Assembly: GCF_016722925.1 (NCBI RefSeq) | Contig: NZ_JAEQNC010000002.1 | Span: 310,001-374,000, forward strand | Direction of reading: 5' to 3' | Length of the DNA stretch: 64,000 bases | From: Phytoamicus setariae | Lineage (GTDB): Bacteria; Pseudomonadota; Alphaproteobacteria; Rhizobiales; Rhizobiaceae | Part shown: positions 1 to 64,000 of the stretch, in pieces | How positions within the stretch are numbered: position 1 is the stretch's first letter | Layout of the letters: every line of letters begins with the position of its first letter | Notes under the pieces: generated by a model | What the model saw: only the letters and a program-made list of their open reading frames with translations | Database searches by the model: none | Told to the model about the DNA's origin: nothing | Position numbers and translations under genes: made by a program

Positions 1-1173
1 AATGGCGCCCGCAAGGTTACGGAATTCGAGGTGGATGATCTTCCTGCAAAGATCGCCTGCCGCTTGCCGTTCGGCGATGGCTCGAACGGAACTTACAATG
101 CCGACGACTGGATGGAGCCGAAGGAGCAGCGCAAGGTTGATCCTTTCATCGTCTATGGCATGGCGGCCGCCGACATGGCGCTCAAGGATGCCGACTGGCA
201 TCCAAAGTCCGACGAGGACCAGATCGCGACCGGCGTGTTGATAGGTTCCGGAATCGGCGGCGTCGAGGGAATTGTCGAGGCAGGCTATACGCTGCGCGAC
301 AAGGGTGCCCGCCGCGTTTCCCCGTTCTTCATTCCCGGCCGGTTGATCAATCTCGTTTCCGGCCAGGTCTCGATCCGCCACAAGCTGCGCGGTCCGAACC
401 ATTCGGTCGTAACCGCATGTTCGACTGGGGCCCATGCGATCGGCGACGCAAGCCGACTTATCGCACTCGGTGATGCCGATGTGATGGTCGCTGGTGGTTC
501 TGAATCGCCTGTCAGCCGTATCTCACTGGCCGGTTTCGCGGCCTGCAAGGCGCTTTCCACCCAGTATAACGACGAGCCGCAGAAGGCATCGCGACCTTAC
601 GACAAGGACCGTGACGGTTTCGTCATGGGCGAGGGTGCAGGCATTGTCGTTCTTGAAGAGCTGGAGCACGCTGTGGCGCGTGGTGCCAAGATCTATGCCG
701 AAGTGGTCGGTTATGGTCTTTCGGGCGACGCCTATCATATCACTGCGCCGTCCGAGAACGGCGAGGGTGCCGAGCGCTGCATGCGCATGGCACTGAAGCG
801 GGCAGGGCTGCAGCCCTCCGATATCGATTACATCAACGCCCATGGCACGTCCACCATGGCCGATACGATCGAGCTCGGCGCGGCCGAGCGCTTGCTCGGC
901 GAACATGCTTCGCAGGCATCGATGTCGTCGACGAAATCCGCTACCGGCCACTTGCTGGGTGCTGCCGGCGCCATCGAGGCGATCTTCTCGACGCTAGCGA
1001 TTCGCGACAACATTGCGCCGCCGACGCTCAATCTCGACAATCCGGAAGTCGAGACCGCTGTTGATCTCGTGCCGAAGGTTGCCCGCAAGCGCAAGATCGA
1101 TGTCGCCCTGTCGAACTCCTTCGGCTTCGGTGGAACCAACGCCTCGCTGGTTCTGAAGCGTTACTCGAATTGA
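1..1173 (+). CDS. fabF: 3-oxoacyl-[ACP] synthase II (5' end outside window)
   Basis: Beta-ketoacyl-ACP synthase II condenses malonyl-ACP with acyl-ACP in fatty acid elongation in the cytoplasm. The frame is open from base 1, and about 390 of the roughly 420 usual residues are present, so only the N-terminal 30 or so lie upstream. The thiolase-fold Cys-His-His triad is visible: Cys in VVTACSTGAH (codon 418), His in INAHGTST (codon 841) and His in SATGHLLGAAGA (codon 949). The C-terminus has the usual SNSFGFGGTNASLVL signature. It heads a same-strand run with mltG, a YicC gene and gmk, as in other rhizobia, where acpP normally lies just upstream. A hairpin follows the stop codon. Confidence 0.95.
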   Translation, partial: NGARKVTEFEVDDLPAKIACRLPFGDGSNGTYNADDWMEPKEQRKVDPFIVYGMAAADMALKDADWHPKSDEDQIATGVLIGSGIGGVEGIVEAGYTLRDKGARRVSPFFIPGRLINLVSGQVSIRHKLRGPNHSVVTACSTGAHAIGDASRLIALGDADVMVAGGSESPVSRISLAGFAACKALSTQYNDEPQKASRPYDKDRDGFVMGEGAGIVVLEELEHAVARGAKIYAEVVGYGLSGDAYHITAPSENGEGAERCMRMALKRAGLQPSDIDYINAHGTSTMADTIELGAAERLLGEHASQASMSSTKSATGHLLGAAGAIEAIFSTLAIRDNIAPPTLNLDNPEVETAVDLVPKVARKRKIDVALSNSFGFGGTNASLVLKRYSN

Positions 1174-1179
1174 CAGCAC

Positions 1180-1208
1180 TCGCGGTCCATTCATGGACTG
1201 GACCGCGA
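1180..1208 (+). terminator. Hairpin after fabF
   Basis: A perfect 9-bp inverted repeat (TCGCGGTCC / GGACCGCGA) with an 11-nt loop starts 6 bases after the fabF stop. No T-tract follows, so it may be a weak terminator or an RNA-stabilising 3' hairpin rather than a classical intrinsic terminator. Confidence 0.45.
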
Positions 1209-1291
1209 ATGAAATTCCAGCTTTTGCCGTAATGCCGTACTAGTGAGTGCCGGTTACACTTTGTGATTCAGTCTTGATTTGAGGAATATGA

Positions 1292-2461
1292 GTGACCGAT
1301 CCTAGCCAGACAAACGAAGGCCAATTCGGCCGCCAGGAAAACGGGGCGGCACAGGGACGGATCATTCCGAAATCCCCGAAAGAGGCTTTGCGTCCAGAGA
1401 AGGTCCCGTCGCCGCCGCGTCGCTCCCGCGAGGCACGGAGCCAGCTGGTCATTTTCCTGAATTTCGTCATGAGCATGATAACGTTGCTGACGGTCGCCTC
1501 GGTTGCGCTGGTCTACTACGCGTTTCATGAATATCGAGCTCCGGGTCCGCTTGAGACCGATACGACTTTCCTGGTCCGCAGCGGTGCTGGCATCAACGAG
1601 GTCGGCATCAGCCTCGAGCGCAAGGACATCGTCAGCCAGGCGCGCGTCTTCAATGCTGTCAGCCTGTTCCTGTTCGGCGACAAGGGTCTTCGCCAGGGCG
1701 AATACGAGATCAAGGCGCATTCCTCGATGCTCGATGTCATGGAGTTGCTGCGGTCGGGCAAATCGATCCAGTACGCGGTCACCCTCCCGGAAGGCCTGAC
1801 CGTCAAGCAAATCTTCCGCAAGCTTTCGACCGACCCGGTGCTCGAGGGCGATCTGCCCGTCGAGCTGCCGCCGGAAGGATCGCTCCGTCCGGAAACCTAC
1901 AAGTTCACCCGTGGCTACAAGCGCGCAGACGTTGTGGAGCAGATGAAGATCGCCCAGGCGAAGCTGGTCGATGAAGTCTGGGACAAGCGCGACACCGATC
2001 TGCCGATCGCCACGAAAGAGGAGATGCTGATTCTCGCATCCATCGTCGAGAAGGAAACCGGCAAATCCGATGAACGTCCGCAGGTCGCATCGGTTTTCCT
2101 CAACCGATTGAAGAAGGGGATGCGGCTGCAGTCCGATCCAACCATTCTCTACGGTCTCTACGGTGGCGACGGCCGGCCAGCCGACAGTGCGATTCTCAAG
2201 TCCGATATTGATAAGGAAACGCCCTACAACACCTATGTGATCAAGGGCCTGCCGCCGACACCGATTGCCAATCCGGGCAGGGCTGCGCTCGAAGCCGTCG
2301 CCAACCCGTCCCGCACCAACTATCTCTATTTCGTGGCGGACGGCACGGGCGGCCATGCTTTTGCGACGACGCTCGAAGAGCATAATGCCAATGTGAAGCG
2401 CTGGCGGAAGATTCAGGCGGACAACAAGGCTGCCACCGAAAGCGCAACGCCGGAAAACTGA
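1292..2461 (+). CDS. mltG: Endolytic murein transglycosylase MltG
   Basis: MltG cleaves nascent glycan strands and is thought to end peptidoglycan polymerisation at the inner membrane. The 389-residue product has a charged cytoplasmic N-terminus, one membrane segment at about residues 52-78, a LysM-like region and the YceG domain. The catalytic Glu motif LASIVEKETG is clear, followed by LQSDPTILYG and LPPTPIANPG. The start is GTG, 7 bases after GAGG at 1281; an ATG at 1288 in another frame stops after five codons. It follows fabF and precedes the YicC gene, the usual rhizobial order. Confidence 0.95.
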   Translation: MTDPSQTNEGQFGRQENGAAQGRIIPKSPKEALRPEKVPSPPRRSREARSQLVIFLNFVMSMITLLTVASVALVYYAFHEYRAPGPLETDTTFLVRSGAGINEVGISLERKDIVSQARVFNAVSLFLFGDKGLRQGEYEIKAHSSMLDVMELLRSGKSIQYAVTLPEGLTVKQIFRKLSTDPVLEGDLPVELPPEGSLRPETYKFTRGYKRADVVEQMKIAQAKLVDEVWDKRDTDLPIATKEEMLILASIVEKETGKSDERPQVASVFLNRLKKGMRLQSDPTILYGLYGGDGRPADSAILKSDIDKETPYNTYVIKGLPPTPIANPGRAALEAVANPSRTNYLYFVADGTGGHAFATTLEEHNANVKRWRKIQADNKAATESATPEN

Positions 2462-2527
2462 TATCCTGACGCGATGCCGGGCTTGCGTCCGGTGTCTTGG
2501 TTGGATTTCTGCGGAGTGGGGACAAAT

Positions 2528-3415
2528 ATGGCATTGCAGTCCATGACGGGATTTGCTCGGTTGGACGGCCAGAGTGGCCGTTACCAGTGGGCGTGGGAAC
2601 TACGTTCGGTCAATGGCAAGGGGCTGGACATTCGCCTTCGATTTCCGAATGGCTTCGAACGCCTTGAAGTCGAGTGCCGGAAAATCATGTCGTCACACTT
2701 TGCGCGCGGCAATGTTCAGGCATCGCTGACGGTCAGTTCTGTGGAAAGCAGGGTTCAGGCAGAGATCAACCAGCCAGCGCTCGATGCCGTGCTGGCGCTT
2801 CGGGATCAACTGGCTGGCATCATCGATCCGTCGCCGATCCGTCTTGATACTTTGCTTTCCATTCGTGGCATCGTCGATTTCAAAGATATCGCAGATGACC
2901 CGGCAATGATTGCCGCCCTCGATCGCGATGTCTGTTCCGGGCTTGAGAAAGCGGCAGATGCGATGCGAGGCATGCGTGAAACGGAAGGCGCAGCCCTCGA
3001 TATCGTCTTGCGCTCGCAGGTCGATGCGATCGAGAAGCTGGTCGGTTTCGTGGAAGCCGATCCATCCAGGCAGCCCGAACAGATCCGGACGCGGCTCGAA
3101 GCCCAGATTGCTTCTCTGATCGACGCGCCGGGTGGACTGGACAGGGATCGGCTGCATGCGGAAGTGGCGCTGCTTGCCACCAAGGCGGACGTCCGCGAGG
3201 AGATCGACCGGCTCAAGGCGCATCTGGCTGCGGCACGCGAGTTGCTTGCCATCGGTGGACCTGTGGGCCGCAAGCTTGATTTTCTGGCGCAAGAATTCAA
3301 TCGCGAATCGAACACGATCTGTTCTAAATCCAACAGTGCGGCGGTCACTGCAGCAGGCATCGAGCTCAAGGTGGTGATCGACCAGTTCCGGGAACAGGTC
3401 CAGAATTTGGAGTAG
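2528..3415 (+). CDS. YicC family protein (putative endoribonuclease)
   Basis: This 295-residue protein has the YicC N-terminal signature MALQSMTGFARL at the chosen ATG and the conserved C-terminal region KLDFLAQEFNRESNTICSKS. Family members act as endoribonucleases or stress-related RNA-processing proteins in other bacteria; the role here is inferred from the family. The ATG at 2528 was preferred over an in-frame upstream start at 2474 because the family begins exactly at MALQSMTG and a GGAG lies upstream. The stop is followed 3 bases later by the gmk ATG, indicating an operon. Confidence 0.9.
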   Translation: MALQSMTGFARLDGQSGRYQWAWELRSVNGKGLDIRLRFPNGFERLEVECRKIMSSHFARGNVQASLTVSSVESRVQAEINQPALDAVLALRDQLAGIIDPSPIRLDTLLSIRGIVDFKDIADDPAMIAALDRDVCSGLEKAADAMRGMRETEGAALDIVLRSQVDAIEKLVGFVEADPSRQPEQIRTRLEAQIASLIDAPGGLDRDRLHAEVALLATKADVREEIDRLKAHLAAARELLAIGGPVGRKLDFLAQEFNRESNTICSKSNSAAVTAAGIELKVVIDQFREQVQNLE

Positions 3416-3418
3416 GAT

Positions 3419-4066
3419 ATGGCGAAGCCAGGTGCAAATGCCGTGACGATTGCGCGGCGCGGTTTGATGCTGGTTATCTCCTCGCCATCCGGCGCGGGCA
3501 AATCGACGATCGCCCGCAACATTCTCGAAGCCCAGATCGGCATGAAGCTGTCGGTCAGTGTGACGACGCGCCAGCGGCGCGCCAGCGAGATCGAGGGCGT
3601 GCACTATCACTTCGTGTCGCACAAGGAATTCGAGCGGCTGAAGTCGAGTGATGCCCTGCTCGAATGGGCCGAAGTGCATGGCAATTTCTATGGCACGCCG
3701 CGCGAGGCCGCCGAGGTCGCAATGGCCCAAGGCCAGGACATGTTGTTCGACATCGACTGGCAGGGCGCCCAGCAGCTTCAGGACAAGATGCCGGCTGACG
3801 TCGTCTCGATCTTCATTCTGCCGCCGACGATGGAAGAACTTCAGTCGCGGCTGAACCGCAGGGCCGAGGATTCGGCCGAAGTGATTGCCACGAGGCTAGC
3901 CAATGCGCGCGCCGAGATCGAGCACTGGCGCGAATACGACTACGTCGTGGTCAACGATGATCTCGATCGCGCCTACAGCTCTGTGCGCGCCATCGTCGAA
4001 GCCGAACGGCTCCGCCGCGATCGCCGGCACGGTTTGTTTGATTTCGTCAACACGCTGGTAAGCTGA
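3419..4066 (+). CDS. gmk: Guanylate kinase
   Basis: Guanylate kinase phosphorylates GMP to GDP with ATP in the cytoplasm. The 215-residue protein carries the P-loop [10 protein letters not shown] at residues 21-30, the GMP-binding [19 protein letters not shown] and the lid region [11 protein letters not shown]. The gene starts 3 bases after the YicC stop, so the two are probably cotranscribed. The pairing of YicC with gmk is conserved in many proteobacteria. Nothing unusual is seen. Confidence 0.96.
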
Positions 4067-4187
4067 GCGACACGCAGAGCTGAACGATGAATACCCGGCC
4101 AAGGTACGCTCGAAGCGCAGGGGCACTTCACCGTAGTGCACCTTGCTGCGATGTCATTGCGGCATGCGAGCATCGTGCCCTTCAGCG

Positions 4188-5186
4188 CTAGAGAATGAAA
4201 TCGTGCGCGTCAAGTTTCTCAAGTCCCGTGAGCTTGATCAGGAACTCACTTGCCTTGTCTTTGTCGGTATCGAAATAGATCATCGTGTAGTCATTAGACG
4301 ATCCGGCGTTGTTAAATTTCTGAAATCTGATTTCGCCGTGAGTCGATGTGGAAATCGCGCCGGTCCCGCGCCAAATAAATGCGTTCTCGCCCCCGCGGAT
4401 GACGCTGGCATCAATTTCATGTACGTCGATTTCATCGAAACGGTGCTTGAAGTCGGTGATTATGTCCGCTGTTGATGCCTTGTTGCCGGAATCAAGCTGC
4501 GACGTGAAGCGGAACTCATCATTGTCTTCGCCACCTGACATCGTGTCCTTTCCGGAACCTCCAAGCATGATGTCTTGACCCGAGTCACCGTACAAACTGT
4601 CGAGCCCGACGTCCCCCGAGACGAAATCATTTCCGGAACCTCCATCGATGAATTCATTTCCCGAACCTCCATTGATGGTATCGTCACCATCGTCTCCATT
4701 CAGTTGATCGTCGCCGCCCCCGCCGTTAATCAGATCGTCGCCGCCCATGCCGTCAAAAATGTCCATATAATCGGAGAGATTTACGTCGTCATCACCGGCC
4801 AACGCAGCACGTATCAAGTCATGCTCGTCGAAAGTGTTTGGGGTTAGAAGCGCAGCCTCGAGGTCGATCGCCGATATCTCAACGTTGCCCATCGACCACA
4901 CGATCTCATCAAAACTCAACGTACTATCCGTTGCAACTGATACGATAAGTGAAACGGTGCCGCCAGTTTCCCACAGACCAGTGCCGAAAGTCATGTTTCC
5001 ATAATATCGCAAGCCAAGATAGGAAGATCCATCATTAGCAAATATGTCTGCTTTGTCTTCGTAGGTTATGCCGTCAATTATGTCGTTGCTGCTTTCTTTT
5101 ACTGATCTGCTATAGAAATTATCAACAAGCCAACTCATATCAATACTTTGCAAGTCGAAAGATTTGTACGCGTTGAATGTCGCCAT
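4188..5186 (-). CDS. RTX-type calcium-binding repeat protein
   Basis: This 332-residue protein has an unknown N-terminal half (1-140), then about eight glycine- and aspartate-rich RTX nonapeptide units (about 146-225, for example DGGSGNDFV and LGGSGKDTM) that form a Ca2+-binding beta-roll. The C-terminal region resembles the serralysin M10 C-terminal module (DEFRF...ADIITDF), typical of type I secretion substrates. There is no signal peptide, as expected for such a substrate. The ATG at 5186 has GGGAGA 7 bases upstream, which beats the upstream ATG at 5222. No ABC exporter, membrane-fusion partner or protease motif lies nearby. The N-terminal half gives no recognisable enzyme. Confidence 0.85.
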   Translation of the reverse strand: MATFNAYKSFDLQSIDMSWLVDNFYSRSVKESSNDIIDGITYEDKADIFANDGSSYLGLRYYGNMTFGTGLWETGGTVSLIVSVATDSTLSFDEIVWSMGNVEISAIDLEAALLTPNTFDEHDLIRAALAGDDDVNLSDYMDIFDGMGGDDLINGGGGDDQLNGDDGDDTINGGSGNEFIDGGSGNDFVSGDVGLDSLYGDSGQDIMLGGSGKDTMSGGEDNDEFRFTSQLDSGNKASTADIITDFKHRFDEIDVHEIDASVIRGGENAFIWRGTGAISTSTHGEIRFQKFNNAGSSNDYTMIYFDTDKDKASEFLIKLTGLEKLDAHDFIL

Positions 5187-5646
5187 ATTCACGTCTCCCA
5201 TGAAAATGCGTCGCGTATTCACAATAAAGCTTAAAATTTTATTGAGTCAACTAGAGATTGATTCGGCTGAGGTTGCCGACGGAACGTTTTAAGGTGCCGC
5301 ATAAGCCATCCAAGTCATGATGGGAAAAATCCGGTTCGGTATTGCCGTAGCGACGGCAACGATTTTGATGGTGGGCTCTCTGCTGCGCGCCGGCTGCTTT
5401 GCAGCGACTGGCGCCCGGCTGTCGACCTTTAGCGCAACTTCTTCATGCTGGCTCTTCCAATCCCGGAGACCATCCAGCTACCCAGTTCCAGTTCGCTGGG
5501 TCTTGTCGCACGTCATATTAGCGCAGCGCGATGCTTGACAGAAAAAGGACCGGGCATGTAGCGTGATGGGGTCACGCGGTACCTTACGCAAGGTTGCAGG
5601 ACAAAACGCCTAAGGAAACGACTGTTGAATTAGGGAGTGAACGGCA
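5187..5646. other. Gene-poor stretch between RTX gene and DUF1269 gene
   Basis: The RTX gene is transcribed away to the left, so its promoter should lie in the AT-rich part at about 5220-5260. The rest holds only the decayed leader fragment at 5309-5372 and a short open frame that follows it (to 5538) with no recognisable domain. No RNA gene or terminator was seen. Confidence 0.6.
5309..5372 (+). pseudogene. Decayed duplicate of a solute-binding-protein signal peptide
   Basis: The frame from ATG 5317 begins MMGKIRFGIAVATATILM, nearly the same as MMGNIRFGVAAAVATILM of the solute-binding protein at 11673. DNA similarity is about 80-85% over some 60 bases and includes a few bases before the ATG (CCAAGTCATGATGGGA versus CCAAATCATGATGGGA). 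Past the signal peptide the frame degenerates into a Cys/Ser/Arg-rich tail with no similarity to the binding protein and stops at 5538. There is no Shine-Dalgarno sequence. It is best read as the relic of a duplicated or displaced binding-protein gene. Confidence 0.65.
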
Positions 5647-6171
5647 ATGAGCGATCTTGTTTTCATCGCATTTCCCAGTGAACAGAAGGCCGAAGAAGTT
5701 CGTCAAAAGGTCCTCGGTCTCCAACGAGAGTACCTGATTGAACTCGAGGACGCGGTGGTCGTCGTCAAGGACGAAAACGGCCGCGTCAAACTCAACCAAC
5801 TTCTCAATCCAACCGCGACGGGCGCTGTTTCCGGTGCCCTGTGGGGAACTCTCATCGGGTTCATCTTCCTGATGCCACTTGTCGGTACCGCCCTTGGCGC
5901 CGCATCGGGCGCACTCGGCGGCAAGCTTACGGACTACGGCATCAACGACGCGTTCATGAAGGATGCCGCAAGCGCCCTGCAGCCGGGTATGGGCGGCCTC
6001 TTCCTGCTGATCCGCAAGATGACGGCTGACAAGGTTCTCGCCGACCTCGAAGGTATCGGAGGCACGGTCGTGCGCACATCGCTTGACGGCAAAGCCGAGG
6101 CTGCTCTTCGGGAGGCCATTGCGGGCCAGGTGGCAAGCGGCACGGATGATAAAGCTGCCACCCAACCGTGA
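5647..6171 (+). CDS. DUF1269 family membrane-associated protein
   Basis: The 174-residue protein matches the DUF1269 pattern. It starts SDLVFIAFPSEQKAEEV, has an acidic linker (ELEDAVVVVKDENGRVKLNQ), a central glycine-rich hydrophobic stretch at about residues 58-98 (GAVSGALWGTLIGFIFLMPL, then glycine-zipper repeats), and a C-terminal conserved domain (GGLFLLIRKMTADKVL). The family is uncharacterised and often stress-associated. The gene stands alone 174 bases before the RND adaptor gene. A shared transcript with the efflux genes is possible but not shown. Confidence 0.85.
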   Translation: MSDLVFIAFPSEQKAEEVRQKVLGLQREYLIELEDAVVVVKDENGRVKLNQLLNPTATGAVSGALWGTLIGFIFLMPLVGTALGAASGALGGKLTDYGINDAFMKDAASALQPGMGGLFLLIRKMTADKVLADLEGIGGTVVRTSLDGKAEAALREAIAGQVASGTDDKAATQP

Positions 6172-6345
6172 ATATCTGATCGGCAAGTTGCCGTGATCAA
6201 GCTGAACCCGATAGGCGCCCTGTCAACTTTCGGATTGAGCCCTATCCTGAACGATGAAATCGCCGAACGGCCACCGTCAAAGGCGGGCCGAACGTTTCCG
6301 AGACCGCTTTGGTCACCTACTGCATCGTGCACCGGGAGAGGATTG

Positions 6346-7617
6346 ATGGCATTTGCGTCGAACAACCAAAACAATGAGCCCGCGACCCGAGCGGTCAGCA
6401 ACATGGCGGAAGGTTTTGGGCGGAGTAGTAGCGGATATGCTGCCTTTGGGTGGCCAGTATTGCGAGGCTTGCTCGCCTTGGTGGCGGCGCTCATCTTCCT
6501 GCCGCTTGTGACCGCCTGCAGCGAAAAAGCCGAAGATAAACCCAAGGTTGAAATGCCGCCGTTATCTGTGGGCGTTGTGGAAGTTGCCGCTCGGCCAACC
6601 AATCCCGGCAAGACTTTCGTGGGACGCGTCGAAGCGATCGACAATGTAAACCTGATGGCACGTGTCGATGGTTTCCTCACCCGGCGCGAGTTTACCGAGG
6701 GCCAGATGGTCAAGGCGGGTGACCTGTTGTTCGTCATCCAGAAGGACGTCTACGAGGCATCCGTTGTTTCGGCTCAGGCGAACCTGGAAAAAGCACAGGC
6801 TGACGCCAACAATCAGACAATCCAGGCCAATCGTGCGCGACTGCTGATCAAGACGGACGCCGTTTCTCGCGAGCTGCTGGACGATCGCATTGCTGCCGAG
6901 AAACAGGGCATGGCAACCGTCGCTCAGGCAAAGGCTGCTCTCGATCAGGCAAAGATCAACCTGGGCTACACCGACATTCACGCGCCTTTCGACGGCCGTA
7001 TCGGAATAACCAACTTCAGCATCGGGGCCCTCGTCGGCCCGAGCAGCGGATCCCTGGCGACGATCGTCAGCCAGGATCCGATTTATGTGACCTTTCCTGT
7101 GAGCGATAGAACAATACTGGAATTCACCCACGGCGATCGTGCCAGCGCGACCACCAAAAACATTGCCATCCACCTCAAGCTTGGCAACAACATGGCCTAT
7201 CCCCAAACCGGCACGATCGAGTTCACAGGTATCAAAGTCGATCCCAACACCGACACGGTGACTATCCGGGCGAAGTTTCCCAATCCGAAGAATACGTTGC
7301 TTGACGGTCAGTTCGTCCAGGTGTTCGCTGAAAGCAAGGCGCCGGTCGAAGCCTTGGTGGTCCCGCAGAAGGCAGTCCTGACGGATCAGAGCGGCAACTA
7401 TGTCATGGTGGTCGAGGCAGGCAACAAAGTTGCTCAGCGCCCGATCACACAAGGACAAACGGTCGGCAGCGACGTCGTCGTTCAATCCGGTCTCAAAAAG
7501 GGTGACGTCGTCATCAGTGACGGCCTCCAACGTATCCGCCCCGGCCAGGTGGTGGATCCGGAGCCTGTTGGCGTAAGCGTCCCCGCAGGTGGCGCAGTTT
7601 CACCTGTGGGGGATTAA
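6346..7617 (+). CDS. RND efflux periplasmic adaptor (MexE/AcrA type)
   Basis: This is the membrane-fusion subunit of a tripartite multidrug efflux pump. The start at ATG 6346 follows GGGAGAGG by 4 bases. The 423-residue protein has a hydrophobic segment ending in a lipobox (LVTAC, Cys58), so it is probably a lipoprotein, although the 35 or so polar residues before the segment are unusually long for a signal peptide and a later start is possible. The lipoyl halves (VDGFLTRREFTEGQMVKAGD; YTDIHAPFDGRIG), a coiled-coil hairpin (about residues 130-200) and the beta-barrel/MPD region are visible. It lies 3 bases before the RND transporter gene. No outer-membrane channel gene is adjacent. Confidence 0.9.
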   Translation: MAFASNNQNNEPATRAVSNMAEGFGRSSSGYAAFGWPVLRGLLALVAALIFLPLVTACSEKAEDKPKVEMPPLSVGVVEVAARPTNPGKTFVGRVEAIDNVNLMARVDGFLTRREFTEGQMVKAGDLLFVIQKDVYEASVVSAQANLEKAQADANNQTIQANRARLLIKTDAVSRELLDDRIAAEKQGMATVAQAKAALDQAKINLGYTDIHAPFDGRIGITNFSIGALVGPSSGSLATIVSQDPIYVTFPVSDRTILEFTHGDRASATTKNIAIHLKLGNNMAYPQTGTIEFTGIKVDPNTDTVTIRAKFPNPKNTLLDGQFVQVFAESKAPVEALVVPQKAVLTDQSGNYVMVVEAGNKVAQRPITQGQTVGSDVVVQSGLKKGDVVISDGLQRIRPGQVVDPEPVGVSVPAGGAVSPVGD

Positions 7618-7620
7618 CGG

Positions 7621-10600
7621 ATGCTGTCGTCCATCTTCGTCGATAGACCTCGCTTCGCTATCGTGATTGCGATCGTCATTACCCTTGCCGGTATGATCGC
7701 GCTTACGACCATACCCGTCGCACAATTCCCCGACATCGTGCCGCCGCAAGTGTCGGTGACGGCACGCTATCCGGGAGCCAACGCCGCAGTTGTCGAAGCC
7801 AGCCTCGCCCAGCCGATCGAGGCTCAGGTCAATGGCGTGGATGACATGCTCTATATGAGCTCAACCAGCGGCAACGACGGCTCCTACACGCTGACAGTCA
7901 CTTTTGCTGTTGGCACAGACCCTAATCTGAACACCGTCAACGTGCAGAACCGGGTTAGTCTCGCAGAAGCGAGCCTGCCGGAGGAGGTGACGCGGCTTGG
8001 TGTTACCGTGCAGAAGCAATCGTCGGCCTTCCTCCAGATCGTCACGCTCTATTCCCCTGATGGCAGCTACGACGAGCTTTACCTCAACAATTATGGCATC
8101 ATCAATGTCGTGGACAGGCTCGCTCGTGTCTCCGGCGTCGGCAAGGCTCAGACCTTCGGCACACTGAACTACAGCATGCGCATCTGGTACCAGACCGATG
8201 CCCTCAGCAGTTTCGGACTGACGCCCGATGATATCATCAGTGCTGTCAGCAGCCAGAATGTGCAGGCCGCCGTCGGTCGCCTCGGCGCGCCACCGATGAC
8301 GGATCAACAGCAGATCCAGCTCAATCTGACGACCCAGGGACGTTTGACCGATATCAAGGAGTTCGAGCAGATCATCGTGCGCGCCAACCCCGATGGCTCG
8401 CTTGTACGGCTGGTCGATGTAGCGCGCGTCGAGCTTGCGGCGCAGTCTTACGACAGCATCGGGCGGCTGAACGGCAAGCCGGCTTCTGTCATCGCCGTTT
8501 ACCAAGCACCCGGCTCCAACGCCGTGGCCGCTGCCGCCGGCGTTCGCGCCGCAATGGAAGCGCTGAAGCCGAATTTTCCCGCCGGCCTCGACTACAAGAT
8601 TACCTATGACACCACTGTTTTCGTCTCCTCGACGATCCATGAAGTGATCAAGACGCTTTTCGAGGCCTTCATCCTGGTCGTGGTCGTGGTTTTTATCTTC
8701 CTCGGCAGCATCCGGGCCACGCTGATACCGACGATCGCCGTGCCGGTGTCGTTGATAGGGACCTTCGCAGTGCTGCTGGTGGCCGGTTTGTCAGCCAACA
8801 CGATTTCGTTGTTTGCCATGATTCTGGCCATTGGCATCGTCGTCGACGATGCGATCGTCGTTGTCGAGAACGTCGAACGCGTTATGGCCGAGACAGGTCT
8901 GCCTCCCAAGGAGGCGACCAAGCAGGCGATGCGAGAAATCACTGCGCCCATCGTGGCCATCACATTGGTCCTGCTTTCGGTGTTTGTGCCGGTCGGGTTC
9001 ATACCCGGTATTACCGGCGCGCTGTATGCCCAGTTTGCTGTAACCGTTTCGGTCGCCATGGTGATTTCGGCCATCAATGCACTGACATTGAGCCCGGCGC
9101 TCTGCGCCGTATTGCTCAAGCAGTCGCACGGCCCCAGTCCGGGTCTCTATGGCCGTGCGCTCAGCAAACTGTCGCATAGCATCGAAAAGGTCAGCGACGG
9201 TTATGCCTTCGTGGTACGCCGCCTGGTCCGTGTCGCCTTCCTGTCTATATTGCTGGTCGCGCTGTTCGGAGGCACGGCTTATTATCTGAACACAGTTACC
9301 CCGACGGGATTCCTGCCGGAAGAAGATCAGGGTCTGTTCTTTGCACAAGTGAACTTGCCCGCTGCGGCCTCGCAGAGCCGCACTTCGGCCGTCGTCTCCA
9401 AGATCGAGGACATTGCAAAAAGCATCCCCGGTGTCGCCGACGTTACCAGCGTGACTGGGTTCAGCTTCATCGATGGATTGGCCGAATCGAATGCCGGCCT
9501 GCTGATTATCGCGCTGAAGCCTTTCGACGAGCGGGTGAAGGAGAAGATCACGGCTTTCGATGTGATGGGTGAAATGAACCGGCGAACAGCCAGCATCCGC
9601 GATGGCGTGGTGATCACCTTGAATCTGCCGCCGATCATCGGCCTGGGATCCTCGGGCGGATTCCAATATCAGTTGGAGGATCAGCAAGGGCGTTCGCCCC
9701 AGGAACTGGCATCGGTCGCGCGCGCGATGGTCATTGCCGCCAATCAGCATCCGAAGCTGTCGCGCGTGTTCACAACCTTTGCGACCGACACGCCACAGCT
9801 TTTTCTGAAGCTCGATCGCAACAAGGCATTGAGCCTGGGCGTGTCTCCGATCACGGTATTCAATGCCTTGCAATCGACGCTAGGTGGGTATTTCGTGAAC
9901 AATTTCAATTCGTTGGGAAGGACATGGCAGGTTATCGTTCAAGGTGAGCAACAAGACAGGAAGACCATCGAGGATATTTATCGCATCTTCGTGCGCTCAA
10001 CACATGGGGATATGGTGCCGTTGAGATCGCTGATCGATGTCGAGCAGCAACTCGGACCGTTGTTCATTACCCGCTACAACAACTATCGAAGCGCCAGCAT
10101 CAGTGGCAACGCGGCCCCCGGCATAAGCTCCGGTGAGGCGCTGGCTACAATGGCGGAATTGTCAAAAGCCACTTTGCCACGCGGATACGGATACGAGTGG
10201 ACAGGGACGGCGCTGCAGGAACTGCAGGCTTCCGGGCAGACCGGGATCATTCTGGGGCTGGCGGTATTGTTCGCCTATCTGTTCTTGGTCGCCCTATATG
10301 AAAGCTGGACAATCCCGGTCGGGGTGCTGCTGGCAGTCACGGCTGGTATTGTCGGCGCCCTTGTGTGCCTGTGGTGGACGGGACTGGCAAACGACATCTA
10401 CGCCCAGATCGGTATCGTGGTGCTGATTGCGCTCGCCAGCAAGAACGGCATCCTGATCGTTGAGTTCGCCAAAGAGCGGCGAGAGCAAGGCATGCCACTT
10501 ACGGAGGCCGCCATCGTTGGCGCCCGCCAGCGGTTCCGTCCCGTGTTGATGACAAGCTTCGCCTTCATTCTCGGTCTGGTTCCGCTTGTCGTTGCTGTCG

Positions 10601-10836
10601 GTGCGGCAGCTGCGAGCCGGCGCGCGGTCGGAACCTCGGTGTTCGGCGGAATGATAGCCGCTTCCGCGATCGGCGTTTTCCTCATACCGATGCTCTATGT
10701 GGTCATGGAACGGCTACGTGAGTGGGCGCATGCCAGAATCCTCGGCCAGCCACTTTACACCGAAGACGACAAACCCGTGCCCGAACAGGATAGCGCAGAC
10801 GCCACGACGCTGCTGCCCGAACCCGACAAGCTTTGA
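7621..10836 (+). CDS. RND multidrug efflux transporter (MexF/AcrB type)
   Basis: This 1071-residue inner-membrane proton/drug antiporter is the size of MexF/AcrB. The N-terminus [19 protein letters not shown] is the usual first helix. The proton-relay aspartates sit in [20 protein letters not shown] (TM4), and TM10 has the [20 protein letters not shown] region with its Lys. The two large periplasmic loops and internal duplication are present. It is translated 3 bases after the adaptor gene. Substrates cannot be told from sequence, and no dedicated TetR/LysR regulator is adjacent; the XRE-cupin gene that follows fits the amine cluster better. Confidence 0.95.
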
Positions 10837-10936
10837 TCCGGATTTGGCAAGCAAGGGAGCGAGCGCCTGTAAACGCCCATGCCGCCAAAACAGAAATACC
10901 GGGAAATCGTCCTCGATTCCGCTTGCCAGCAGTGAA

Positions 10937-10961
10937 TTCACTTAATAGGCTGTTAAGTGAA
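10937..10961. promoter_or_regulatory. Perfect dyad at the start of the XRE-cupin regulator gene
   Basis: TTCACTTAA and its exact reverse complement TTAAGTGAA are separated by 7 bases (TAGGCTG). The right arm ends 5 bases before the regulator's ATG at 10967, so a protein bound here would block its transcription or translation start. This is a likely autoregulatory operator for the gene product; the inference rests on symmetry and position only. Confidence 0.55.
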
Positions 10962-10966
10962 CGGGG

Positions 10967-11647
10967 ATGACGCGTTTGAACAACGCCGGTATAGCCGATA
11001 GACGCGAAGACGAGGCGCATAAATCCTCGGAGATCGGACAGCGGATCAAGGCTTTCCGGACCACTCGACGTTTGACGCTCCGTCAGTTGGCGGACATGAC
11101 CGGCACCACTGCCAGCTTCATTAGCCAGCTCGAGCGGGGCTTGAGCGGCGTCAACACGAACACGCTTATGCGTATCGCCAACGCACTGGCGATCGGTATC
11201 GCGGATCTTTTCGAAGACCGAAAGGTTTCTCTGCATCAGGTGATCAGGAGGGCGGACCGTCCGGCTCTGCCGCCGAGTGTGGGCTATCGCAAGACGATCC
11301 TGTCCAGCCGTCCGATCCGCGAGTTCGAGGTTTATGGCGGCGAGTTCGGCCCGGGCGAGTCGACCGGCAAGGATGCCTATGTTCACGGCGGCACCAACGA
11401 GATGTTTGTCGTGCTGCGCGGCGAAGTGGAACTGACGCTTGGATCTGAGCAGTTCGTCCTGCGCGAAGGCGATAGTATCGAATATTCGACAACCACCCCG
11501 CACAAGACCAGGAACGTCGGGCCAGAACGCGCCGAAGTGCTGTGGATCATCTCGCCGCCGACCAGCGGCGTTGTCGAACTCGACCAGTATATCCCCCGGA
11601 AACTGCTCGCGGCCGGGGAGGGAAAAGACAGCGAGTCTCATAATTAA
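10967..11647 (+). CDS. XRE-family regulator with C-terminal cupin domain (PuuR-like)
   Basis: The 226-residue protein has an N-terminal helix-turn-helix (about residues 25-80: IGQRIKAFRTTRRLTLRQLA, then SFISQLERG) and a C-terminal cupin sensor (about 115-215: HGGTNEMFVVLRGEVELTLG). This is the domain plan of PuuR, the putrescine-responsive repressor of E. coli. It directly precedes a polyamine-type ABC importer and an FAD amine oxidase-like gene, so it probably controls them in response to an amine. The ATG is only 1-4 bases from GGGG; an in-frame TTG at 10976 would have better spacing, so the true N-terminus may be 3 residues shorter. Confidence 0.88.
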   Translation: MTRLNNAGIADRREDEAHKSSEIGQRIKAFRTTRRLTLRQLADMTGTTASFISQLERGLSGVNTNTLMRIANALAIGIADLFEDRKVSLHQVIRRADRPALPPSVGYRKTILSSRPIREFEVYGGEFGPGESTGKDAYVHGGTNEMFVVLRGEVELTLGSEQFVLREGDSIEYSTTTPHKTRNVGPERAEVLWIISPPTSGVVELDQYIPRKLLAAGEGKDSESHN

Positions 11648-11672
11648 ATCAAATAACAAAGGGAACCAAATC

Positions 11673-12749
11673 ATGATGGGAAATATCCGGTTCGGCGTTG
11701 CCGCGGCAGTGGCAACGATTTTGATGGCAAGCTCGGCACTGGCGCAGGACAAGCCTGTCGCCGGTGACGTTGCGGAAGGCTCGCTGAAGGGCAAGACGCT
11801 GACGTTCGTCTCCTACGGCGGCATCTATCAGGACGGCCAGGTGGCGGCGCTCAAGGAGTTCGTCGACAAATCCGGCGTGACGCTGCTCAACGACGGCCCA
11901 ACGGAAATCGCCAAGCTGCAGGCACAGGTCGAATCCGGCAATGTGACCTGGGACGTGGTCGATACCGCCGACCTTCCGCCTTACGTGCATTGCGGCACGC
12001 TGTTCCAGAAACTCGATTTCAGCAAGCTCGACATCTCCAAGATTCCGCCCAACCAAGTGGGGGAATGCAGCGTGCCGGCCATGAATTACGGCGTCGTGCT
12101 GATGTACAAGAACGACACCTACAAGGACAACCCGCCGAAGAACTGGAAGGATTTCTTCGACACGGAGAAGTTTCCGGGCGTCCGCGCTATTGATGGCAGC
12201 GGCGATCCGATCGGCGGCCTGATCGAACAGGGAATTCTCGCCGACGGCGGCTCGGTCGAGAACATGAAACCCGAAGACATCGATCGTGGCATCGCCAAGA
12301 TCAAGGCGCTGGGTCCCGATACGATCTACTGGAAGACCGGTGCAGAATCCCAGCAGCTGGCGGAGTCCGGCGAGGCCGACATGGTGATCATGTGGACTGG
12401 CCGCGCCATGACCGCTGTCAAGAATGGCGCTGCCTATACGCCGGTCTGGCAGGATTGGATGGTGGTGATGGACCAGATGACCATCCCGGTCGGTGTCAAG
12501 GATACGGATGCCGCTTACGCCCTGCTGAACGCTTATCTCGGGAAGAAATCGCAGGAAATTCTGGCGCAGAAGACGTCCTACACGCCGATCAATCTGGATT
12601 CAAAGCCCGAGGTTGACGAAGTGACGAAGGCCTTCCTCACTAACACACCGGAGCGGATCAAGCAGGGCTACCAGCAGAACATCAAGTTCTGGGTCGCCAA
12701 CTTCCCCGCCGCCGCTGAGAAGTGGTCCGCCCTTATGGCCGGCAACTAA
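11673..12749 (+). CDS. ABC transporter periplasmic solute-binding protein (polyamine type)
   Basis: The 358-residue binding protein has a signal peptide (MMGNIRFGVAAAVATILM, then ASSALAQ) with cleavage after Ala-Gln expected near residue 25. The mature part is a PotD/PotF-like family 1 fold: LTFVSYGGIYQDGQ, WDVVDTADL, MNYGVVLMYKND, NWKDFFDTEKFPGVRA. It should deliver a polyamine or related cation to the permeases encoded next. AAGGGAA precedes the ATG by about 7 bases. The in-frame open stretch before 11673 is shadow. A partial copy of its leader sits at 5309-5372. Exact substrate is not readable. Confidence 0.9.
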   Translation: MMGNIRFGVAAAVATILMASSALAQDKPVAGDVAEGSLKGKTLTFVSYGGIYQDGQVAALKEFVDKSGVTLLNDGPTEIAKLQAQVESGNVTWDVVDTADLPPYVHCGTLFQKLDFSKLDISKIPPNQVGECSVPAMNYGVVLMYKNDTYKDNPPKNWKDFFDTEKFPGVRAIDGSGDPIGGLIEQGILADGGSVENMKPEDIDRGIAKIKALGPDTIYWKTGAESQQLAESGEADMVIMWTGRAMTAVKNGAAYTPVWQDWMVVMDQMTIPVGVKDTDAAYALLNAYLGKKSQEILAQKTSYTPINLDSKPEVDEVTKAFLTNTPERIKQGYQQNIKFWVANFPAAAEKWSALMAGN

Positions 12750-12766
12750 GCCCGGGACGGCGGCAG

Positions 12767-13687
12767 ATGTCCGTGAACGGTCTCTCGGAGAACCAGCAAG
12801 ACGGGGTCGGCGCCAAGCCGGCCCCGGCACCCGGCGCCAACGCAACAGCGGCGCTGTGGCGGTTGTTTATGCGGCAGTCCGTGTGGCTGGCCGTGCCAGC
12901 CCTGTTGCTGTTGTTTGCCGTCATGGGGTATCCGCTTCTGATCATCGTGCTGCGCAGTTTTGAAGATCCGCAATGGGGATTTCAGAACTACGTCTGGTTC
13001 TTCAGTACGCCGGTCAATCTGACGGTGCTGCAACGGACATTTACGATTTCCGCCTGGGTGACGGTCGTCTGTGTCATCTGCGCCTATCCCTACGCCTATG
13101 CGATGACCGCCGTCGGCCCGCGGCTTCGCCTCATTCTCATTTTGTGCGTGCTGGTGCCGTTCTGGGTCAGCGGTGTCGTGCGCACGCTCGCCTGGGTGGT
13201 CCTGCTGCAGGATTCGGGCGTCATCAACACGATACTGAAGGCGCTCGGCTTCTCTTCCGTGAAGCTCATCCGTACCCAGACAGGGGTCGTTATAGGCATG
13301 GCGCAGGTGCTGATGCCGTTCATGATCCTGCCGCTCTATTCCGTGATGAAGGGCATCGACCTGCGCCTGCTGCAGGCGGCCCGCAGCCTTGGAGCCCGGC
13401 CCGGCAAGGCGTTCTTCGATGTCTATTTGCCGCTGTCGCTGCCGGGCGTCTATGCCGGGGCCATCATCGTCTTCATCCTGTCGCTTGGCTTCTATATCAC
13501 GCCTGCGCTTCTCGGCGGACCGCGCAGTACCATGCTTTCCACATTGGTACAGACCCAGGTGCTCAGTCTGCTCAATTGGGGCAGGGGCGGCGCCATGGGC
13601 GTCGTGCTGCTGGTGTCGACATTCATCTTGCTGGCGCTCGCCGCACCGCTGATGCGCCAGCGCTACAAGAAGGCTGCGAGATCCTGA
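12767..13687 (+). CDS. ABC transporter permease (PotB type)
   Basis: This 306-residue inner-membrane permease has six predicted membrane segments and the EAA-type cytoplasmic loop LLQAARSLGARPGKAFFDV that docks on the ATPase. A proline/alanine-rich N-terminal tail of about 40 residues precedes the first segment. The ATG at 12767 was chosen over an in-frame upstream ATG that would overlap the binding-protein gene. Its stop overlaps the next permease start (TGATG), implying translational coupling. It forms a heterodimer with the next product. Confidence 0.9.
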   Translation: MSVNGLSENQQDGVGAKPAPAPGANATAALWRLFMRQSVWLAVPALLLLFAVMGYPLLIIVLRSFEDPQWGFQNYVWFFSTPVNLTVLQRTFTISAWVTVVCVICAYPYAYAMTAVGPRLRLILILCVLVPFWVSGVVRTLAWVVLLQDSGVINTILKALGFSSVKLIRTQTGVVIGMAQVLMPFMILPLYSVMKGIDLRLLQAARSLGARPGKAFFDVYLPLSLPGVYAGAIIVFILSLGFYITPALLGGPRSTMLSTLVQTQVLSLLNWGRGGAMGVVLLVSTFILLALAAPLMRQRYKKAARS

Positions 13688-14478
13688 TGCCGATGGCGCT
13701 TCCCACCCGTATCCTGCTCGGTCTGATTTGCCTGCTGGTGGCCGTCTGGCTTCTTGCGCCGACTTTGGTAATCATCCCGATTTCCTTCAACGAAAAGAAG
13801 TCTCTGGCCTTTCCGCCGTCCGGCTTTTCCTGGCAATGGTACCAGAATTTCTTTTCCAACCCCGAATGGTCGACAAGCTTTTTCAACTCCCTCAGGGTCG
13901 CGGCCCTGGTGGCGGTGCTCGCCACCGTGCTCGGTACGCTGGCGGCCTTCGGTCTCGACCGGATGAAGAGTTCGGCAAGCGGGCTGTTGCGGGCCTTGCT
14001 GATCACGCCGATGGTCATTCCAGGTGTCGTGCTGGCAATCGGCATCTATGCCGTCTATCTCGACACGAAGCTTGTCGGCACGGTGACGGGCTTCGTTCTG
14101 GCACATACGATGCTTGCCATTCCCTTCGTGCTGATCGCCGTGTCGGCCAGTCTCGAAGTGTTCGACAAGCGGCTGGAGACGGCGGCCGCCAGCCTCGGCG
14201 CAAACCGGCTGACGACGTTTCGGACGATCACGTTGCCGCTCATCGCGCCGGGCCTGCTTTCGGGTCTGCTGTTCGCCTTCGTGACGTCTTTCGACGAGAT
14301 CATCGTGGCGTTGTTCATCACCAGCCCCTATCTCAAGACGCTGCCCGTGCAGATCTTCACCAGCATCACCCGGGATGCTGATCCGACGGTCGCTGCCGTC
14401 GGCACCATCCTTTTTATTGCGACAACGCTTCTGATCACCGTCGGGCTCCTTATCGGTGCGCGGCAGAAGAGGACCTGA
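13687..14478 (+). CDS. ABC transporter permease (PotC type)
   Basis: The 263-residue second permease subunit has an N-terminal anchor (ILLGLICLLVAVWLLAPTLV), the conserved PISFNEKKSLAFPPSGFSW periplasmic segment typical of PotC-type proteins, and the EAA loop LETAAASLGANRLTTFRTIT. The ATG overlaps the preceding stop by one base. One base separates its stop from the ATPase start, so all transporter genes are one operon. Confidence 0.92.
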   Translation: MPMALPTRILLGLICLLVAVWLLAPTLVIIPISFNEKKSLAFPPSGFSWQWYQNFFSNPEWSTSFFNSLRVAALVAVLATVLGTLAAFGLDRMKSSASGLLRALLITPMVIPGVVLAIGIYAVYLDTKLVGTVTGFVLAHTMLAIPFVLIAVSASLEVFDKRLETAAASLGANRLTTFRTITLPLIAPGLLSGLLFAFVTSFDEIIVALFITSPYLKTLPVQIFTSITRDADPTVAAVGTILFIATTLLITVGLLIGARQKRT

Positions 14479-14479
14479 C

Positions 14480-15592
14480 ATGGCACCCACCAGCGGACGC
14501 GGCGCTGCAATCGATATCGACAGGGCGACCAAGCGCTACGGCAGCTTCGTCGCGCTCGATGGCGTCAACCTGCATATCGAGCCCGGCGAATTCATGACGT
14601 TGCTTGGCCCAAGCGGGTCCGGCAAGACGACGACCTTGAACATGATCGCAGGGTTTACCGAAATCTCCTCCGGCGAGTTGCGCATCGGGGGGCAAAGCGT
14701 CGTCGGCCTGCCGGCCCACAAGCGTAATATCGGTGTGGTTTTCCAGCATTATGCGCTGTTTCCACACATGACTGTCGGCAAGAACGTCGCCTATCCGCTG
14801 ACGCTGCGTGGTTTGGAAAAGGCAGAGCGCGACAGCCGCGTTGCCCGCGCCCTCGATATGGTCAAGATGGCCGATTTCGCCCATCGTTACCCGAGCGAAT
14901 TGTCGGGTGGCCAACAGCAGCGCGTGGCGCTTGCGCGTGCCATCGTGTTCGATCCGCCGTTGCTCTTGATGGACGAACCGCTCGGCGCGCTCGACAAGAA
15001 GCTGCGTGAATGGCTGCAACTGGAGATCAAACGCATCCATCGCGAACTCGGGACCACGTTCGTCTACGTTACCCACGACCAGGAGGAGGCGCTGGTTCTT
15101 TCCGACCGCATCGCCGTCTTCAACCAGGGGCGCATCGAACAGATTGGCACCGGTCGGCGTCTTTATGACGAACCAGAGACGCTGTTTGTCGGCCGGTTCA
15201 TCGGCGACTCGACGATCCTGCGCGGCACCTCCGAGACTTCGGGACAAGAAACCGCCTTGAACATAGGCGGTGACACGATCGTTGCGCCCAAGCGCCTGGG
15301 CGGCGAGGGCAAGCCGGTGATGCTGTTGCGGCCGGAAAAGCTGCTGTTGCGCAAGCCCGGCACTGCGGTGCCATCTGGCAACAACCGGTTGCGCGGTCGC
15401 GTCAACGAGGCGATCTATCTCGGCTCCGGCTCGAAATACGAGGTGACCTTGAAGGACGGATCGGCAGCGATCATCCGGAGTTCTCTTGAAGAACCTGGAT
15501 TTTCGATCGGCGAGGAGGTGGATGTCACCTTTTCAGCCCATGACATCAAGCTGTTGGCCGATGACGGTCGCGCCGACATCAATCTTACCTGA
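14480..15592 (+). CDS. ABC transporter ATP-binding protein (PotA type)
   Basis: The 370-residue ATPase energises the amine importer from the cytoplasmic face. It has Walker A LGPSGSGKTT, signature LSGGQQQRVALARA, Walker B LLLMDEPLGALD, the switch His in YVTHDQEEAL, and a C-terminal TOBE regulatory domain (VMLLRPEKLLLR onward). The ATG at 14480 fits the family N-terminus. Length and motifs match PotA/PotG. It is the last transporter gene before the oxidoreductase. Confidence 0.93.
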   Translation: MAPTSGRGAAIDIDRATKRYGSFVALDGVNLHIEPGEFMTLLGPSGSGKTTTLNMIAGFTEISSGELRIGGQSVVGLPAHKRNIGVVFQHYALFPHMTVGKNVAYPLTLRGLEKAERDSRVARALDMVKMADFAHRYPSELSGGQQQRVALARAIVFDPPLLLMDEPLGALDKKLREWLQLEIKRIHRELGTTFVYVTHDQEEALVLSDRIAVFNQGRIEQIGTGRRLYDEPETLFVGRFIGDSTILRGTSETSGQETALNIGGDTIVAPKRLGGEGKPVMLLRPEKLLLRKPGTAVPSGNNRLRGRVNEAIYLGSGSKYEVTLKDGSAAIIRSSLEEPGFSIGEEVDVTFSAHDIKLLADDGRADINLT

Positions 15593-15619
15593 ACTCATCT
15601 CAGCATATGGAATTCGACA

Positions 15620-17002
15620 ATGAATGCGGCAACGAACGGAAACGTCTCCTTCTGGTATGCAGATATCGGAGGGACACCAGGCTATCGGCCGCCCTTGCCC
15701 GGCGACAGGGATGCCGACGTCTGCATCGTCGGTGCCGGCTATACCGGACTGTGGACCGCCTACTACCTGAAAAAGGCCGATCCATCGATCCGCATTGCCA
15801 TGGTCGAGAAGGAATTCGCCGGGTTCGGCGCATCCGGCCGCAACGGCGGCTGGCTTTCGGGCGGCTTCAGCTGGTCGCGTGAAAAATATCTGAAGTCGTC
15901 GTCCCGCGGTGCGGTCATTGCGATGGAAAAAGCCATGGCCGGCACCGTCGACGAAGTAATCGCAGTGACTGAGGCCGAGGGGATCGATGCAGACATCGTT
16001 CGTGCCGGCAATCTGCAGGTGGCAACCAACAAGCCCCAGCTAGACCGCTTGCGGGAATACTACAAAGAGTTCAGCGCCTGGGACAATTCCGACCGTGTCG
16101 ACTTTCTGAGCGCCGAGGAAGCAAGGCAGCGGATCGCCATCCACAATGTGCAGGGCGGCGTCGTCAAGCATGGAGCGGCCCGGGTGCAGCCGGCAAAGCT
16201 TGTGCGCGGCCTTGCGGCTACCGTGGAACGTCTTGGCGTTCCGATCTATGAACAGACAACCGTGCTCGGCATCGAGAAGGGCAGGGTGACGACCAATCGC
16301 GGCGTCATCCGGGCGCCGATCATCATCCGCGCCACCGAAGGGTTCACTGCCGGCATCCCCGGCCACAAGCGCCTCTGGCTGCCGTTGAACAGCGCTCTGA
16401 TCGTCACGGAGCCGCTTTCGGATGCGCTCTGGAAGGATATCGGCTGGCAAGGGCGCGAGTTGCTGGGCGATATGGCACATGCCTATTGCTACGCACAGCG
16501 CACCCGCGAAGGCCGGATCGCCATGGGTGGCCGCGGCGTTCCCTACCGTTTCGGATCGCAGACGGATGTTCGTGGCCAGACCCAGGCGGCGACGATCGCG
16601 CAGTTGCAAGCGATCCTGACGCGCCTCTTGCCGCAGACCAAGGGCGTGCGGATCGACCATGCCTGGTGCGGCGTGCTTGGCGTGCCGCGCGACTGGTGCA
16701 CCACGGCTGGCCTGGACAGGCAAACAGGCATCGGCTGGGCCGGCGGCTATGTCGGGCTCGGCGTTTCCAGTTCCAATCTGTCCGGCCGCACATTGCGCGA
16801 TCTCGTCCTCGGAAATGAGACCGAACTGACGCGGCTGCCCTGGGTCAATCGATCGGTGCGCAAATGGGAACCGGAACCAATGCGCTGGCTGGGTGTCCAT
16901 TCGATGTACCAGCTCTATCGCATTGCCGATGAACGCGAAGAAGCGGGTTTGCCACAAACTTCGAAACTGGCCGCCCTTGCCGACCGCCTGACCGGTCACT
17001 AA
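15620..17002 (+). CDS. FAD-dependent oxidoreductase (PuuB-like)
   Basis: The 460-residue DAO-family flavoenzyme has the dinucleotide-binding motif CIVGAGYTGLWTAYYL and the FASGRNGGWLSGG-like motif (here FGASGRNGGWLSGG) typical of gamma-glutamylputrescine oxidase and related amine oxidases. Such enzymes oxidise imported amines or their glutamyl conjugates to aldehydes with release of H2O2 or reduction of an acceptor. The location directly after the importer supports a catabolic role for the same substrate. The gene is read from the ATG at 15620 without a clear Shine-Dalgarno sequence. No glutamylpolyamine synthetase or aldehyde dehydrogenase gene is present here, so substrate assignment stays open. 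Confidence 0.85.
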   Translation: MNAATNGNVSFWYADIGGTPGYRPPLPGDRDADVCIVGAGYTGLWTAYYLKKADPSIRIAMVEKEFAGFGASGRNGGWLSGGFSWSREKYLKSSSRGAVIAMEKAMAGTVDEVIAVTEAEGIDADIVRAGNLQVATNKPQLDRLREYYKEFSAWDNSDRVDFLSAEEARQRIAIHNVQGGVVKHGAARVQPAKLVRGLAATVERLGVPIYEQTTVLGIEKGRVTTNRGVIRAPIIIRATEGFTAGIPGHKRLWLPLNSALIVTEPLSDALWKDIGWQGRELLGDMAHAYCYAQRTREGRIAMGGRGVPYRFGSQTDVRGQTQAATIAQLQAILTRLLPQTKGVRIDHAWCGVLGVPRDWCTTAGLDRQTGIGWAGGYVGLGVSSSNLSGRTLRDLVLGNETELTRLPWVNRSVRKWEPEPMRWLGVHSMYQLYRIADEREEAGLPQTSKLAALADRLTGH

Positions 17003-17045
17003 TGTCGGCGTCCACATCTAGTATTTCCTTAAATAAATCAGAGAT

Positions 17046-17408
17046 ATGTCCATGATCAATTTCCAGACCTTCGCTCACCTCGCCACCATCGATCTCGGCG
17101 AAGCGCTCCCCAAGGCCACGTCTATCGAGGGCGACCAGAGGGAAGCCAGCCACACACTTTGGACGTCGGACGACGGCCTCGTCGAGGTCGGCGTGTGGGA
17201 ATGCACGCCCGGCCGTTTCACCGCCGCGCGTGAAACGAATTCCGAAATTTGCCACATCGTTTCCGGCCGCGTTTCGCTGCACAACAGCGACGGCACCACG
17301 AAAGAAGTTGGCCCCGGAGAAGTTCTCGTCCTGCCCATCGGCTGGAAGGGCGAATGGACGATCCACGAGAAAACCCGGAAGCTGTATTTCATGCAGTTCA
17401 AGGGCTGA
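17046..17408 (+). CDS. Small cupin protein (DUF861 type)
   Basis: The 120-residue single-domain cupin is of the type often found beside amine or amino-acid catabolic oxidoreductases. Motifs: VGVWECTPGRFTAARE, EICHIVSGRVSLHNSDG and GPGEVLVLPIGWKGEW. Many members of this family accompany FAD oxidoreductases, but the reaction is unknown. It is last in the amine cluster, with a terminator hairpin downstream facing rsmA. Start could be the ATG at 17046 or 17052. Confidence 0.8.
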   Translation: MSMINFQTFAHLATIDLGEALPKATSIEGDQREASHTLWTSDDGLVEVGVWECTPGRFTAARETNSEICHIVSGRVSLHNSDGTTKEVGPGEVLVLPIGWKGEWTIHEKTRKLYFMQFKG

Positions 17409-17420
17409 GCGCACAATCGG

Positions 17421-17452
17421 GCCTGTCGGGAGCTTCATCCCCGACAGGCTTT
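17421..17452. terminator. Terminator hairpin between cupin gene and rsmA
   Basis: A perfect 10-bp inverted repeat (GCCTGTCGGG / CCCGACAGGC) with a 9-nt loop is followed by TTT. It lies between convergent genes and could stop the amine cluster transcript and the opposing one. Confidence 0.7.
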
Positions 17453-17510
17453 CCATGCTGATGGCAAGGCACCGCCAGCATCTGCTGTCGCTCACGATAT
17501 TGGGTTATGA

Positions 17511-18341
17511 TCAGGGTAACAGGTTGGCGAGCCGGACGAATTCCTCGACCGAAAGCGTTTCGGCACGGCGTTTCGGGTCGATGCCTGCTTTTTCCAGCAG
17601 GACCTCGCCGCCGACAGGCTTGAGGCTTTGCCGCAACATCTTCCGGCGTTGGCCGAATGCGGCAGCCGTGATCCGCTCCAGCTTGCCGAGGTCGCAGGGC
17701 AGGGGATTGGCACGGGGTTCCAGATGGACCACCGTCGATGTGACTTTGGGAGGCGGGGTGAAGGCTTGCGGCGGCAGGTCGAACATCATGTCGCAATGGG
17801 TCAGCCAGCCGCAAAGAACTCCCAGCCGTCCATAATGATCGTCATCGGCTTCGGCAACGATCCGTTCGCCGACCTCCTTCTGGAACATCAGCGTCAGCGA
17901 TTGCCAGAACGGCGGCCATGGTATGGTCAGCCAGTTGACCAGCAATTGCGTCCCGATGTTGTAGGGCAGATTGGCGACGATCTTGACCGGTTCGCCCGCT
18001 GGCGCCAGCGTGGAGAAGTCAATCGCCAGCGCGTCACCCTCGATGACCATCAGGCGTCCCGGATAATGAGCCGAAATTTCCGCGAGCGCAGGCAGGCAGC
18101 GCGGATCGCGCTCGATGGCGATCACTTTTTTGGCGCCGAGGGCCAGCAATGCGCGCGTCAGCCCGCCGGGCCCGGGGCCAACCTCGATGACGGTCGCATC
18201 GTCCAGCTTGCCGGCATTGCGGGCAACCTTCTGGGTGATGTTGAGATCGAGCAGAAAATTCTGACCAAGCGATTTCTTCGCATCCAGGCCGTGACGCGCA
18301 ATCACCTCGCGAAGCGGCGGCAGACCATCAAGCGCGGCCAT
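17511..18341 (-). CDS. rsmA: 16S rRNA dimethyladenosine transferase
   Basis: RsmA (KsgA) dimethylates two adjacent adenosines in helix 45 near the 3' end of 16S rRNA. The 276-residue protein has SAM motif [17 protein letters not shown], the catalytic motif [11 protein letters not shown] and the N-terminal signature [11 protein letters not shown]. Its start lies inside the end of pdxA (14-base overlap). The minus-strand order lptF-lptG-lptD-surA-pdxA-rsmA matches the widely conserved LPS/OMP cluster. Confidence 0.96.
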
Positions 18342-19362
18342 TTTGATCTCCTGCGCGCGCCATGGCGTCGGCCATCTTCAGGGCGGCTATCAGACTGGTC
18401 GGCTTCGCCTTGCCCGTACCCGCCAGTGAAAAAGCCGTGCCGTGATCCGGCGAGGTGCGGATGAAGGGCAAACCGAGCGTGACATTGACACCGTCGTCGA
18501 AGCCGAGCGCCTTGGCCGGTATCAGTGCCTGGTCGTGGTACATGCAGACGGCGACATCGTAGGTCTGTCGCGCTGCTTCATGAAACATCGTGTCTGCGGG
18601 CAACGGGCCGAATGCATCGATGCCGTCGGCCCTCAATCGCGCTATTGCAGGTGCAATCATCGCGGAATCCTCGTGCCCGAGTGCGCCGTCTTCGCCCGCG
18701 TGCGGGTTGAGTCCGGAAACCGCTATTCTCGGGCTTGCGATGCCAAATCGCACCGAAAGATCATGCGCGGCGATCCTGCAAGTTTGATAGATAAGGTCTT
18801 CGCTCAATGCGCCTGGCACTTCGCTGAGCGGGATATGAATGGTGACCGGAATGGTGCGCAGCAACGGGCTCGCAATCATCATGACAGGCAGGATGGCGGG
18901 CGAGCCGAACGCTTTGGCAGCAAGGTCGGCGAGAAACTCGGTATGCCCGGGGAACTTGAAGCCGGCTTCGTAGAGAACGGATTTGGCGATCGGGTTGGTC
19001 ACGACGGCAGACGTCTTGCCGGCGACGGTCAATTCGACTGCGTGCTCGATCGCGGCGATCGTGCCGATGGCCGAGCCGGCCCCCGGCTTTCCAACTTCGA
19101 CTGGAGAACCGGCAGAAATCCGGGTGAACGGCAGGCTGTCGGCAAATGCTGCAGCACAGCGTTCGGCGTCGGATTCAGTGGTGGATACCTCGATCCCCAA
19201 CATGCGCGCGCGCGCAGTGAGTACATCCGGATCGCCAATGTAGAGGAACGGCGGTATGAACTGCGTGGTTCTGGCAGCCCAAGCCATCAAGGCAATATCA
19301 GGGCCGATGCCGGCGGGGTCGCCCTGGGACAATGCAAGCGGTGGAAAGGCGTCTGCCACCAT
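18328..19362 (-). CDS. pdxA: 4-hydroxythreonine-4-phosphate dehydrogenase
   Basis: PdxA performs an NAD(P)-dependent oxidation in the deoxyxylulose-5-phosphate-dependent pyridoxal phosphate pathway. The 344-residue protein shows [16 protein letters not shown] at the N-terminus and the three metal-ligand histidines in [25 protein letters not shown] and [14 protein letters not shown]. It begins 2 bases after surA ends, and its 3' end overlaps rsmA. Pairing with surA and rsmA is conserved. Confidence 0.96.
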
Positions 19363-19364
19363 GA

Positions 19365-20312
19365 TCAGCGGAGGTCGATCTGGGCACGCTTGCGCAGTAT
19401 TTCCAGATACTTCTTGCTGTTGGGATCCTGTCCGTCCTTTTCGGCTTTCTGGAGATCCTCGGCCTGATAGACGATCTGGGCGGCAAAGTCGTCAGAGACT
19501 TCGCGCTTCTTGCAGACAGCGAGATATTCGACGCCTTTAGGGGTCACCTGGACTGCAGTGGTGCCGCCTTCGGGTGCGCTCTCGATATCCTTCTTCCAGG
19601 CATCGGGGAGCTGCGGCGCCAGCACGCGGCCAATGTTCAGGATCGACACATCATGCATTGTCGCGGCAAAAACCTTGGCCTGCTCGCAACCGGGATAGCG
19701 CTTGCGGGAGGCTTCGGCCTCGGACTTGCGCTTGCCGAGGATCTTGCCGCGCTTGGAATCCGGTACGACGAAAACCACCTGTTGCAGGAAGTATTCCGTG
19801 GTTGTCGGCTTCTTTCCGCCCTGATCCTTCAGCCGCGCGATGAAATCCGATGTGGAGAGGCCCGAACTGCCAAAGCGTGCCTGGACGGCGCGTGGCCAGC
19901 TCATCTGGACGCCGATGTAGCCCTTGAAGTGCTCGGCGCCGATGCCGGCCTGGCCGAGCAGCTTCGTCAACTGATCGGTGCTCATGTTGTTGTTCTTGGC
20001 GAAGCGCGCATATGCTCCATCGACATCATCGGTGCTGACGGAGTTGTTGGTGCGGATGATCTCCTCGCGCATCAGCACTTCGTTGACCAGTTCGTCACGT
20101 GCTAACTGTTGCAGGTTTCCCCGCGTCTGACGCAGCTTGAGAAAGTTGACGCGTTTGGCAACGTCGCCGCTCGTAAGCACGACGCCGTTGACAATCGCGC
20201 GGATCTGCGAGTTGCTGGCGGAGACGGCTGCCTGCGGCATCGCGACGGCAACCATCGCCAGCGATGCGACGGCGACGAACAGCGAACGCAAATTGGTCAT
20301 CCCGGACATCAT
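19365..20312 (-). CDS. SurA-like periplasmic chaperone/peptidylprolyl isomerase
   Basis: The 315-residue protein has a signal peptide (to about AVSAS) and a SurA N-terminal chaperone domain ([34 protein letters not shown]), then a weakly conserved parvulin-like part. It is shorter than E. coli SurA (about 430), as common in rhizobia with a single degenerate PPIase domain. Its place between lptD and pdxA supports a role in folding outer-membrane proteins such as LptD. AGAGG lies 7 bases before the ATG at 20312; a further in-frame ATG at 20300 is possible. Confidence 0.85.
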
Positions 20313-20394
20313 ACGCGAACCTCTTAAAATCTATCCATGACGTAGCAAGTACCTAAGGCATGTGGAATTGCACATTCCTTGCGGCAAAACAATG

Positions 20395-22743
20395 TCAATT
20401 GAAGGTGGGAAGAGTGGTTTCGCCGACGTTGATGTCTCCAAGCGTCCTGAAACTCAGGCGCGCGCCGATCTGCCAGTCATTCGCCGAGGTATCATAAATG
20501 TCTCGCTCCTGGGTAAAGGCGATCGAGAAGACCGTACAGGTATCGTCATAGGCAAACCCGACGCCGCGTCGGCTGATGACATTGTCATCGATATCCCAGG
20601 TCATGGAGCCATAGAGCGCAAAGTTCTGCTTGAGCTTGACAGCGCCTGTCGTCTGGATTTCGTTGCTGGTGGTCGGAAATCCATAGTCCGGCTGCGCGGC
20701 GATCTGCGAGTAAGTCACTTCCGACTGCAGCCAACTGCTGTTGTAGCCGACAGTCGAATCAGCCCGCTGTACCTTCATGCTCTTCTGGTCGACCCGGCCG
20801 CCGAGCGACAGGGACAAGCCATTGGGTATTTCAACTCCAGCCGCACCGACATAGTCGGAGCGAGTCGTTTCCAGGCCGGAATTGATGCCGACATTGACAA
20901 GGTCTGGGCTGGCGAAGGAGTTCTCGCCGGCAAGCTGGTAGGATTGCCCGAACACCCCGCGCACGGTGTAGCCATTATCGAAAGTGCCGGTATATCGGAC
21001 ACCCAGATTGGCGCGTGTGCCGCCTTCTACCCGGTCGAAACCGGAGAACTTGTCGCGATCAAAAAGCGTCGATGCATCGAAGACCAGGCTCTGGGCATCC
21101 TCGTTCGGAAGGCCGCCGGCCAGTTGCTCGTCGGGTCGCGCATAGACCTGTAGGACTGGTTCGAAGATATGGCTGGAATTGGCCGACGTCATCAGGATGG
21201 GGTAACGCGCCTCGATGCCGGCAGTCATCATGTAGCGGGTCGTGTCCGTACCCGTATAGTAATCGCCGGTATAGACCGAAGACGGCGAGTTGGTATCCAG
21301 ATGGAACCCGTCTCCACGCGCGGCAAGCAATGGTGTCAGCACCAGTCCACCCGGCACGATGAAGGTCCGCTTCCACTCCATTTCCGTGGTGAAACGGTTG
21401 GATGAGCCGGCGAGGCCGCGGAAACGCTCAGTCACGTGCCTGTTGTTGACCACGTCGTACGCATCCGTCGTCGTGCGCGTCAGACTGGTAAAGTTCATCG
21501 TCGCGCTCAGCTGGCCGCCGAGCACCGATTGAGGATGAATGTAGTTGTAATCCGTGACCGGATGGACGATCGCCTGCTTGTGTTCATCCGCGCTGCTCAG
21601 GGTCGCATCCTGGACGTCGAAGTAGAACGAGCGCATGTCGAAGGAGTTCCTGCGTCCAAGGCCAGACAGGTAAATCTGGTTGGTATGGATCGGGTCATCC
21701 GAATTGAACAACGAATAGGTGCGGGCGAAATTGTTGTCCGACTGCAGGAGCGCATCCCAGCCAAAAGTCCAGCGCGGATTGATCTTGAACTCCGCCTTGG
21801 ACGAAACGCCGTAACGCTGTGTGTTGTCGGCGTCCGACGTATTGGAGGTGAACTTGTTCGGGTTCATCTGGTCGATGCCGGCGATCTGCAACGTATGCAG
21901 GCCCTGCTTGAACTGTTGGCGGAACTCCGCGTTGATCAGCGCGCCCTGCGACGTGTAGCCAGTGATTGCCAGCGTCGCGTCCATATGCGGCGTGATCGTC
22001 TGGTAATAGGGAATGGTAAGCCCGAAGCCCAGGTTCTGGGACGAACTCATCTTCGGAAAGAGGAAGCCGGACTTCCGCTTCACGGTGGGATCGGGAACTT
22101 CGAGCACCGGAATATAGGCAATCGGCTTGCCGAACAGTTCGAAGCGCGCTTTTTCGAGGCGGACCGTATGCGTCGTGCCATTCTGAATGACGCGCTCTGC
22201 CTTCACTTGCCAAAGCGGCGGCTTTTCAGGATGCTGTTTGCAAGGTTCGCAGGCGGTATAGACGCCTTTCTCGAGAATCATCTCGTCGGCGTTGACCCGC
22301 CGTCCCTTGAGCGCGACCAGGCGCGTATTGTCGGTTGTTTCGATCCTGAGCGAGTTGATGAAACCGTTGGCGAAGTCGTCGGTTACATCCATCTTGTCTG
22401 CGTACAGACGATTGCCGCTGGGTTCGATCAGTTCGATCTCGCCAAGCGCCATCATGCGGCCCGTCTTCTGGTCGTACTCGACGCGCTTGGCGACCAGCTT
22501 GTAGCCGCCATAGTTGATCTGTACGCCGCCGACGGCAACGATCTTCTCGTTGTCACGGTCGTATATAAGTTCCTTGGACGTTAGCAAAAGCTTGGCGTCT
22601 TCGGGAATATTCGCTTCGGGTGCATAATCCGCTGTCTGTGCATGCGCAAGTTGGTATGCAGACGCAATTATCCCAAGCGACGCCACCCCCGTAAGAAGGG
22701 TCGCCCTCAGATTGCTTGCGAATTTGCGGTTGCTTACCGCCAC
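20395..22743 (-). CDS. lptD: LPS-assembly protein LptD
   Basis: LptD is the outer-membrane beta-barrel that inserts LPS into the outer leaflet. The 782-residue protein has a signal peptide ending LAHAQ, an OstA-type N-terminal domain (LLTSKELIYDRDNEKIVAVG, GQVQ-like GGVQINYGGYKLVAKRVEYD) and a large C-terminal barrel (PVLEVPDPTVKRKSGFLFP onward) that ends ETTLPTFN. The GTG start has a full AGGAGG 7 bases upstream and overlaps the lptG stop by one base. Confidence 0.95.
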   Translation of the reverse strand: MAVSNRKFASNLRATLLTGVASLGIIASAYQLAHAQTADYAPEANIPEDAKLLLTSKELIYDRDNEKIVAVGGVQINYGGYKLVAKRVEYDQKTGRMMALGEIELIEPSGNRLYADKMDVTDDFANGFINSLRIETTDNTRLVALKGRRVNADEMILEKGVYTACEPCKQHPEKPPLWQVKAERVIQNGTTHTVRLEKARFELFGKPIAYIPVLEVPDPTVKRKSGFLFPKMSSSQNLGFGLTIPYYQTITPHMDATLAITGYTSQGALINAEFRQQFKQGLHTLQIAGIDQMNPNKFTSNTSDADNTQRYGVSSKAEFKINPRWTFGWDALLQSDNNFARTYSLFNSDDPIHTNQIYLSGLGRRNSFDMRSFYFDVQDATLSSADEHKQAIVHPVTDYNYIHPQSVLGGQLSATMNFTSLTRTTTDAYDVVNNRHVTERFRGLAGSSNRFTTEMEWKRTFIVPGGLVLTPLLAARGDGFHLDTNSPSSVYTGDYYTGTDTTRYMMTAGIEARYPILMTSANSSHIFEPVLQVYARPDEQLAGGLPNEDAQSLVFDASTLFDRDKFSGFDRVEGGTRANLGVRYTGTFDNGYTVRGVFGQSYQLAGENSFASPDLVNVGINSGLETTRSDYVGAAGVEIPNGLSLSLGGRVDQKSMKVQRADSTVGYNSSWLQSEVTYSQIAAQPDYGFPTTSNEIQTTGAVKLKQNFALYGSMTWDIDDNVISRRGVGFAYDDTCTVFSIAFTQERDIYDTSANDWQIGARLSFRTLGDINVGETTLPTFN

Positions 22744-23831
22744 TAACCGTCCTCCTGATGCAGCAACAACGTCGTCCCAAGAAACATTGCGACCACGACT
22801 GGAATCCAGGCTGCAACGAACGGAGGAACAACACCGCTGCTCCCGAATGCTTTAATAAGCACGGTAGCCACATAAAGCACGAAGCCTGCGAAGACGCCAC
22901 CGAAAATCATGGACTGGGATTGGTTGAAGCGACTGAATTTTAACGACACTGTTGCCGAAATGAGAGTCATGGCGACCAGCAGGAACGGCATCGATATCAG
23001 CGAATGAAACTGTGTTTCGAGTGCGAATGTCGAGACGCCAAATGACCTGGCAGCTTCGATCTTCTGCGGAAGCCCGAGGAAACTAACGGTTTCAGGACGG
23101 GAGAGACGCTCCTGTACGAACTCTCGTTTCAGATTGGTACGGACTTGTACCGTATCAAGCGCTTCCGGAATCTCGCCTGGGCGCGTCACCTTGACCTCGT
23201 TAAGGAGCCAGTAACCATCTTTCAAACTTGCTGTGGCTGCGTCCTGTCGCAGGATGATTCGGCCCTCGGGCCCGAAGTGGATAAAGACGGCATCGCGAAG
23301 CAGGGTGCCGCCTTCATCCACGTTCATCGCACCGATGACGACGTCGTCGTCGGAGGTGATCTGGCGGAGCCACGGGATTGTCTGGTTTCGCCGGCCGAGT
23401 TGTTTGGCAGCCTTTGCGCTGGATTCGACCTGCTGGGCGACACGCATCCCTGCGGCGGCGATAGGGTTGAGCACGAACAGCGCGAGCAGGCCCGTTATCA
23501 TGGCGCCCGTCACAAACGGCATCATGAACTGCCACACGGAAATCCCCGCCGCACGGGTGACCACCATTTCCTGGCGCCGATTGAGCGTTACCAGCGTGGT
23601 TATCCCGGCGAGAAGCATGATGAACGGCACGGTCTGCTGCAGAATCAGCGGCATCCGCACGAGTGTCAGGTACAGGCTGTCGAGCAGCGTGAAGCCTGGT
23701 ACCGAGCCCCGCAGCGACGAGTTCTCGATGAAGTCGATCAGGAACACCAGACTGGCCACGCCGAGAAAGAACCAGAAGATGGTGGAGAGGTGCCGCTTGA
23801 GGAAATAGCGAAAGAGGGTACCCGTCATCAT
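22743..23831 (-). CDS. lptG: LPS export permease LptG
   Basis: LptG forms with LptF the inner-membrane part of the LptB2FG LPS extractor. The 362-residue protein has six membrane helices with a periplasmic beta-jellyroll domain between them (N-terminal GTLFRYFLKRHLSTIFWFFL; C-terminal VPPFVAAWIPVVVAMFLGTT). The chosen ATG at 23831 overlaps the lptF stop and has AAGGAGG 10 bases upstream; an earlier in-frame start is shadow. LptB is not in this window. Confidence 0.94.
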   Translation of the reverse strand: MMTGTLFRYFLKRHLSTIFWFFLGVASLVFLIDFIENSSLRGSVPGFTLLDSLYLTLVRMPLILQQTVPFIMLLAGITTLVTLNRRQEMVVTRAAGISVWQFMMPFVTGAMITGLLALFVLNPIAAAGMRVAQQVESSAKAAKQLGRRNQTIPWLRQITSDDDVVIGAMNVDEGGTLLRDAVFIHFGPEGRIILRQDAATASLKDGYWLLNEVKVTRPGEIPEALDTVQVRTNLKREFVQERLSRPETVSFLGLPQKIEAARSFGVSTFALETQFHSLISMPFLLVAMTLISATVSLKFSRFNQSQSMIFGGVFAGFVLYVATVLIKAFGSSGVVPPFVAAWIPVVVAMFLGTTLLLHQEDG

Positions 23832-24997
23832 TGTTGCAGGTCCTCCTTGCGGGGGGCGAGTTGGCGGATGCGGCCAACCAACCACTCGGAGAAATCGGCG
23901 ATCAGGCTGCGTTTTCCGAGGTGCCTGGAATTGCGGACGATGCCGGCAATCAGCAGCAGGTTCAGCCCTATCACGAACACGTAGAGCCACACGATCGCCG
24001 ACGCCGACGCTTCAATCCTGTTGGCCAGGAAAAACGCTCCCCAGCGTACGGCAAAGGCCACGCCCAGCGCGGGAATGAGAGGATGGATTGTGCGCTCGCG
24101 GTGGGAGTGTGCGCTTCCTGCGATCGCCAGCGAGATCAGTGCGAACGTCACCGGGAAAAACCAGTCGGTAAGGCGCCGATGCAGTTCGGCCCGATATTCC
24201 TGCGGCTTCTCCATATAGTCCGGGTCTTTCGGATTGGGATTGAAGAGGAAGGCGAGATCGCGATCGGTGGCGCGCAACTTTGCCTGGCCGCGGGTTTCTG
24301 AAAGCTCCGAGAGGTCAAAGGAATAGGAATCGAAATGGATGATGGATACCGAGCTGTCCAAAGCCTTGCGATGGATCTCGCCGTCCTTCATGATCAGCGT
24401 GCCGCCGCCCTCGTCGACAGCGCCTTCGCGCGCATAATAGAGCATCTCGAACCGGGGATCTCGCGAGTCCGCCACGAACAGGCCGCGCATGACTCGTCCC
24501 TTGAGGCGCTCGGATATCTGCACGTAAAGTCCGTCGTCGATTTTCCGGAACGCCTTCTCCTCGATCACGGACGACAGAAGGTCGGCATAGGTTGCCGCAA
24601 TCGTCTTGCGCATGCCGAGGCGGGATACGGGTTCGACGAAATTGTCGATTGTGAAGGACGCGACGCAAAGCAGGCTCGCAACGAGCAGCACCGGCTTGTA
24701 AATCGTCTTGCGCGCTGCTCCCGCCCCGTCGATGACCGCAAATTCCGAGTCATTGTTCATTGTCTGGAGCGTCTGGGTCGCGCCGATGATCAATGCGAAG
24801 GGCAGCACGACAGGAATGATTGTCGGCAGAATAAAGGTGGCAAGCATCGCGAACGAGCCGATCGACTGGCCGCTGTCCGTCACCAGGTTGATGCGCGACA
24901 GAACCTGTGTCGTCCAGATGATGGCGAGCACTGGTACCAGTGCCACCAGAAACATCCGGAAGACCCGGCGGAATATGTAGGATTCCAGCAATGTCAT
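23828..24997 (-). CDS. lptF: LPS export permease LptF
   Basis: This 389-residue partner of LptG starts MTLLESYIFRRVFRMFLVAL and shares the same six-helix plus jellyroll plan (ERLKGRVMRGLFVADSRDP; HRRLTDWFFPVTFALISLAI). It is first in the lptF-lptG-lptD-surA-pdxA-rsmA run, and every junction from here on overlaps or is closely spaced apart from an 82-base gap between lptD and surA. Its promoter should lie in the intergenic region shared with the divergent pepA. Confidence 0.94.
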   Translation of the reverse strand: MTLLESYIFRRVFRMFLVALVPVLAIIWTTQVLSRINLVTDSGQSIGSFAMLATFILPTIIPVVLPFALIIGATQTLQTMNNDSEFAVIDGAGAARKTIYKPVLLVASLLCVASFTIDNFVEPVSRLGMRKTIAATYADLLSSVIEEKAFRKIDDGLYVQISERLKGRVMRGLFVADSRDPRFEMLYYAREGAVDEGGGTLIMKDGEIHRKALDSSVSIIHFDSYSFDLSELSETRGQAKLRATDRDLAFLFNPNPKDPDYMEKPQEYRAELHRRLTDWFFPVTFALISLAIAGSAHSHRERTIHPLIPALGVAFAVRWGAFFLANRIEASASAIVWLYVFVIGLNLLLIAGIVRNSRHLGKRSLIADFSEWLVGRIRQLAPRKEDLQQ

Positions 24998-25355
24998 GCA
25001 GCATCCAAAAAATGGTTTTTCGCGCGGGTCAACGTATGGCAGCCGATTTGGCACTTTTGTCGGCGGCTTTCAAGCGGCCAGGCGATCAAGCTTGCCCGTG
25101 CACACGCTTTTGTTGCCAGCAAGGATTGCGAAACGCCTCGGTGGATAGGTCTCAAGACGTCCTGTAGGCCAGGGTAGTGAGCGAAATTGCGCGAAAACTG
25201 GAGGAAATTTTGCGATACTGTGTCATATTCAGAGAAAATGTTGAGATCCATCACGAAACTCGGAGCATTTGCGCAGCCATGTGCCATTTGCGCTTGCAAT
25301 CCAAAACTATTGATGCTGATTCACGTTAGAGTTTAGTGTCTTGCCGGGTGTCTTC
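24998..25355. other. Divergent intergenic region lptF / pepA
   Basis: This 358-base stretch separates divergent lptF and pepA and must hold both promoters. It is locally AT-richer near 25190-25260. I see no clear dyad, SOS box, RNA gene or conserved -35/-10 pair that I would assign with confidence. Confidence 0.5.
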
Positions 25356-26858
25356 ATGAAATCGCGTTTTGAATTTTCGTTCGTGCGTTCCGCAAAACAA
25401 ACTGCCGGAACCGCAGTCGTGCTGGCGGCTGCGGATAAGGACCAGATAACGATTGCGAACGCGGATCTGGTCGATCCGGCCGGAGCATTCAGCAAGGCAG
25501 CGCGGATTGCCAAATTCAAGGCTGCCAAGCACAGTCGCCTCGATCTCATTACACCAGCGGGCATAACCATGGACCGGCTGATCGGGATCGGATTGGGCAA
25601 AGCCGCGGATATGATCGGACACGACTGGCTGAAAGCGGGAGGCGTGGCGGCTGCGTCGCTAGATGGCTCCGACAAGGTCTGGATCTATCTGGATGTCCCC
25701 GGTTTCACCGTTACCGCCAAGGAAGTCGCGGATTTCGCGTTGGGTATGACGCTGCGGGCATATCGCTTTGACAAGTACAAGTCGGTCAAGACCGACGAGG
25801 AAAATCCGGGGCCCAAATCGCCCATAAAGGTGACGGTGGTGACGTCGGTCGCGACTGCCGCCAAAAGACAGTTCGAGGTTGTCTCAGCAGTCGCCGATGG
25901 CGTGACGCTGGCGCGCGATCTCGTCAACGAGCCGCCGAATGTCCTCGGTCCGTCGGAATTCGCGGCGAGAGCAAAAGAGCTGGAGGCGCTTGGCGTTGCG
26001 GTTGAGATCCTCACGGAAAAGGAAATGCGCAAGCTCGGCATGGGCGCGTTGCTGGGCGTATCCCAGGGTTCGGTGCGTCCGCCACGGCTTGTCGTGATGC
26101 AATGGATGGGTGCCAAGCCGAAGGACAAGAGCTATGCCTTTGTCGGCAAGGGCGTCGTATTCGACACAGGCGGCATTTCCATTAAGCCTGCTGCAGGCAT
26201 GGAGGAAATGAAAGGCGACATGGGTGGAGCGGCCGCCGTTACCGGCCTCATGCATGTGCTGGCCGCGCGCAAGGCCAAGGTCAATGCGATCGGAATTATC
26301 GGTCTGGTGGAAAACATGCCGGACGGTAATGCCCAGCGGCCCGGCGACATCGTGACCTCGATGTCGGGCCAGACCATCGAAATCATCAACACCGACGCCG
26401 AAGGTCGCCTCGTGCTCTGCGACGCGCTGTGGTATTGCAACGAACGCTTCAAGCCGGCCTTCATGATCAACCTTGCGACGCTTACCGGTGCGATCGGCGT
26501 GGCCTTAGGCTCCTATCATGCCGGTCTGTTCGCCAATGACGACATGCTTGCGACCAATCTTCTGATTGCCGGCATCAATGCCAATGAACGACTGTGGCGC
26601 ATGCCGCTTGGCCGCGAATATGATAAGATGATCGACAGCCGGTTTGCCGACATGAGGAATACCGGTGGGAGCCGCCAGGGCGGAGCGATTACCGCAGCGC
26701 AGTTCCTCAAGCGCTTTGTGGGTAATACGCCGTGGGCTCATCTTGATATTGCCTCGACGGCGATGGGCTCGCCGAGCGACGAGATCAATCAGTCCTGGGG
26801 GTCGGGATTTGGTGTGCGGCTGCTCGATGAACTGGTTCGAAGCAACTACGAAAACTGA
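25356..26858 (+). CDS. pepA: Leucyl aminopeptidase (M17)
   Basis: PepA is a cytosolic two-metal (Zn/Mn) aminopeptidase that removes N-terminal residues, and in some bacteria it also binds DNA. The 500-residue protein has the M17 signature [14 protein letters not shown] and metal-ligand segments [20 protein letters not shown] and [13 protein letters not shown] 25356 gives the typical length; a TTG five codons upstream is less likely. It is divergent from lptF and followed 11 bases later by holC, a common pairing. Confidence 0.95.
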
Positions 26859-26869
26859 AGGAAACGGCC

Positions 26870-27316
26870 TTGGACATCCTGTTCTACCATCTGACGGAAA
26901 CGAAGATGGAAGATGCGCTTCCGGCGTTGCTGGAAAAGAGTGTCGAACGGAAGTGGCGCGTTGTCGTGCAGACGGTGGATCAGGACCGGAGCGCTGCCCT
27001 TGACGCGCATCTATGGACATGGCGTGCAGAGAGCTTTCTGCCTCACGGTACCGAAGGCGAAGCGCATGCCGACGCCCAGCCGGTCCTGATCACGACCACT
27101 GGCGCCAACGCCAATGCAGCCGCAGTCAGGTTTCTCGTCGATGGCGCCGAGCCGCCGGATCTGGCAGGCTACGAGCGAGTGGTGTTCATGTTCGATGGCT
27201 ATGACGAAGGCCAGCTTGGCCTTGCGCGCAGTCAGTGGAAAAAGTTGAAGGGCGAAGGTCATTCGCTCTCCTACTGGCAGCAAAACCCTGAAGGTCGTTG
27301 GGAAAAAAAGGCGTAG
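26870..27316 (+). CDS. holC: DNA polymerase III chi subunit
   Basis: Chi links the clamp loader to single-stranded DNA-binding protein. The 148-residue product begins MDILFYHLTETKMEDALPAL and has VFMFDGYDEGQL and the C-terminal WKKLKGEGHSLSYWQQ typical of HolC. The start is TTG, with GAAGGAAA 6-9 bases upstream, and this matches the family N-terminus. It directly follows pepA, as in many proteobacteria. Confidence 0.92.
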   Translation: MDILFYHLTETKMEDALPALLEKSVERKWRVVVQTVDQDRSAALDAHLWTWRAESFLPHGTEGEAHADAQPVLITTTGANANAAAVRFLVDGAEPPDLAGYERVVFMFDGYDEGQLGLARSQWKKLKGEGHSLSYWQQNPEGRWEKKA

Positions 27317-27322
27317 CTCTCC

Positions 27323-27796
27323 ATGCTCGTACGGCCTTTCCGTCCCGACGATGCCGAGCGCCTTGCCACTATCTTCTATCGATCGGTGCGCGAGGCGGCG
27401 CTACGGGGCTACTCCGAGGAGCAAGTCGCTGCTTGGGCGCCCAAGGTTCCGCGAGCCTATGTTTATAGGCGCCGTGCGGATGGCGGCAACATTCTGCTGG
27501 TCGCGGTCGATGAGAATGACAATCCCATTGCCTATGGCCACCTCGAGCGGTCCGGCCACATCTTTCATCTCTTCTGCATTCCCGAACACGTCGGCACGGG
27601 CGCCGTGTCGAAGCTTTATGACGCATTGGAGGCGGAGGCGCGCAGGTGCAATATCGAGCGGCTTTTCGTGGAGGCAAGCGAACTGGCCCGGCCGGTCTTC
27701 GCGCACAAGGGTTTTGCACTTATTCGCCGCCACGACTTCACCTATCGCAAGGTGAAGATTCACAATTACATCATGGAAAAGATCCTGCGCGCGTAA
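27323..27796 (+). CDS. GNAT family N-acetyltransferase
   Basis: This 157-residue protein has a GNAT fold: N-terminal VRPFRPDDAERLATIFYRSV, acetyl-CoA-binding region HVGTGAVSKLYDALEAEA (a variant of the Q/RxxGxG/A loop), and C-terminal ARPVFAHKGFALIRRHDFTY. It resembles putative acetyltransferases often annotated YafP-like. The substrate is unknown. It starts 6 bases after holC and is probably cotranscribed. Confidence 0.85.
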   Translation: MLVRPFRPDDAERLATIFYRSVREAALRGYSEEQVAAWAPKVPRAYVYRRRADGGNILLVAVDENDNPIAYGHLERSGHIFHLFCIPEHVGTGAVSKLYDALEAEARRCNIERLFVEASELARPVFAHKGFALIRRHDFTYRKVKIHNYIMEKILRA

Positions 27797-27815
27797 GTGC
27801 CGGAGTTGCGGGGGA

Positions 27816-28409
27816 TCAGTCCAGCGTCACCGTGTCCTTGTTGCGCGGGCGCATGATGTAGGTCTTGTCGTAATGATAGGTGGTCACGCCGGTAACCGGC
27901 GCCAGCAATTTCGAAAATGGCGTATCGAGCTCGTACGTTGCCCGTACTGCAATCAACTGGACACCGACTTCAGCAATCTCCTTGGGAATTGCCACCGGCG
28001 AGGCAGTGTTCTTGAGCAGCGCTGCGGTATTGTAGCCCTTCGACCAGTTGACCTTTGCCGACAGGTCGCTGGCGATATCCACGACCGCCAGTTCGATTTT
28101 CAGCTTTGCCGAATCGAAAGGCTGCATGATCGTGGCCGTGCCGGCAACAATCGCGCCGACGTTGGTGGATGTCCAGGACGACTGCTGGGAGACCATGTCC
28201 CCCAATGTGCTGACAACGAGGTTCACCCTGCGCGAGACCATCAGGGCCTGTCCGATGTCGACCGTTCCTGCGAGTAGTGCAATCAGGATCGGGAAGATAA
28301 GCACGAACTCGATTGCCGATACGCCCCGCTGGTCCGCGGGAAGGGCGCGTGCCGCTGTCCTGAAACCGCCGAAATCAACTTTCGTCATCTTGCGCAATCG
28401 ATTCCGCAT
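27816..28409 (-). CDS. TadE-like pilus/secretion-associated protein
   Basis: The 197-residue protein has one N-terminal membrane helix in a TadE signature (RGVSAIEFVLIFPILIALLA) and an extracytoplasmic domain. TadE/TadF pseudopilins are processed prepilin-like components of Flp/Tad pili. Its ATG overlaps the stop of the upstream TadE-like gene (ATGA), so the two are coupled. No prepilin peptidase, TadA ATPase or Flp pilin is nearby, so it is an orphan pair. Confidence 0.82.
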   Translation of the reverse strand: MRNRLRKMTKVDFGGFRTAARALPADQRGVSAIEFVLIFPILIALLAGTVDIGQALMVSRRVNLVVSTLGDMVSQQSSWTSTNVGAIVAGTATIMQPFDSAKLKIELAVVDIASDLSAKVNWSKGYNTAALLKNTASPVAIPKEIAEVGVQLIAVRATYELDTPFSKLLAPVTGVTTYHYDKTYIMRPRNKDTVTLD

Positions 28410-28918
28410 CAGAAAGGCTCGTTCTTGAAGAGTTCAGCTGTGGCCAAAACGTACCTGCCATCGGTGAGCCGGCCGCTCGATATCGGGTAGAGTTTGATGA
28501 CCGGATCCCAGGGCAGAAAGGCCTGGACCAGCACGTAGTCGCCGGAGTCTCCGATGTTGAAATCCTCGACAACGTTGTAGGTGCCGCCGATGCTGCCGGA
28601 TACGCGGGTCACGGAGTTCATGTCGGTGATGACGGTGGCGCGAACCTTGAGATTGGAATTGCAGGAGAAGGAATAGGACAAGTCGGTGCAGACGGCAGTC
28701 TTGAATTTATTGATGTCCCAGGCAGCAGTTTTTGCGGTGCCGATGCGGACCTGTCGCACGGCCTTATGAAGGGCTGCGTCGAGGCCCGAATCGACAAAGT
28801 ACATCACCGCAAGTTCGATGATCGCAAAGATCAACACCAGGAACGGCAGAGCGAGAATGGCGAATTCTATCGCCGTGCTGCCCTCCCGGTTGTCGATGTA
28901 TCGACGAAATGCCCTCAT
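28409..28918 (-). CDS. TadE-like pilus/secretion-associated protein
   Basis: This 169-residue protein carries the TadE motif GSTAIEFAILALPFLVLIFA at residues 14-33 with the membrane helix and the conserved Glu at helix position 5. The ATG at 28918 has GGAG about 10 bases upstream; an in-frame TTG at 28954 is weaker. It is the first gene of the coupled pair. Flp pili mediate surface attachment, and this pair may serve a Tad system encoded elsewhere. Confidence 0.82.
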   Translation of the reverse strand: MRAFRRYIDNREGSTAIEFAILALPFLVLIFAIIELAVMYFVDSGLDAALHKAVRQVRIGTAKTAAWDINKFKTAVCTDLSYSFSCNSNLKVRATVITDMNSVTRVSGSIGGTYNVVEDFNIGDSGDYVLVQAFLPWDPVIKLYPISSGRLTDGRYVLATAELFKNEPF

Positions 28919-29003
28919 ACGGCCAATACTCCGGCGCAAAAACTGTCCGGACAATATCAGCGAAGCCTTGATAGCAGGTTAAGCGGCTTCGTGCCGCTCA
29001 TCG

Positions 29004-29930
29004 TCAATCCTCGAAGGCTTCGACGATCTTGCGACGTCCAAGCATGAATGCGTCGGCGACATGGGTCAGCGGCGAGATGTCGGCGTCGCTGGTCCCGGCT
29101 TTGACGATTGAAGCGAAGCGCCGATAGAGATTCGGATATTCTTCTTCCGGTGCTTCGTAGGCCAGCGCACCGTCGATGAACAGCTTTGCGCCACCGTCTG
29201 CCAGCCGCATATTTCCAGCTTCCGTCTCCGCTTCGATGTCCCAGCTCTGTTTGCCAGTCTGGCGCCAATCGAACACGGCGTTGACGACCAGCCGGTCGGC
29301 ATTGCCAAAGGTGAGGCTTGCCGCAATCGGGGCCGCGCGGTTTTCCGGGAATTCAAGCGTTGCTTCCGTCAGGAATACTGGCTTCGGCAGGATATGGGTG
29401 ACGATCGACAGCGCGTTGATGCCCGGATCGAACACGCCGAGCCCACCCGGTTCCCAGATCCATGCCTGGCCGGGATGCCAGTGGCGCACATCCTCTTTCC
29501 AGGTAACCGTCATAGATTTCAGCGGCGAGGCTGCGATGTAGGTCTTGGCCTGCTCGACAGCCGGTGCGTAGCGGGAATGCCAGCTGGCAAACAGGCTGAG
29601 GCCCTTGCTCGCGGCGATGCGCTTGAGATCCTCGACCTCCGATATCGTCGCTCCCGGCGGTTTTTCGAGGAATACGTGCTTGCCAGCATTGAGGGCGGCA
29701 AGCGCCGCCTCGTAGCGGAACTGCGGCGGCATGCAAAGTGACACCGCTCGAACCTCCGGCCTGGCCGCAAGCATTTCATCGATGGATTTGTATGCCGGCA
29801 CACCTTCTACCGTGCCGTGGCGGCTAGCGGTGGCTACCAGCTCGAAATCCGGGTTGGCAGCAATTGCCGGCACGTGTTGATCGCGGACGATCTTGCCGAC
29901 GCCGACGATTGCGAGCTTGATGGGTGCCAT
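29004..29930 (-). CDS. Gfo/Idh/MocA family oxidoreductase, D-galactose 1-dehydrogenase-like
   Basis: The 308-residue NAD(P)-dependent dehydrogenase has the Rossmann motif IKLAIVGVGKIVRDQHVPAI and the catalytic Lys in VFLEKPPGATISEVEDL. The EKPPGAT variant, the segment SWHSRYAPAVEQAK and the length match the rhizobial and Azospirillum D-galactose/L-arabinose 1-dehydrogenases (Gal), which feed the DeLey-Doudoroff route. That substrate call is inference from remembered family features. Start ATG 29930 fits the family. Confidence 0.8.
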   Translation of the reverse strand: MAPIKLAIVGVGKIVRDQHVPAIAANPDFELVATASRHGTVEGVPAYKSIDEMLAARPEVRAVSLCMPPQFRYEAALAALNAGKHVFLEKPPGATISEVEDLKRIAASKGLSLFASWHSRYAPAVEQAKTYIAASPLKSMTVTWKEDVRHWHPGQAWIWEPGGLGVFDPGINALSIVTHILPKPVFLTEATLEFPENRAAPIAASLTFGNADRLVVNAVFDWRQTGKQSWDIEAETEAGNMRLADGGAKLFIDGALAYEAPEEEYPNLYRRFASIVKAGTSDADISPLTHVADAFMLGRRKIVEAFED

Positions 29931-30103
29931 GAATGCCTCTTCCCCAAAAGTATGATTATTGTGCTGGTCTTTTACCAGAAGCTTGGAAATCGGCAAGCAT
30001 GCGACGAACGGGTCCAGCAAATTTTCCGCCGCCCGTCTTCGTTGCATTCGGTGTGTCGGTGTCGCATGCGCTGCCCACAGTGCGCGCAAAGGACGCTGTA
30101 GAA

Positions 30104-30532
30104 TTATGCAGTAGTCTGCTTGGCCGCCCTACGGCGACGATAGGTCAGCGCGTTGGCGATGCACATTCTCAATCGAGCATCGCCGAGGTCGCCTTCCAGG
30201 GTGATATGGAGACTGCGGTTCCCACCGAAGCTGAGTTCAGGAAAGCGTTCGCGCCATTCCTCGACCAGGCTGGTCTTGCAATTCACATAGAGCGCAATTG
30301 CCCCGCCATGCGTCTCGTCGCGATCAATGCGGACGGTGGTCCCGGCTTTGCACAAGAAGGATGGCTGGCCCCATTTCAGGGTTTCCTCAACAGCGCCGAC
30401 ATTTTCGTCTCTTGCGACGTCCAGAATGACGGCACGGAGTGCGAGCAGCTTCTCGCGGACAGGTTCCGCATAGCGGTCGATGACGTCAGCGAGGGGCGTC
30501 GGCAGCGGAGGGGCGATCATGTTGTCCTGCAT
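30104..30532 (-). CDS. DUF1801 domain protein
   Basis: The 142-residue small cytoplasmic protein belongs to the DUF1801/YdhG-like group: VREKLLALRAVILDVARDE, EETLKWGQPSFLCKAGTTVR and GGAIALYVNCKTSLVEEWRE. The function of the family is unknown. It lies between the galactose dehydrogenase-like gene and the ABC-F gene on the same strand, with 27 bases to the latter. Confidence 0.8.
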   Translation of the reverse strand: MQDNMIAPPLPTPLADVIDRYAEPVREKLLALRAVILDVARDENVGAVEETLKWGQPSFLCKAGTTVRIDRDETHGGAIALYVNCKTSLVEEWRERFPELSFGGNRSLHITLEGDLGDARLRMCIANALTYRRRRAAKQTTA

Positions 30533-30559
30533 GCAACTCCCTCCGCCGTCTAGTTTTGA

Positions 30560-32467
30560 TCAGCTGGCTGCTTCTTCCAGCTCGCCCGAAAGCATCAGCC
30601 ACTCTTCCTCGGTGTCAGCCAGCTTCTGGGCAGCATTTGCCCGCGCCTTGGTCAACTCGGCTGCCCGTGTCGGGTTCTTCGAATAGATCGTCGTATCGCC
30701 GAGTTCGGTGTCGATGCCTTGAATCAATCTCTCAATCTTTGCGATCAAGCCCTGGAGATCCTCGACTTTTTTCTTCAACACGGCGGGGTTCGTCCGCGGC
30801 CTGGCCTCGACTGGCTTTGCCGCTTCCGCAGCCGCCGCGGCAGCAGCAGCCGTGGCGGCCAGTGCAGCTGCTTCGGCCTGTCGCGCCTTCTTGCCCTTCT
30901 TCGAGCTGCCGACGACGAGATCGCGATATTCGTCCATGTCGCCTTCGAACACGTTGACGCTGCCATTGTTGACGACCCAGAGGCGATCCACCGTCGCCTC
31001 GATCAGGTGGCGATCGTGGGCAATCAGAATGACGGCGCCAGTATAGTCGTTGAGCGCTTCGATCAGCGCTCGGCGACTATCCATGTCGAGGTGGTTGGTC
31101 GGTTCGTCGAGGATCAGCAGGTTCGGCGCGTCGAATGCGGCGAGCCCCATCAGCAGGCGGGCCTTTTCGCCACCGGAAAGGTCCTTGGCGGGGGTGTCCA
31201 TCTTTACCGTCGGCAGGCCCATCTGGGCGGTGCGGGCCCGCACTTTGGCCTCGGGTTCTCCCACCATGCGCTTGCGCACATGCTCGACCGCGCTCTGGTC
31301 CGGGATCAGGTCGTCGAGCTGATGCTGGGCGAAGAAGCCGATCTTCAGATTCGGCGCCACGGTCAGCGATCCGGTTTCGGATTTCAGCCGTCCCGAGATC
31401 AGCTTGGCGAATGTCGACTTGCCGTTGCCGTTCGAACCGAGCAGCGCAATCCGGTCGTCGGTGTCGATGCGCAGGTTGAGATTCTTCAGGATCGGCTTGC
31501 CAGGCGTATAGCCGACAGAACCGTTTTCGATGGCGATGATCGGGGAGGCGGCTTCCCGTTTCGGGTCGGGGAACTTGAAGCCCTGCACATGGTCGTGGAC
31601 GACAGCCGCAACCGTGCCCATGCGCTCCAGCGCCTTGACGCGGCTCTGAGCCTGCTTGGCCTTCGTTGCCTTGGCCTTGAACCGGTCGATGAAGCTCTGC
31701 AGGTGCTTGCGGGCGGCCTCGTTCTTGACCTTGGCCTTTGTCTGCAGCTCGTCGGCTTCGGCCTTTTGTCGCTCGAACGAGTCGTAGGTGCCGCGATAGA
31801 AGGTGAGCTTCTGCTGATGCAGATGGATGATCGAATTGACTGCGGAATTCAGCAAGTCGCGGTCGTGCGAAATGATGATGACCGTGTGTGGGTAGCGCTT
31901 GATGTATTCTTCAAGCCAAAGTGTGCCTTCAAGGTCGAGATAGTTGGTCGGCTCGTCGAGCAGCAGCAGGTCGGGTTCGGCAAACAGAACCGAGGCCAGC
32001 GCCACGCGCATGCGCCAGCCGCCGGAAAAGCTTTTGACCGGCCGTTGCTGCGCTTCTTCATCGAAGCCGAGGCCGGCGAGGATCGAAGCTGCGCGTGCTT
32101 CGGCCGAATAGGCGTCGATATCGGCCAGCCGGATCTGGATCTCGGCGATCCGGTGTGGATCGGTCGCAGTTTCGGCTTCGGCCAGCAGCGCGGTCCGCTC
32201 CTTGTCGGCGGCAAGCACGATTTCCACCAGCGTTTCATCGGTACCCGGCGCTTCCTGGGCAACCTGGCCGATGCGGGCATTCTTGGGCATCGAGAACGAG
32301 CCTGTCTCGGCAGCGAGATCGCCGGTCAGGATGCGGAAGAGTGTGGACTTGCCCGCACCATTGCGGCCCACAAGGCCTGCCTTCGTTCCGGAGGGAAGCG
32401 CAATGGTGGCGTGGTCGATGAGCAGGCGCCCGGCAATGCGGGCGGAAAGTTCGGTAATCTTGATCAT
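30560..32467 (-). CDS. ABC-F family ATPase (Uup/YheS-like)
   Basis: The 635-residue cytoplasmic protein has two ATP-binding cassettes and no membrane domain. Walker A sites are GLVGRNGAGKST and ALLGSNGNGKST. Signatures are SFSGGWRMRVALA and LSGGEKARLLMG; Walker B sites are LLLLDEPTNYLDL and LILDEPTNHLDM. The interdomain linker (about 240-310) is Lys/Ala-rich, and the C-terminus has an Ala-rich run and a coiled coil. ABC-F proteins act on ribosomes in translation. ATG 32467 gives the normal N-terminus MIKITELSARIAG. Confidence 0.93.
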   Translation of the reverse strand: MIKITELSARIAGRLLIDHATIALPSGTKAGLVGRNGAGKSTLFRILTGDLAAETGSFSMPKNARIGQVAQEAPGTDETLVEIVLAADKERTALLAEAETATDPHRIAEIQIRLADIDAYSAEARAASILAGLGFDEEAQQRPVKSFSGGWRMRVALASVLFAEPDLLLLDEPTNYLDLEGTLWLEEYIKRYPHTVIIISHDRDLLNSAVNSIIHLHQQKLTFYRGTYDSFERQKAEADELQTKAKVKNEAARKHLQSFIDRFKAKATKAKQAQSRVKALERMGTVAAVVHDHVQGFKFPDPKREAASPIIAIENGSVGYTPGKPILKNLNLRIDTDDRIALLGSNGNGKSTFAKLISGRLKSETGSLTVAPNLKIGFFAQHQLDDLIPDQSAVEHVRKRMVGEPEAKVRARTAQMGLPTVKMDTPAKDLSGGEKARLLMGLAAFDAPNLLILDEPTNHLDMDSRRALIEALNDYTGAVILIAHDRHLIEATVDRLWVVNNGSVNVFEGDMDEYRDLVVGSSKKGKKARQAEAAALAATAAAAAAAAEAAKPVEARPRTNPAVLKKKVEDLQGLIAKIERLIQGIDTELGDTTIYSKNPTRAAELTKARANAAQKLADTEEEWLMLSGELEEAAS

Positions 32468-32702
32468 GCCCGGGCCATAGCGCAAAAACGCGCCAAGGGA
32501 AAGTGAAGTGGTGCAACGCAGCAAGGATATCTGCCGTCCCGGCAGTCCGCGCGCGCCCAGGAAGCATGCCGAACGGGCGAGACAACAACCTGCGGAGCTT
32601 GTGACCGCACATCAAGAATCGCAGGTATCATGCTTAACTTGGACAATTTACGTTAAATTAAGCGGTTTTCTTTATTGATTTCAGCTCAGCAGCGCGGCGG
32701 AA

Positions 32703-33044
32703 TTGCCCGACCGATACTTGACCAAGTGTGAATGCGTGTCGCGTGAAAATCTAAATATTAAAGCTATCGCCATTACATTCGTGATGTTTTCTACGTTCTT
32801 GCTTGCGGTCCTCGCATGGCCGCGTGGCGAATTTGTTCTCGTTGTCGGGACGCCGCACGCCGATGAAGCGCAGATGATGGATATCATTGGGCGTGCCGGC
32901 GGTACGTTTGTGGCTTCCGGAAATCTCGAATGGCTTGCCGTAGCCCATTCAGACCGTGTCGGTTTCGCGGCCCGGCTGTTTTCCTCTGGTGCAATGCTGG
33001 TGCTGGACCAATCGTTTGCGTCCGGTTGTCTTGAAAGGAAATGA
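32703..33044 (+). CDS. Small membrane-anchored protein upstream of chemoreceptor
   Basis: This protein of up to 113 residues has one hydrophobic segment (IAITFVMFSTFLLAVLAW, about 21-38) and a short extracytoplasmic domain with DEAQMMDIIGRAGGTFV, SGNLEWLAVAH and MLVLDQSFASGC. I do not recognise the family. The start is uncertain (TTG 32703, TTG 32718 or GTG 32736; no convincing Shine-Dalgarno). Its stop falls 2 bases before the chemoreceptor ATG at 33047, so the two are probably cotranscribed and functionally linked. Confidence 0.65.
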   Translation: MPDRYLTKCECVSRENLNIKAIAITFVMFSTFLLAVLAWPRGEFVLVVGTPHADEAQMMDIIGRAGGTFVASGNLEWLAVAHSDRVGFAARLFSSGAMLVLDQSFASGCLERK

Positions 33045-33046
33045 AT

Positions 33047-34654
33047 ATGACTGCTTTGGACAATCTCAGGCACAAGGCATCCTATGGAGCCACCGGGCTG
33101 CTGTGGGTCAATGTCGCCATTCTATGTGCTGTGGCACTGACCGGCCACGGCACCAACACGGTCGCTTCGATTATCGGTTGCGCTTTGCTGGCCGCGACCG
33201 CAACAATGTTCTGGCTCCGGGACAAGGCGGGGCCGACGACGCGCGTTGTCAACGCGATGGCCCTAGCAGCGCAGGTCGGCATGCTGGTTTATGCATTCTC
33301 CGGCTCGGCCTATCAGATTGATATGCACATGTACTTCTTCGCGACGCTTGCGATCACTGCGGCTTGGGTGGACTGGCGCGCGATCATCGCCTATGCGGCG
33401 CTGGTGGCCGTGCATCACCTGGTACTATACGTCGCGGTTCCGGCGGCCGTCTTCCCTGGCCAATCCGATTTCGGCCGGGTGCTTCTGCATGCCATGATCC
33501 TGATCCTTCAATCGGGTGTCCTGATCGCTCTGACCGGTGCGGTGGTCCGTTCATTCGACATGGCCGCAAACGCAGCCGATAGTTCGATTGCTGCCCATAA
33601 GCAAGCCGCTGTGAATGCCGAGCAGGCCCAGAAGGCTGGTGAGAAGGCCGCAGCCGAGCGTGCAGCGCGTGAGGTGGAGAAGGCTGAGGAAGCGCGCCGG
33701 ATAGAACTCGCCGTCGATAGTCTGGCAGGTGCGCTGGAGCAGCTTTCCGTCGGAAATCTTTCTCATCGCATTGCGCTGCCTCTGCATGGCCGTATGGACG
33801 GCCTCCGGCTCACCTTCAACGCATCGTTGGAAAAGCTTGAGCAGGCGCTCAACGAAGTCGGCCATGCTGCACGCAGCGTCCGGCATGATGCCGCCGCGAT
33901 CAGTGGCTCCAATCAGGAACTGGCCAGCCGCACCGAACGGCAGGCCGTGTCCGTCGAGGAGACCGCAAGTGCGCTTTCGCAGATTTCCGGAACTGTAGAG
34001 GACACGGCGAAACTTGCCGTGGAGGTCGATCGGCTGGTAGGCAGCACCAAGAACGGGGCGGAGCGTTCAGCCACGATCGTCGCTACCGCTGTCGAGGCCA
34101 TGAGCCGGATTGAAGACTCTTCGCGGCAGATCAGCCAGATCATCGGCGTCATCGACGAGATTGCCTTCCAGACCAATTTGCTCGCGCTCAATGCGGGCGT
34201 GGAGGCGGCGCGCGCGGGTGATGCCGGCAAGGGCTTTGCTGTCGTTGCACAAGAAGTGCGTGAACTTGCGCAGCGCTCGGCCACGGCCGCCAAGGAAATC
34301 AAGACGCTGATCAACGCCTCGCATGACCAGGTCCAGCGCGGTGTCGACCTCGTTGGCCAGACGGGGCAGGCTTTGAAAGCAATCGAAACGGAAGTCCATC
34401 AGATTTCGAGCCAGGTTCAGTTGATAGTGCATGCCGCGCGGGATCAGTCCGGGGGCATTCGCGATATCAATGGCACGATCGACCAGATCGACCAGAACAC
34501 CCAGCACAACGCCACCATGGTGCAGGAATCGACAGCAGCCGTGCATTCGCTGGCTCAGGAAGCCGCGGCGCTGGAAAACCTGCTTGCCAAGTTCACGCTG
34601 AATGAAGCGGCCGGTGGCCATGGCCACATGCCGGAACGGCGCCGCGCCGCCTGA
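33047..34654 (+). CDS. Methyl-accepting chemotaxis protein with multi-pass membrane sensor
   Basis: The 535-residue chemoreceptor has an N-terminal membrane sensor of about six helices (18-170) with the motif MHMYFFATLAITAAWVDWRA and the histidine-bearing YAALVAVHHLVLYVAV; there is no large periplasmic domain. A Lys/Glu-rich coiled coil, a HAMP-like region (about 225-280) and a signalling domain follow, with the hairpin tip DEIAFQTNLLALNAGVEAAR. The C-terminus lacks a CheR/CheB tether pentapeptide. AAGGA 7 bases upstream favours ATG 33047 over ATG 33041. Ligand unknown; the membrane sensor may detect a redox or membrane signal. Confidence 0.93.
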   Translation: MTALDNLRHKASYGATGLLWVNVAILCAVALTGHGTNTVASIIGCALLAATATMFWLRDKAGPTTRVVNAMALAAQVGMLVYAFSGSAYQIDMHMYFFATLAITAAWVDWRAIIAYAALVAVHHLVLYVAVPAAVFPGQSDFGRVLLHAMILILQSGVLIALTGAVVRSFDMAANAADSSIAAHKQAAVNAEQAQKAGEKAAAERAAREVEKAEEARRIELAVDSLAGALEQLSVGNLSHRIALPLHGRMDGLRLTFNASLEKLEQALNEVGHAARSVRHDAAAISGSNQELASRTERQAVSVEETASALSQISGTVEDTAKLAVEVDRLVGSTKNGAERSATIVATAVEAMSRIEDSSRQISQIIGVIDEIAFQTNLLALNAGVEAARAGDAGKGFAVVAQEVRELAQRSATAAKEIKTLINASHDQVQRGVDLVGQTGQALKAIETEVHQISSQVQLIVHAARDQSGGIRDINGTIDQIDQNTQHNATMVQESTAAVHSLAQEAAALENLLAKFTLNEAAGGHGHMPERRRAA

Positions 34655-34680
34655 TCGACGCAGAGCCCGAAGATCTGCCG

Positions 34681-34700
34681 AGGCCGCCTACGGGCGGCCT
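34681..34700. terminator. Hairpin between chemoreceptor and DinB/YfiT gene
   Basis: A perfect 8-bp inverted repeat (AGGCCGCC / GGCGGCCT) with a 4-nt loop sits between convergent genes, just before the stop of the minus-strand gene. There is no T-run, so it is a plausible but atypical bidirectional terminator. Confidence 0.5.
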
Positions 34701-34702
34701 TG

Positions 34703-35212
34703 CTATATCCACCGCTTTCCCGCCGTGCGCTGGAAATAGACCATGTCCAGAGTGACGGATGGTTTGCCCAACGCGGTCAGGATCATATGGCACTGACCAC
34801 GGTGATGGGTCTGGTGGTTGAAGATGTGAAACAGCGCCGAGGCGAGGCGCTGGGTAACCGGCTCGGGCGTGGTGATCGGTGTGTATGTGAAATTACCCTC
34901 AAAGACCGCGTCATCCAGGCTATCGATCAGCGCGATGATCCGCTCGTCTTCCTTGATCCGCGCCCCGGTTAGATCAGCTAGCTCTGGATAGAGCATCGTG
35001 TTAAGTGCTGCCGGGGCCTCGCCCGTGCCCGTGATCCGCTTCAACCAGATACGATCTGCGGCGAGCAGGTGGTTGAGCGTGCCGATTAGAGATCCGAAGA
35101 ATGCGCCCTTGTTCTGCGTGAGTTCCTCTGCCGTCAGGTCTTTGGCGGCGGCGTAGATCACGCGGTTGGCCCAGGCATTATAGGCGGCGAACATCTGTAG
35201 CGTGCTTTTCAT
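34703..35212 (-). CDS. DinB/YfiT-like four-helix metalloprotein
   Basis: The 169-residue protein has the DinB-like (DUF664) metal triad: His in IGTLNHLLAADRIWLKR and the HIFNHQTHHRGQ motif. It is unrelated to polymerase IV despite the name. Members include thiol-dependent S-transferases with Ni/Zn sites. N-terminal motif FAAYNAWANRVIY is also typical. It is a single gene, convergent with the chemoreceptor. Confidence 0.88.
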   Translation of the reverse strand: MKSTLQMFAAYNAWANRVIYAAAKDLTAEELTQNKGAFFGSLIGTLNHLLAADRIWLKRITGTGEAPAALNTMLYPELADLTGARIKEDERIIALIDSLDDAVFEGNFTYTPITTPEPVTQRLASALFHIFNHQTHHRGQCHMILTALGKPSVTLDMVYFQRTAGKRWI

Positions 35213-35365
35213 CGAATTATCCTCATCGGCAATCTGTCGACGCTAGACCTATGGCGAGGGCTGGATCAAGCGGCATTTGCTGATGGATTCCATGACATCT
35301 TTTGAATTGTGGCAACAGTACATTTGCGCTCATTTATGGTGCCGAAACCCGCTTACGAGACTGAC

Positions 35366-36055
35366 ATGACCAGACTGCTCTATTCCCTTTGCGGCGCCGA
35401 TGCCGACTGCCGCTTTTCTCCCCATGTGTGGAAGGTCGCCATGGCGCTCAGCCACAAACGGCTCGATTTCCAGGAAGTGCCGACGCCGTTCACGTCGATC
35501 CGGTCCGTTGAGATCGGCTTCTCACCGACAGTGCCCGTGATCAACGACAATGGTGAGCTCGTACGCGAGAGTTTCGACATCGCGCTCTATCTGGAGGAGC
35601 GCTATCCCGAACGGCCGAGCCTGTTCGGCGGTGAGGGCGGCAAGGCCCTGTCGCGCGCCATCGAGGGCTACTCGCAGTTCATCCTTCATCCGGCCTTGGC
35701 AAAGATCCTGATCATGGACATTCATGATCTTCTCGCACCCGCCGACCAGACTTACTTCCGGTCTAGCCGGGAGGCGCGCTTCGGCAAGACGCTGGAGGAC
35801 GTAGCTGCCGCTGCGGACGAAGAACTCGCTGGCTTTTCGTCAAAGCTCGAGCCACTGCGCCATGCGCTCAAGTTCCAGCCCTGGCTCGGTGGCGACGGGC
35901 CGCTATTTGCCGACTACATCGTCTTCGGCGCGCTGCAATGGGCGCGTGTTGCCTCGCCAAAATCACTTCTGGCGGCAGGTGATCCCGTCCATGACTGGTT
36001 CGAGCGCTGCCTGGATCTCCATGATGGACAGGGCAGGGCCGCCAAAGCGGCATAG
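35366..36055 (+). CDS. Glutathione S-transferase family protein
   Basis: This 229-residue protein has an N-terminal thioredoxin-like GST domain (CRFSPHVWKVAMALSHKRLD, FSPTVPVINDNGELVRESFD with the Val-Pro and Glu-Ser glutathione contacts) and an all-helical C-terminal domain (PWLGGDGPLFADYIVFGALQ). It resembles the beta-etherase-like GST subgroup. ATG 35366 (MTRLLYSL) fits the family start; the longer upstream frame does not. The substrate is unknown. Confidence 0.88.
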   Translation: MTRLLYSLCGADADCRFSPHVWKVAMALSHKRLDFQEVPTPFTSIRSVEIGFSPTVPVINDNGELVRESFDIALYLEERYPERPSLFGGEGGKALSRAIEGYSQFILHPALAKILIMDIHDLLAPADQTYFRSSREARFGKTLEDVAAAADEELAGFSSKLEPLRHALKFQPWLGGDGPLFADYIVFGALQWARVASPKSLLAAGDPVHDWFERCLDLHDGQGRAAKAA

Positions 36056-36190
36056 CGCCTTGCACACAGATGACAGTTCGGTGAATTTCAGCCATTCGCG
36101 GCCAGCTGCGGGTGGTCCCCCTTGTGTTCGGCCGGGAAGGCGGGTATTGAGCCGCCCACCTGAGGAATTCAACATTAAAGGGATATGAAA

Positions 36191-36613
36191 ATGGCGATTG
36201 AACGCACCTTTTCGATGATCAAGCCGGACGCAACCAAGCGCAACCTGACGGGCGCTATCACCAAGATGCTTGAAGATGCCGGCCTGCGCGTCGTCGCTTC
36301 CAAGCGCGTCTGGATGAGCAAGCGCCAGGCAGAAGGCTTTTATGCCGTTCACAAGGAACGTCCGTTCTTCGGCGAGCTGGTTGAAGGCATGACGTCCGGC
36401 CCGACCATCGTTCAGGTCCTCGAAGGCGAGAACGCCATTCTTCGTAACCGCGAAATCATGGGCGCCACCAACCCGGCCAACGCCGACGAAGGCACGATCC
36501 GCAAGACGCATGCGCTGTCGATCGGCGAAAATTCGGTTCACGGTTCGGATGCTCCGGAAACTGCAGTCGAAGAAATTGCTTACTGGTTCTCCGGCACCGA
36601 AATCGTCGGCTGA
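36191..36613 (+). CDS. ndk: Nucleoside diphosphate kinase
   Basis: Ndk transfers the gamma-phosphate between nucleoside tri- and diphosphates via a phosphohistidine. The 140-residue protein has [17 protein letters not shown] and the active-site His in [20 protein letters not shown] lies 7 bases before ATG 36191; the in-frame ATG at 36185 is too close to it. A strong terminator follows. Confidence 0.97.
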
Positions 36614-36659
36614 ATCAAGCTTTGAGGCAAGCGCCTCAAGAGCATGAATTGAAACAAAG

Positions 36660-36688
36660 AACCGGAGTGGAAACGCTCCGGTTTTTTG
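36660..36688 (+). terminator. Rho-independent terminator after ndk
   Basis: AACCGGAG and CTCCGGTT pair over 8 bp with an 8-nt loop, and six T residues follow in the ndk direction. It lies 7 bases before the end of the convergent lipoprotein gene and may serve both. Confidence 0.85.
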
Positions 36689-36694
36689 TTGTCT

Positions 36695-37195
36695 TCAGCC
36701 CTTCTTGCAGGCTCGCTGGAACTGGATCTTGCCATCCTTGCCGAATGCCTCTGGATTCCTGTCATAGGCAGCGCCTAGCACCAGCGCGTGGGCCGGAAGT
36801 ACCGTCTGGTCAAGCGTCGAGGTCAGCGTGGTATCGAGCGTCTGCAGCACTTTTCCGTCTGTAGCCCTGACGATCACGTGGATTGCGTAGGGCTTGTCGG
36901 CAACGACACAGGCCAGATCGGGACTTTGCAGGTCGATGCGGGTCATCTTCGCAAAGACTTTCTGCTCGCTGATCAGCGGTGGTCCGCCTGCCGGATCCTC
37001 GAATTCGGCCCGCACGACGGCGTTGTCGGGCAGGGGCTCCAGGCGGTTGAGCGTCAGCATATAGAAAGCGCGCGCGAGCCTGACATTGAAGATGAAAACC
37101 TTGCCGTTGACTTTGACATACTCGGCCTCGTCGCGTTGGCAGGAGGCCGTAAACGACAGCAAGGCCAGGAGCGGAACCAGCAGTATTCGCTTCAT
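36695..37195 (-). CDS. Putative lipoprotein of unknown function
   Basis: The 166-residue protein has a lipoprotein signal (MKRILLVPLLALLSFTASCQ, lipobox TASC with Cys19) and a compact periplasmic domain with EYVKVNGKVFIFNVRLARAF and a C-terminal QFQRACKKG. I do not recognise the family. Its start overlaps the stop of the CGNR regulator gene (ATGA), so the regulator and lipoprotein are translationally coupled. Confidence 0.75.
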   Translation of the reverse strand: MKRILLVPLLALLSFTASCQRDEAEYVKVNGKVFIFNVRLARAFYMLTLNRLEPLPDNAVVRAEFEDPAGGPPLISEQKVFAKMTRIDLQSPDLACVVADKPYAIHVIVRATDGKVLQTLDTTLTSTLDQTVLPAHALVLGAAYDRNPEAFGKDGKIQFQRACKKG

Positions 37196-37755
37196 GATGC
37201 ACCTTCCTTCCGCTTCTTGCTATAGTGCAACCGGGCCTTGGCGCGGTTGCCGCAGACAGCCATGTCGCACCAGTTGCGGCTGCGGTTCCGGCTTTTGTCG
37301 AGAAACAGCCAGCCGCAGTTCGGGCAGACTTTCATGCGGTCCGGCTCGGGTTGGCTGACCAGCTTGAGGGCGGAATGGGCCGTCGCCAGATCGACCGGCA
37401 AAGGCGAGGTGACATATCCGTGCCTACGTATGGTCGAGGCGATTGTCTCGAGCAATTCGGCCAGCATCGACGGGTCGTCGCGACCTTCGCCAACCCTATG
37501 CCGAAAGAATGCGTCAGTCGCTTCCCTGAGTCTCAGGAAATGGCTCGCACCCTCAGATGCAACAGGGGCGAGCGCCGGAAAAGCAGATCGCTCCGCCGAC
37601 AGATGGCCGGCTGCGTCGGCAAAATCGCGCAATTGGGAAGGCACAGCAAAGCGGTCGATCCGGCGTTCGGGATCGAAGCGCAGGATAACGCTGTTGGCGA
37701 CGTCAAGCGCCAGCGCGCCGCCGGCAAAACGGTGAGGCGTCCAGATAAAGCTCAT
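37192..37755 (-). CDS. CGNR zinc-finger transcription regulator
   Basis: The 187-residue protein has an N-terminal ABATE-type domain (FAGGALALDVANSVI) and a C-terminal CGNR zinc finger: CPNCGWLFLDKSRNRSRNWC, then CGNRAKARLHY. Proteins of this type are stress- or ligand-responsive DNA-binding regulators. The ATG at 37755 is chosen because the frame upstream runs through the divergent permease gene. A 10-bp perfect dyad lies between it and that permease gene, making it the likely binding site. Confidence 0.88.
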   Translation of the reverse strand: MSFIWTPHRFAGGALALDVANSVILRFDPERRIDRFAVPSQLRDFADAAGHLSAERSAFPALAPVASEGASHFLRLREATDAFFRHRVGEGRDDPSMLAELLETIASTIRRHGYVTSPLPVDLATAHSALKLVSQPEPDRMKVCPNCGWLFLDKSRNRSRNWCDMAVCGNRAKARLHYSKKRKEGAS

Positions 37756-37763
37756 GACGTAAT

Positions 37764-37795
37764 TATAACTGGTAAAAATCGTTACACCAGTTATA
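37764..37795. promoter_or_regulatory. Perfect 10-bp dyad between CGNR regulator and permease genes
   Basis: TATAACTGGT and ACCAGTTATA form an exact inverted repeat with a 12-base spacer. The inner bases GTAA and TTAC extend the symmetry with a 2-base shift. The site fills the 48-bp gap between divergent starts at 37755 and 37804 and should control both genes. The CGNR product is the obvious candidate ligand. Confidence 0.65.
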
Positions 37796-37803
37796 TTCCT
37801 TGC

Positions 37804-38715
37804 ATGCTGACCGAGGCTTCGCTCGCCTATTTCCTCCAGCAATGCCTCAACGCCGCGCCATCCGCGGCGCTCTATGCCATGCTTGCTTTCGGCTATTGCC
37901 TGAGTTTCGGGCTGACGAAGCGGGTCGATTTCACCCCGGGGGCGCTTTTCGCCTTCGCCGGGCAGATTTTCGTCCTCTTCACTGCCTTCGGTTACGAGCG
38001 GCTGTGGCTGGTCTATCCGGCAGCGCTTGGCGTCGGGGTCGTCGCCGCACTGTCCTACACGCTGCTCGCATCCGCGCTGATCGGCGCCAAGGTCACCCGT
38101 CCGCTCGCCGCGGTCTCGCCAAACGCCGTGATTATTGCTTCGCTGGCCGTGATGATCACGCTGATGGAGACCGTGCGCCTGGCTGCGAACACGAGAGAGG
38201 TCTGGCTGTCCCCCTTTCTCAACCAACGCATCGTTTTCTGGGGGCTGCCAGCCTTTCCCGTGGTGATGACGGCGCTGCAGGTCGTCAACACCCTTGTCAT
38301 GGCTGCTATCGTCGCGATTGCGGCGATGGTGCTGACGAGGAGCGCGATGGGCAGGAACTGGCGTGCCGTCTGCGACGATGGCCGGGCAGCGGAGTTGATG
38401 GGGGTCAATGCTGATGCCACCCTGGTGGGCGCGGCGCTGGTGACGGCGACCTTCTCCGCCACTTCGGGCATCCTGGCGACGGCATACTATGGCTCGATGG
38501 ATTTCGGCTCGGGGCTGATGTTCGGCCTGAAAGTGGTGATGATCGCTGCGATCGGCGATCAGTCATCGCCGGCAAAATCGGCGCTGGGCGCTGCCCTGTT
38601 TGGCGTAGTGGAGACCTTCTGGGGCGCCTATGTCGGATACATCTGGCGAGATCTCGCGATGTTTTCGATGCTGGTGCTGCTCGCTGTGTTACTCAGGCAG
38701 GAGCGGCGGATCTAA
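37804..38715 (+). CDS. Orphan branched-chain-type ABC permease (LivH family)
   Basis: The 303-residue membrane protein has about eight hydrophobic helices and the LivH pattern: YAMLAFGYCLSFGLTKRVDF, the cytoplasmic loop SAMGRNWRAVCDDGRAAELM, GVNADATLVGAALV, and a C-terminal GLKVVMIAAIGDQSSPAKSA. It should be one permease subunit of an ABC importer. However, no LivM, ATPase or binding-protein gene is adjacent, and the next gene is convergent moaE. There is no Shine-Dalgarno sequence before the ATG, so the start lies close to a presumed leaderless or dyad-controlled transcript. Confidence 0.82.
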   Translation: MLTEASLAYFLQQCLNAAPSAALYAMLAFGYCLSFGLTKRVDFTPGALFAFAGQIFVLFTAFGYERLWLVYPAALGVGVVAALSYTLLASALIGAKVTRPLAAVSPNAVIIASLAVMITLMETVRLAANTREVWLSPFLNQRIVFWGLPAFPVVMTALQVVNTLVMAAIVAIAAMVLTRSAMGRNWRAVCDDGRAAELMGVNADATLVGAALVTATFSATSGILATAYYGSMDFGSGLMFGLKVVMIAAIGDQSSPAKSALGAALFGVVETFWGAYVGYIWRDLAMFSMLVLLAVLLRQERRI

Positions 38716-39185
38716 TCCTTCTCCCACTTCTGTCTCGCCGTATCATCTGCGTCCTTGGCGCTGACCCAGCCGCCTTCGGTCCCATCAGCGAAATGCTCCT
38801 TTTTCCAGAAGGGGGCTGATGTCTTGAGAAAATCCATCACGAAATTCGCCGCGTCGAATGCCGCCTGCCGGTGTGTGGACGTGGCGATCACCAGTACAAT
38901 GTTTTCGCCGGGGGCGATCCGTCCAAAGCGGTGAATGGCAGTTATGCCGAGCAATGGCCAGCGGCCTGCCGCTTCGGTGCAGATCCGGGCAATTTCGGCC
39001 TCGGCCATGCCGGGATAGTGTTCGAGCTCGAGTGCCGAAAGCCGGCCGGCTTCGTCGCGGCAAAGGCCAGTGAACGTGACGACTGCGCCGGTATCGGTTC
39101 TGCCTTCAGACAGAAGCGCGATTTCGGCAGCCACGTCGAAATCTTCGCGCTGCACCAGTATCCGCGGTTTTATTGCGGCAGACAT
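38712..39185 (-). CDS. moaE: Molybdopterin synthase catalytic subunit
   Basis: MoaE transfers sulfur from MoaD thiocarboxylate to precursor Z to form molybdopterin. The 157-residue protein has GAVVTFTGLCRDEAGRLSAL, AIHRFGRIAPGENIVLVIAT, STHRQAAFDAANFVMDFLK and the catalytic-lysine region PFWKKEHF. ATG 39185 is preferred; a GTG three codons upstream would overlap moaD. Its 3' end overlaps the convergent permease stop. Confidence 0.95.
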   Translation of the reverse strand: MSAAIKPRILVQREDFDVAAEIALLSEGRTDTGAVVTFTGLCRDEAGRLSALELEHYPGMAEAEIARICTEAAGRWPLLGITAIHRFGRIAPGENIVLVIATSTHRQAAFDAANFVMDFLKTSAPFWKKEHFADGTEGGWVSAKDADDTARQKWEKD

Positions 39186-39186
39186 T

Positions 39187-39444
39187 CTAGCCACCGGTCA
39201 TCGGCGGGAAAATGCCGATTTCTCGAGCGCCGGCAATCTTCTCGTCGTGTTCGGCGTGCTCCTGGTCGATAGCGACGCGGATGACCCGGTCATGCTGAAG
39301 CGCTTCCTGATATTCTTCGCCCAGACCTTTGAGATGATTCAAGAGATCGCCGACCGTCATGACGCTCTCAGGCACATCGATCGTCTCGGCAAACTTGCCG
39401 ATCCGCTCCCGCACCCAGGCGAAATAGACGAGATCCAGCTTCAT
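39187..39444 (-). CDS. moaD: Molybdopterin synthase sulfur carrier subunit
   Basis: The 85-residue ubiquitin-like carrier has VYFAWVRERIGKFAET and ends PPMTGG, the diglycine that is adenylated and thiocarboxylated. Its start overlaps the pgsA stop (ATGA), and moaE follows at once, so pgsA-moaD-moaE is one translationally coupled run. Confidence 0.95.
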   Translation of the reverse strand: MKLDLVYFAWVRERIGKFAETIDVPESVMTVGDLLNHLKGLGEEYQEALQHDRVIRVAIDQEHAEHDEKIAGAREIGIFPPMTGG

Positions 39445-40031
39445 TCCTCTTCATCCACCACATGCTTGAGCCCGGCTTTGAAGTAATCGTAGCCGGTATA
39501 GATGGTCAGCAAGGCCGCGATCCAGAGCAGCACAAGCCCGATGGTCGTGGTATGGGGCAACACTTTTTCGCCGGCAGGACCAGCGAGCAGGAAGCCGATT
39601 GCCACCATCTGCGTCGTCGTCTTCCACTTGGCGATCTGGGTGACCGGCACCGACACCTTCAGTGCCGCGAGATATTCCCTCAGCCCGGAAACCAGTATTT
39701 CGCGACACAGGATGATGATGGCCGCCCACAACGCCCAGCCGGCGATCGTGCCATCGGCTGCGACCAGCAACAAAACTGAGGCGACCAGCAGCTTGTCGGC
39801 GATCGGATCGAGCATCTTGCCGATATTGGACGTCTGCTTCCATATGCGTGCGAGATAGCCGTCAAGAAAGTCGGTGGCCGAGGCAACCGCAAAAAGCCAG
39901 AACGCGGTCCACCGGGCGAAATCCGAGCTTTGCAGACGCCCCTCGACGAAGAAGCAGAGTACGATCAACGGAACCGCGAGGATCCGCCCGTAGGTGAGCA
40001 TGTTGGGAATATTGAATGCGCGTTTTGCCAT
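39441..40031 (-). CDS. pgsA: CDP-diacylglycerol-glycerol-3-phosphate 3-phosphatidyltransferase
   Basis: PgsA makes phosphatidylglycerol phosphate in the inner membrane. The 196-residue protein has four or more membrane helices and the complete CDP-alcohol phosphotransferase motif DGYLAR-x8-G-x3-D-x3-D. ATG 40031 gives MAKRAFNIPNMLTYGR, the family N-terminus. In related rhizobia uvrC usually lies just upstream; here uvrC is about 12.5 kb away. Confidence 0.95.
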   Translation of the reverse strand: MAKRAFNIPNMLTYGRILAVPLIVLCFFVEGRLQSSDFARWTAFWLFAVASATDFLDGYLARIWKQTSNIGKMLDPIADKLLVASVLLLVAADGTIAGWALWAAIIILCREILVSGLREYLAALKVSVPVTQIAKWKTTTQMVAIGFLLAGPAGEKVLPHTTTIGLVLLWIAALLTIYTGYDYFKAGLKHVVDEEE

Positions 40032-40187
40032 GATTTCGTGACTTGGACTCAGGATGGTATCAGATGATAGTCGCGCGACCCAAAGGTCAAGCCGTCTGAC
40101 CATCTGATTGCGCCGCTCTTCCGGCAAAAAATAGGTATGCACGTTGCAGCATCCAAATTTATTCGGTTTTCAGCGGCTTTTTTGAGT

Positions 40188-40203
40188 TGTTCCCGGGGGA
40201 ACA
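40188..40203. promoter_or_regulatory. Palindrome TGTTCCC-GG-GGGAACA in divergent pgsA / regulator region
   Basis: A perfect 7-bp inverted repeat with a 2-base spacer lies 80 bases before the regulator start at 40283 and 157 bases before pgsA. It could be a dimeric-regulator operator, perhaps for the adjacent winged-helix protein. A further GTTCC follows at 40211. Assignment is by symmetry only. Confidence 0.4.
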
Positions 40204-40282
40204 TCGCGCCGTTCCATGATGCGCAAAGTGGTGGTTGAGGGCGGATGAGATTCCGCCGCCGGAACTCGAGAGGGTCATCACA

Positions 40283-41182
40283 ATGCGAACGTTACACACA
40301 GGGCTCGAAGGTCATGAAGCGCTTTTTGTCGCAAGCCAGCGACAGGCCAGCCACGTGCTCGCGTTTCACCGCCGCCACAGCCGGTTTCTGAGATTTGTCG
40401 ATTCCCACCAGAAATGGATGCTGATGCACATGATTGCCGATACATGCGCCGGCAGCGCTGAGGGCGTTGCCGCCAATTGGATATGCGAACGGGCGCAGGA
40501 CATCGGCATTGCCTCGCGCAATACCACGCTCGCCTTCTTTGGTCAGTTGGCTGCGTATGGCTATCTCGTCAGGCGCGAATGCGACTCCGACAAGCGCATG
40601 AAACTTGTGGCGCTTTCCCGCGAAACCGAAAAAATCCTCGGCGAGTGGGTCGGTGTGCAGCTTGCCGGAATTTCGCCCGTCGGGGAGATCACCCTCGATG
40701 ACGATGTGACGCTTCGCCACATCTATCTTCGCAGTGCCGGCAGACTGGTCGGAACGCCTTCCTATGTCCGGCCGCCGATCGACGTCGGGCTGATGCAGGA
40801 CATACGCGGCGGCTGGTTGGTGATGAACGATCTGCTCACCCACATCGATCCCACGGACTGCTGCAAGGATTCGATCGCTGTGTCGGCGTTCAGCATTGCC
40901 CAGCGGGCTCGTGATTTCGCCATGTCCCGCAGCACGATCTATCGGCTGTTTCGGCTTGCAGAAGAAGCCGCCATTCTGGGATGGGAGGGCGAGCAGGGGT
41001 CGGACAGCCTCAAGATGAGCGGTTACCACCTCCGCCAGTATTGCCGCTGGAACGGGCGCCTGCTCCAGATCGTCTGCGAGGCGGCGCAGCAGGCAAACGA
41101 CAATTGCAGGCAGACCGGCACTGGGTACTATTTTCCTCAGGCTGCTGCCGGCATTAGGGCTCCGGCAACCAGATTGCTCTAG
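40283..41182 (+). CDS. Winged-helix DNA-binding protein of unknown role
   Basis: This 299-residue protein appears to contain two helix-turn-helix segments. One is MarR-like with a wing (SRNTTLAFFGQLAAYGYLVR, then DSDKRMKLVALSRE); the second is near residue 210 (ARDFAMSRSTIYRLFRLAEE). I cannot name the family. GAGAGG lies 9 bases before ATG 40283, favouring it over an upstream TTG at 40235. Divergent from pgsA and 39 bases before an outer-membrane barrel gene on the same strand, which it might regulate. Confidence 0.7.
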   Translation: MRTLHTGLEGHEALFVASQRQASHVLAFHRRHSRFLRFVDSHQKWMLMHMIADTCAGSAEGVAANWICERAQDIGIASRNTTLAFFGQLAAYGYLVRRECDSDKRMKLVALSRETEKILGEWVGVQLAGISPVGEITLDDDVTLRHIYLRSAGRLVGTPSYVRPPIDVGLMQDIRGGWLVMNDLLTHIDPTDCCKDSIAVSAFSIAQRARDFAMSRSTIYRLFRLAEEAAILGWEGEQGSDSLKMSGYHLRQYCRWNGRLLQIVCEAAQQANDNCRQTGTGYYFPQAAAGIRAPATRLL

Positions 41183-41221
41183 AAGCCTCTCTTGGGCGCG
41201 CGTTGCGTCCAAGGGGCGACA

Positions 41222-41887
41222 ATGCGACGGATACTGATCGAGCTTGGATTGACTTGCGCACTGGCGGCCGCGGCGATGGTGGCGCACGCACAGGAGACGT
41301 CCTTGCTGGAGCGTATGACGCTGTCGTCTTACGCCGGCACGCTGGGGCCGGGCGTCGAGCTCGGCCTGCGCTTTGATGATAACTGGCGCGCGCGCGCCGG
41401 CATCAACGGCTTTCAGGCCGACTATGTCTACCATCAGAAAAAGTCCGACCTGCATTCGCGCCTGACGCTGCTGAACGCAGGGCTGACTGCGGACTATTAT
41501 CCGTTCGCCGGGGATTTTCATGTTTCCGCCGGAGTGCGGCTATCGGCCAACAAGGTCGAAGGTCGCATGAAAAACCTCAGAGCCCGCGTCAAGGGCGGTG
41601 CCACGATTGAGGTCCCCGATCCATTGACCACCTACAGGGTGGAGCAGAATGCGATCCAGCCGTATATTGGCGCGGGCTACTCTGTGAAGGTGGACGAGCG
41701 GGTGTCGCTGAACTTCGATCTCGGCGCCCTCTATGCCGGGACGCCGGATCTCGCAGTCAACTCCCGCGCCTATATATTTGGTGTTTCCCGAAACCAGATC
41801 CGCAACGAGATCGAACGGGCGCGTGACCGGATATCTCCCTTCAAGATTTACCCGGTCGTTCAGGTCGGGCTGACGTTCAGCTTCTGA
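41222..41887 (+). CDS. Outer-membrane beta-barrel protein
   Basis: The 221-residue protein has a signal peptide (to AHAQ, about residue 24), alternating hydrophobic strands (VELGLRFDDNWRARAGINGF, AGLTADYYPF, IQPYIGAGYSVKVDERVSLN) and a C-terminal Phe (VGLTFSF), the BAM-recognition signature. It is an OmpW/OmpA-barrel-like small porin. Function unknown. ATG 41222 directly starts the signal peptide. It ends 4 bases from the convergent secreted-protein gene. Confidence 0.82.
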   Translation: MRRILIELGLTCALAAAAMVAHAQETSLLERMTLSSYAGTLGPGVELGLRFDDNWRARAGINGFQADYVYHQKKSDLHSRLTLLNAGLTADYYPFAGDFHVSAGVRLSANKVEGRMKNLRARVKGGATIEVPDPLTTYRVEQNAIQPYIGAGYSVKVDERVSLNFDLGALYAGTPDLAVNSRAYIFGVSRNQIRNEIERARDRISPFKIYPVVQVGLTFSF

Positions 41888-41891
41888 GCGA

Positions 41892-42497
41892 TTACCCGCC
41901 GATTCCGCAGACCTTCATCCCGCCATCTGCCGGCCAGTCCTTGAAGGGGATGAACTCCGCGCCGGCGGCGATTTGAAGCTTGATGTGTCCACCCTTGCCG
42001 TCGGGCTTGCTGGCGATGCCCTTGCCCGTCAAGACATTGAGGTCGCAGTCGCCGCTGCTGTTCAGATCGAGCGTGTCGTAGTAGCTGTAGGTGAAGCCGG
42101 CGACGACAAAATCGGTGTTGCGATACGCCAGCGTCAAGGTCTGGCTCCAGCGGTCGCGCCCGATGGTATCGTTGCGCGTTGTCACTTGTATCGACCCGTT
42201 CGGCAGGGCTTTCAGGCTGGGTTCCTGGCCAAAAAATGTATCCGGGCCTGCGCGACCCCAGACCTTGCCGCGGGCAACGCCCGCAGGTTTGAGATACTGC
42301 CGCTCGGGGTCCTGAAGGAAGAAATGCAGGTCCATATCTTCCTGGCCGCGGCTCAGCAGTGCCAGATCTTCGGCACCGTCCTTGTTCCAATCACCGGTAA
42401 TGGCCGCGACAAAGCTTGCTGCGTCGATCTGCTCGGCTGCGGCGGGTGACGCCAACAGGCAGGCTAGGGCAATGGCTGCACCGGGTGGCTTCAACAT
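41892..42497 (-). CDS. Secreted protein with VCBS/FG-GAP-like motif
   Basis: The 201-residue protein has a signal peptide (IALACLLASPAAAEQ), then a calcium-binding-loop-like AITGDWNKDGAEDLALLSRG typical of FG-GAP/VCBS repeats, DTLDLNSSGDCDLNVLTGKG as a second such loop, and a C-terminal FKDWPADGGMKVC. It is periplasmic or secreted; the function is unknown. Start ATG 42497. Its promoter lies in the 148-base gap shared with the small SOS gene. Confidence 0.72.
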   Translation of the reverse strand: MLKPPGAAIALACLLASPAAAEQIDAASFVAAITGDWNKDGAEDLALLSRGQEDMDLHFFLQDPERQYLKPAGVARGKVWGRAGPDTFFGQEPSLKALPNGSIQVTTRNDTIGRDRWSQTLTLAYRNTDFVVAGFTYSYYDTLDLNSSGDCDLNVLTGKGIASKPDGKGGHIKLQIAAGAEFIPFKDWPADGGMKVCGIGG

Positions 42498-42589
42498 GGG
42501 CGATTCCCTTCCGTCTTCACAATGGCGCGATAAAGCCAAGTCGGCATCCCGCAATCAATACTTTTTTAACCTTGTATCCGTGGATATCG

Positions 42590-42618
42590 TTGACACAAGA
42601 ACAATAATAGAACATAAA
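42590..42618 (+). promoter_or_regulatory. Sigma70-type promoter of the 28-residue membrane protein gene
   Basis: TTGACA at 42590-42595 and CATAAA at 42613-42618 are separated by exactly 17 bases, giving a predicted transcript start near 42625 and a leader of about 20 bases. The -10 element lies inside the LexA half-site array. Confidence 0.6.
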
Positions 42619-42634
42619 AAGAACATTAGAGAAC
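42599..42634. promoter_or_regulatory. Tandem overlapping SOS (LexA) boxes
   Basis: Four GAAC half-sites occur at 42599, 42610, 42621 and 42631. The first three are exactly 11 bases apart (GAAC-N7-GAAC-N7-GAAC), giving two overlapping copies of the alphaproteobacterial LexA box (GTTC-N7-GTTC on the other strand); the fourth is spaced by N6. The array covers the -10 region and predicted start of transcription, the expected place for LexA repression. Confidence 0.75.
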
Positions 42635-42645
42635 AGGAGGCGCAA

Positions 42646-42732
42646 ATGACCGATTTTCTACGTGATATGGCAGCATTCACTTCAGTCGTCATGTTCGTGG
42701 CGAGTTTCGCCGTTCTGATGGTATCCCTCTAA
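42646..42732 (+). CDS. 28-residue SOS-controlled single-pass membrane protein
   Basis: The ORF from ATG 42646 encodes 28 residues: polar MTDFLRDMA, then a hydrophobic helix (AFTSVVMFVASFAVLMVSL). A perfect AGGAGG at 42635-42640 is 5 bases upstream. A sigma70-like promoter overlapped by tandem LexA boxes precedes it, and dnaE starts 108 bases after the stop. Size, membrane helix and SOS control resemble SidA of Caulobacter, a 29-residue SOS-induced cell-division inhibitor acting on the divisome; that functional parallel is inference, and I do not claim sequence homology. A longer in-frame reading upstream has no ribosome site. Confidence 0.75.
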   Translation: MTDFLRDMAAFTSVVMFVASFAVLMVSL

Positions 42733-42840
42733 GGTGGGGATAGGGTGTGTGCGCTGGCACGACCAGGCCCTGAAAGCTGGACGCGCCGCACCCAACGTCG
42801 CTATGAAAGGGAAACGAGACGAATCCCGGGATGATGCGGC

Positions 42841-45800
42841 ATGGAAAATATCGAACATATTGATGCGCGTTCGGGATTGAGCGACAGCCCGCAATTTGTC
42901 CATCTGCGCTTCCATTCGGCGTTCTCCCTGCTGGAAGGGGCGCTGCCGATCAAGAAAATCATCGCCAAGGCGGCGGCTGATCAACAGCCAGCACTCGGGC
43001 TTGCCGACACCAACAATCTGTTCGCAGCCCTCGAATTTTCCAAGACGGCCTCCGGTGAAGGCATTCAGCCGATCATCGGTTGCCAAATGGCCATCGATTT
43101 CGAGGAGGACGCGGTCGAGGAGCGCGGCGGGCGTCAGACGCAACTGAAGAAGCTGCCGTCGATCGTGCTGCTCGCAGCCACCGCCGAGGGATACCAGTTG
43201 ATGTCCGGAATTGTCAGCCGGGCCTACATGGAAGGCGATGGCCCGGGTACCATCCACGCGAAGATTTCCTGGTTCGGCGAGGCCATGCCGGGACTGATTG
43301 CGCTCACTGGCGCAGCGTCCGGTCCGATAGACATGGCTTTGCGCGACGGCAATGCACATCTCGCGGAGCGCCGGCTGGCGACGTTGCATCGGCTGTTCGA
43401 TGATCGGCTCTATATCGAGTTGCAGCGCCATGGCGCCTACGACCGCAGCCACGAGGCCAAGATTGTCGAACTGGCCTACGGCATGGAACTGCCTATTGTG
43501 GCGACCAACGAGCCGTTCTTTCCGACAGCCGGCGATTTCGAGGCGCACGATGCACTGATGGCGGTGGCGCAGAATTCGCTGGTCTCCGACGAGAACCGCT
43601 TCCGGCTGACGCCAGACCACTATTTCAAGAGCCGCGCCGAGATGGCGGCCCTGTTCGCGGACCTGCCCGAGGCGATAGAAAATACGGTCGAAATTGCCCG
43701 GCGCTGCGCATTCACGCTCAAGACGGTTGCACCGATTCTGCCGCGGTTCACGGGTGGTGCCGCCGATGGTGAGGCTGCCGAGAAGGCCGAAGCCGACGAA
43801 CTTGCGCGGCAGGCCTGGGAAGGCCTGGACCTTCGCCTGAAGGCAATCGGCCTGGCGGATGGTTACACCGAAACGGACTACCGGGAGCGGCTGGAATTCG
43901 AACTCGGGATCATCGAACGGATGAAGTTCCCCGGATACTTCCTGATCGTTGCCGACTTCATCAAATGGGCCAAGCTGCACGATATTCCCGTCGGTCCGGG
44001 CCGCGGCTCGGGCGCGGGCTCGCTCGTCGCCTATGTCTTGACGATCACCGACATCGATCCGCTGCGCTTTTCGCTGCTGTTCGAGCGCTTCCTCAACCCA
44101 GAACGCGTGTCGATGCCGGACTTCGATATCGACTTCTGCCAGGATCGCCGCGAAGAGGTGATCCGCTACGTCCAGGAGAAATACGGCCGCGAACAGGTTG
44201 CGCAGATCATCACCTTCGGATCGCTGCAGGCGCGTGCCGCACTCCGTGACGTCGGCCGCGTGCTGGAAATGCCCTATGGCCAGGTCGACCGCATCTGCAA
44301 GCTGGTGCCTAACAATCCCGCCAATCCGACCCCGCTCTCCAAGGCCATCGAGGAGGAGCCGCGGCTGAAAGAGGAGGCCGAGAAGGAGCCGGTGGTCGCC
44401 CGCCTGCTCGATATCGCCCAGAAGATCGAGGGTCTGTACCGGCATGCGTCCACCCACGCCGCCGGTATCGTCATCGGCGACCGGCCACTCGCCAAGCTGG
44501 TGCCGCTCTACCGGGATCCGCGCTCGGACATGCCTGTTACACAGTTCAACATGAAATGGGTCGAGCAGGCGGGGCTGGTGAAGTTCGACTTCCTCGGCCT
44601 CAAGACCCTGACCGTACTCAAGACCGCTGTGGAATTCACCAGGAAGCGCGGGATCGAGGTCGATCTTTCGGCATTGCCGTTGGACGACGCGCTCACCTAC
44701 GAGATGCTGGCGCGAGGCGAAACTGTCGGCGTGTTCCAGGTGGAAAGTGCCGGCATGCGCAAGGCGCTGCTCGGCATGCGGCCGGACTGCATCGAGGATA
44801 TCATCGCCCTCGTCGCCCTTTATCGTCCGGGTCCGATGGAGAATATTCCTGTCTACAATGCCCGCAAGCATGGCGACGAGGAAATCGAGTCCGTCCATCC
44901 GAAGATCGACTACCTGCTCAAGGAAACCCAGGGCGTTATCGTCTACCAGGAGCAGGTCATGCAGATCGCTCAGGTGCTCTCCGGCTATTCGCTCGGCGAA
45001 GCCGACCTGCTGCGCCGCGCCATGGGTAAGAAGATCAAGGAGGAAATGGACCAACAGCGGGCGCGTTTCGTCGAGGGCGCAATTGCAAACGGTGTGTCCA
45101 AGGCCCAGTCCAACCTGATCTTCGATTTGCTGGCGAAGTTCGCCAACTACGGCTTCAACAAGTCGCATGCGGCGGCTTATGCCGTGGTTTCCTACCAGAC
45201 GGCCTATTTCAAGGCGCACCATCCCGTCGAGTTCCTTGCCGCATCGATGACGCTCGACATGGCCAACACCGAAAAGGTCAACGACTTCCGTCAGGATGCG
45301 GTGCGGCTCGGCATCAAGGTGGTGCCGCCATCGGTGCAGACATCTTTCCGCCGCTTCGAGACGGGCGACAATTGCATCTACTTTTCGCTCGCCGCGATCA
45401 AGGGCGTGGGCGAGGCGGCCGTGGACCACATCGCAGCGGCGCGCGGCGACACACCCTTCGCCAGCATCGAGGACTTCTGCCTGCGCACCGATCCCAAGAT
45501 GATCAACCGGCGCGTCTGGGAAAGTCTGATTTCGGCCGGTGCCTTCGATTGCTTCGGTGTCGACCGTGCCCTGCTGGTCAACGGCCTCGATCGGCTGCTT
45601 GCTTATTCGCAACGCGCCGTGTCCGACAAGGCGAGCGGCCAGAGCGACATGTTCGGCAGTTCTTCTTCCGGTCCGGAAAAAATCTTGTTCCAGCCGGTAT
45701 CGCCTTGGCTCGCATCGGAGAAGCTTCTCAAGGAATTCCAGGTCCTCGGCTTCTACCTCACCGCCCACCCGCTGGACACCTACAGCCATACACTGGCGAA

Positions 45801-46332
45801 ACTGCGGGTGCAGACCTTCGCCAACTTCTCCAACGCGGTCAAACAAGGCAAGGCTCCGGGACGGCTTGCAGGAACCGTCACCAGCAAGCAGGAGCGCAAG
45901 ACGCGCACCGGCAACAAGATGGGCATCGTGACGTTTTCGGATTCGTCGGGCCAGTTCGAGGCTATCATGTTTTCCGAGACGCTTGCCCAATATCGGGACA
46001 TTCTGGAAACCGGCAAATCCTTCGTCATCATGGTCGAGGCGGAAGAACGGCCGGAGGGTATAAGTCTACGGATCCAGAGCGTGCAGTCACTGGAAGAGAA
46101 GTCGGTCCAGATGCAGAAGGCGATGCGGATCTTCCTGCGCGATGCCGCTCCGCTCAAGGTGCTGGGCAGCCATCTCGCGGTCAAAGGAGAGGGGCAGGTA
46201 TCCTTCATCGTCATCAAGGATGACGGCAAGCGTGAAATCGAGGTCGCTTTGCCCGAGCGTTACCGTATCTCGCCGGAGATTGCGGCTGCCATGCGTGCAA
46301 GCCCCGGCGTGGTGGATGTCGAACTGGTCTGA
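42841..46332 (+). CDS. dnaE: DNA polymerase III alpha subunit
   Basis: The replicative polymerase catalytic subunit has 1163 residues. It shows the N-terminal PHP domain (FVHLRFHSAFSLLEGALPIK), the polymerase active-site aspartates (MPDFDIDFCQDRREEVIRYV), RMSGRGSGAG-like GPGRGSGAGSLVAYVLTITD, the KKIKEEMD region, a helix-hairpin-helix and an OB fold near 1000-1080. Length and order match DnaE1, not the shorter error-prone DnaE2. The stop is 2 bases from the convergent L,D-transpeptidase stop. Confidence 0.97.
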   Translation: MENIEHIDARSGLSDSPQFVHLRFHSAFSLLEGALPIKKIIAKAAADQQPALGLADTNNLFAALEFSKTASGEGIQPIIGCQMAIDFEEDAVEERGGRQTQLKKLPSIVLLAATAEGYQLMSGIVSRAYMEGDGPGTIHAKISWFGEAMPGLIALTGAASGPIDMALRDGNAHLAERRLATLHRLFDDRLYIELQRHGAYDRSHEAKIVELAYGMELPIVATNEPFFPTAGDFEAHDALMAVAQNSLVSDENRFRLTPDHYFKSRAEMAALFADLPEAIENTVEIARRCAFTLKTVAPILPRFTGGAADGEAAEKAEADELARQAWEGLDLRLKAIGLADGYTETDYRERLEFELGIIERMKFPGYFLIVADFIKWAKLHDIPVGPGRGSGAGSLVAYVLTITDIDPLRFSLLFERFLNPERVSMPDFDIDFCQDRREEVIRYVQEKYGREQVAQIITFGSLQARAALRDVGRVLEMPYGQVDRICKLVPNNPANPTPLSKAIEEEPRLKEEAEKEPVVARLLDIAQKIEGLYRHASTHAAGIVIGDRPLAKLVPLYRDPRSDMPVTQFNMKWVEQAGLVKFDFLGLKTLTVLKTAVEFTRKRGIEVDLSALPLDDALTYEMLARGETVGVFQVESAGMRKALLGMRPDCIEDIIALVALYRPGPMENIPVYNARKHGDEEIESVHPKIDYLLKETQGVIVYQEQVMQIAQVLSGYSLGEADLLRRAMGKKIKEEMDQQRARFVEGAIANGVSKAQSNLIFDLLAKFANYGFNKSHAAAYAVVSYQTAYFKAHHPVEFLAASMTLDMANTEKVNDFRQDAVRLGIKVVPPSVQTSFRRFETGDNCIYFSLAAIKGVGEAAVDHIAAARGDTPFASIEDFCLRTDPKMINRRVWESLISAGAFDCFGVDRALLVNGLDRLLAYSQRAVSDKASGQSDMFGSSSSGPEKILFQPVSPWLASEKLLKEFQVLGFYLTAHPLDTYSHTLAKLRVQTFANFSNAVKQGKAPGRLAGTVTSKQERKTRTGNKMGIVTFSDSSGQFEAIMFSETLAQYRDILETGKSFVIMVEAEERPEGISLRIQSVQSLEEKSVQMQKAMRIFLRDAAPLKVLGSHLAVKGEGQVSFIVIKDDGKREIEVALPERYRISPEIAAAMRASPGVVDVELV

Positions 46333-46334
46333 TA

Positions 46335-47573
46335 TCAGCCCCTCGGCGCCTTTCGGGTAATGGTGATGAAGTCGGTGCCCAAGCCGGTTTCGTGCTGGGT
46401 GCCGTTGTCCGTGATGGTGATCGAAGAGCCGTCACCCAGCATCGTCTCGACGCGTTCGCGCATATCGTCGGGAATGCCGATACGCAGGAAGGCCCGTTCA
46501 GCAGCATCGGACGCCAGGCTTTCGGCTGGCCGAGTAATCCCCAGTCGGCGGGCGGTTTTGTCCGGAATATGGTTGTCCAGCGTCACGCCATGCCAGCGAA
46601 CATGATTCTGGGCGGCGTTGACATCGGATGCCGTGAAGAAATGCGTGCCGAGCGCGATCTCCGGATCGGCGATCTCCACCGGGCCATCGAAGATCGGTTT
46701 GAAGTTCTGCCTGACATACAGCCAACCGGTCGGCACCTTGCGGTTCATGACCTTATAGATCGAGGCAACGAACTGCTGTGTCATCTCGCCTGATGGCTTC
46801 TGGCCGTGCAGGTCCTGATAGGCCTTGATAGCGGCGCGCAATTTTATCCCGTGCAGACCGTCCACCGGACCGGCATCGTAGCCAAGCCGGTTGAGCATCG
46901 CCTGGATGGTTGCGGCACGATCGGTGTCGGAAGCGCGGGTGATCAGCACGCGCACCGGCGCGATCTTCTGCGGCAGCGTGGCGACGGCCGTGGCGCCTGC
47001 CTTCGGCAGTGTTTCGGCCATGGCGACTTCGATCCGGGCACCATCGCTAGGCATGGCTGGCCGCAACGCGGCGTCGCTCAACAGCTGTGGGGAGGGGTGG
47101 GGAAAGCGCGGCTTGAACAGCTCGGCGGTGGTTATGGTATGGGGAGCGATTTTCCGATCAGAGACCACCACGTGAAAACCGCGCTTTGTCATTTGATAGA
47201 GCGTCTTGGCGAATTTGCGCGGCATCCGAATGCAGCCGTGGGAGGCCGGATAGCTGGGAACGCTGCCCGATTCGTGCAGCGCGATTCCCGACCAGGTGAT
47301 GCGCTGCATGAACGGCATGGGCGCGTCGTCGTAGAGATTCGAAAAATGGGTCTTCTTCTTTTCGAGGATGGAAAAGATTCCCGATGGCGTGGTGTGCCCG
47401 GCCTTGCCGGTCGAGACATTGCTGGTGGCAACCACCTGCTCGCCATCATAGACCACAAGGCTTTGCGTGTCCTTGGAAACAAAGATTTGTAGCGGCGCAT
47501 CCGTGGCCATTGCTGTTGTAGCAAACAGCATCGACGTGGCAAACGCGATGCCCAGCGAAACCCGGGTGAACAT
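46335..47573 (-). CDS. L,D-transpeptidase with peptidoglycan-binding domain
   Basis: The 412-residue periplasmic protein has a signal peptide (ending TTAMA), a YkuD catalytic domain (about 25-140) with the nucleophile motif SYPASHGCIRMP, and a PG_binding_1-like domain (about 235-285: TIQAMLNRLGYDAGPVDGLHG). Such enzymes form 3-3 cross-links or attach proteins to peptidoglycan, a major linkage in rhizobia. A third C-terminal region (VRWHGVTLDNHIPDKTARRL) is unassigned. Start ATG 47573. Confidence 0.9.
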   Translation of the reverse strand: MFTRVSLGIAFATSMLFATTAMATDAPLQIFVSKDTQSLVVYDGEQVVATSNVSTGKAGHTTPSGIFSILEKKKTHFSNLYDDAPMPFMQRITWSGIALHESGSVPSYPASHGCIRMPRKFAKTLYQMTKRGFHVVVSDRKIAPHTITTAELFKPRFPHPSPQLLSDAALRPAMPSDGARIEVAMAETLPKAGATAVATLPQKIAPVRVLITRASDTDRAATIQAMLNRLGYDAGPVDGLHGIKLRAAIKAYQDLHGQKPSGEMTQQFVASIYKVMNRKVPTGWLYVRQNFKPIFDGPVEIADPEIALGTHFFTASDVNAAQNHVRWHGVTLDNHIPDKTARRLGITRPAESLASDAAERAFLRIGIPDDMRERVETMLGDGSSITITDNGTQHETGLGTDFITITRKAPRG

Positions 47574-47720
47574 GTGGACTCCTACGCAATACTCTCGGCG
47601 CCCAACATTAGGATTCAATATTTAATGAAAATTTGCGCGAAGGCGCCTATCCACATGAACATCCAATGCCCTTGCAACGCGGTTAACAAAGGATGAATGT
47701 TGCAATCCCAAAAAATGGCC

Positions 47721-49016
47721 TCAGGGTGCGTGGCCGCGCTTGCCCTTGCCGAACGTATAGCCGGTCTCAATGCTCTTGGTGCCGAATTTGTTGCGCAGCG
47801 CATCCATGGCCGCTTCTGCGGCGGCGCGCTTGCCGGCGCCCTCGTCGATCAGACTCGGCGGGTCGGCCTGTCCGGCGTCGGAAAGATCGGTCACGCCAAT
47901 GCCGATCAAACGGTACCGCGTGCCATCGATTTCCTTCTCCAGCAGCGAAAGCCCTTCGCGGAAAATCCGGTCTGCAAGCTGCGAAGGGGCGTCCAGCCTG
48001 CGGTTGCGCGTGCGTGATTTGAAGTCGGCGGTTTTCAGTTTCAGCACCACCGTGTGGCCGGCGATCGCCGCTTTCTTCAGCCGGTGCGACACCTGCTCGG
48101 AAAGCGCCCTGAGCGGTGAAATCAGGTCTTCCGGGCGGCTGTAGTCCTCGAAAAAGGTCGTCTCGGCGGAAACGCTCTTGGCCTCATCGTTCAGGTGAAC
48201 CTTGCGTTCGTCCATGCCGCGGGCGAGGTTGAAGAGCCGCTTGCCCATGATGCCGTAGCGGCGCATCAGGTCGCCTTCCTCCATCACCTGCAACTGGCCG
48301 ATCGTTACGATCCCGTCCCTCTCGAGCGTGGAGGCAAACGCCTTGCCGACGCCCCAGATTAGCGTCACTGGTTTGGGTTTCAGGAATTCGACCGCTTCGG
48401 CTTCACCGATTACGGAAAAGCCGCGCGGCTTGTTCATGTCCGAGGCCACCTTGGCGAGGAACTTGCAATAGGACAGGCCGACGGAGACGGTAATTCCCAC
48501 CTCTTGTTGGACACGCAGCGCAAATCTCGCAAGCGTCAGGGCCGGTGTTGCGTGGTGCAGGCGCTCGGTGCCGGCCAGATCGAGGAATGCTTCGTCGATG
48601 GAAAGTGGCTGCACCAGTGGCGTCAGGTCGTGCATCATCGAACGGATCTGGCGGCCGACCCGGACATACTTCTCCATATCGGGCTTGATGACCACGGCGT
48701 TCGGGCAAAGGTCCAGCGCCTTGAACATCGGCATGGCGCTCTTGACGCCGTGGATTCGCGCCACATAGCAGGCGGTCGAGACCACGCCGCGCTTGCCGCC
48801 ACCAATAATGACGGGCTTGTCGGCAAGGTCGGGATTGTCGCGTTTCTCGACTGAGGCATAGAAAGCGTCGCAGTCGATGTGGGCAATAGTGAGCCGGTCA
48901 AGCTCCTGATGGTGCAGCAGCCTAGGGCTGCCGCATTTGCTGCAGCGCGTCCTGCCCGCGGCAGCGGGCGCAAGGCAATCGCGACAAAAGCCCGGATATG
49001 TCGGATGCGTTGCCAT
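47721..49016 (-). CDS. dinB: DNA polymerase IV (Y family)
   Basis: Error-prone translesion polymerase of 431 residues. The catalytic motifs are [14 protein letters not shown] and [11 protein letters not shown]; the little-finger domain follows residue 260. The N-terminus adds a zinc-ribbon-like element (CRDC ... CSKC, residues 11-30) before the palm, as in other rhizobial homologues. ATG 49016 is 10 bases from a canonical SOS box, so the gene is probably LexA-repressed. Confidence 0.94.
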
Positions 49017-49025
49017 TGGGGACCG

Positions 49026-49040
49026 GAACAAAAGTTGAAC
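49026..49040 (-). promoter_or_regulatory. SOS (LexA) box of dinB
   Basis: On the dinB coding strand the sequence reads GTTC-AACTTTT-GTTC, an exact match to the alphaproteobacterial LexA consensus GTTC-N7-GTTC. It ends 10 bases before the start codon. Confidence 0.85.
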
Positions 49041-49093
49041 AACGAGACATTAGGGTCTATTGTTCATGCGTTCAAGGTCCCCGTGGGCCTTAT

Positions 49094-49744
49094 TCACAGG
49101 GCGCGCAGGCTGGCAAAATGCGCGCGAATGAGATTGTCGGCATGGTTCCAATCGAGCGCCAGATTGACTCCTTCACCAGGAGGCGGCGCGAGGGCCCGGA
49201 ATACGTCGCTGGCCATCATGTTGATCAGCATGCAATCGGGCGCATGGGAGCGCACGGAATGAAGATTGGTATGGAGATCGTCGATGAACACCGAGGGCCG
49301 TCCCGCTGCGCCGATCAGTCCGGCTGCGATCGGTCCCTTAGCTTCGTCGGTAGAGATCATCGGAAAACGGATGTCGAGGTTGTCGAGCAGCGTACGTCGC
49401 ACAGCGTGGTGACGCGGAGGCATGGCGGTGAGAAAAACGATGTCGGCCATTTCATGCAGCGCATCGAGCACGGATTTTGCGTTGCGGGCAGGGCGCTGCC
49501 AGCGGTCCTGGGTCGCGAAGAACGTTTCTTCGAATTCGTGGATCGCTTCATGCGAGGCAGCCGAGCCATCGACGACGCTGCGGACGTTGCCCTTCAGGTG
49601 AAAGGAATCTGCATGCAACCGGTATTGCATCGATGCGAGAAAATCCTGGAACGGGTCGAGGAATTCAAGCACCACCTCGTCGATGTCGCAGATGACCAGT
49701 GGCCGCGTCGAGGCGCGAAGTTCGTGTACGAGATCGTCGATCAT
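49094..49744 (-). CDS. HAD-superfamily phosphatase-like protein
   Basis: The 216-residue protein carries HAD motifs: nucleophile loop LVICDIDEVVLEFLDP (DxD), motif II FLTAMPPR and motif IV VFIDDLHTNLHSV, suggesting a cytoplasmic phosphohydrolase. The substrate is unknown. Its ATG overlaps the stop of the DUF3572 gene (ATGA), so the pair is coupled. Confidence 0.8.
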   Translation of the reverse strand: MIDDLVHELRASTRPLVICDIDEVVLEFLDPFQDFLASMQYRLHADSFHLKGNVRSVVDGSAASHEAIHEFEETFFATQDRWQRPARNAKSVLDALHEMADIVFLTAMPPRHHAVRRTLLDNLDIRFPMISTDEAKGPIAAGLIGAAGRPSVFIDDLHTNLHSVRSHAPDCMLINMMASDVFRALAPPPGEGVNLALDWNHADNLIRAHFASLRAL

Positions 49745-50058
49745 AGCCAGACCCCTTCAGTTGGGCCGGTCAACAGCCGATGACAGGATTGAACGAACTC
49801 CACCGTTACGTCGTTGTCCGCACAGAAGGACATCAGCGTCGGTTCGTGGTTCATCAGAAAACCTGTCAGCCCGCCGCCGAAGCCGGGCTCCTGTGCCGCC
49901 TGTCTGAGGGCGGATACATCGATGCCGGTGAGGGCAAGGAAACGGCCCATCAGGTCGGGTTGGCTGCCAAGCCAGGTAAGGATGACGATGGCAAGTGCGT
50001 CGGCTTCGCCCTGCATGGGAGTTGGCACTTTTACGGTGCCCGGTTTTGTCGGGGTCAT
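49741..50058 (-). CDS. DUF3572 family protein
   Basis: The 105-residue protein matches the alphaproteobacterial DUF3572 family by QGEADALAIVILTWLGSQPD, FLALTGIDVSALRQAAQEPG and LTGFLMNHEPTLMSFC. It has no known function and typically lies divergent from divK-pleD, as here. It is translated before and coupled to the HAD gene. Confidence 0.85.
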   Translation of the reverse strand: MTPTKPGTVKVPTPMQGEADALAIVILTWLGSQPDLMGRFLALTGIDVSALRQAAQEPGFGGGLTGFLMNHEPTLMSFCADNDVTVEFVQSCHRLLTGPTEGVWL

Positions 50059-50082
50059 ATTACGTCTTTTTAAACCTAATAC

Positions 50083-50146
50083 CCGTAGGTTAGCCTACGG
50101 AACGATAAGAATCTGCGTGTCGTCACTATATAGGACCTATTGGTCC
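50083..50146. promoter_or_regulatory. Dyads and GANTC site in the divK / DUF3572 promoter region
   Basis: CCGTAGG-TTAG-CCTACGG (50083-50100) and GGACC-TATT-GGTCC (50133-50146) are perfect inverted repeats; AACCTA at 50073 can alternatively pair with TAGGTT at 50086. A GANTC methylation site (GAATC, 50109-50113) lies between them, consistent with CcrM-dependent cell-cycle control of divK. Binding proteins are not identified. Confidence 0.45.
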
Positions 50147-50178
50147 GGCATGCAAAAACGGGGTTCGAGTGTGGCGCC

Positions 50179-50550
50179 ATGCCAAAGCAGGTAATGATAG
50201 TCGAAGACAATGAGCTGAACATGAAGCTCTTCCGCGACCTGATCGAAGCGTCCGGCTACAAGACCATCCAGACCCGCAATGGTATGGAGGCATTGGAGCT
50301 TGCGCGCAAGCACCGGCCCGACCTCATCCTCATGGATATCCAGCTTCCGGAAGTTTCGGGTCTCGAAGTGACGAAGTGGCTGAAGGAAGATGACGAACTG
50401 CATGTCATTCCAGTAATTGCCGTCACGGCCTTTGCAATGAAGGGCGATGAGGAACGTATCCGCCAGGGCGGTTGCGAAGCCTATGTCTCCAAACCAATCT
50501 CCGTTCCCAAGTTCCTGGAAACCATCAAGACCTATCTCGGCGACGCCTGA
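50179..50550 (+). CDS. divK: Single-domain response regulator DivK
   Basis: DivK is an essential cell-cycle response regulator in the PleC-DivJ-CtrA circuit. The 123-residue receiver domain has the acidic pair VEDNE, phospho-acceptor Asp in [13 protein letters not shown] and the conserved Lys in YVSKPIS. ATG 50179 ([18 protein letters not shown]) is the family start. pleD follows 10 bases downstream. Confidence 0.96.
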
Positions 50551-50560
50551 GGGAGCCTTC

Positions 50561-51934
50561 ATGACTGCGCGTATCCTGGTTGTCGACGACATACCCGCAA
50601 ATGTGAAATTGCTTGAGGCACGGTTGCTAGCCGAGTATTTCGAGGTGCTGACCGCCGAAAACGGCCATCAGTGCCTGGAAATCTGCAACAAGGTGCAGGT
50701 GGACGTCATCCTGCTCGACATCATGATGCCCGGTATCGATGGTTTCGAGGTTTGCGAGCGCCTGAAGGCCAATCCGAAAACCTCCCATATCCCGGTTGTG
50801 ATGGTGACTGCGCTGGATCAGCAGGAGGATCGCATTCGCGGGCTGAAGGCCGGAGCCGACGATTTCCTGACCAAGCCGGTCAACGACATCCAGCTGATGG
50901 CCCGGGTCAAAAGCCTGGTGCGGCTGAAGATGCTCAGCGACGAACTGCGCCTCAGGGCGGAAACCGCACGCAACATCGGCATGGATGATCCGGCCGCGGC
51001 CGCCGCCGCTCGCTTTCAGGAGCCAGCAAGCGTTCTGCTTGTCGATGGACGCGCCAACTCCCAGGAGAGGATTGCCCGTGCGCTAAAGCCGATCGCCGAG
51101 GTGACGGTCCAGAGCGACCCGCAGGCGGCGCTGTTCGAAGCCGCCGAGGGGGCGTTCGACCTCGCCATCGTCAACTCCAATTTCGACGACTACGATCCGT
51201 TGCGACTCTGCTCGCAATTGCGCTCGCTGGAACGCTCGCGCTTCATCCCGATCCTGCTGGTTGTCGATCAGGGAAGCGAGCAGATGGCTGCCCGCGCTCT
51301 CGAGATCGGCATCAACGATTACATCTTGCGTCCTGTCGAGACCAACGAACTCATCGTCCGCAGCCTGACGCAGATCCGCCGCAAGCACTATAACGACCAG
51401 CTTCGCGAAAGCGTCAAACAGACGATCGAGCTGGCGGTGACGGATGGGCTGACCGGCCTGAACAACCGTCGCTACCTCGACAAGCACCTCAAGCTGTTGT
51501 TTGACCGTGCCGCCGCGCGCGACAGGCCGCTTTCGCTGTGCATTACCGATATCGACCGTTTCAAGCTGGTTAACGATACGCATGGACACGATGCGGGCGA
51601 CGAAGTGCTACGGGAGTTCGCGGCGCGTATCCGTTCGACCGTACGCGGGGCCGATCTTGCTTGCCGCTACGGGGGCGAGGAGTTCGTCGTCGTTATGCCG
51701 GATACCGGGCTGGATACGGCGGCATCCGTTGCGGAGCGGCTGCGTTCGATTATTGAAGCCGAGCCGTTTGAGCTCCGGTCTGCGGGCATTTCGCTGAACA
51801 TCACGGCGTCGGTCGGCATTTCGTCGACGGTCTGGGGCGCACAGTCCGCGGATCAATTGTTGAAGCAGGCCGATCGCGCACTTTACGAAGCCAAGCACGG
51901 CGGGCGAAATAGAGTCGTTGCCGCGGCCGCATGA
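50561..51934 (+). CDS. pleD: Diguanylate cyclase response regulator PleD
   Basis: PleD makes cyclic di-GMP at the stalked/old pole. The 457-residue protein has two receiver domains (1-120 with phospho-Asp in VILLDIMMPGIDGFEVC; 150-280, degenerate) and a C-terminal GGDEF domain with active site YGGEEFVVVMP. An RGAD sequence five residues upstream forms the inhibitory I-site (RxxD). ATG 50561 follows GAGGGAG. In many rhizobia rpmG follows pleD; no rpmG is found here. Confidence 0.96.
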   Translation: MTARILVVDDIPANVKLLEARLLAEYFEVLTAENGHQCLEICNKVQVDVILLDIMMPGIDGFEVCERLKANPKTSHIPVVMVTALDQQEDRIRGLKAGADDFLTKPVNDIQLMARVKSLVRLKMLSDELRLRAETARNIGMDDPAAAAAARFQEPASVLLVDGRANSQERIARALKPIAEVTVQSDPQAALFEAAEGAFDLAIVNSNFDDYDPLRLCSQLRSLERSRFIPILLVVDQGSEQMAARALEIGINDYILRPVETNELIVRSLTQIRRKHYNDQLRESVKQTIELAVTDGLTGLNNRRYLDKHLKLLFDRAAARDRPLSLCITDIDRFKLVNDTHGHDAGDEVLREFAARIRSTVRGADLACRYGGEEFVVVMPDTGLDTAASVAERLRSIIEAEPFELRSAGISLNITASVGISSTVWGAQSADQLLKQADRALYEAKHGGRNRVVAAAA

Positions 51935-52567
51935 GTATTTGTTTTTGCTTATGAATTGGCTCGCGGGCATAGGTTATCCACAGTTTTGTTGAAAAACCGT
52001 TCTTCAGCGCGACTTTTCCATCACACTTTTTGGCATGCGTGTCTGGAACCGTGCCGCGAGCAATAAAGCAACTCTTGCGTGCTTGCCCTTCGCCACGCGA
52101 AGCAAAAACGCCTCTCATACGTCCTGAAGAAATAAATCTAACAAATACAAATATATAGAATGAAATTCTGGTGTGATCCGAGGTCGTGTCCCGTTTCAAT
52201 GGCGCGGACGAAGTCTAACGCTGGCCCGTGCATCGCGTTTATGCGAATTCCATGGAAAACAACACGATATTCGCCTTAAAAAGCGCCGCCTGCCGGTAAA
52301 ACTAGCCGATAGGTTGTGGGTAGCCAAGAGTAGTAGATGAATAGCTCGTTGATTTCCTCGCGAAATCACGTCATGTTTCCTCATGAAAGAAACACGAGGC
52401 AGATTTGTTTCAACAAGCTTGTCTACCCCATGATGTTCAGGTCCGCCGCATCCCCTGTATCGTGGGGCCGGTCGGTCAGAGTGTAATATACGCGGAGTCC
52501 TCGTTCTGCCGTTACTTTCTGACCGACCCCCAATAAGACGCCATCGTTCGAGAGAATGGTGGCGTTT
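51935..52567. other. 633-bp gene-free stretch between pleD and uvrC
   Basis: No convincing protein gene is seen on either strand. It holds a perfect DnaA-box consensus (TTATCCACA, 51974-51982), several minor dyads (for example GATTTC/GAAATC near 52350) and, at the uvrC side, an 11-bp perfect inverted repeat followed by an intrinsic terminator on the plus strand (see the ncRNA entry). Confidence 0.6.
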
Positions 52568-52573
52568 TTATTT
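52461..52573 (+). ncRNA. Candidate small RNA with long stem-loop and terminator
   Basis: GGTCGGTCAGA (52470-52480) and TCTGACCGACC (52518-52528) form a perfect 11-bp stem around a 37-nt loop, flanked by extra G/C complementarity. Ten bases later ACGCCA (52538) pairs with TGGCGT (52560), followed by TTTTTATTT, an intrinsic terminator in the plus direction. No plus-strand gene ends nearby (pleD stops 600 bases earlier), so a small RNA is a reasonable reading. Alternative: a minus-strand peptide frame (52423-52559) could explain the conservation. The 5' end and promoter are not defined. Confidence 0.35.
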
Positions 52574-54604
52574 GTCGGGTACGGTATCGTGGAAGTGCGC
52601 GTAGATCTGCCGGGCGACAGTTTCGGATATACCCGGAACCGATAGCAGATCGGGGATGCCGGCGCGGGAGACGGCCTTGGCGGTGCCGAAATGCTGGAGC
52701 AGCGCGCGTTTGCGCGTCGGGCCGATGCCGGAAACTTCATCGAGCGGATTCTTGACCAGTTCTTTCTTGCGGCGGGCGCGATGGGTGCCGATCGCGAAGC
52801 GGTGCGCTTCGTCACGCATGCGCTGGATGAAGTAGAGCACAGGATCGCGCGGCGGCAGCGTGAAGGATTGCTTACCGGCCTGGAAGAAACGTTCTCGGCC
52901 GGCCTCACGGTCGGCCCCCTTGGCGACGCCGATGGCAACCACGCAGTCAGTAATCTCAAGCTCTTCGAGAATGGCGCGAACGGCTGTCATCTGCCCCTGG
53001 CCACCGTCAATCAGGATAACGTCGGGCCAGATGGGGATGGTTTCGTCGTCGATGGGCGGCTGGCTGCGATCGGGCTTTCCAGCCTCCTTGATGAGTCGCG
53101 AAAAACGGCGGGTCATTACCTCCCGCATCATCCCGAAATCGTCTCCGGGGGTAAGTTCTTCATTCTTGATGTTGAACTTGCGGTACTGGCTCTTGGCAAA
53201 CCCTTCCGGCCCGGCCACCACCATGCCGCCGACTGCATTGGTGCCCATGATATGGGAGTTGTCGTAAATCTCGATACGACGGGGAGGATGTGGCAATCCG
53301 AAAGTCTCGGCGAAACCCGCCAGCAGGCGCGTCTGCGATGACGTGTCGGCCAACTTGCGACCATGCGCCTCGCGGGCATTGTTAAGCGCATGTTCGACCA
53401 CTTCGCGCTTTTCGCCCCGCTGCGGCACATTGATATGGACACGAAAGCCGGCACGTTCCGTCAGCGCGTCGGATAGCAGTTCCATTTCCTCGATCTGCTC
53501 GGAAAGGAGAATCTGCCGAGGGCAGGGCTTGTCATCATAAAACTGCGCAAGGAACGCGTCGAGCACTTCGGAAGCGGAGAGCGAGGGGTCCGCTTTCGGG
53601 AAATAGGCGCGGTTGCCCCAGTTCTGGCCGGTGCGATAGAAAAACACCTGAATGCACGACAGGCCGCCATCATGATGGATGGCGAACACATCCGCCTCCT
53701 CGATGGAAGCCAGGTTGATGCCCTGATGGCTCTGCACATGCGAAAGGGCCGCCAGCCGGTCGCGATAAACGGCGGCACGCTCGAAGTCGAGATCTTCAGA
53801 GGCATGGTTCATCGCCTTTGCGATCGTCGATTTCACATTCTGGCTTTTGCCGGAGAGAAAGTCCCGGGCCTCGAAAACCAGTTCGTCGTAGTCGGCATCA
53901 CTGATTTCATGGGTGCACGGCCCCGAGCAACGCTTGATCTGATAGAGCAGGCAGGGGCGGGTGCGCGATTCAAACACTGAATCCGTGCACGTCCTCAGAA
54001 GAAAGGCGCGCTGCAGCGAGTTGATCGTTCGGCCCACCGCCGTCGCCGAGGCGAACGGGCCGAAATAGTCGCCCTTGCGGACGCGCGCGCCGCGATGCTT
54101 CATGATCGCCGGCGCACGGTGGTTTCCCGACAAGAGGATATAGGGAAAGGATTTGTCGTCTCGCAACAAAACGTTGAAGCGGGGCCTGAGCCGTTTGATC
54201 AGATTGGCTTCGAGCAGCAGCGCTTCGGTCTCTGTACGGGTGATGACGAACTCCATGTTCGCCGTTTCATGCACCATCCGGCCGATCCGGTTGGAGTGCA
54301 CCCGGCCGGCAGCATAATTGCCGACCCGCTTTTTCAGCGAGCGCGCCTTGCCGACATAGAGAACCTCCGCCTCTGCATTCAGCATGCGATAGACGCCGGG
54401 GCTATTCGGCAGTTGCTTGACGAATTCGGCAATCAAATCCATTCCGGTCAAGCCGGTCTCGGGCAGCGGGGTTTCGCGCCAGGCAATCGTCGCGTCTTTC
54501 ACCGGCGCCGGGATGGTTTCCGACTCGGTGTTGTCGTCGTCGTCCTCGTCGATGAAGTTGTCGTCGTAGAGTATGCCGCCATCTTGTGGCGCGCGGGGTG
54601 TCAT
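52568..54604 (-). CDS. uvrC: Excinuclease ABC subunit C
   Basis: UvrC makes both incisions in nucleotide excision repair. The 678-residue protein has an acidic 55-residue N-terminal extension ([11 protein letters not shown]), the GIY-YIG domain ([20 protein letters not shown]), the UVR motif (about 255-290), an RNase H-like 5' nuclease domain ([27 protein letters not shown]) and C-terminal helix-hairpin-helix repeats ([16 protein letters not shown]). Its ATG overlaps the SDR stop (ATGA). Confidence 0.96.
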
Positions 54605-55368
54605 TCATTTATCTCCGCAATATCCGGCGTCTGCCAGGCCAGGTGCTGGCCGCCGTCGAGCGCGATCATCTGGCCGGTGATCGATGGCGTATCATAGAGA
54701 AAGCGGATCGTCTGTCCGAATTCTTCCAGCCGGGGACCAGCCTTCAATATAAGTCCGTTGACCTGTGCTTGAAAGTCTTCCTCCGTTTGTGATGCGCTTT
54801 GCAGGGTCGGGCCGGGGCCGATCGCATTGACGCGGATGCGCGGCGCGAGCGCCTGGGCGAGCGTCTGCGTAGCGGTCCAGAGTGCGGACTTGGAGAGGGT
54901 GTAGGAATAGAAGCGAGGGTTCAGCGCCCAGATGCGCTGGTCGATGATGTTTACGACCAGCCCCCGCCTGTTGGCCGGCAATTGCCGGGCGAAATCGCCG
55001 GTGAGAATCGAGGGAGCCCTGACATGAATGGCGAAATGCTGGTCGAGGATCCCGGTATCGAGCGCCTCGATGGAGTCGTCGCGAAAGATGGAGGCATTGT
55101 TGACGAGAAGGCCGAGCGGCCCGAGGCCGGCAGCGGCTTCCTCGACGACTTTCTTGCAGGCAACCGGGTCGGAAAGATCGCCCTGAACAACGGTGACTCG
55201 CCCTCCGGCCGAGACGATTTCCGCGGCCAGTTCCTGCGCCTGTGTGGCAGAATTGTTGGTATGGATTGCAACAGCAAAGTCGTGGCGCGCAAGGTCGCGG
55301 ACAATTGCTGCGCCTATTCTCGCCGCGCCGCCGGTTACCAGGGCAGTTCTGATATTTCTGGATGTCAA
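54601..55368 (-). CDS. SDR oxidoreductase, pteridine-reductase-like
   Basis: The 255-residue short-chain dehydrogenase has the cofactor motif [32 protein letters not shown] and the catalytic YTLSKSAL. The TGGAARIG and NNAS-x-F variants are typical of pteridine reductase/FolM-like enzymes, which reduce dihydrofolate or biopterin with NADPH. It is coupled to uvrC by a 4-base overlap, an arrangement common in rhizobia. The precise substrate is inferred. Confidence 0.86.
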
Positions 55369-55728
55369 ATTCAGTCTTTCAGAATCATTTCTTGTCAGGG
55401 GTTAAAAGATATATCGGCTATGCGCAGACGACAAATCCCCGGTTAAATAATTTGTTTACCATGGTATACATAGGTATATTTGAAAATAGTTTAAGTAAAT
55501 AATTATGGATAATAAATTGTAAAATGTCTTGTTCATTAATAAGTCTGTCGGGACTAAGGATTCATTAGAAAATGACACAACATTGCCTTGTTTCATTTAC
55601 TCTTTCGTAACGTCGATTGTCCAATAAGTGCTCATCAATTCTAACAATCCGACCCGGGATTGGAATTCATAACTGGCGTCGATGCATGGTTCATGCCTGC
55701 TCAGCGTTGGCACATCAAGGAGAATAGA
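55369..55728. other. AT-rich divergent promoter region before outer-membrane protein gene
   Basis: This 360-base stretch separates the SDR gene from the Omp gene and is conspicuously AT-rich at 55440-55620, far below the surrounding GC. It probably contains the strong promoter of the abundant outer-membrane protein. Short palindromes (ACCATGGT near 55460) are present. No RNA gene was recognised. Confidence 0.5.
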
Positions 55729-56367
55729 ATGCGTAATCTGATCAAGTCCCTCGCTGCTTCCGTGCTCGTTCTGGGTGCGGTGTCCATCGCTCATGCAGCC
55801 GACGCTATCGATGAAGTGCCGTTGGCGCCTGAAGCTCAGGACACCATGGGCTCTGTGTCGGGCTGGGAAGGCGGTTATGTCGGCGCCAAGGGCACCTACC
55901 AGCGCGGCAAGGTCAAGGAAGGCGGCGCATACAATGCGATCGGTCTCGGCGGTGGTCTCTACGGCGGCTACAACATGCAGGACGGCCAGTTGGTGTACGG
56001 CGGTGAAGCCGACCTCAACTACTCCGGCATCGACTCCACGTCCGCTGGCGTCGAAACCAAGCAGCGCCTCAACGGTTCTGTTCGCGGCCGCGTCGGCTAC
56101 GACCTCGAGCCGGCTCTGGTTTACGGCACTGCCGGTCTTGCTGCCACCAGCCTCAAGGCCAGCGATGCGACGTCGTCCGACAGCAACACCCTGATCGGTC
56201 TGACCGTTGGCGCCGGCGTCGAAACCAAGATCACCGACACGATCACGGCTCGTACCGAATACCGCTTCACCAACTATCAGGACCAGACCTTCAAGCTCGA
56301 CAGCGGCGCGAAGGATCGCAGCCTGAAGGAACACCAGATCAACATCGGTCTCGGCGTCCGTTTCTAA
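55729..56367 (+). CDS. Outer-membrane porin-like protein (Omp25/Omp31/RopB type)
   Basis: The 212-residue protein has a signal peptide (MRNLIKSLAASVLVLG, cleavage after AHAA) and an eight-strand barrel: SGWEGGYVGAKGTYQRGKV, LYGGYNMQDGQLVYGGEADL, RGRVGYDLEPALVYGTAGLA, ARTEYRFTNYQ, ending LGVRF with C-terminal Phe. This matches the abundant rhizobial/Brucella Omp25-31 family. AAGGAGA lies 5 bases upstream of ATG 55729. A strong terminator follows. Confidence 0.9.
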   Translation: MRNLIKSLAASVLVLGAVSIAHAADAIDEVPLAPEAQDTMGSVSGWEGGYVGAKGTYQRGKVKEGGAYNAIGLGGGLYGGYNMQDGQLVYGGEADLNYSGIDSTSAGVETKQRLNGSVRGRVGYDLEPALVYGTAGLAATSLKASDATSSDSNTLIGLTVGAGVETKITDTITARTEYRFTNYQDQTFKLDSGAKDRSLKEHQINIGLGVRF

Positions 56368-56412
56368 GTCAGAAAACGGCCGGCATACCGGCTGACATTG
56401 ACCTCCATTTTT

Positions 56413-56439
56413 GCCCCGCTGGCGACAGCGGGGCTTTTT
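56413..56439 (+). terminator. Rho-independent terminator after the outer-membrane protein gene
   Basis: GCCCCGCT and AGCGGGGC form a perfect 8-bp stem with a 6-nt loop followed by TTTTT. The IS-end fragment begins 4 bases later. Confidence 0.9.
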
Positions 56440-56443
56440 CGTT

Positions 56444-56509
56444 GAGCCTTAGACTCAGGACTCATTGATTAGAGCCAGAAGATGACGGTGCGGCGATACA
56501 GATCGCCGA
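56444..56509. mobile_element. Solo end of an IS5-family element
   Basis: These 66 bases are about 94% identical, in direct orientation, to the left end of the IS remnant at 57064. They contain the terminal repeat (GACTCAGGACTCATTG) and the last codons of the transposase on the minus strand, shifted by a one-base deletion. Together with the 57064 element they flank the deaminase gene. Confidence 0.75.
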
Positions 56510-56590
56510 CTTGAATCTGATTTGCAGCCCTTGGAAATCCCTCTGAATCAAGACAAGATCATCCTGCTTTAGCTTTTTGGGGAGACTCTG

Positions 56591-57064
56591 ATGGAAAACC
56601 ACGAGCCGCTTTTACGCGAGGCGATTGCGCTCTCTAAATCCGCGATGGAACGCGGCGACGAACCGTTTGGCTCGGTGCTGGTGAAGGACGGCGAAGTAAT
56701 CCTGCGCGCCGAAAACAGCGTCTTCACCGGCCACGATATGACGAACCACGCCGAGATGAACCTGGTTAAACTGGCGGCGCAACACTACGACACTACTTTT
56801 CTCGCTGACTGCACGCTCTATACCAGCACGGAGCCGTGCGCGATGTGCTCTGGGGCGATTTACTGGTCGGGCATCGGGCGTATGGTGTTTGCGTGCTCCG
56901 AAGCGCGGCTTGGCGAGATTGCTGGGATCGGGTTGAACGTGCCGAGCCGGGCGGTGTTGCAAACCGGCGCCCGCATGGTCACTGTGGTGGGCCCGACGAA
57001 CCTCGAAGACGAAGCTGCCGAAGTACATCAGGGATTCTGGCCGAAGCATCTAGGCAAGGCTTAG
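56591..57064 (+). CDS. Nucleoside/guanine deaminase-like zinc enzyme
   Basis: The 157-residue cytosine/purine deaminase-fold protein has the zinc motifs TNHAEMNLVKLA (His plus proton-shuttle Glu) and STEPCAMCSGAIYWSGIGRM (Cys pair), typical of guanine deaminase/CMP deaminase family members. GGGGAG precedes the ATG by 6 bases. It sits between two IS-end copies, with its stop codon overlapping the second. Codon choice (GCG, CTG, AAC, CCG heavy, also TCT and TTA) looks somewhat different from neighbours, suggesting horizontal transfer; that is a qualitative impression. Confidence 0.87.
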   Translation: MENHEPLLREAIALSKSAMERGDEPFGSVLVKDGEVILRAENSVFTGHDMTNHAEMNLVKLAAQHYDTTFLADCTLYTSTEPCAMCSGAIYWSGIGRMVFACSEARLGEIAGIGLNVPSRAVLQTGARMVTVVGPTNLEDEAAEVHQGFWPKHLGKA

Positions 57065-57320
57065 AGCCTCGACTCAGGACTCATTGCTTAGAGCCAGAAG
57101 ATGACGGTTGCGGCGATGCAGATCGCCGAAAAGAAGGTATGCGCGCATCGGTCGTATCGGGTTGCAATGCGCCGCCAGTTTTAGAGCTTGGCGAAGAGGT
57201 TCTCGACCTTGTGACGCTGGCGATAGAGTGCCCTGTCGTAGGGACATGGGACTATCACGGCGTCCTGTTCAACACCGTGAAGCACATCACAAATCAAATC
57301 AATAGGTCCTGAGCCTAGGC
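57064..57320 (-). mobile_element. Internally deleted IS5-family element
   Basis: Inverted terminal repeats (57066-57086 and 57300-57320) match at 17 of 21 positions. Only the C-terminal part of the transposase remains; most of the element is missing, leaving about 257 bases. It abuts the deaminase stop codon on its left. Confidence 0.8.
57088..57270 (-). pseudogene. IS5-family transposase C-terminal remnant
   Basis: The minus strand reads YRQRHKVENLFAKL, a stop codon, then NWRRIATRYDRCAHTFFSAI and CIAATVIFWL to the natural end, the well-known C-terminus of IS5-group (IS427-like) transposases with the conserved Glu of the DDE triad (HKVEN). The internal TAA is explained by a single base change in a Lys codon. 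No N-terminal part or catalytic Asp residues remain, so the element is dead. Confidence 0.85.
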
Positions 57321-57352
57321 GATCGGCTGGGAGCCAAGTCCCTGAATGCTGC

Positions 57353-57949
57353 TTATACCTGCGGACGCATCTTGGAGTAATCCGGGAAGAATTTCTCGAA
57401 TTTCTGCGGCCAGTTCTTCAGTTTTGGCCGGCCTTTTTCCCACTGCCCCTCAAAGCGCAGGTTCAGATAGCCGATCAGCGCGGCCAGCGCGAAATGCCCG
57501 CCATGCAGGCTCTTCGATGTCTTCGGCAGATTGGCGTTGAGGTAGTCGAGCCCGCGCGTCACCTTGGACCATTGCTTGTCGATCCAGGGCTGGTGAAGCC
57601 GTTCCTCCGGACGGAATCGTCGTTCATAAATGATGGCGATCAGGCAATCCACAATGCCATCGCAGACGGCTTCCAGCACCTCCGCTTCCGTGCGTTTTTC
57701 CGGGTTGCGGGGGTAAAGCTTGCCTTTGGCTTCGCGGTTCATGAACTGCATGATGGCAACGCTGTCGAACACCGGCGCCTTATCCTCGCGCAACAGCACC
57801 GGAATTTTGCCGAGCGGGTTGCTGGCGAGCAGCACGGCCGGTTCATCGTCCGTCTTGACCGCTTCGCTGGCGACCCCGAGATCGAGGTGGTGCGCGGCCA
57901 TGCGGACCTTGGCTGAATAGGGCGATGTGGAGGAGTAGAGGAGTTTCAT
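57353..57949 (-). CDS. Glutathione S-transferase
   Basis: The 198-residue GST has an N-terminal thioredoxin-fold domain (MKLLYSSTSPYSAKVRMAAH, with Ser as the likely active residue; NPLGKIPVLLREDKAPVFDS with cis-Pro and Asp-Ser glutathione contacts) and a helical C-terminal domain (HFALAALIGYLNLRFEGQW). The YfcF/YibF-like type is likely. The substrate is unknown. It precedes an RNase T2 gene arranged on the same strand upstream. Confidence 0.88.
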   Translation of the reverse strand: MKLLYSSTSPYSAKVRMAAHHLDLGVASEAVKTDDEPAVLLASNPLGKIPVLLREDKAPVFDSVAIMQFMNREAKGKLYPRNPEKRTEAEVLEAVCDGIVDCLIAIIYERRFRPEERLHQPWIDKQWSKVTRGLDYLNANLPKTSKSLHGGHFALAALIGYLNLRFEGQWEKGRPKLKNWPQKFEKFFPDYSKMRPQV

Positions 57950-57962
57950 TCTGGGTCTTGCC

Positions 57963-58616
57963 TCACTGAATAGCGGGAATGGAGATGTTGCGTTGGCGAC
58001 AGGCGCGCCGATCGACCGCGGGGCACGACGTGAACCCGAGTGACTTGGTCATGCAGATACGCAGTTCGCTGATCTGACCGTCGTCACAGGTCACGGCCAG
58101 CGCGTCCCTTTTCAGGCCAGGGTTGGCACGGATCATCAGGGATTCGATCTGATCGGTCGAAATGTTTCGGTCGATCGCGCCGTTGAAGATCACTTGCGGT
58201 AGCACGATTTTTGCGTAGGCGGCGCGCAGCGTATTGAAGTAGGCCCTCTGGCTGAGCCCCGAACAGGTGCCGTGCTTGCGCCATTCGTGCCCTGCGAGCC
58301 CTGCCGATGGAATAATGTCGTTCAGGCTTCGGGCCAGTGCATCTGGCACTCGGCCGGGCTCTGGGCTCTCGCAGTTTTCGGGCCAGGAGCGTTCGTTCTG
58401 CGGCCAGAGGCCATGGGCGATGAAGCCGTAGCGGCGCTTGCCGTTGCATTGGGACGTGCGGCCGCCCGGATCTCTTTCAGAACACCAGCTAGGCGACCAA
58501 GACAGCGATAGGACGTAATAGTCGAAGTCGGCGGCCTTGGCCCGGCCAGCGTCAATCAGGGACAGGTGAGCGGCGAGCAATAATCCCAGAAGCCATGTAA
58601 GGAGCCCTTGCCGCAT
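57963..58616 (-). CDS. Ribonuclease T2 family protein
   Basis: The 217-residue secreted or periplasmic ribonuclease cleaves single-stranded RNA through a 2',3'-cyclic phosphate. It has a signal peptide (LLGLLLAAHLSLIDAGRAKA) and both conserved active-site segments: CAS I RYGFIAHGLWPQNERSWP and CAS II HEWRKHGTCSG, with the catalytic histidines. SLSWSPSWCSE precedes. Family length is normal. A short gap of 13 bases separates it from the GST gene, suggesting cotranscription. Confidence 0.93.
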   Translation of the reverse strand: MRQGLLTWLLGLLLAAHLSLIDAGRAKAADFDYYVLSLSWSPSWCSERDPGGRTSQCNGKRRYGFIAHGLWPQNERSWPENCESPEPGRVPDALARSLNDIIPSAGLAGHEWRKHGTCSGLSQRAYFNTLRAAYAKIVLPQVIFNGAIDRNISTDQIESLMIRANPGLKRDALAVTCDDGQISELRICMTKSLGFTSCPAVDRRACRQRNISIPAIQ

Positions 58617-58639
58617 CGTTCAGGCTCCCCGATGTGGTG

Positions 58640-59077
58640 CTACCAGCCGATGGAATTGCGGATGGTCGAGCAGTCCTTGCCATAAACATGCCAGGGGTCG
58701 AGGCCCGCAATGCAGAATTCGAGGCCTGCAAATTTCGGCGCTCCGGCAAAGCCACCGGGGGTTTCCAGCAGATACCACATGTCGCGCTTGCGGCCGTCGT
58801 TCATGCGCACGGTGGCGTGGCAGAACTTGCGGCCTACGCGGTGAAGCGAATCGCGCTCCCGCTCATAGCGCATTTTCGGATTGATGATATCGATCAGGAA
58901 CAGTTTGGTGCCGTTGTACTTGCGGTACTTGCCGTCAACCTTGGTCTTCAGTGATGAAAGCACCCACCCGGTATTGCAGAAGTCCTCGGAACGCGGCAGT
59001 TCGAATGCGCTGGCCGTCTGCAGCGGAATGGACGAAACAAGAAGGCCGAGCGCGAGCGCGAAACGGGAGGCGAACAT
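58640..59077 (-). CDS. Secreted protein of unknown function
   Basis: The 145-residue protein has a signal peptide (MFASRFALALGLLVSSIPLQ, cleavage near TASA), three cysteine-bearing segments (SEDFCNTGWVLSSLK, GRKFCHATVRMNDGRKRDMW, GLEFCIAGLDPWHVYGKDCS) and no recognised domain. CGGAGA lies 7 bases before ATG 59077. It lies 23 bases upstream of the RNase T2 gene, so the two may be cotranscribed. It could be an RNase partner or inhibitor; that is speculation. Confidence 0.7.
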   Translation of the reverse strand: MFASRFALALGLLVSSIPLQTASAFELPRSEDFCNTGWVLSSLKTKVDGKYRKYNGTKLFLIDIINPKMRYERERDSLHRVGRKFCHATVRMNDGRKRDMWYLLETPGGFAGAPKFAGLEFCIAGLDPWHVYGKDCSTIRNSIGW

Positions 59078-59202
59078 GGAAAATCTCCGGAAGCAGAGCC
59101 ATGCGAGGCTCTTTGGCGGCACCATGATCTAACTGCGCGCGCCCGGTCAAGTGCAAAGCCGCAACAGTAACAGTCTGTTAAGAGCTTTTGGCGCGCTTTG
59201 TG

Positions 59203-60006
59203 TCAGACGACCCAGAGCACCTTGCCCGCATCGAGAAAATCGATGGAATGGATGATGGTTCCGGTACTGCCGAGAAAGCATACGTTGTAGTTCGGGGCTA
59301 GGGCGCCATAACCCATGCGCTCGACGATGCCGGAGAAATCGGGCCAGCAGGCGTGGTTGGTGGAGCGTGGCGCCGAGAAGGGAATGCCGCAGACCTGGCC
59401 GCTTAGCGTGAAGTGACAATGGCCGAAGAAAATGTGCCGGACCGTATCCCGATACTGGCGAAGAATGGCCTGGAATTCCGCCTCCTGCACGATTCCGATC
59501 TCGTCGGCATTGGCGACTTCGACCGCAATCGGGTTGTGGTGCATGAAGAGCCATACTGGTCTGTCGGACTGGCGCGCACTTTCCAGAACATCCGTCAACC
59601 ACGCCCGGCGGGCGGCGCAATAGTGACCGGCATGCGTGCCTGGCTCAGCCGTATCAATATAGACGAACAGGCCGGCCTCGGTCTCCTCAGTCCATTGAAC
59701 GAAGCCGTTTGCATCCCGCTGCGCGCCGTCGAAGACACCGGCATAGGTGGTGCGGCTGTCGTGGTTGCCGATGAGCAGGCGGGGCGCCAGTTTGCCCTGC
59801 AGCGGCGACTTCGCGAGAAGCGACTTGAGCAGGTGGTAGCTTTCCTCCTGGCCGCGATGCGTCAGGTCGCCGGTGATGACGATCCGGTCGGCGTCCGCCT
59901 GGAATTCCTCGACATGCGCAAGGCACCGCTTGAAATTCTCGACCGGGTCATGACCAAGGATGGTCGAGGAATTGATGTGGATGTCGGAAATATGGATGAG
60001 TTTCAT
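59203..60006 (-). CDS. Calcineurin-like metallophosphoesterase
   Basis: The 267-residue phosphodiesterase has the five metal-binding motifs: KLIHISDIHIN, VITGDLTHRG, IGNHDSRTT, FMHHNPIAVEV and FGHCHFTLSG. Related enzymes (CpdA, GpdQ) hydrolyse cAMP or glycerophosphodiesters; the substrate here is not certain. Its ATG overlaps the rlmJ stop (ATGA). Confidence 0.9.
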   Translation of the reverse strand: MKLIHISDIHINSSTILGHDPVENFKRCLAHVEEFQADADRIVITGDLTHRGQEESYHLLKSLLAKSPLQGKLAPRLLIGNHDSRTTYAGVFDGAQRDANGFVQWTEETEAGLFVYIDTAEPGTHAGHYCAARRAWLTDVLESARQSDRPVWLFMHHNPIAVEVANADEIGIVQEAEFQAILRQYRDTVRHIFFGHCHFTLSGQVCGIPFSAPRSTNHACWPDFSGIVERMGYGALAPNYNVCFLGSTGTIIHSIDFLDAGKVLWVV

Positions 60007-60860
60007 GCTTGTTCTTCCCCCCTGATCCAGAAGCATCTGGTATTTGCAAAACGATCCTGAGCCAGCTTTTCTTCGAGGAAAGGTAGCAGAATCTCCAGTT
60101 CGCCCTTCAGCGTGTAGGGCGGATTGACGATGATCAGGCCAGAACCCGACAGACCGGTGCTATCGCGGTCGCCTTTCACCGAAAGCTCGGCGCAGAGAAT
60201 TTTCGGAATTTCAAGTTCCGCGAAGGCATTGTGGAATTCGCGGATCGGCGCGCCGTTCTTCAGCGGATACCACAGGCAATAGACCCCGGTCGGGAACTTT
60301 CGGTAGGCCTTGGCGAAATTGTCGACCATGCGACGGTATTCGCCCTCCAGTTCGAATGGCGGATCGACCAGGATCAGCCCGCGCTTTTCCTTCGGCGGCA
60401 GATGGGCGTTCATCGCCAGCCAGCCGTCCAGATGCGTGGCGCGTGTCTGGAAATCACCGTCGAAATTGCGGTGCAGTTCCTCGAAATCGGCGGGATGCAG
60501 CTCCATCAACGACAACCTGTCCTGCAGGCGCAGAAGGCCGCGGGCAAGCTTCGGGGAGCCTGGGTAATAAGTCAGGCCGCCATCCGGGTTCAGCGCCTTG
60601 ATGGCATCAAGATAGGGCGCCAGAAGCGACGCGACATTTGCGGGCAGGGGCTCGTCGATCAGGCGGCCTATGCCGTCCAGCCACTCGCCGGTCTTTTGTG
60701 CTTCTTCGCTCGAAAGGTCATAGAGGCCGATACCGGCATGGGTGTCGAGCACCCGGAACGCCTTGTCTTTCTGCTTGAGATATTCGACCAGCCGCGCTAG
60801 CACCGCGTGTTTCAGGACATCGGCGAAATTGCCTGCGTGGTATATATGGCGGTAATTCAT
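60003..60860 (-). CDS. rlmJ: 23S rRNA (adenine2030-N6)-methyltransferase RlmJ
   Basis: RlmJ methylates A2030 of 23S rRNA. The 285-residue protein starts MNYRHIYHAGNFADVLKHAV, the family hallmark, and has a SAM region RVLDTHAGIGLYDL and the catalytic LILVDPPFELEGEY. ATG 60860 is chosen by this N-terminus. The long open frame further upstream runs antisense through the oxidoreductase gene and is not part of it. Confidence 0.95.
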   Translation of the reverse strand: MNYRHIYHAGNFADVLKHAVLARLVEYLKQKDKAFRVLDTHAGIGLYDLSSEEAQKTGEWLDGIGRLIDEPLPANVASLLAPYLDAIKALNPDGGLTYYPGSPKLARGLLRLQDRLSLMELHPADFEELHRNFDGDFQTRATHLDGWLAMNAHLPPKEKRGLILVDPPFELEGEYRRMVDNFAKAYRKFPTGVYCLWYPLKNGAPIREFHNAFAELEIPKILCAELSVKGDRDSTGLSGSGLIIVNPPYTLKGELEILLPFLEEKLAQDRFANTRCFWIRGEEQA

Positions 60861-60944
60861 GATTTCGGGTGAAGCTCGGATGATATTTTTCGATGTGCGT
60901 CGCAACAACTTTCGCGGCGTGCTCGCTTCGATTATACACATTGC

Positions 60945-63059
60945 ATGAACATTGCGACCCGTCTTCCCGAAAATATCACTGTGCGTCATTCCGCTTGCCC
61001 GCATGACTGTCCCTCCACCTGCGCGCTGGATATCGAAGTCCATGCCGATGGACGGATCGGCAAGGTGCGCGGCGCTGCTGACAACAGCTATACGGCCGGC
61101 GTCATCTGCGCCAAGGTGGCCCGTTATGCCGAGCGGCTCTATCATCCTGATCGGCTGATGCATCCCTATCGACGCACGGGGGCGAAGGGGGCAGGAAGCT
61201 GGCAGCAGATCAACTGGACCGATGCGCTGGACGAGATCGCCGAAGCCTTCGTCAAGGCCGAAGGTCGATATGGTGCCGAGACGGTGTGGCCTTACTACTA
61301 TGCGGGCACGATGGGCTGGGTGCAGCGCGATTCTATTAATCGGCTGCGGCATGCCAAGAAATATTCCGGCTTCTTCGATTCCATCTGCGTCAATCCGGCC
61401 TGGACAGGCTACTTCATGGGCACCGGCGCGCTGCGCGGTCCCGACCCGCGCGAGATGGCGAAATCCGATTGCGTGGTGATCTGGGGCACCAATGCGGTCG
61501 CCACCCAGGTCAACGTCATGACCCATGCGATCCGCGCCCGCAAGGAGCGCGGTGCCAAGATTGTCGTCGTCGATATCTACGACAACCCGACCATGAAGCA
61601 GGCGGACATGAAACTGATCCTGAAGCCGGGATCGGATGCCGCACTTGCTTGTGCTGCGATGCATGTCGCCTTCCGCGACGGCTATGCCGACCGCGACTAC
61701 ATGGCGCGATACGCCGACGATCCTGCCGGGCTTGAAGCGCATCTGAAAACCAGGACGCCGCAATGGGCTTCCGAGATCACCGGCCTCTCGGTCGAGGAGA
61801 TCGAAGCGTTCGCGCGTCTGGTGGGCACGACGAGGAAGAGCTATTTCCGGCTGGGCTACGGTTTTTCGCGCAGCCGCAACGGTGCGGTCTCCATGCATGC
61901 GGCACTCAGCCTGCCGACGGTGCTGGGCTCCTGGCAATATGAGGGCGGCGGCGGCTTCCATTCCAATTCCGGCATCTTCAAGATGGACAACCGCCTGTTG
62001 ACCGGCCAGTCGTTTGCCGATCCCGATGTTCGTCAGCTCGACCAGTCCGAGGTCGGGCGAATTCTGACGGGCGATCCCCGCGCACTTCGCAATGGTCCCC
62101 CTGTTACGGCCATGCTGATCCAGAACACCAACCCGATCAATGTCATCCCCGAGCAGCGGCTGGTAAAGAGCGGCTTCATGCGCGACGACCTGTTCGTTGC
62201 CGTCCACGAGCAGTTCATGACCGAGACGGCTGAGATTGCCGATATCGTGCTGCCAGCCACCATGTTCGTCGAGCACGAGGATATCTATCGAGCCGGCGGC
62301 CAGAACCACATCACGCCGGGACCGAAACTGGTGGAACCGCCGGATGACGTGCGCACCAATCTCTTTGTCATCGAAGAACTGGCAAAACGTCTCGGCGTGG
62401 CAGACATGCCGGGCTTCGGGCTGACGGAGCGCCAGCATATCGAGGCGATCCTGAATGTCGACGGGTTGCCGGATTACGACACGCTGCTGAACGACAAGTG
62501 GTTCGACCGCCAGCCGGATTTCGAGACAAGCCATTATCTCAATGGGTTTGCCCATCCCGACAAGAAATTCCGCTTCCGTCCGGACTGGCTGGGCCAGCAG
62601 GGCTCGGTACGTCCGCCCGACAACATCGGCGTGCTGGGGCCGGCAGATCAACTGCCGGAATATCCGGATTTCTGCGCCGTGATCGAACTGGCCGACGAGG
62701 ATCATCCCTTCCGGCTGGCGACGCCGCCCGCACGCAATTTTCTCAATTCCAGCTTTGCCGAGACCAAAACCTCGCGCGACAAGGAGGGGCGTCCCGAAGT
62801 GATGATCTCACCGGTCGATGCCGCACGCAATTCGATCGAGAATGGCGATGTCGTCACCATCGGCAACATCAGGGGCTCTGTCCGCATCCATGCGAAGGTT
62901 ACGGATGCGGTCAAGCCTGGCGTGCTGATCGCCGAGGGCATCTGGCCGAACAAGTCCCATCTCGATGGCGAAGGCATCAACGTACTGACGGGGGCCGACA
63001 ACGTCGCGCCGTTCGGTGGCGTCGGCCTGCACGACAATCGCGTCTGGCTGCGCAAATAG
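60945..63059 (+). CDS. Molybdopterin oxidoreductase family protein
   Basis: The 704-residue protein belongs to the DMSO reductase/formate dehydrogenase group. The N-terminal [4Fe-4S] ligands are in SACPHDCPSTCALDIEVHAD and TAGVICAKVARYAERLY. Cofactor-binding segments are SICVNPAWTGYFMGTG, CVVIWGTNAVATQ, QNTNPINVIPEQR and the C-terminal domain with GDVVTIGNIRGSVRIHAKV. No Tat signal is evident, so it is cytoplasmic. It needs the Mo cofactor built by MoaD/MoaE (encoded at 38712-39444). The substrate is unknown. Confidence 0.92.
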   Translation: MNIATRLPENITVRHSACPHDCPSTCALDIEVHADGRIGKVRGAADNSYTAGVICAKVARYAERLYHPDRLMHPYRRTGAKGAGSWQQINWTDALDEIAEAFVKAEGRYGAETVWPYYYAGTMGWVQRDSINRLRHAKKYSGFFDSICVNPAWTGYFMGTGALRGPDPREMAKSDCVVIWGTNAVATQVNVMTHAIRARKERGAKIVVVDIYDNPTMKQADMKLILKPGSDAALACAAMHVAFRDGYADRDYMARYADDPAGLEAHLKTRTPQWASEITGLSVEEIEAFARLVGTTRKSYFRLGYGFSRSRNGAVSMHAALSLPTVLGSWQYEGGGGFHSNSGIFKMDNRLLTGQSFADPDVRQLDQSEVGRILTGDPRALRNGPPVTAMLIQNTNPINVIPEQRLVKSGFMRDDLFVAVHEQFMTETAEIADIVLPATMFVEHEDIYRAGGQNHITPGPKLVEPPDDVRTNLFVIEELAKRLGVADMPGFGLTERQHIEAILNVDGLPDYDTLLNDKWFDRQPDFETSHYLNGFAHPDKKFRFRPDWLGQQGSVRPPDNIGVLGPADQLPEYPDFCAVIELADEDHPFRLATPPARNFLNSSFAETKTSRDKEGRPEVMISPVDAARNSIENGDVVTIGNIRGSVRIHAKVTDAVKPGVLIAEGIWPNKSHLDGEGINVLTGADNVAPFGGVGLHDNRVWLRK

Positions 63060-63135
63060 CACTCGACCCCCGAAGCGTTTCATGCGAACGGAAGCCTTCG
63101 GCCGGGAAAATCCGGGACGTTGAACGGAAGGTCCG

Positions 63136-63726
63136 ATGATGGATGCCAAGCTCGCCCGCAAAGTGGAAATCCGCAAATCCGAGACGCTCCACAAGCGTTT
63201 CGTGCATCTGCAGCGATTGACTGTCGAGCACGAGACGCTGGCTGGCGGTCAACTGACCATCGAACGTGAGGTTCACGACCACGGCAACGCCGCGACTATC
63301 CTGCTCTACGATCCCAGCCGCAAGTCAGTTATTCTTGTTCGTCAGTTGCGTGTCGCGCCGATCCTGAATGGCGACAACGGGTTCCTGATCGAGACGCCGG
63401 CGGGGTTGCTCGATGGCGACGATCCGCTGAGTGCCATCATCCGCGAGGCGATGGAGGAAACCGGCTATCGCATCGACCGCGCCGAATATCTGTTCGATGC
63501 CTACATGTCGCCGGGTGCCCTGACCGAACGCGTCAGCTATTTCGCCGCCGAGATCGATGCGACTGCCAGAACCGGCAAGGGCGGGGGACTTGACGAGGAA
63601 GGCGAGGATATCGAAGTTCTCGAGTTCGGGCTTGCCGAGGCGTTCCATATGATCTCGACCGGCAAGATCTGCGATGCCAAGACGATCATGCTGCTGCAAT
63701 GGGCTGCGATGAAATACGGCCTCTGA
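63136..63726 (+). CDS. NUDIX hydrolase (NudK/ADP-ribose pyrophosphatase-like)
   Basis: The 196-residue hydrolase resembles NudK (GDP-mannose hydrolase) and ADP-ribose pyrophosphatases. The Nudix box is GLLDGDDPLSAIIREAMEET plus GY, with the first conserved Glu replaced by Asp while the REAMEETG core is intact. VRQLRVAPIL and ETPAGLLDG are typical of the NudF/NudK subgroup. ATG 63136 or 63139. It follows the molybdopterin oxidoreductase by 76 bases. Confidence 0.9.
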   Translation: MMDAKLARKVEIRKSETLHKRFVHLQRLTVEHETLAGGQLTIEREVHDHGNAATILLYDPSRKSVILVRQLRVAPILNGDNGFLIETPAGLLDGDDPLSAIIREAMEETGYRIDRAEYLFDAYMSPGALTERVSYFAAEIDATARTGKGGGLDEEGEDIEVLEFGLAEAFHMISTGKICDAKTIMLLQWAAMKYGL

Positions 63727-63736
63727 CGGGTTCCGC

Positions 63737-64000
63737 TCAAAAAGCTGCCTTGAGCCCTATGGATACGGTCATCGCGCGGAAATCACCGCCCGCGCCGTCG
63801 TCGAACCAGCTTTCTCTGCCATTGTTCTTGTTGACGACCCGCGTGTCTGCGCGCGCGCTGAACATCTTGTCGAACGAGCCGCTGACGAAGAGCAGCATAC
63901 TGTCGCGTAGCGCATACTCCGCCGAAGCGCTTACTGAGACTGCCGGCTTGGTGAAATAGTAGTCGTAGAAACGCAGGTCGCGCATCCAGTGGTCGTCCGT
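63737..64000 (-). CDS. Omptin-family outer-membrane protease (N-terminal part outside window)
   Basis: Only the C-terminal 87 or so residues are inside the window; the frame stays open to base 64000. It begins TDDHWMRDLRFYDYYFTKPA, which aligns with the omptin region containing the catalytic Asp-x-His pair (Asp210/His212 of OmpT; here Asp and His in TDDHW). It continues with barrel strands (VSVSASAEYALRDSMLLFVS) and ends VSIGLKAAF with C-terminal Phe. Omptins cleave peptides between basic residues at the cell surface. Family call from the DDHW motif and strand pattern. Confidence 0.72.
   Translation of the reverse strand, partial: TDDHWMRDLRFYDYYFTKPAVSVSASAEYALRDSMLLFVSGSFDKMFSARADTRVVNKNNGRESWFDDGAGGDFRAMTVSIGLKAAF

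Follow-up and report, generated by a model that had tools for sequence, protein, structure and literature searches.

A micropeptide gene directly upstream of dnaE1 in Phytoamicus setariae is a likely LexA-controlled orthologue of Caulobacter sidA

A 28-residue open reading frame located directly upstream of dnaE1 in the 64,000-nucleotide stretch of Phytoamicus setariae DNA analysed here (the window) is, in our judgement, likely to be an orthologue of Caulobacter sidA, which would be repressed by LexA and would stall FtsW-dependent septation during the SOS response. SidA is an inner-membrane SOS protein of 29 aa that binds FtsW (PMC4211646). The coding frame, the layout of operator and promoter, and the common place and descent with a Caulobacteraceae peptide are supported by sequence; LexA binding, induction by damage and inhibition of division would be expected by analogy with Caulobacter, and insertion into the membrane, FtsW as the target and co-transcription with dnaE1 are predicted.

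The putative promoter TTGACA (42590-42595)-N17-CATAAA (42613-42618) occupies positions 42590-42618 of the + strand. Three GAAC half-sites at 42599, 42610 and 42621, spaced in 11-bp steps (42599-42624, + strand), form two overlapping GAACN7GAAC boxes that lie over this promoter and constitute a putative LexA operator, the box being of the alphaproteobacterial type (GTTCN7GTTC / GAACN7GAAC). A fourth GAAC (42631-42634, + strand), at a 10-bp spacing from the third, is possibly no operator half-site, since in many kin it belongs to the leader GAACAGGAGG beside the Shine-Dalgarno sequence. The latter, AGGAGG (42635-42640, + strand), lies five bases 5' of ATG 42646, where the frame of the SidA-type micropeptide MTDFLRDMAAFTSVVMFVASFAVLMVSL begins (42646-42732, + strand; 28 codons, stop at 42730-42732). 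The peptide has a polar N-terminus followed by a single uncharged hydrophobic segment, with a maximal 15-residue hydropathy of 2.67, and thereby resembles SidA in its length of about 29 aa and its one predicted transmembrane segment. On the same strand, 108 bp 3' of the ORF, starts dnaE1 (42841-46332, + strand), assigned to the replicative DNA polymerase III alpha subunit by NF004226 above cut-off. The promoter, the four half-sites, the frame with its ribosome-binding site and the position just before dnaE had all been listed in a preliminary description of this DNA, and each was found where it had been placed. No terminator between the micropeptide and dnaE1 was found on the + strand by a consensus scan, and both genes probably share one transcript. 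The micropeptide had no match in NCBIfam, and the Pfam family DUF3953 was rejected as a candidate, its match being sub-threshold (E 0.015, 15.5 bits vs a cut-off of 22). A divergent 220-aa ORF (41892-42554, - strand), possibly encoding an exported protein, was without match in Pfam or NCBIfam at E up to 1.

Single GAACN7GAAC boxes are not rare in this genome: five were counted in the window vs 2.2 expected, and the genome-wide total was 160 vs 169 for the reversed pattern, so that whole-genome box counts by themselves are no evidence of regulation. The combined patterns are unusual, both the triple GAAC array and the arrangement TTGAC-N3..8-GAACN7GAAC being present once in the window with 0.01 expected.

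The frame and its operator were then considered in kin. When 61 genomes were searched with the micropeptide (E up to 10), 24 were matched, comprising 9/9 genomes of the genus (source genome included), 13/28 of other genera in the family and 2/24 of other families in the order. In one congener, whose assembly is 86% complete (G001), a single-base gap close to the start breaks the micropeptide frame. Comparison of the window with 7 in-frame congeners revealed 32, 6 and 72 differences at codon positions 1, 2 and 3, respectively, and the median dN/dS was 0.18 (68 of 78 pairs, with the misframed locus L017 included). Judged by these substitution patterns, the micropeptide ORF is a real gene whose amino-acid sequence, and not its translation alone, is under selection. 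For the promoter count, 23 of the 28 loci returned by the micropeptide search were used; those left out were L029 and L035 (distant from dnaE and without a box), L033 (the additional copy in G005, located where a contig ends), L036 (chance-like, E 0.67) and L032 (G046, E 1.6; upstream of dnaE, with the box absent nearby). A perfect GAACN7GAAC was present within 90 bp of the micropeptide start in 22 of these 23 loci, and a TTGAC or TTTAC within 90 bp 5' of the micropeptide in all 23. The conservation of the frame, the conservation of the GAAC array and a coding-type pattern of synonymous change, which the preliminary description had proposed to look for in related genomes, were thus all observed. 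Of the 23 loci, 22 have dnaE downstream of the micropeptide, the distance ranging from about 56 to 533 bp.

Several of these loci deserve separate mention. The exception to the dnaE linkage is L026 (1501-1584, G034:C1), in which a SidA-type peptide with its promoter and LexA-type box stands 5' of carB (NF003671, above cut-off). In G005:C15 the micropeptide occurs twice in near-identical form (L012 and L033), one of them where the contig ends, a duplication that may stem from the assembly. SidA-like peptides also occur at two loci away from dnaE. One, a second peptide of this kind, MRDLLHDIASFVAVSTFIATFAVWAGYLAEKV (L029:1501-1599, G024:C27), is without a LexA box, overlaps the end of the upstream ORF and has an exonuclease VIII-like gene (phrog_412) and a phrog_1273 gene as neighbours, which gives it prophage-like surroundings. 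The other, beginning MPDLIRDLASFVVIVAFVVGVAVVLPDL... (L035:1501-1641, G007:C43), adjoins an ORF with matches to phrog_7035 and, more weakly, to the terminase-like phrog_2666, and itself matches phrog_8218 weakly (E 0.0015). Neither the micropeptide nor the L035 paralogue had a match in the phage record collection.

The region upstream of dnaE was also surveyed independently of peptide similarity. At the level of the order, 39 kin genomes, most of which had given no peptide match, were searched for dnaE; it was present in 38, of which 30 loci were read. A perfect box was present in 15 of them, and 14 passed a relaxed rule asking for a box plus an ORF, although among these 14 L334 represents the L031 peptide read from an internal start, L348 is unlike the family and the box of L340 is imperfect. 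In L329 and L343, two of the 15 box-bearing loci, no suitable ORF accompanies the box, which speaks against the box-plus-ORF rule being perfect. At the level of the class, a profile search matched 156/385 genomes at E up to 10, by their E-values mostly by chance; since five weak matches lay just upstream of dnaE (G432, G421, G063, G298 and G383), a dnaE-anchored survey was begun. The dnaE gene was found in 371/385 genomes, and 89 upstream regions were taken (29 search loci and 60 fetched later), which are not a random sample because all came from the better-scoring part of the list; two of them span just 150 and 211 bases, and the genomes include some close kin. A GAACN7GAAC on the dnaE strand was present in 29 of the 89 regions, the other 60 being without a perfect box. 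All 29 box regions contained, 12-90 bp past the box, an ORF of 24-60 codons that has a hydrophobic segment and follows a Shine-Dalgarno sequence, and 100 shuffles of all 89 regions produced 0.98 boxes on average and zero box-plus-ORF cases. The rule was formed after viewing the 29 search loci; in the 60 regions not used for forming it, it held in 14/14 cases, two of which (G063 and G298) had given earlier weak peptide matches. In 25 of the 29 loci a TTGAC-like element preceded the box by no more than 12 nt, vs 5% at random positions. From these counts, the order TTGAC, box, a spacer of about 30 bp, Shine-Dalgarno, peptide and dnaE occurs far beyond the family. A ranking against 501 decoys offered weak additional support, with AUC values of 0.945 (54 Caulobacteraceae-type peptides) and 0.885 (29 class peptides), family members having been left among the decoys and one seemingly unrelated ORF having scored E 7e-5.

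A Caulobacteraceae set was located with a PopZ probe; dnaE was found in 55/60 genomes and 30 loci were read. In 25 of the 30, dnaE is preceded by a 29-31 aa peptide that contains the motif [RHKY][DEN]xx[AS][LFA] (20 are exactly 29 aa; an example is MARIARETLALASVVGFVWMMCSVAYLAA); the box is perfect at 19 of the 25. Family peptides occur in records of Caulobacter segnis, Phenylobacterium, Brevundimonas and Asticcacaulis. The C. segnis ORF, which has 30 codons and not 29, was matched in 72/75 genomes of the genus Caulobacter (the genus of G465) at E up to 1, and in 60/60 of the more complete ones. Among 30 loci read from the Caulobacter search, dnaE was present in 29 and the peptide in all 29; a box within 100 bp of the peptide start was perfect in 13/29, imperfect in 16/29 and found in 29/29 when one mismatch was allowed. 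In a set of 80 named loci for which 420 bases upstream were inspected, 39 had a hydrophobic small ORF with a Shine-Dalgarno sequence, some of them outside the family, and 48 had a box in either orientation; five records titled Rhodobacteraceae or Paracoccaceae bacterium had neither the ORF nor the box in those 420 bases.

Several lines connect this peptide with SidA. The sidA locus is CCNA_02004 (PMC11034885), the CB15 tags of dnaE1 and recN are CC1926 and CC1983 (PMC1839093), and the NA1000 tag of recN is ccna_02062 (PMC12700426). The offset of 79 that we infer from the two recN tags would place dnaE1 no more than about two tags away from CCNA_02004, so that a position beside dnaE1, observed in the window, in Caulobacteraceae and in C. 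segnis, is implied by the tags for sidA as well. On the basis of length, locus tags and close relatives, the 29-aa Caulobacteraceae peptide upstream of dnaE is most probably SidA itself. Its relationship to the rhizobial peptides was apparent from an hhalign comparison of the two profiles (probability 91.6%, E 8.3e-7 for one comparison, 21 gapless columns from the Met), the rhizobial one consisting of 19 rows, of which one includes inferred residues. Scored with the rhizobial matrix, and relative to block shuffles in which the polar and hydrophobic blocks were kept, 15/17 peptides reached p at most 0.01; the weaker ones were the C. segnis peptide (p 0.07, not significant) and L056 (p 0.046). 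Intermediate peptides such as MTNFLKDFLALSSVVGVLWAVTVWSAIVGSALT (L290) bridge the rhizobial and Caulobacteraceae ends, which differ in that the C-terminal half of the rhizobial peptides is without the FVWMM..C stretch of the Caulobacteraceae ones. The preliminary description had only likened the micropeptide to SidA, and the comparison carries further than it claimed: the place, the promoter layout and the N-terminal pattern are common to the micropeptide and the Caulobacteraceae 29-aa peptide. As far as sequence comparison can tell, both the orthology with SidA and the operator of the micropeptide are well supported.

Other genes of the source genome have similar boxes. GAACATAAATGGAAC is found upstream of lexA, and GAACATAACAAGAAC upstream of an ImuA-like gene (G000:C12:218512), whose ImuA match is below the family cut-off; a second DnaE is encoded about 2.4 kb 3' of this box (G000:C12, 220952-223942). 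In the window, dinB (47721-49031, - strand) has GAACAAAAGTTGAAC at 49026-49040, overlapping the listed TTG start, and translation may in fact begin at the internal ATG 49016, which would make dinB a likely SOS gene. By their sequence, the predicted boxes of the micropeptide are of the same type as those of lexA, the ImuA-like gene and dinB. The stretch upstream of recA, read by eye, has no perfect box and only GAACAAATAGAGTAC. A further instance, GAACATAAATAGAAC at G000:C32:17358, coincides with the start of an ORF resembling tetracycline-efflux MFS transporters, the 25 matches listed all being below cut-off.

A counterpart with a possible experimental record exists in Sinorhizobium meliloti. 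In strain Ak57, the unannotated MADFVRDLAAFASMSLFIVSISVIALGL is flanked by an ABC transporter ATP-binding gene and dnaE and is preceded by TTGAC and three GAAC in 11-bp steps. Its similarity to the micropeptide is weak alone (tblastn E 3, 46% identity), and it was identified as the counterpart by position and promoter. The Ak57 record which carries dnaE (CP090106.1, L322) is titled plasmid pSymB; at a length of 3.7 Mb it probably represents the chromosome, mislabelled. Ribosome profiling of S. meliloti had disclosed sORF25, a translated and non-annotated small ORF in the 5'-UTR of dnaE1 (PMC10117765), in a paper whose main text contains no occurrence of LexA or SidA. The peptide MADFVRDLAAFASMSLFIVSISVIALGL, matched by position alone, fits sORF25; if the two are the same, sORF25 would independently attest to translation and to a transcript shared with dnaE1.

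That the micropeptide immediately precedes dnaE in all but one of the 23 kin loci might also be expected of a regulatory uORF or leader peptide which tunes dnaE1 and has no function in trans, and the authors of the S. meliloti study suggested uORF roles for at least some small ORFs of the class of sORF25 (PMC10117765). We regard this explanation as unlikely. A pure leader role sits poorly with selection on the amino-acid sequence and with the placement, in one genome (G034, L026), of promoter, box and peptide in front of carB; the distance to dnaE is moreover variable, the leader matched no Rfam family at gathering score (the best hit was a snoRNA, sub-threshold, E 4.5), and the Caulobacter gene at dnaE1 appears to be sidA, whose product acts in trans. 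A very unlikely alternative is an SOS-induced membrane toxin of the TisB/DinQ kind that depolarises the membrane instead of acting on the divisome, with which the micropeptide would share its similar size, single hydrophobic segment and SOS-type promoter; DinQ is an SOS-regulated toxic single-transmembrane peptide (PMC3567139). Its place and descent in common with SidA-type peptides argue against this possibility, as does the fact that no antitoxin RNA family was seen in Rfam. Residues 8-28 of the micropeptide are also uncharged, unlike TisB. That the ORF and the GAAC array arose by chance, or as a by-product of the dnaE promoter sequence, could be argued from how common lone GAACN7GAAC boxes are in the source genome, but is extremely improbable: frame, start, Shine-Dalgarno sequence and operator are conserved together, which already contradicts chance, and the triple array would be expected 0.01 times in the window.

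The reading we consider likely remains that of a sidA orthologue: repressed by LexA, the gene would encode an inner-membrane micropeptide with one helix and would have kept its ancestral place directly before dnaE1. According to this model, RecA assembled on damaged DNA would lead to the cleavage of LexA and free the GAAC operator that lies over the promoter; the derepressed micropeptide would be produced at once by means of its strong ribosome-binding site, enter the inner membrane and block the activity of the septal synthase complex (FtsW with FtsI/FtsN) for as long as the damage is unrepaired. As no terminator was found before dnaE1, derepression would probably raise transcription of the replicative polymerase too. 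In a broader proposal, to which we give somewhat better than even chances, the LexA box, the SidA-type micropeptide and dnaE1 would make up an ancestral alphaproteobacterial checkpoint operon, in which one promoter halts septation and raises the polymerase; SidA would be the founder of a family spread over the class and liable to be missed by annotation, with box-less copies in some prophage-like regions. SidA is treated as a Caulobacter protein in the papers cited here as far as their accessible parts go, and within the literature covered (titles and the starts of abstracts, with subscription papers mostly outside) neither a SidA orthologue beyond Caulobacter nor a LexA box on a rhizobial dnaE1 micropeptide was described. 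The conserved gene at a fixed place offers a named SidA candidate for rhizobia and other genera. Its reading as SidA-type would supply a role for an sORF detected by Ribo-seq and predicts co-transcription of the replicative polymerase with a division stop, and the natural variation across the class provides a large set for mapping how FtsW is recognised by a helix of fewer than 30 residues.

Among known systems, TisB and DinQ of E. coli, of about 27-29 aa, are SOS-induced inner-membrane peptides, as the micropeptide would be; they differ in acting on the membrane itself. YneA (B. subtilis), SosA (S. aureus) and ChiZ (M. tuberculosis) are small membrane division inhibitors induced by SOS or damage; their likeness to the micropeptide is one of description, and YneA and ChiZ differ in having a LysM domain (PMC13396833). 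According to the same 2026 study, YneA binds FtsW TM7, SidA, SosA and ChiZ are predicted with low confidence to bind FtsW, and models that are not of high confidence put SidA at FtsW TM7 as well (PMC13396833). DidA of Caulobacter, a small inhibitor of division that resides in the membrane and responds to DNA damage, resembles what is predicted for the micropeptide and differs in its 71 aa, its binding to FtsN and its independence from SOS (PMC4211646). The S. meliloti sORF25 is alike as a small ORF in the dnaE1 5'-UTR, with a triple GAAC array at the corresponding Ak57 locus. The closest resemblance is to SidA, which like the micropeptide would be a one-helix peptide of about 29 aa encoded, by its tags, beside dnaE1, and which is controlled by LexA.
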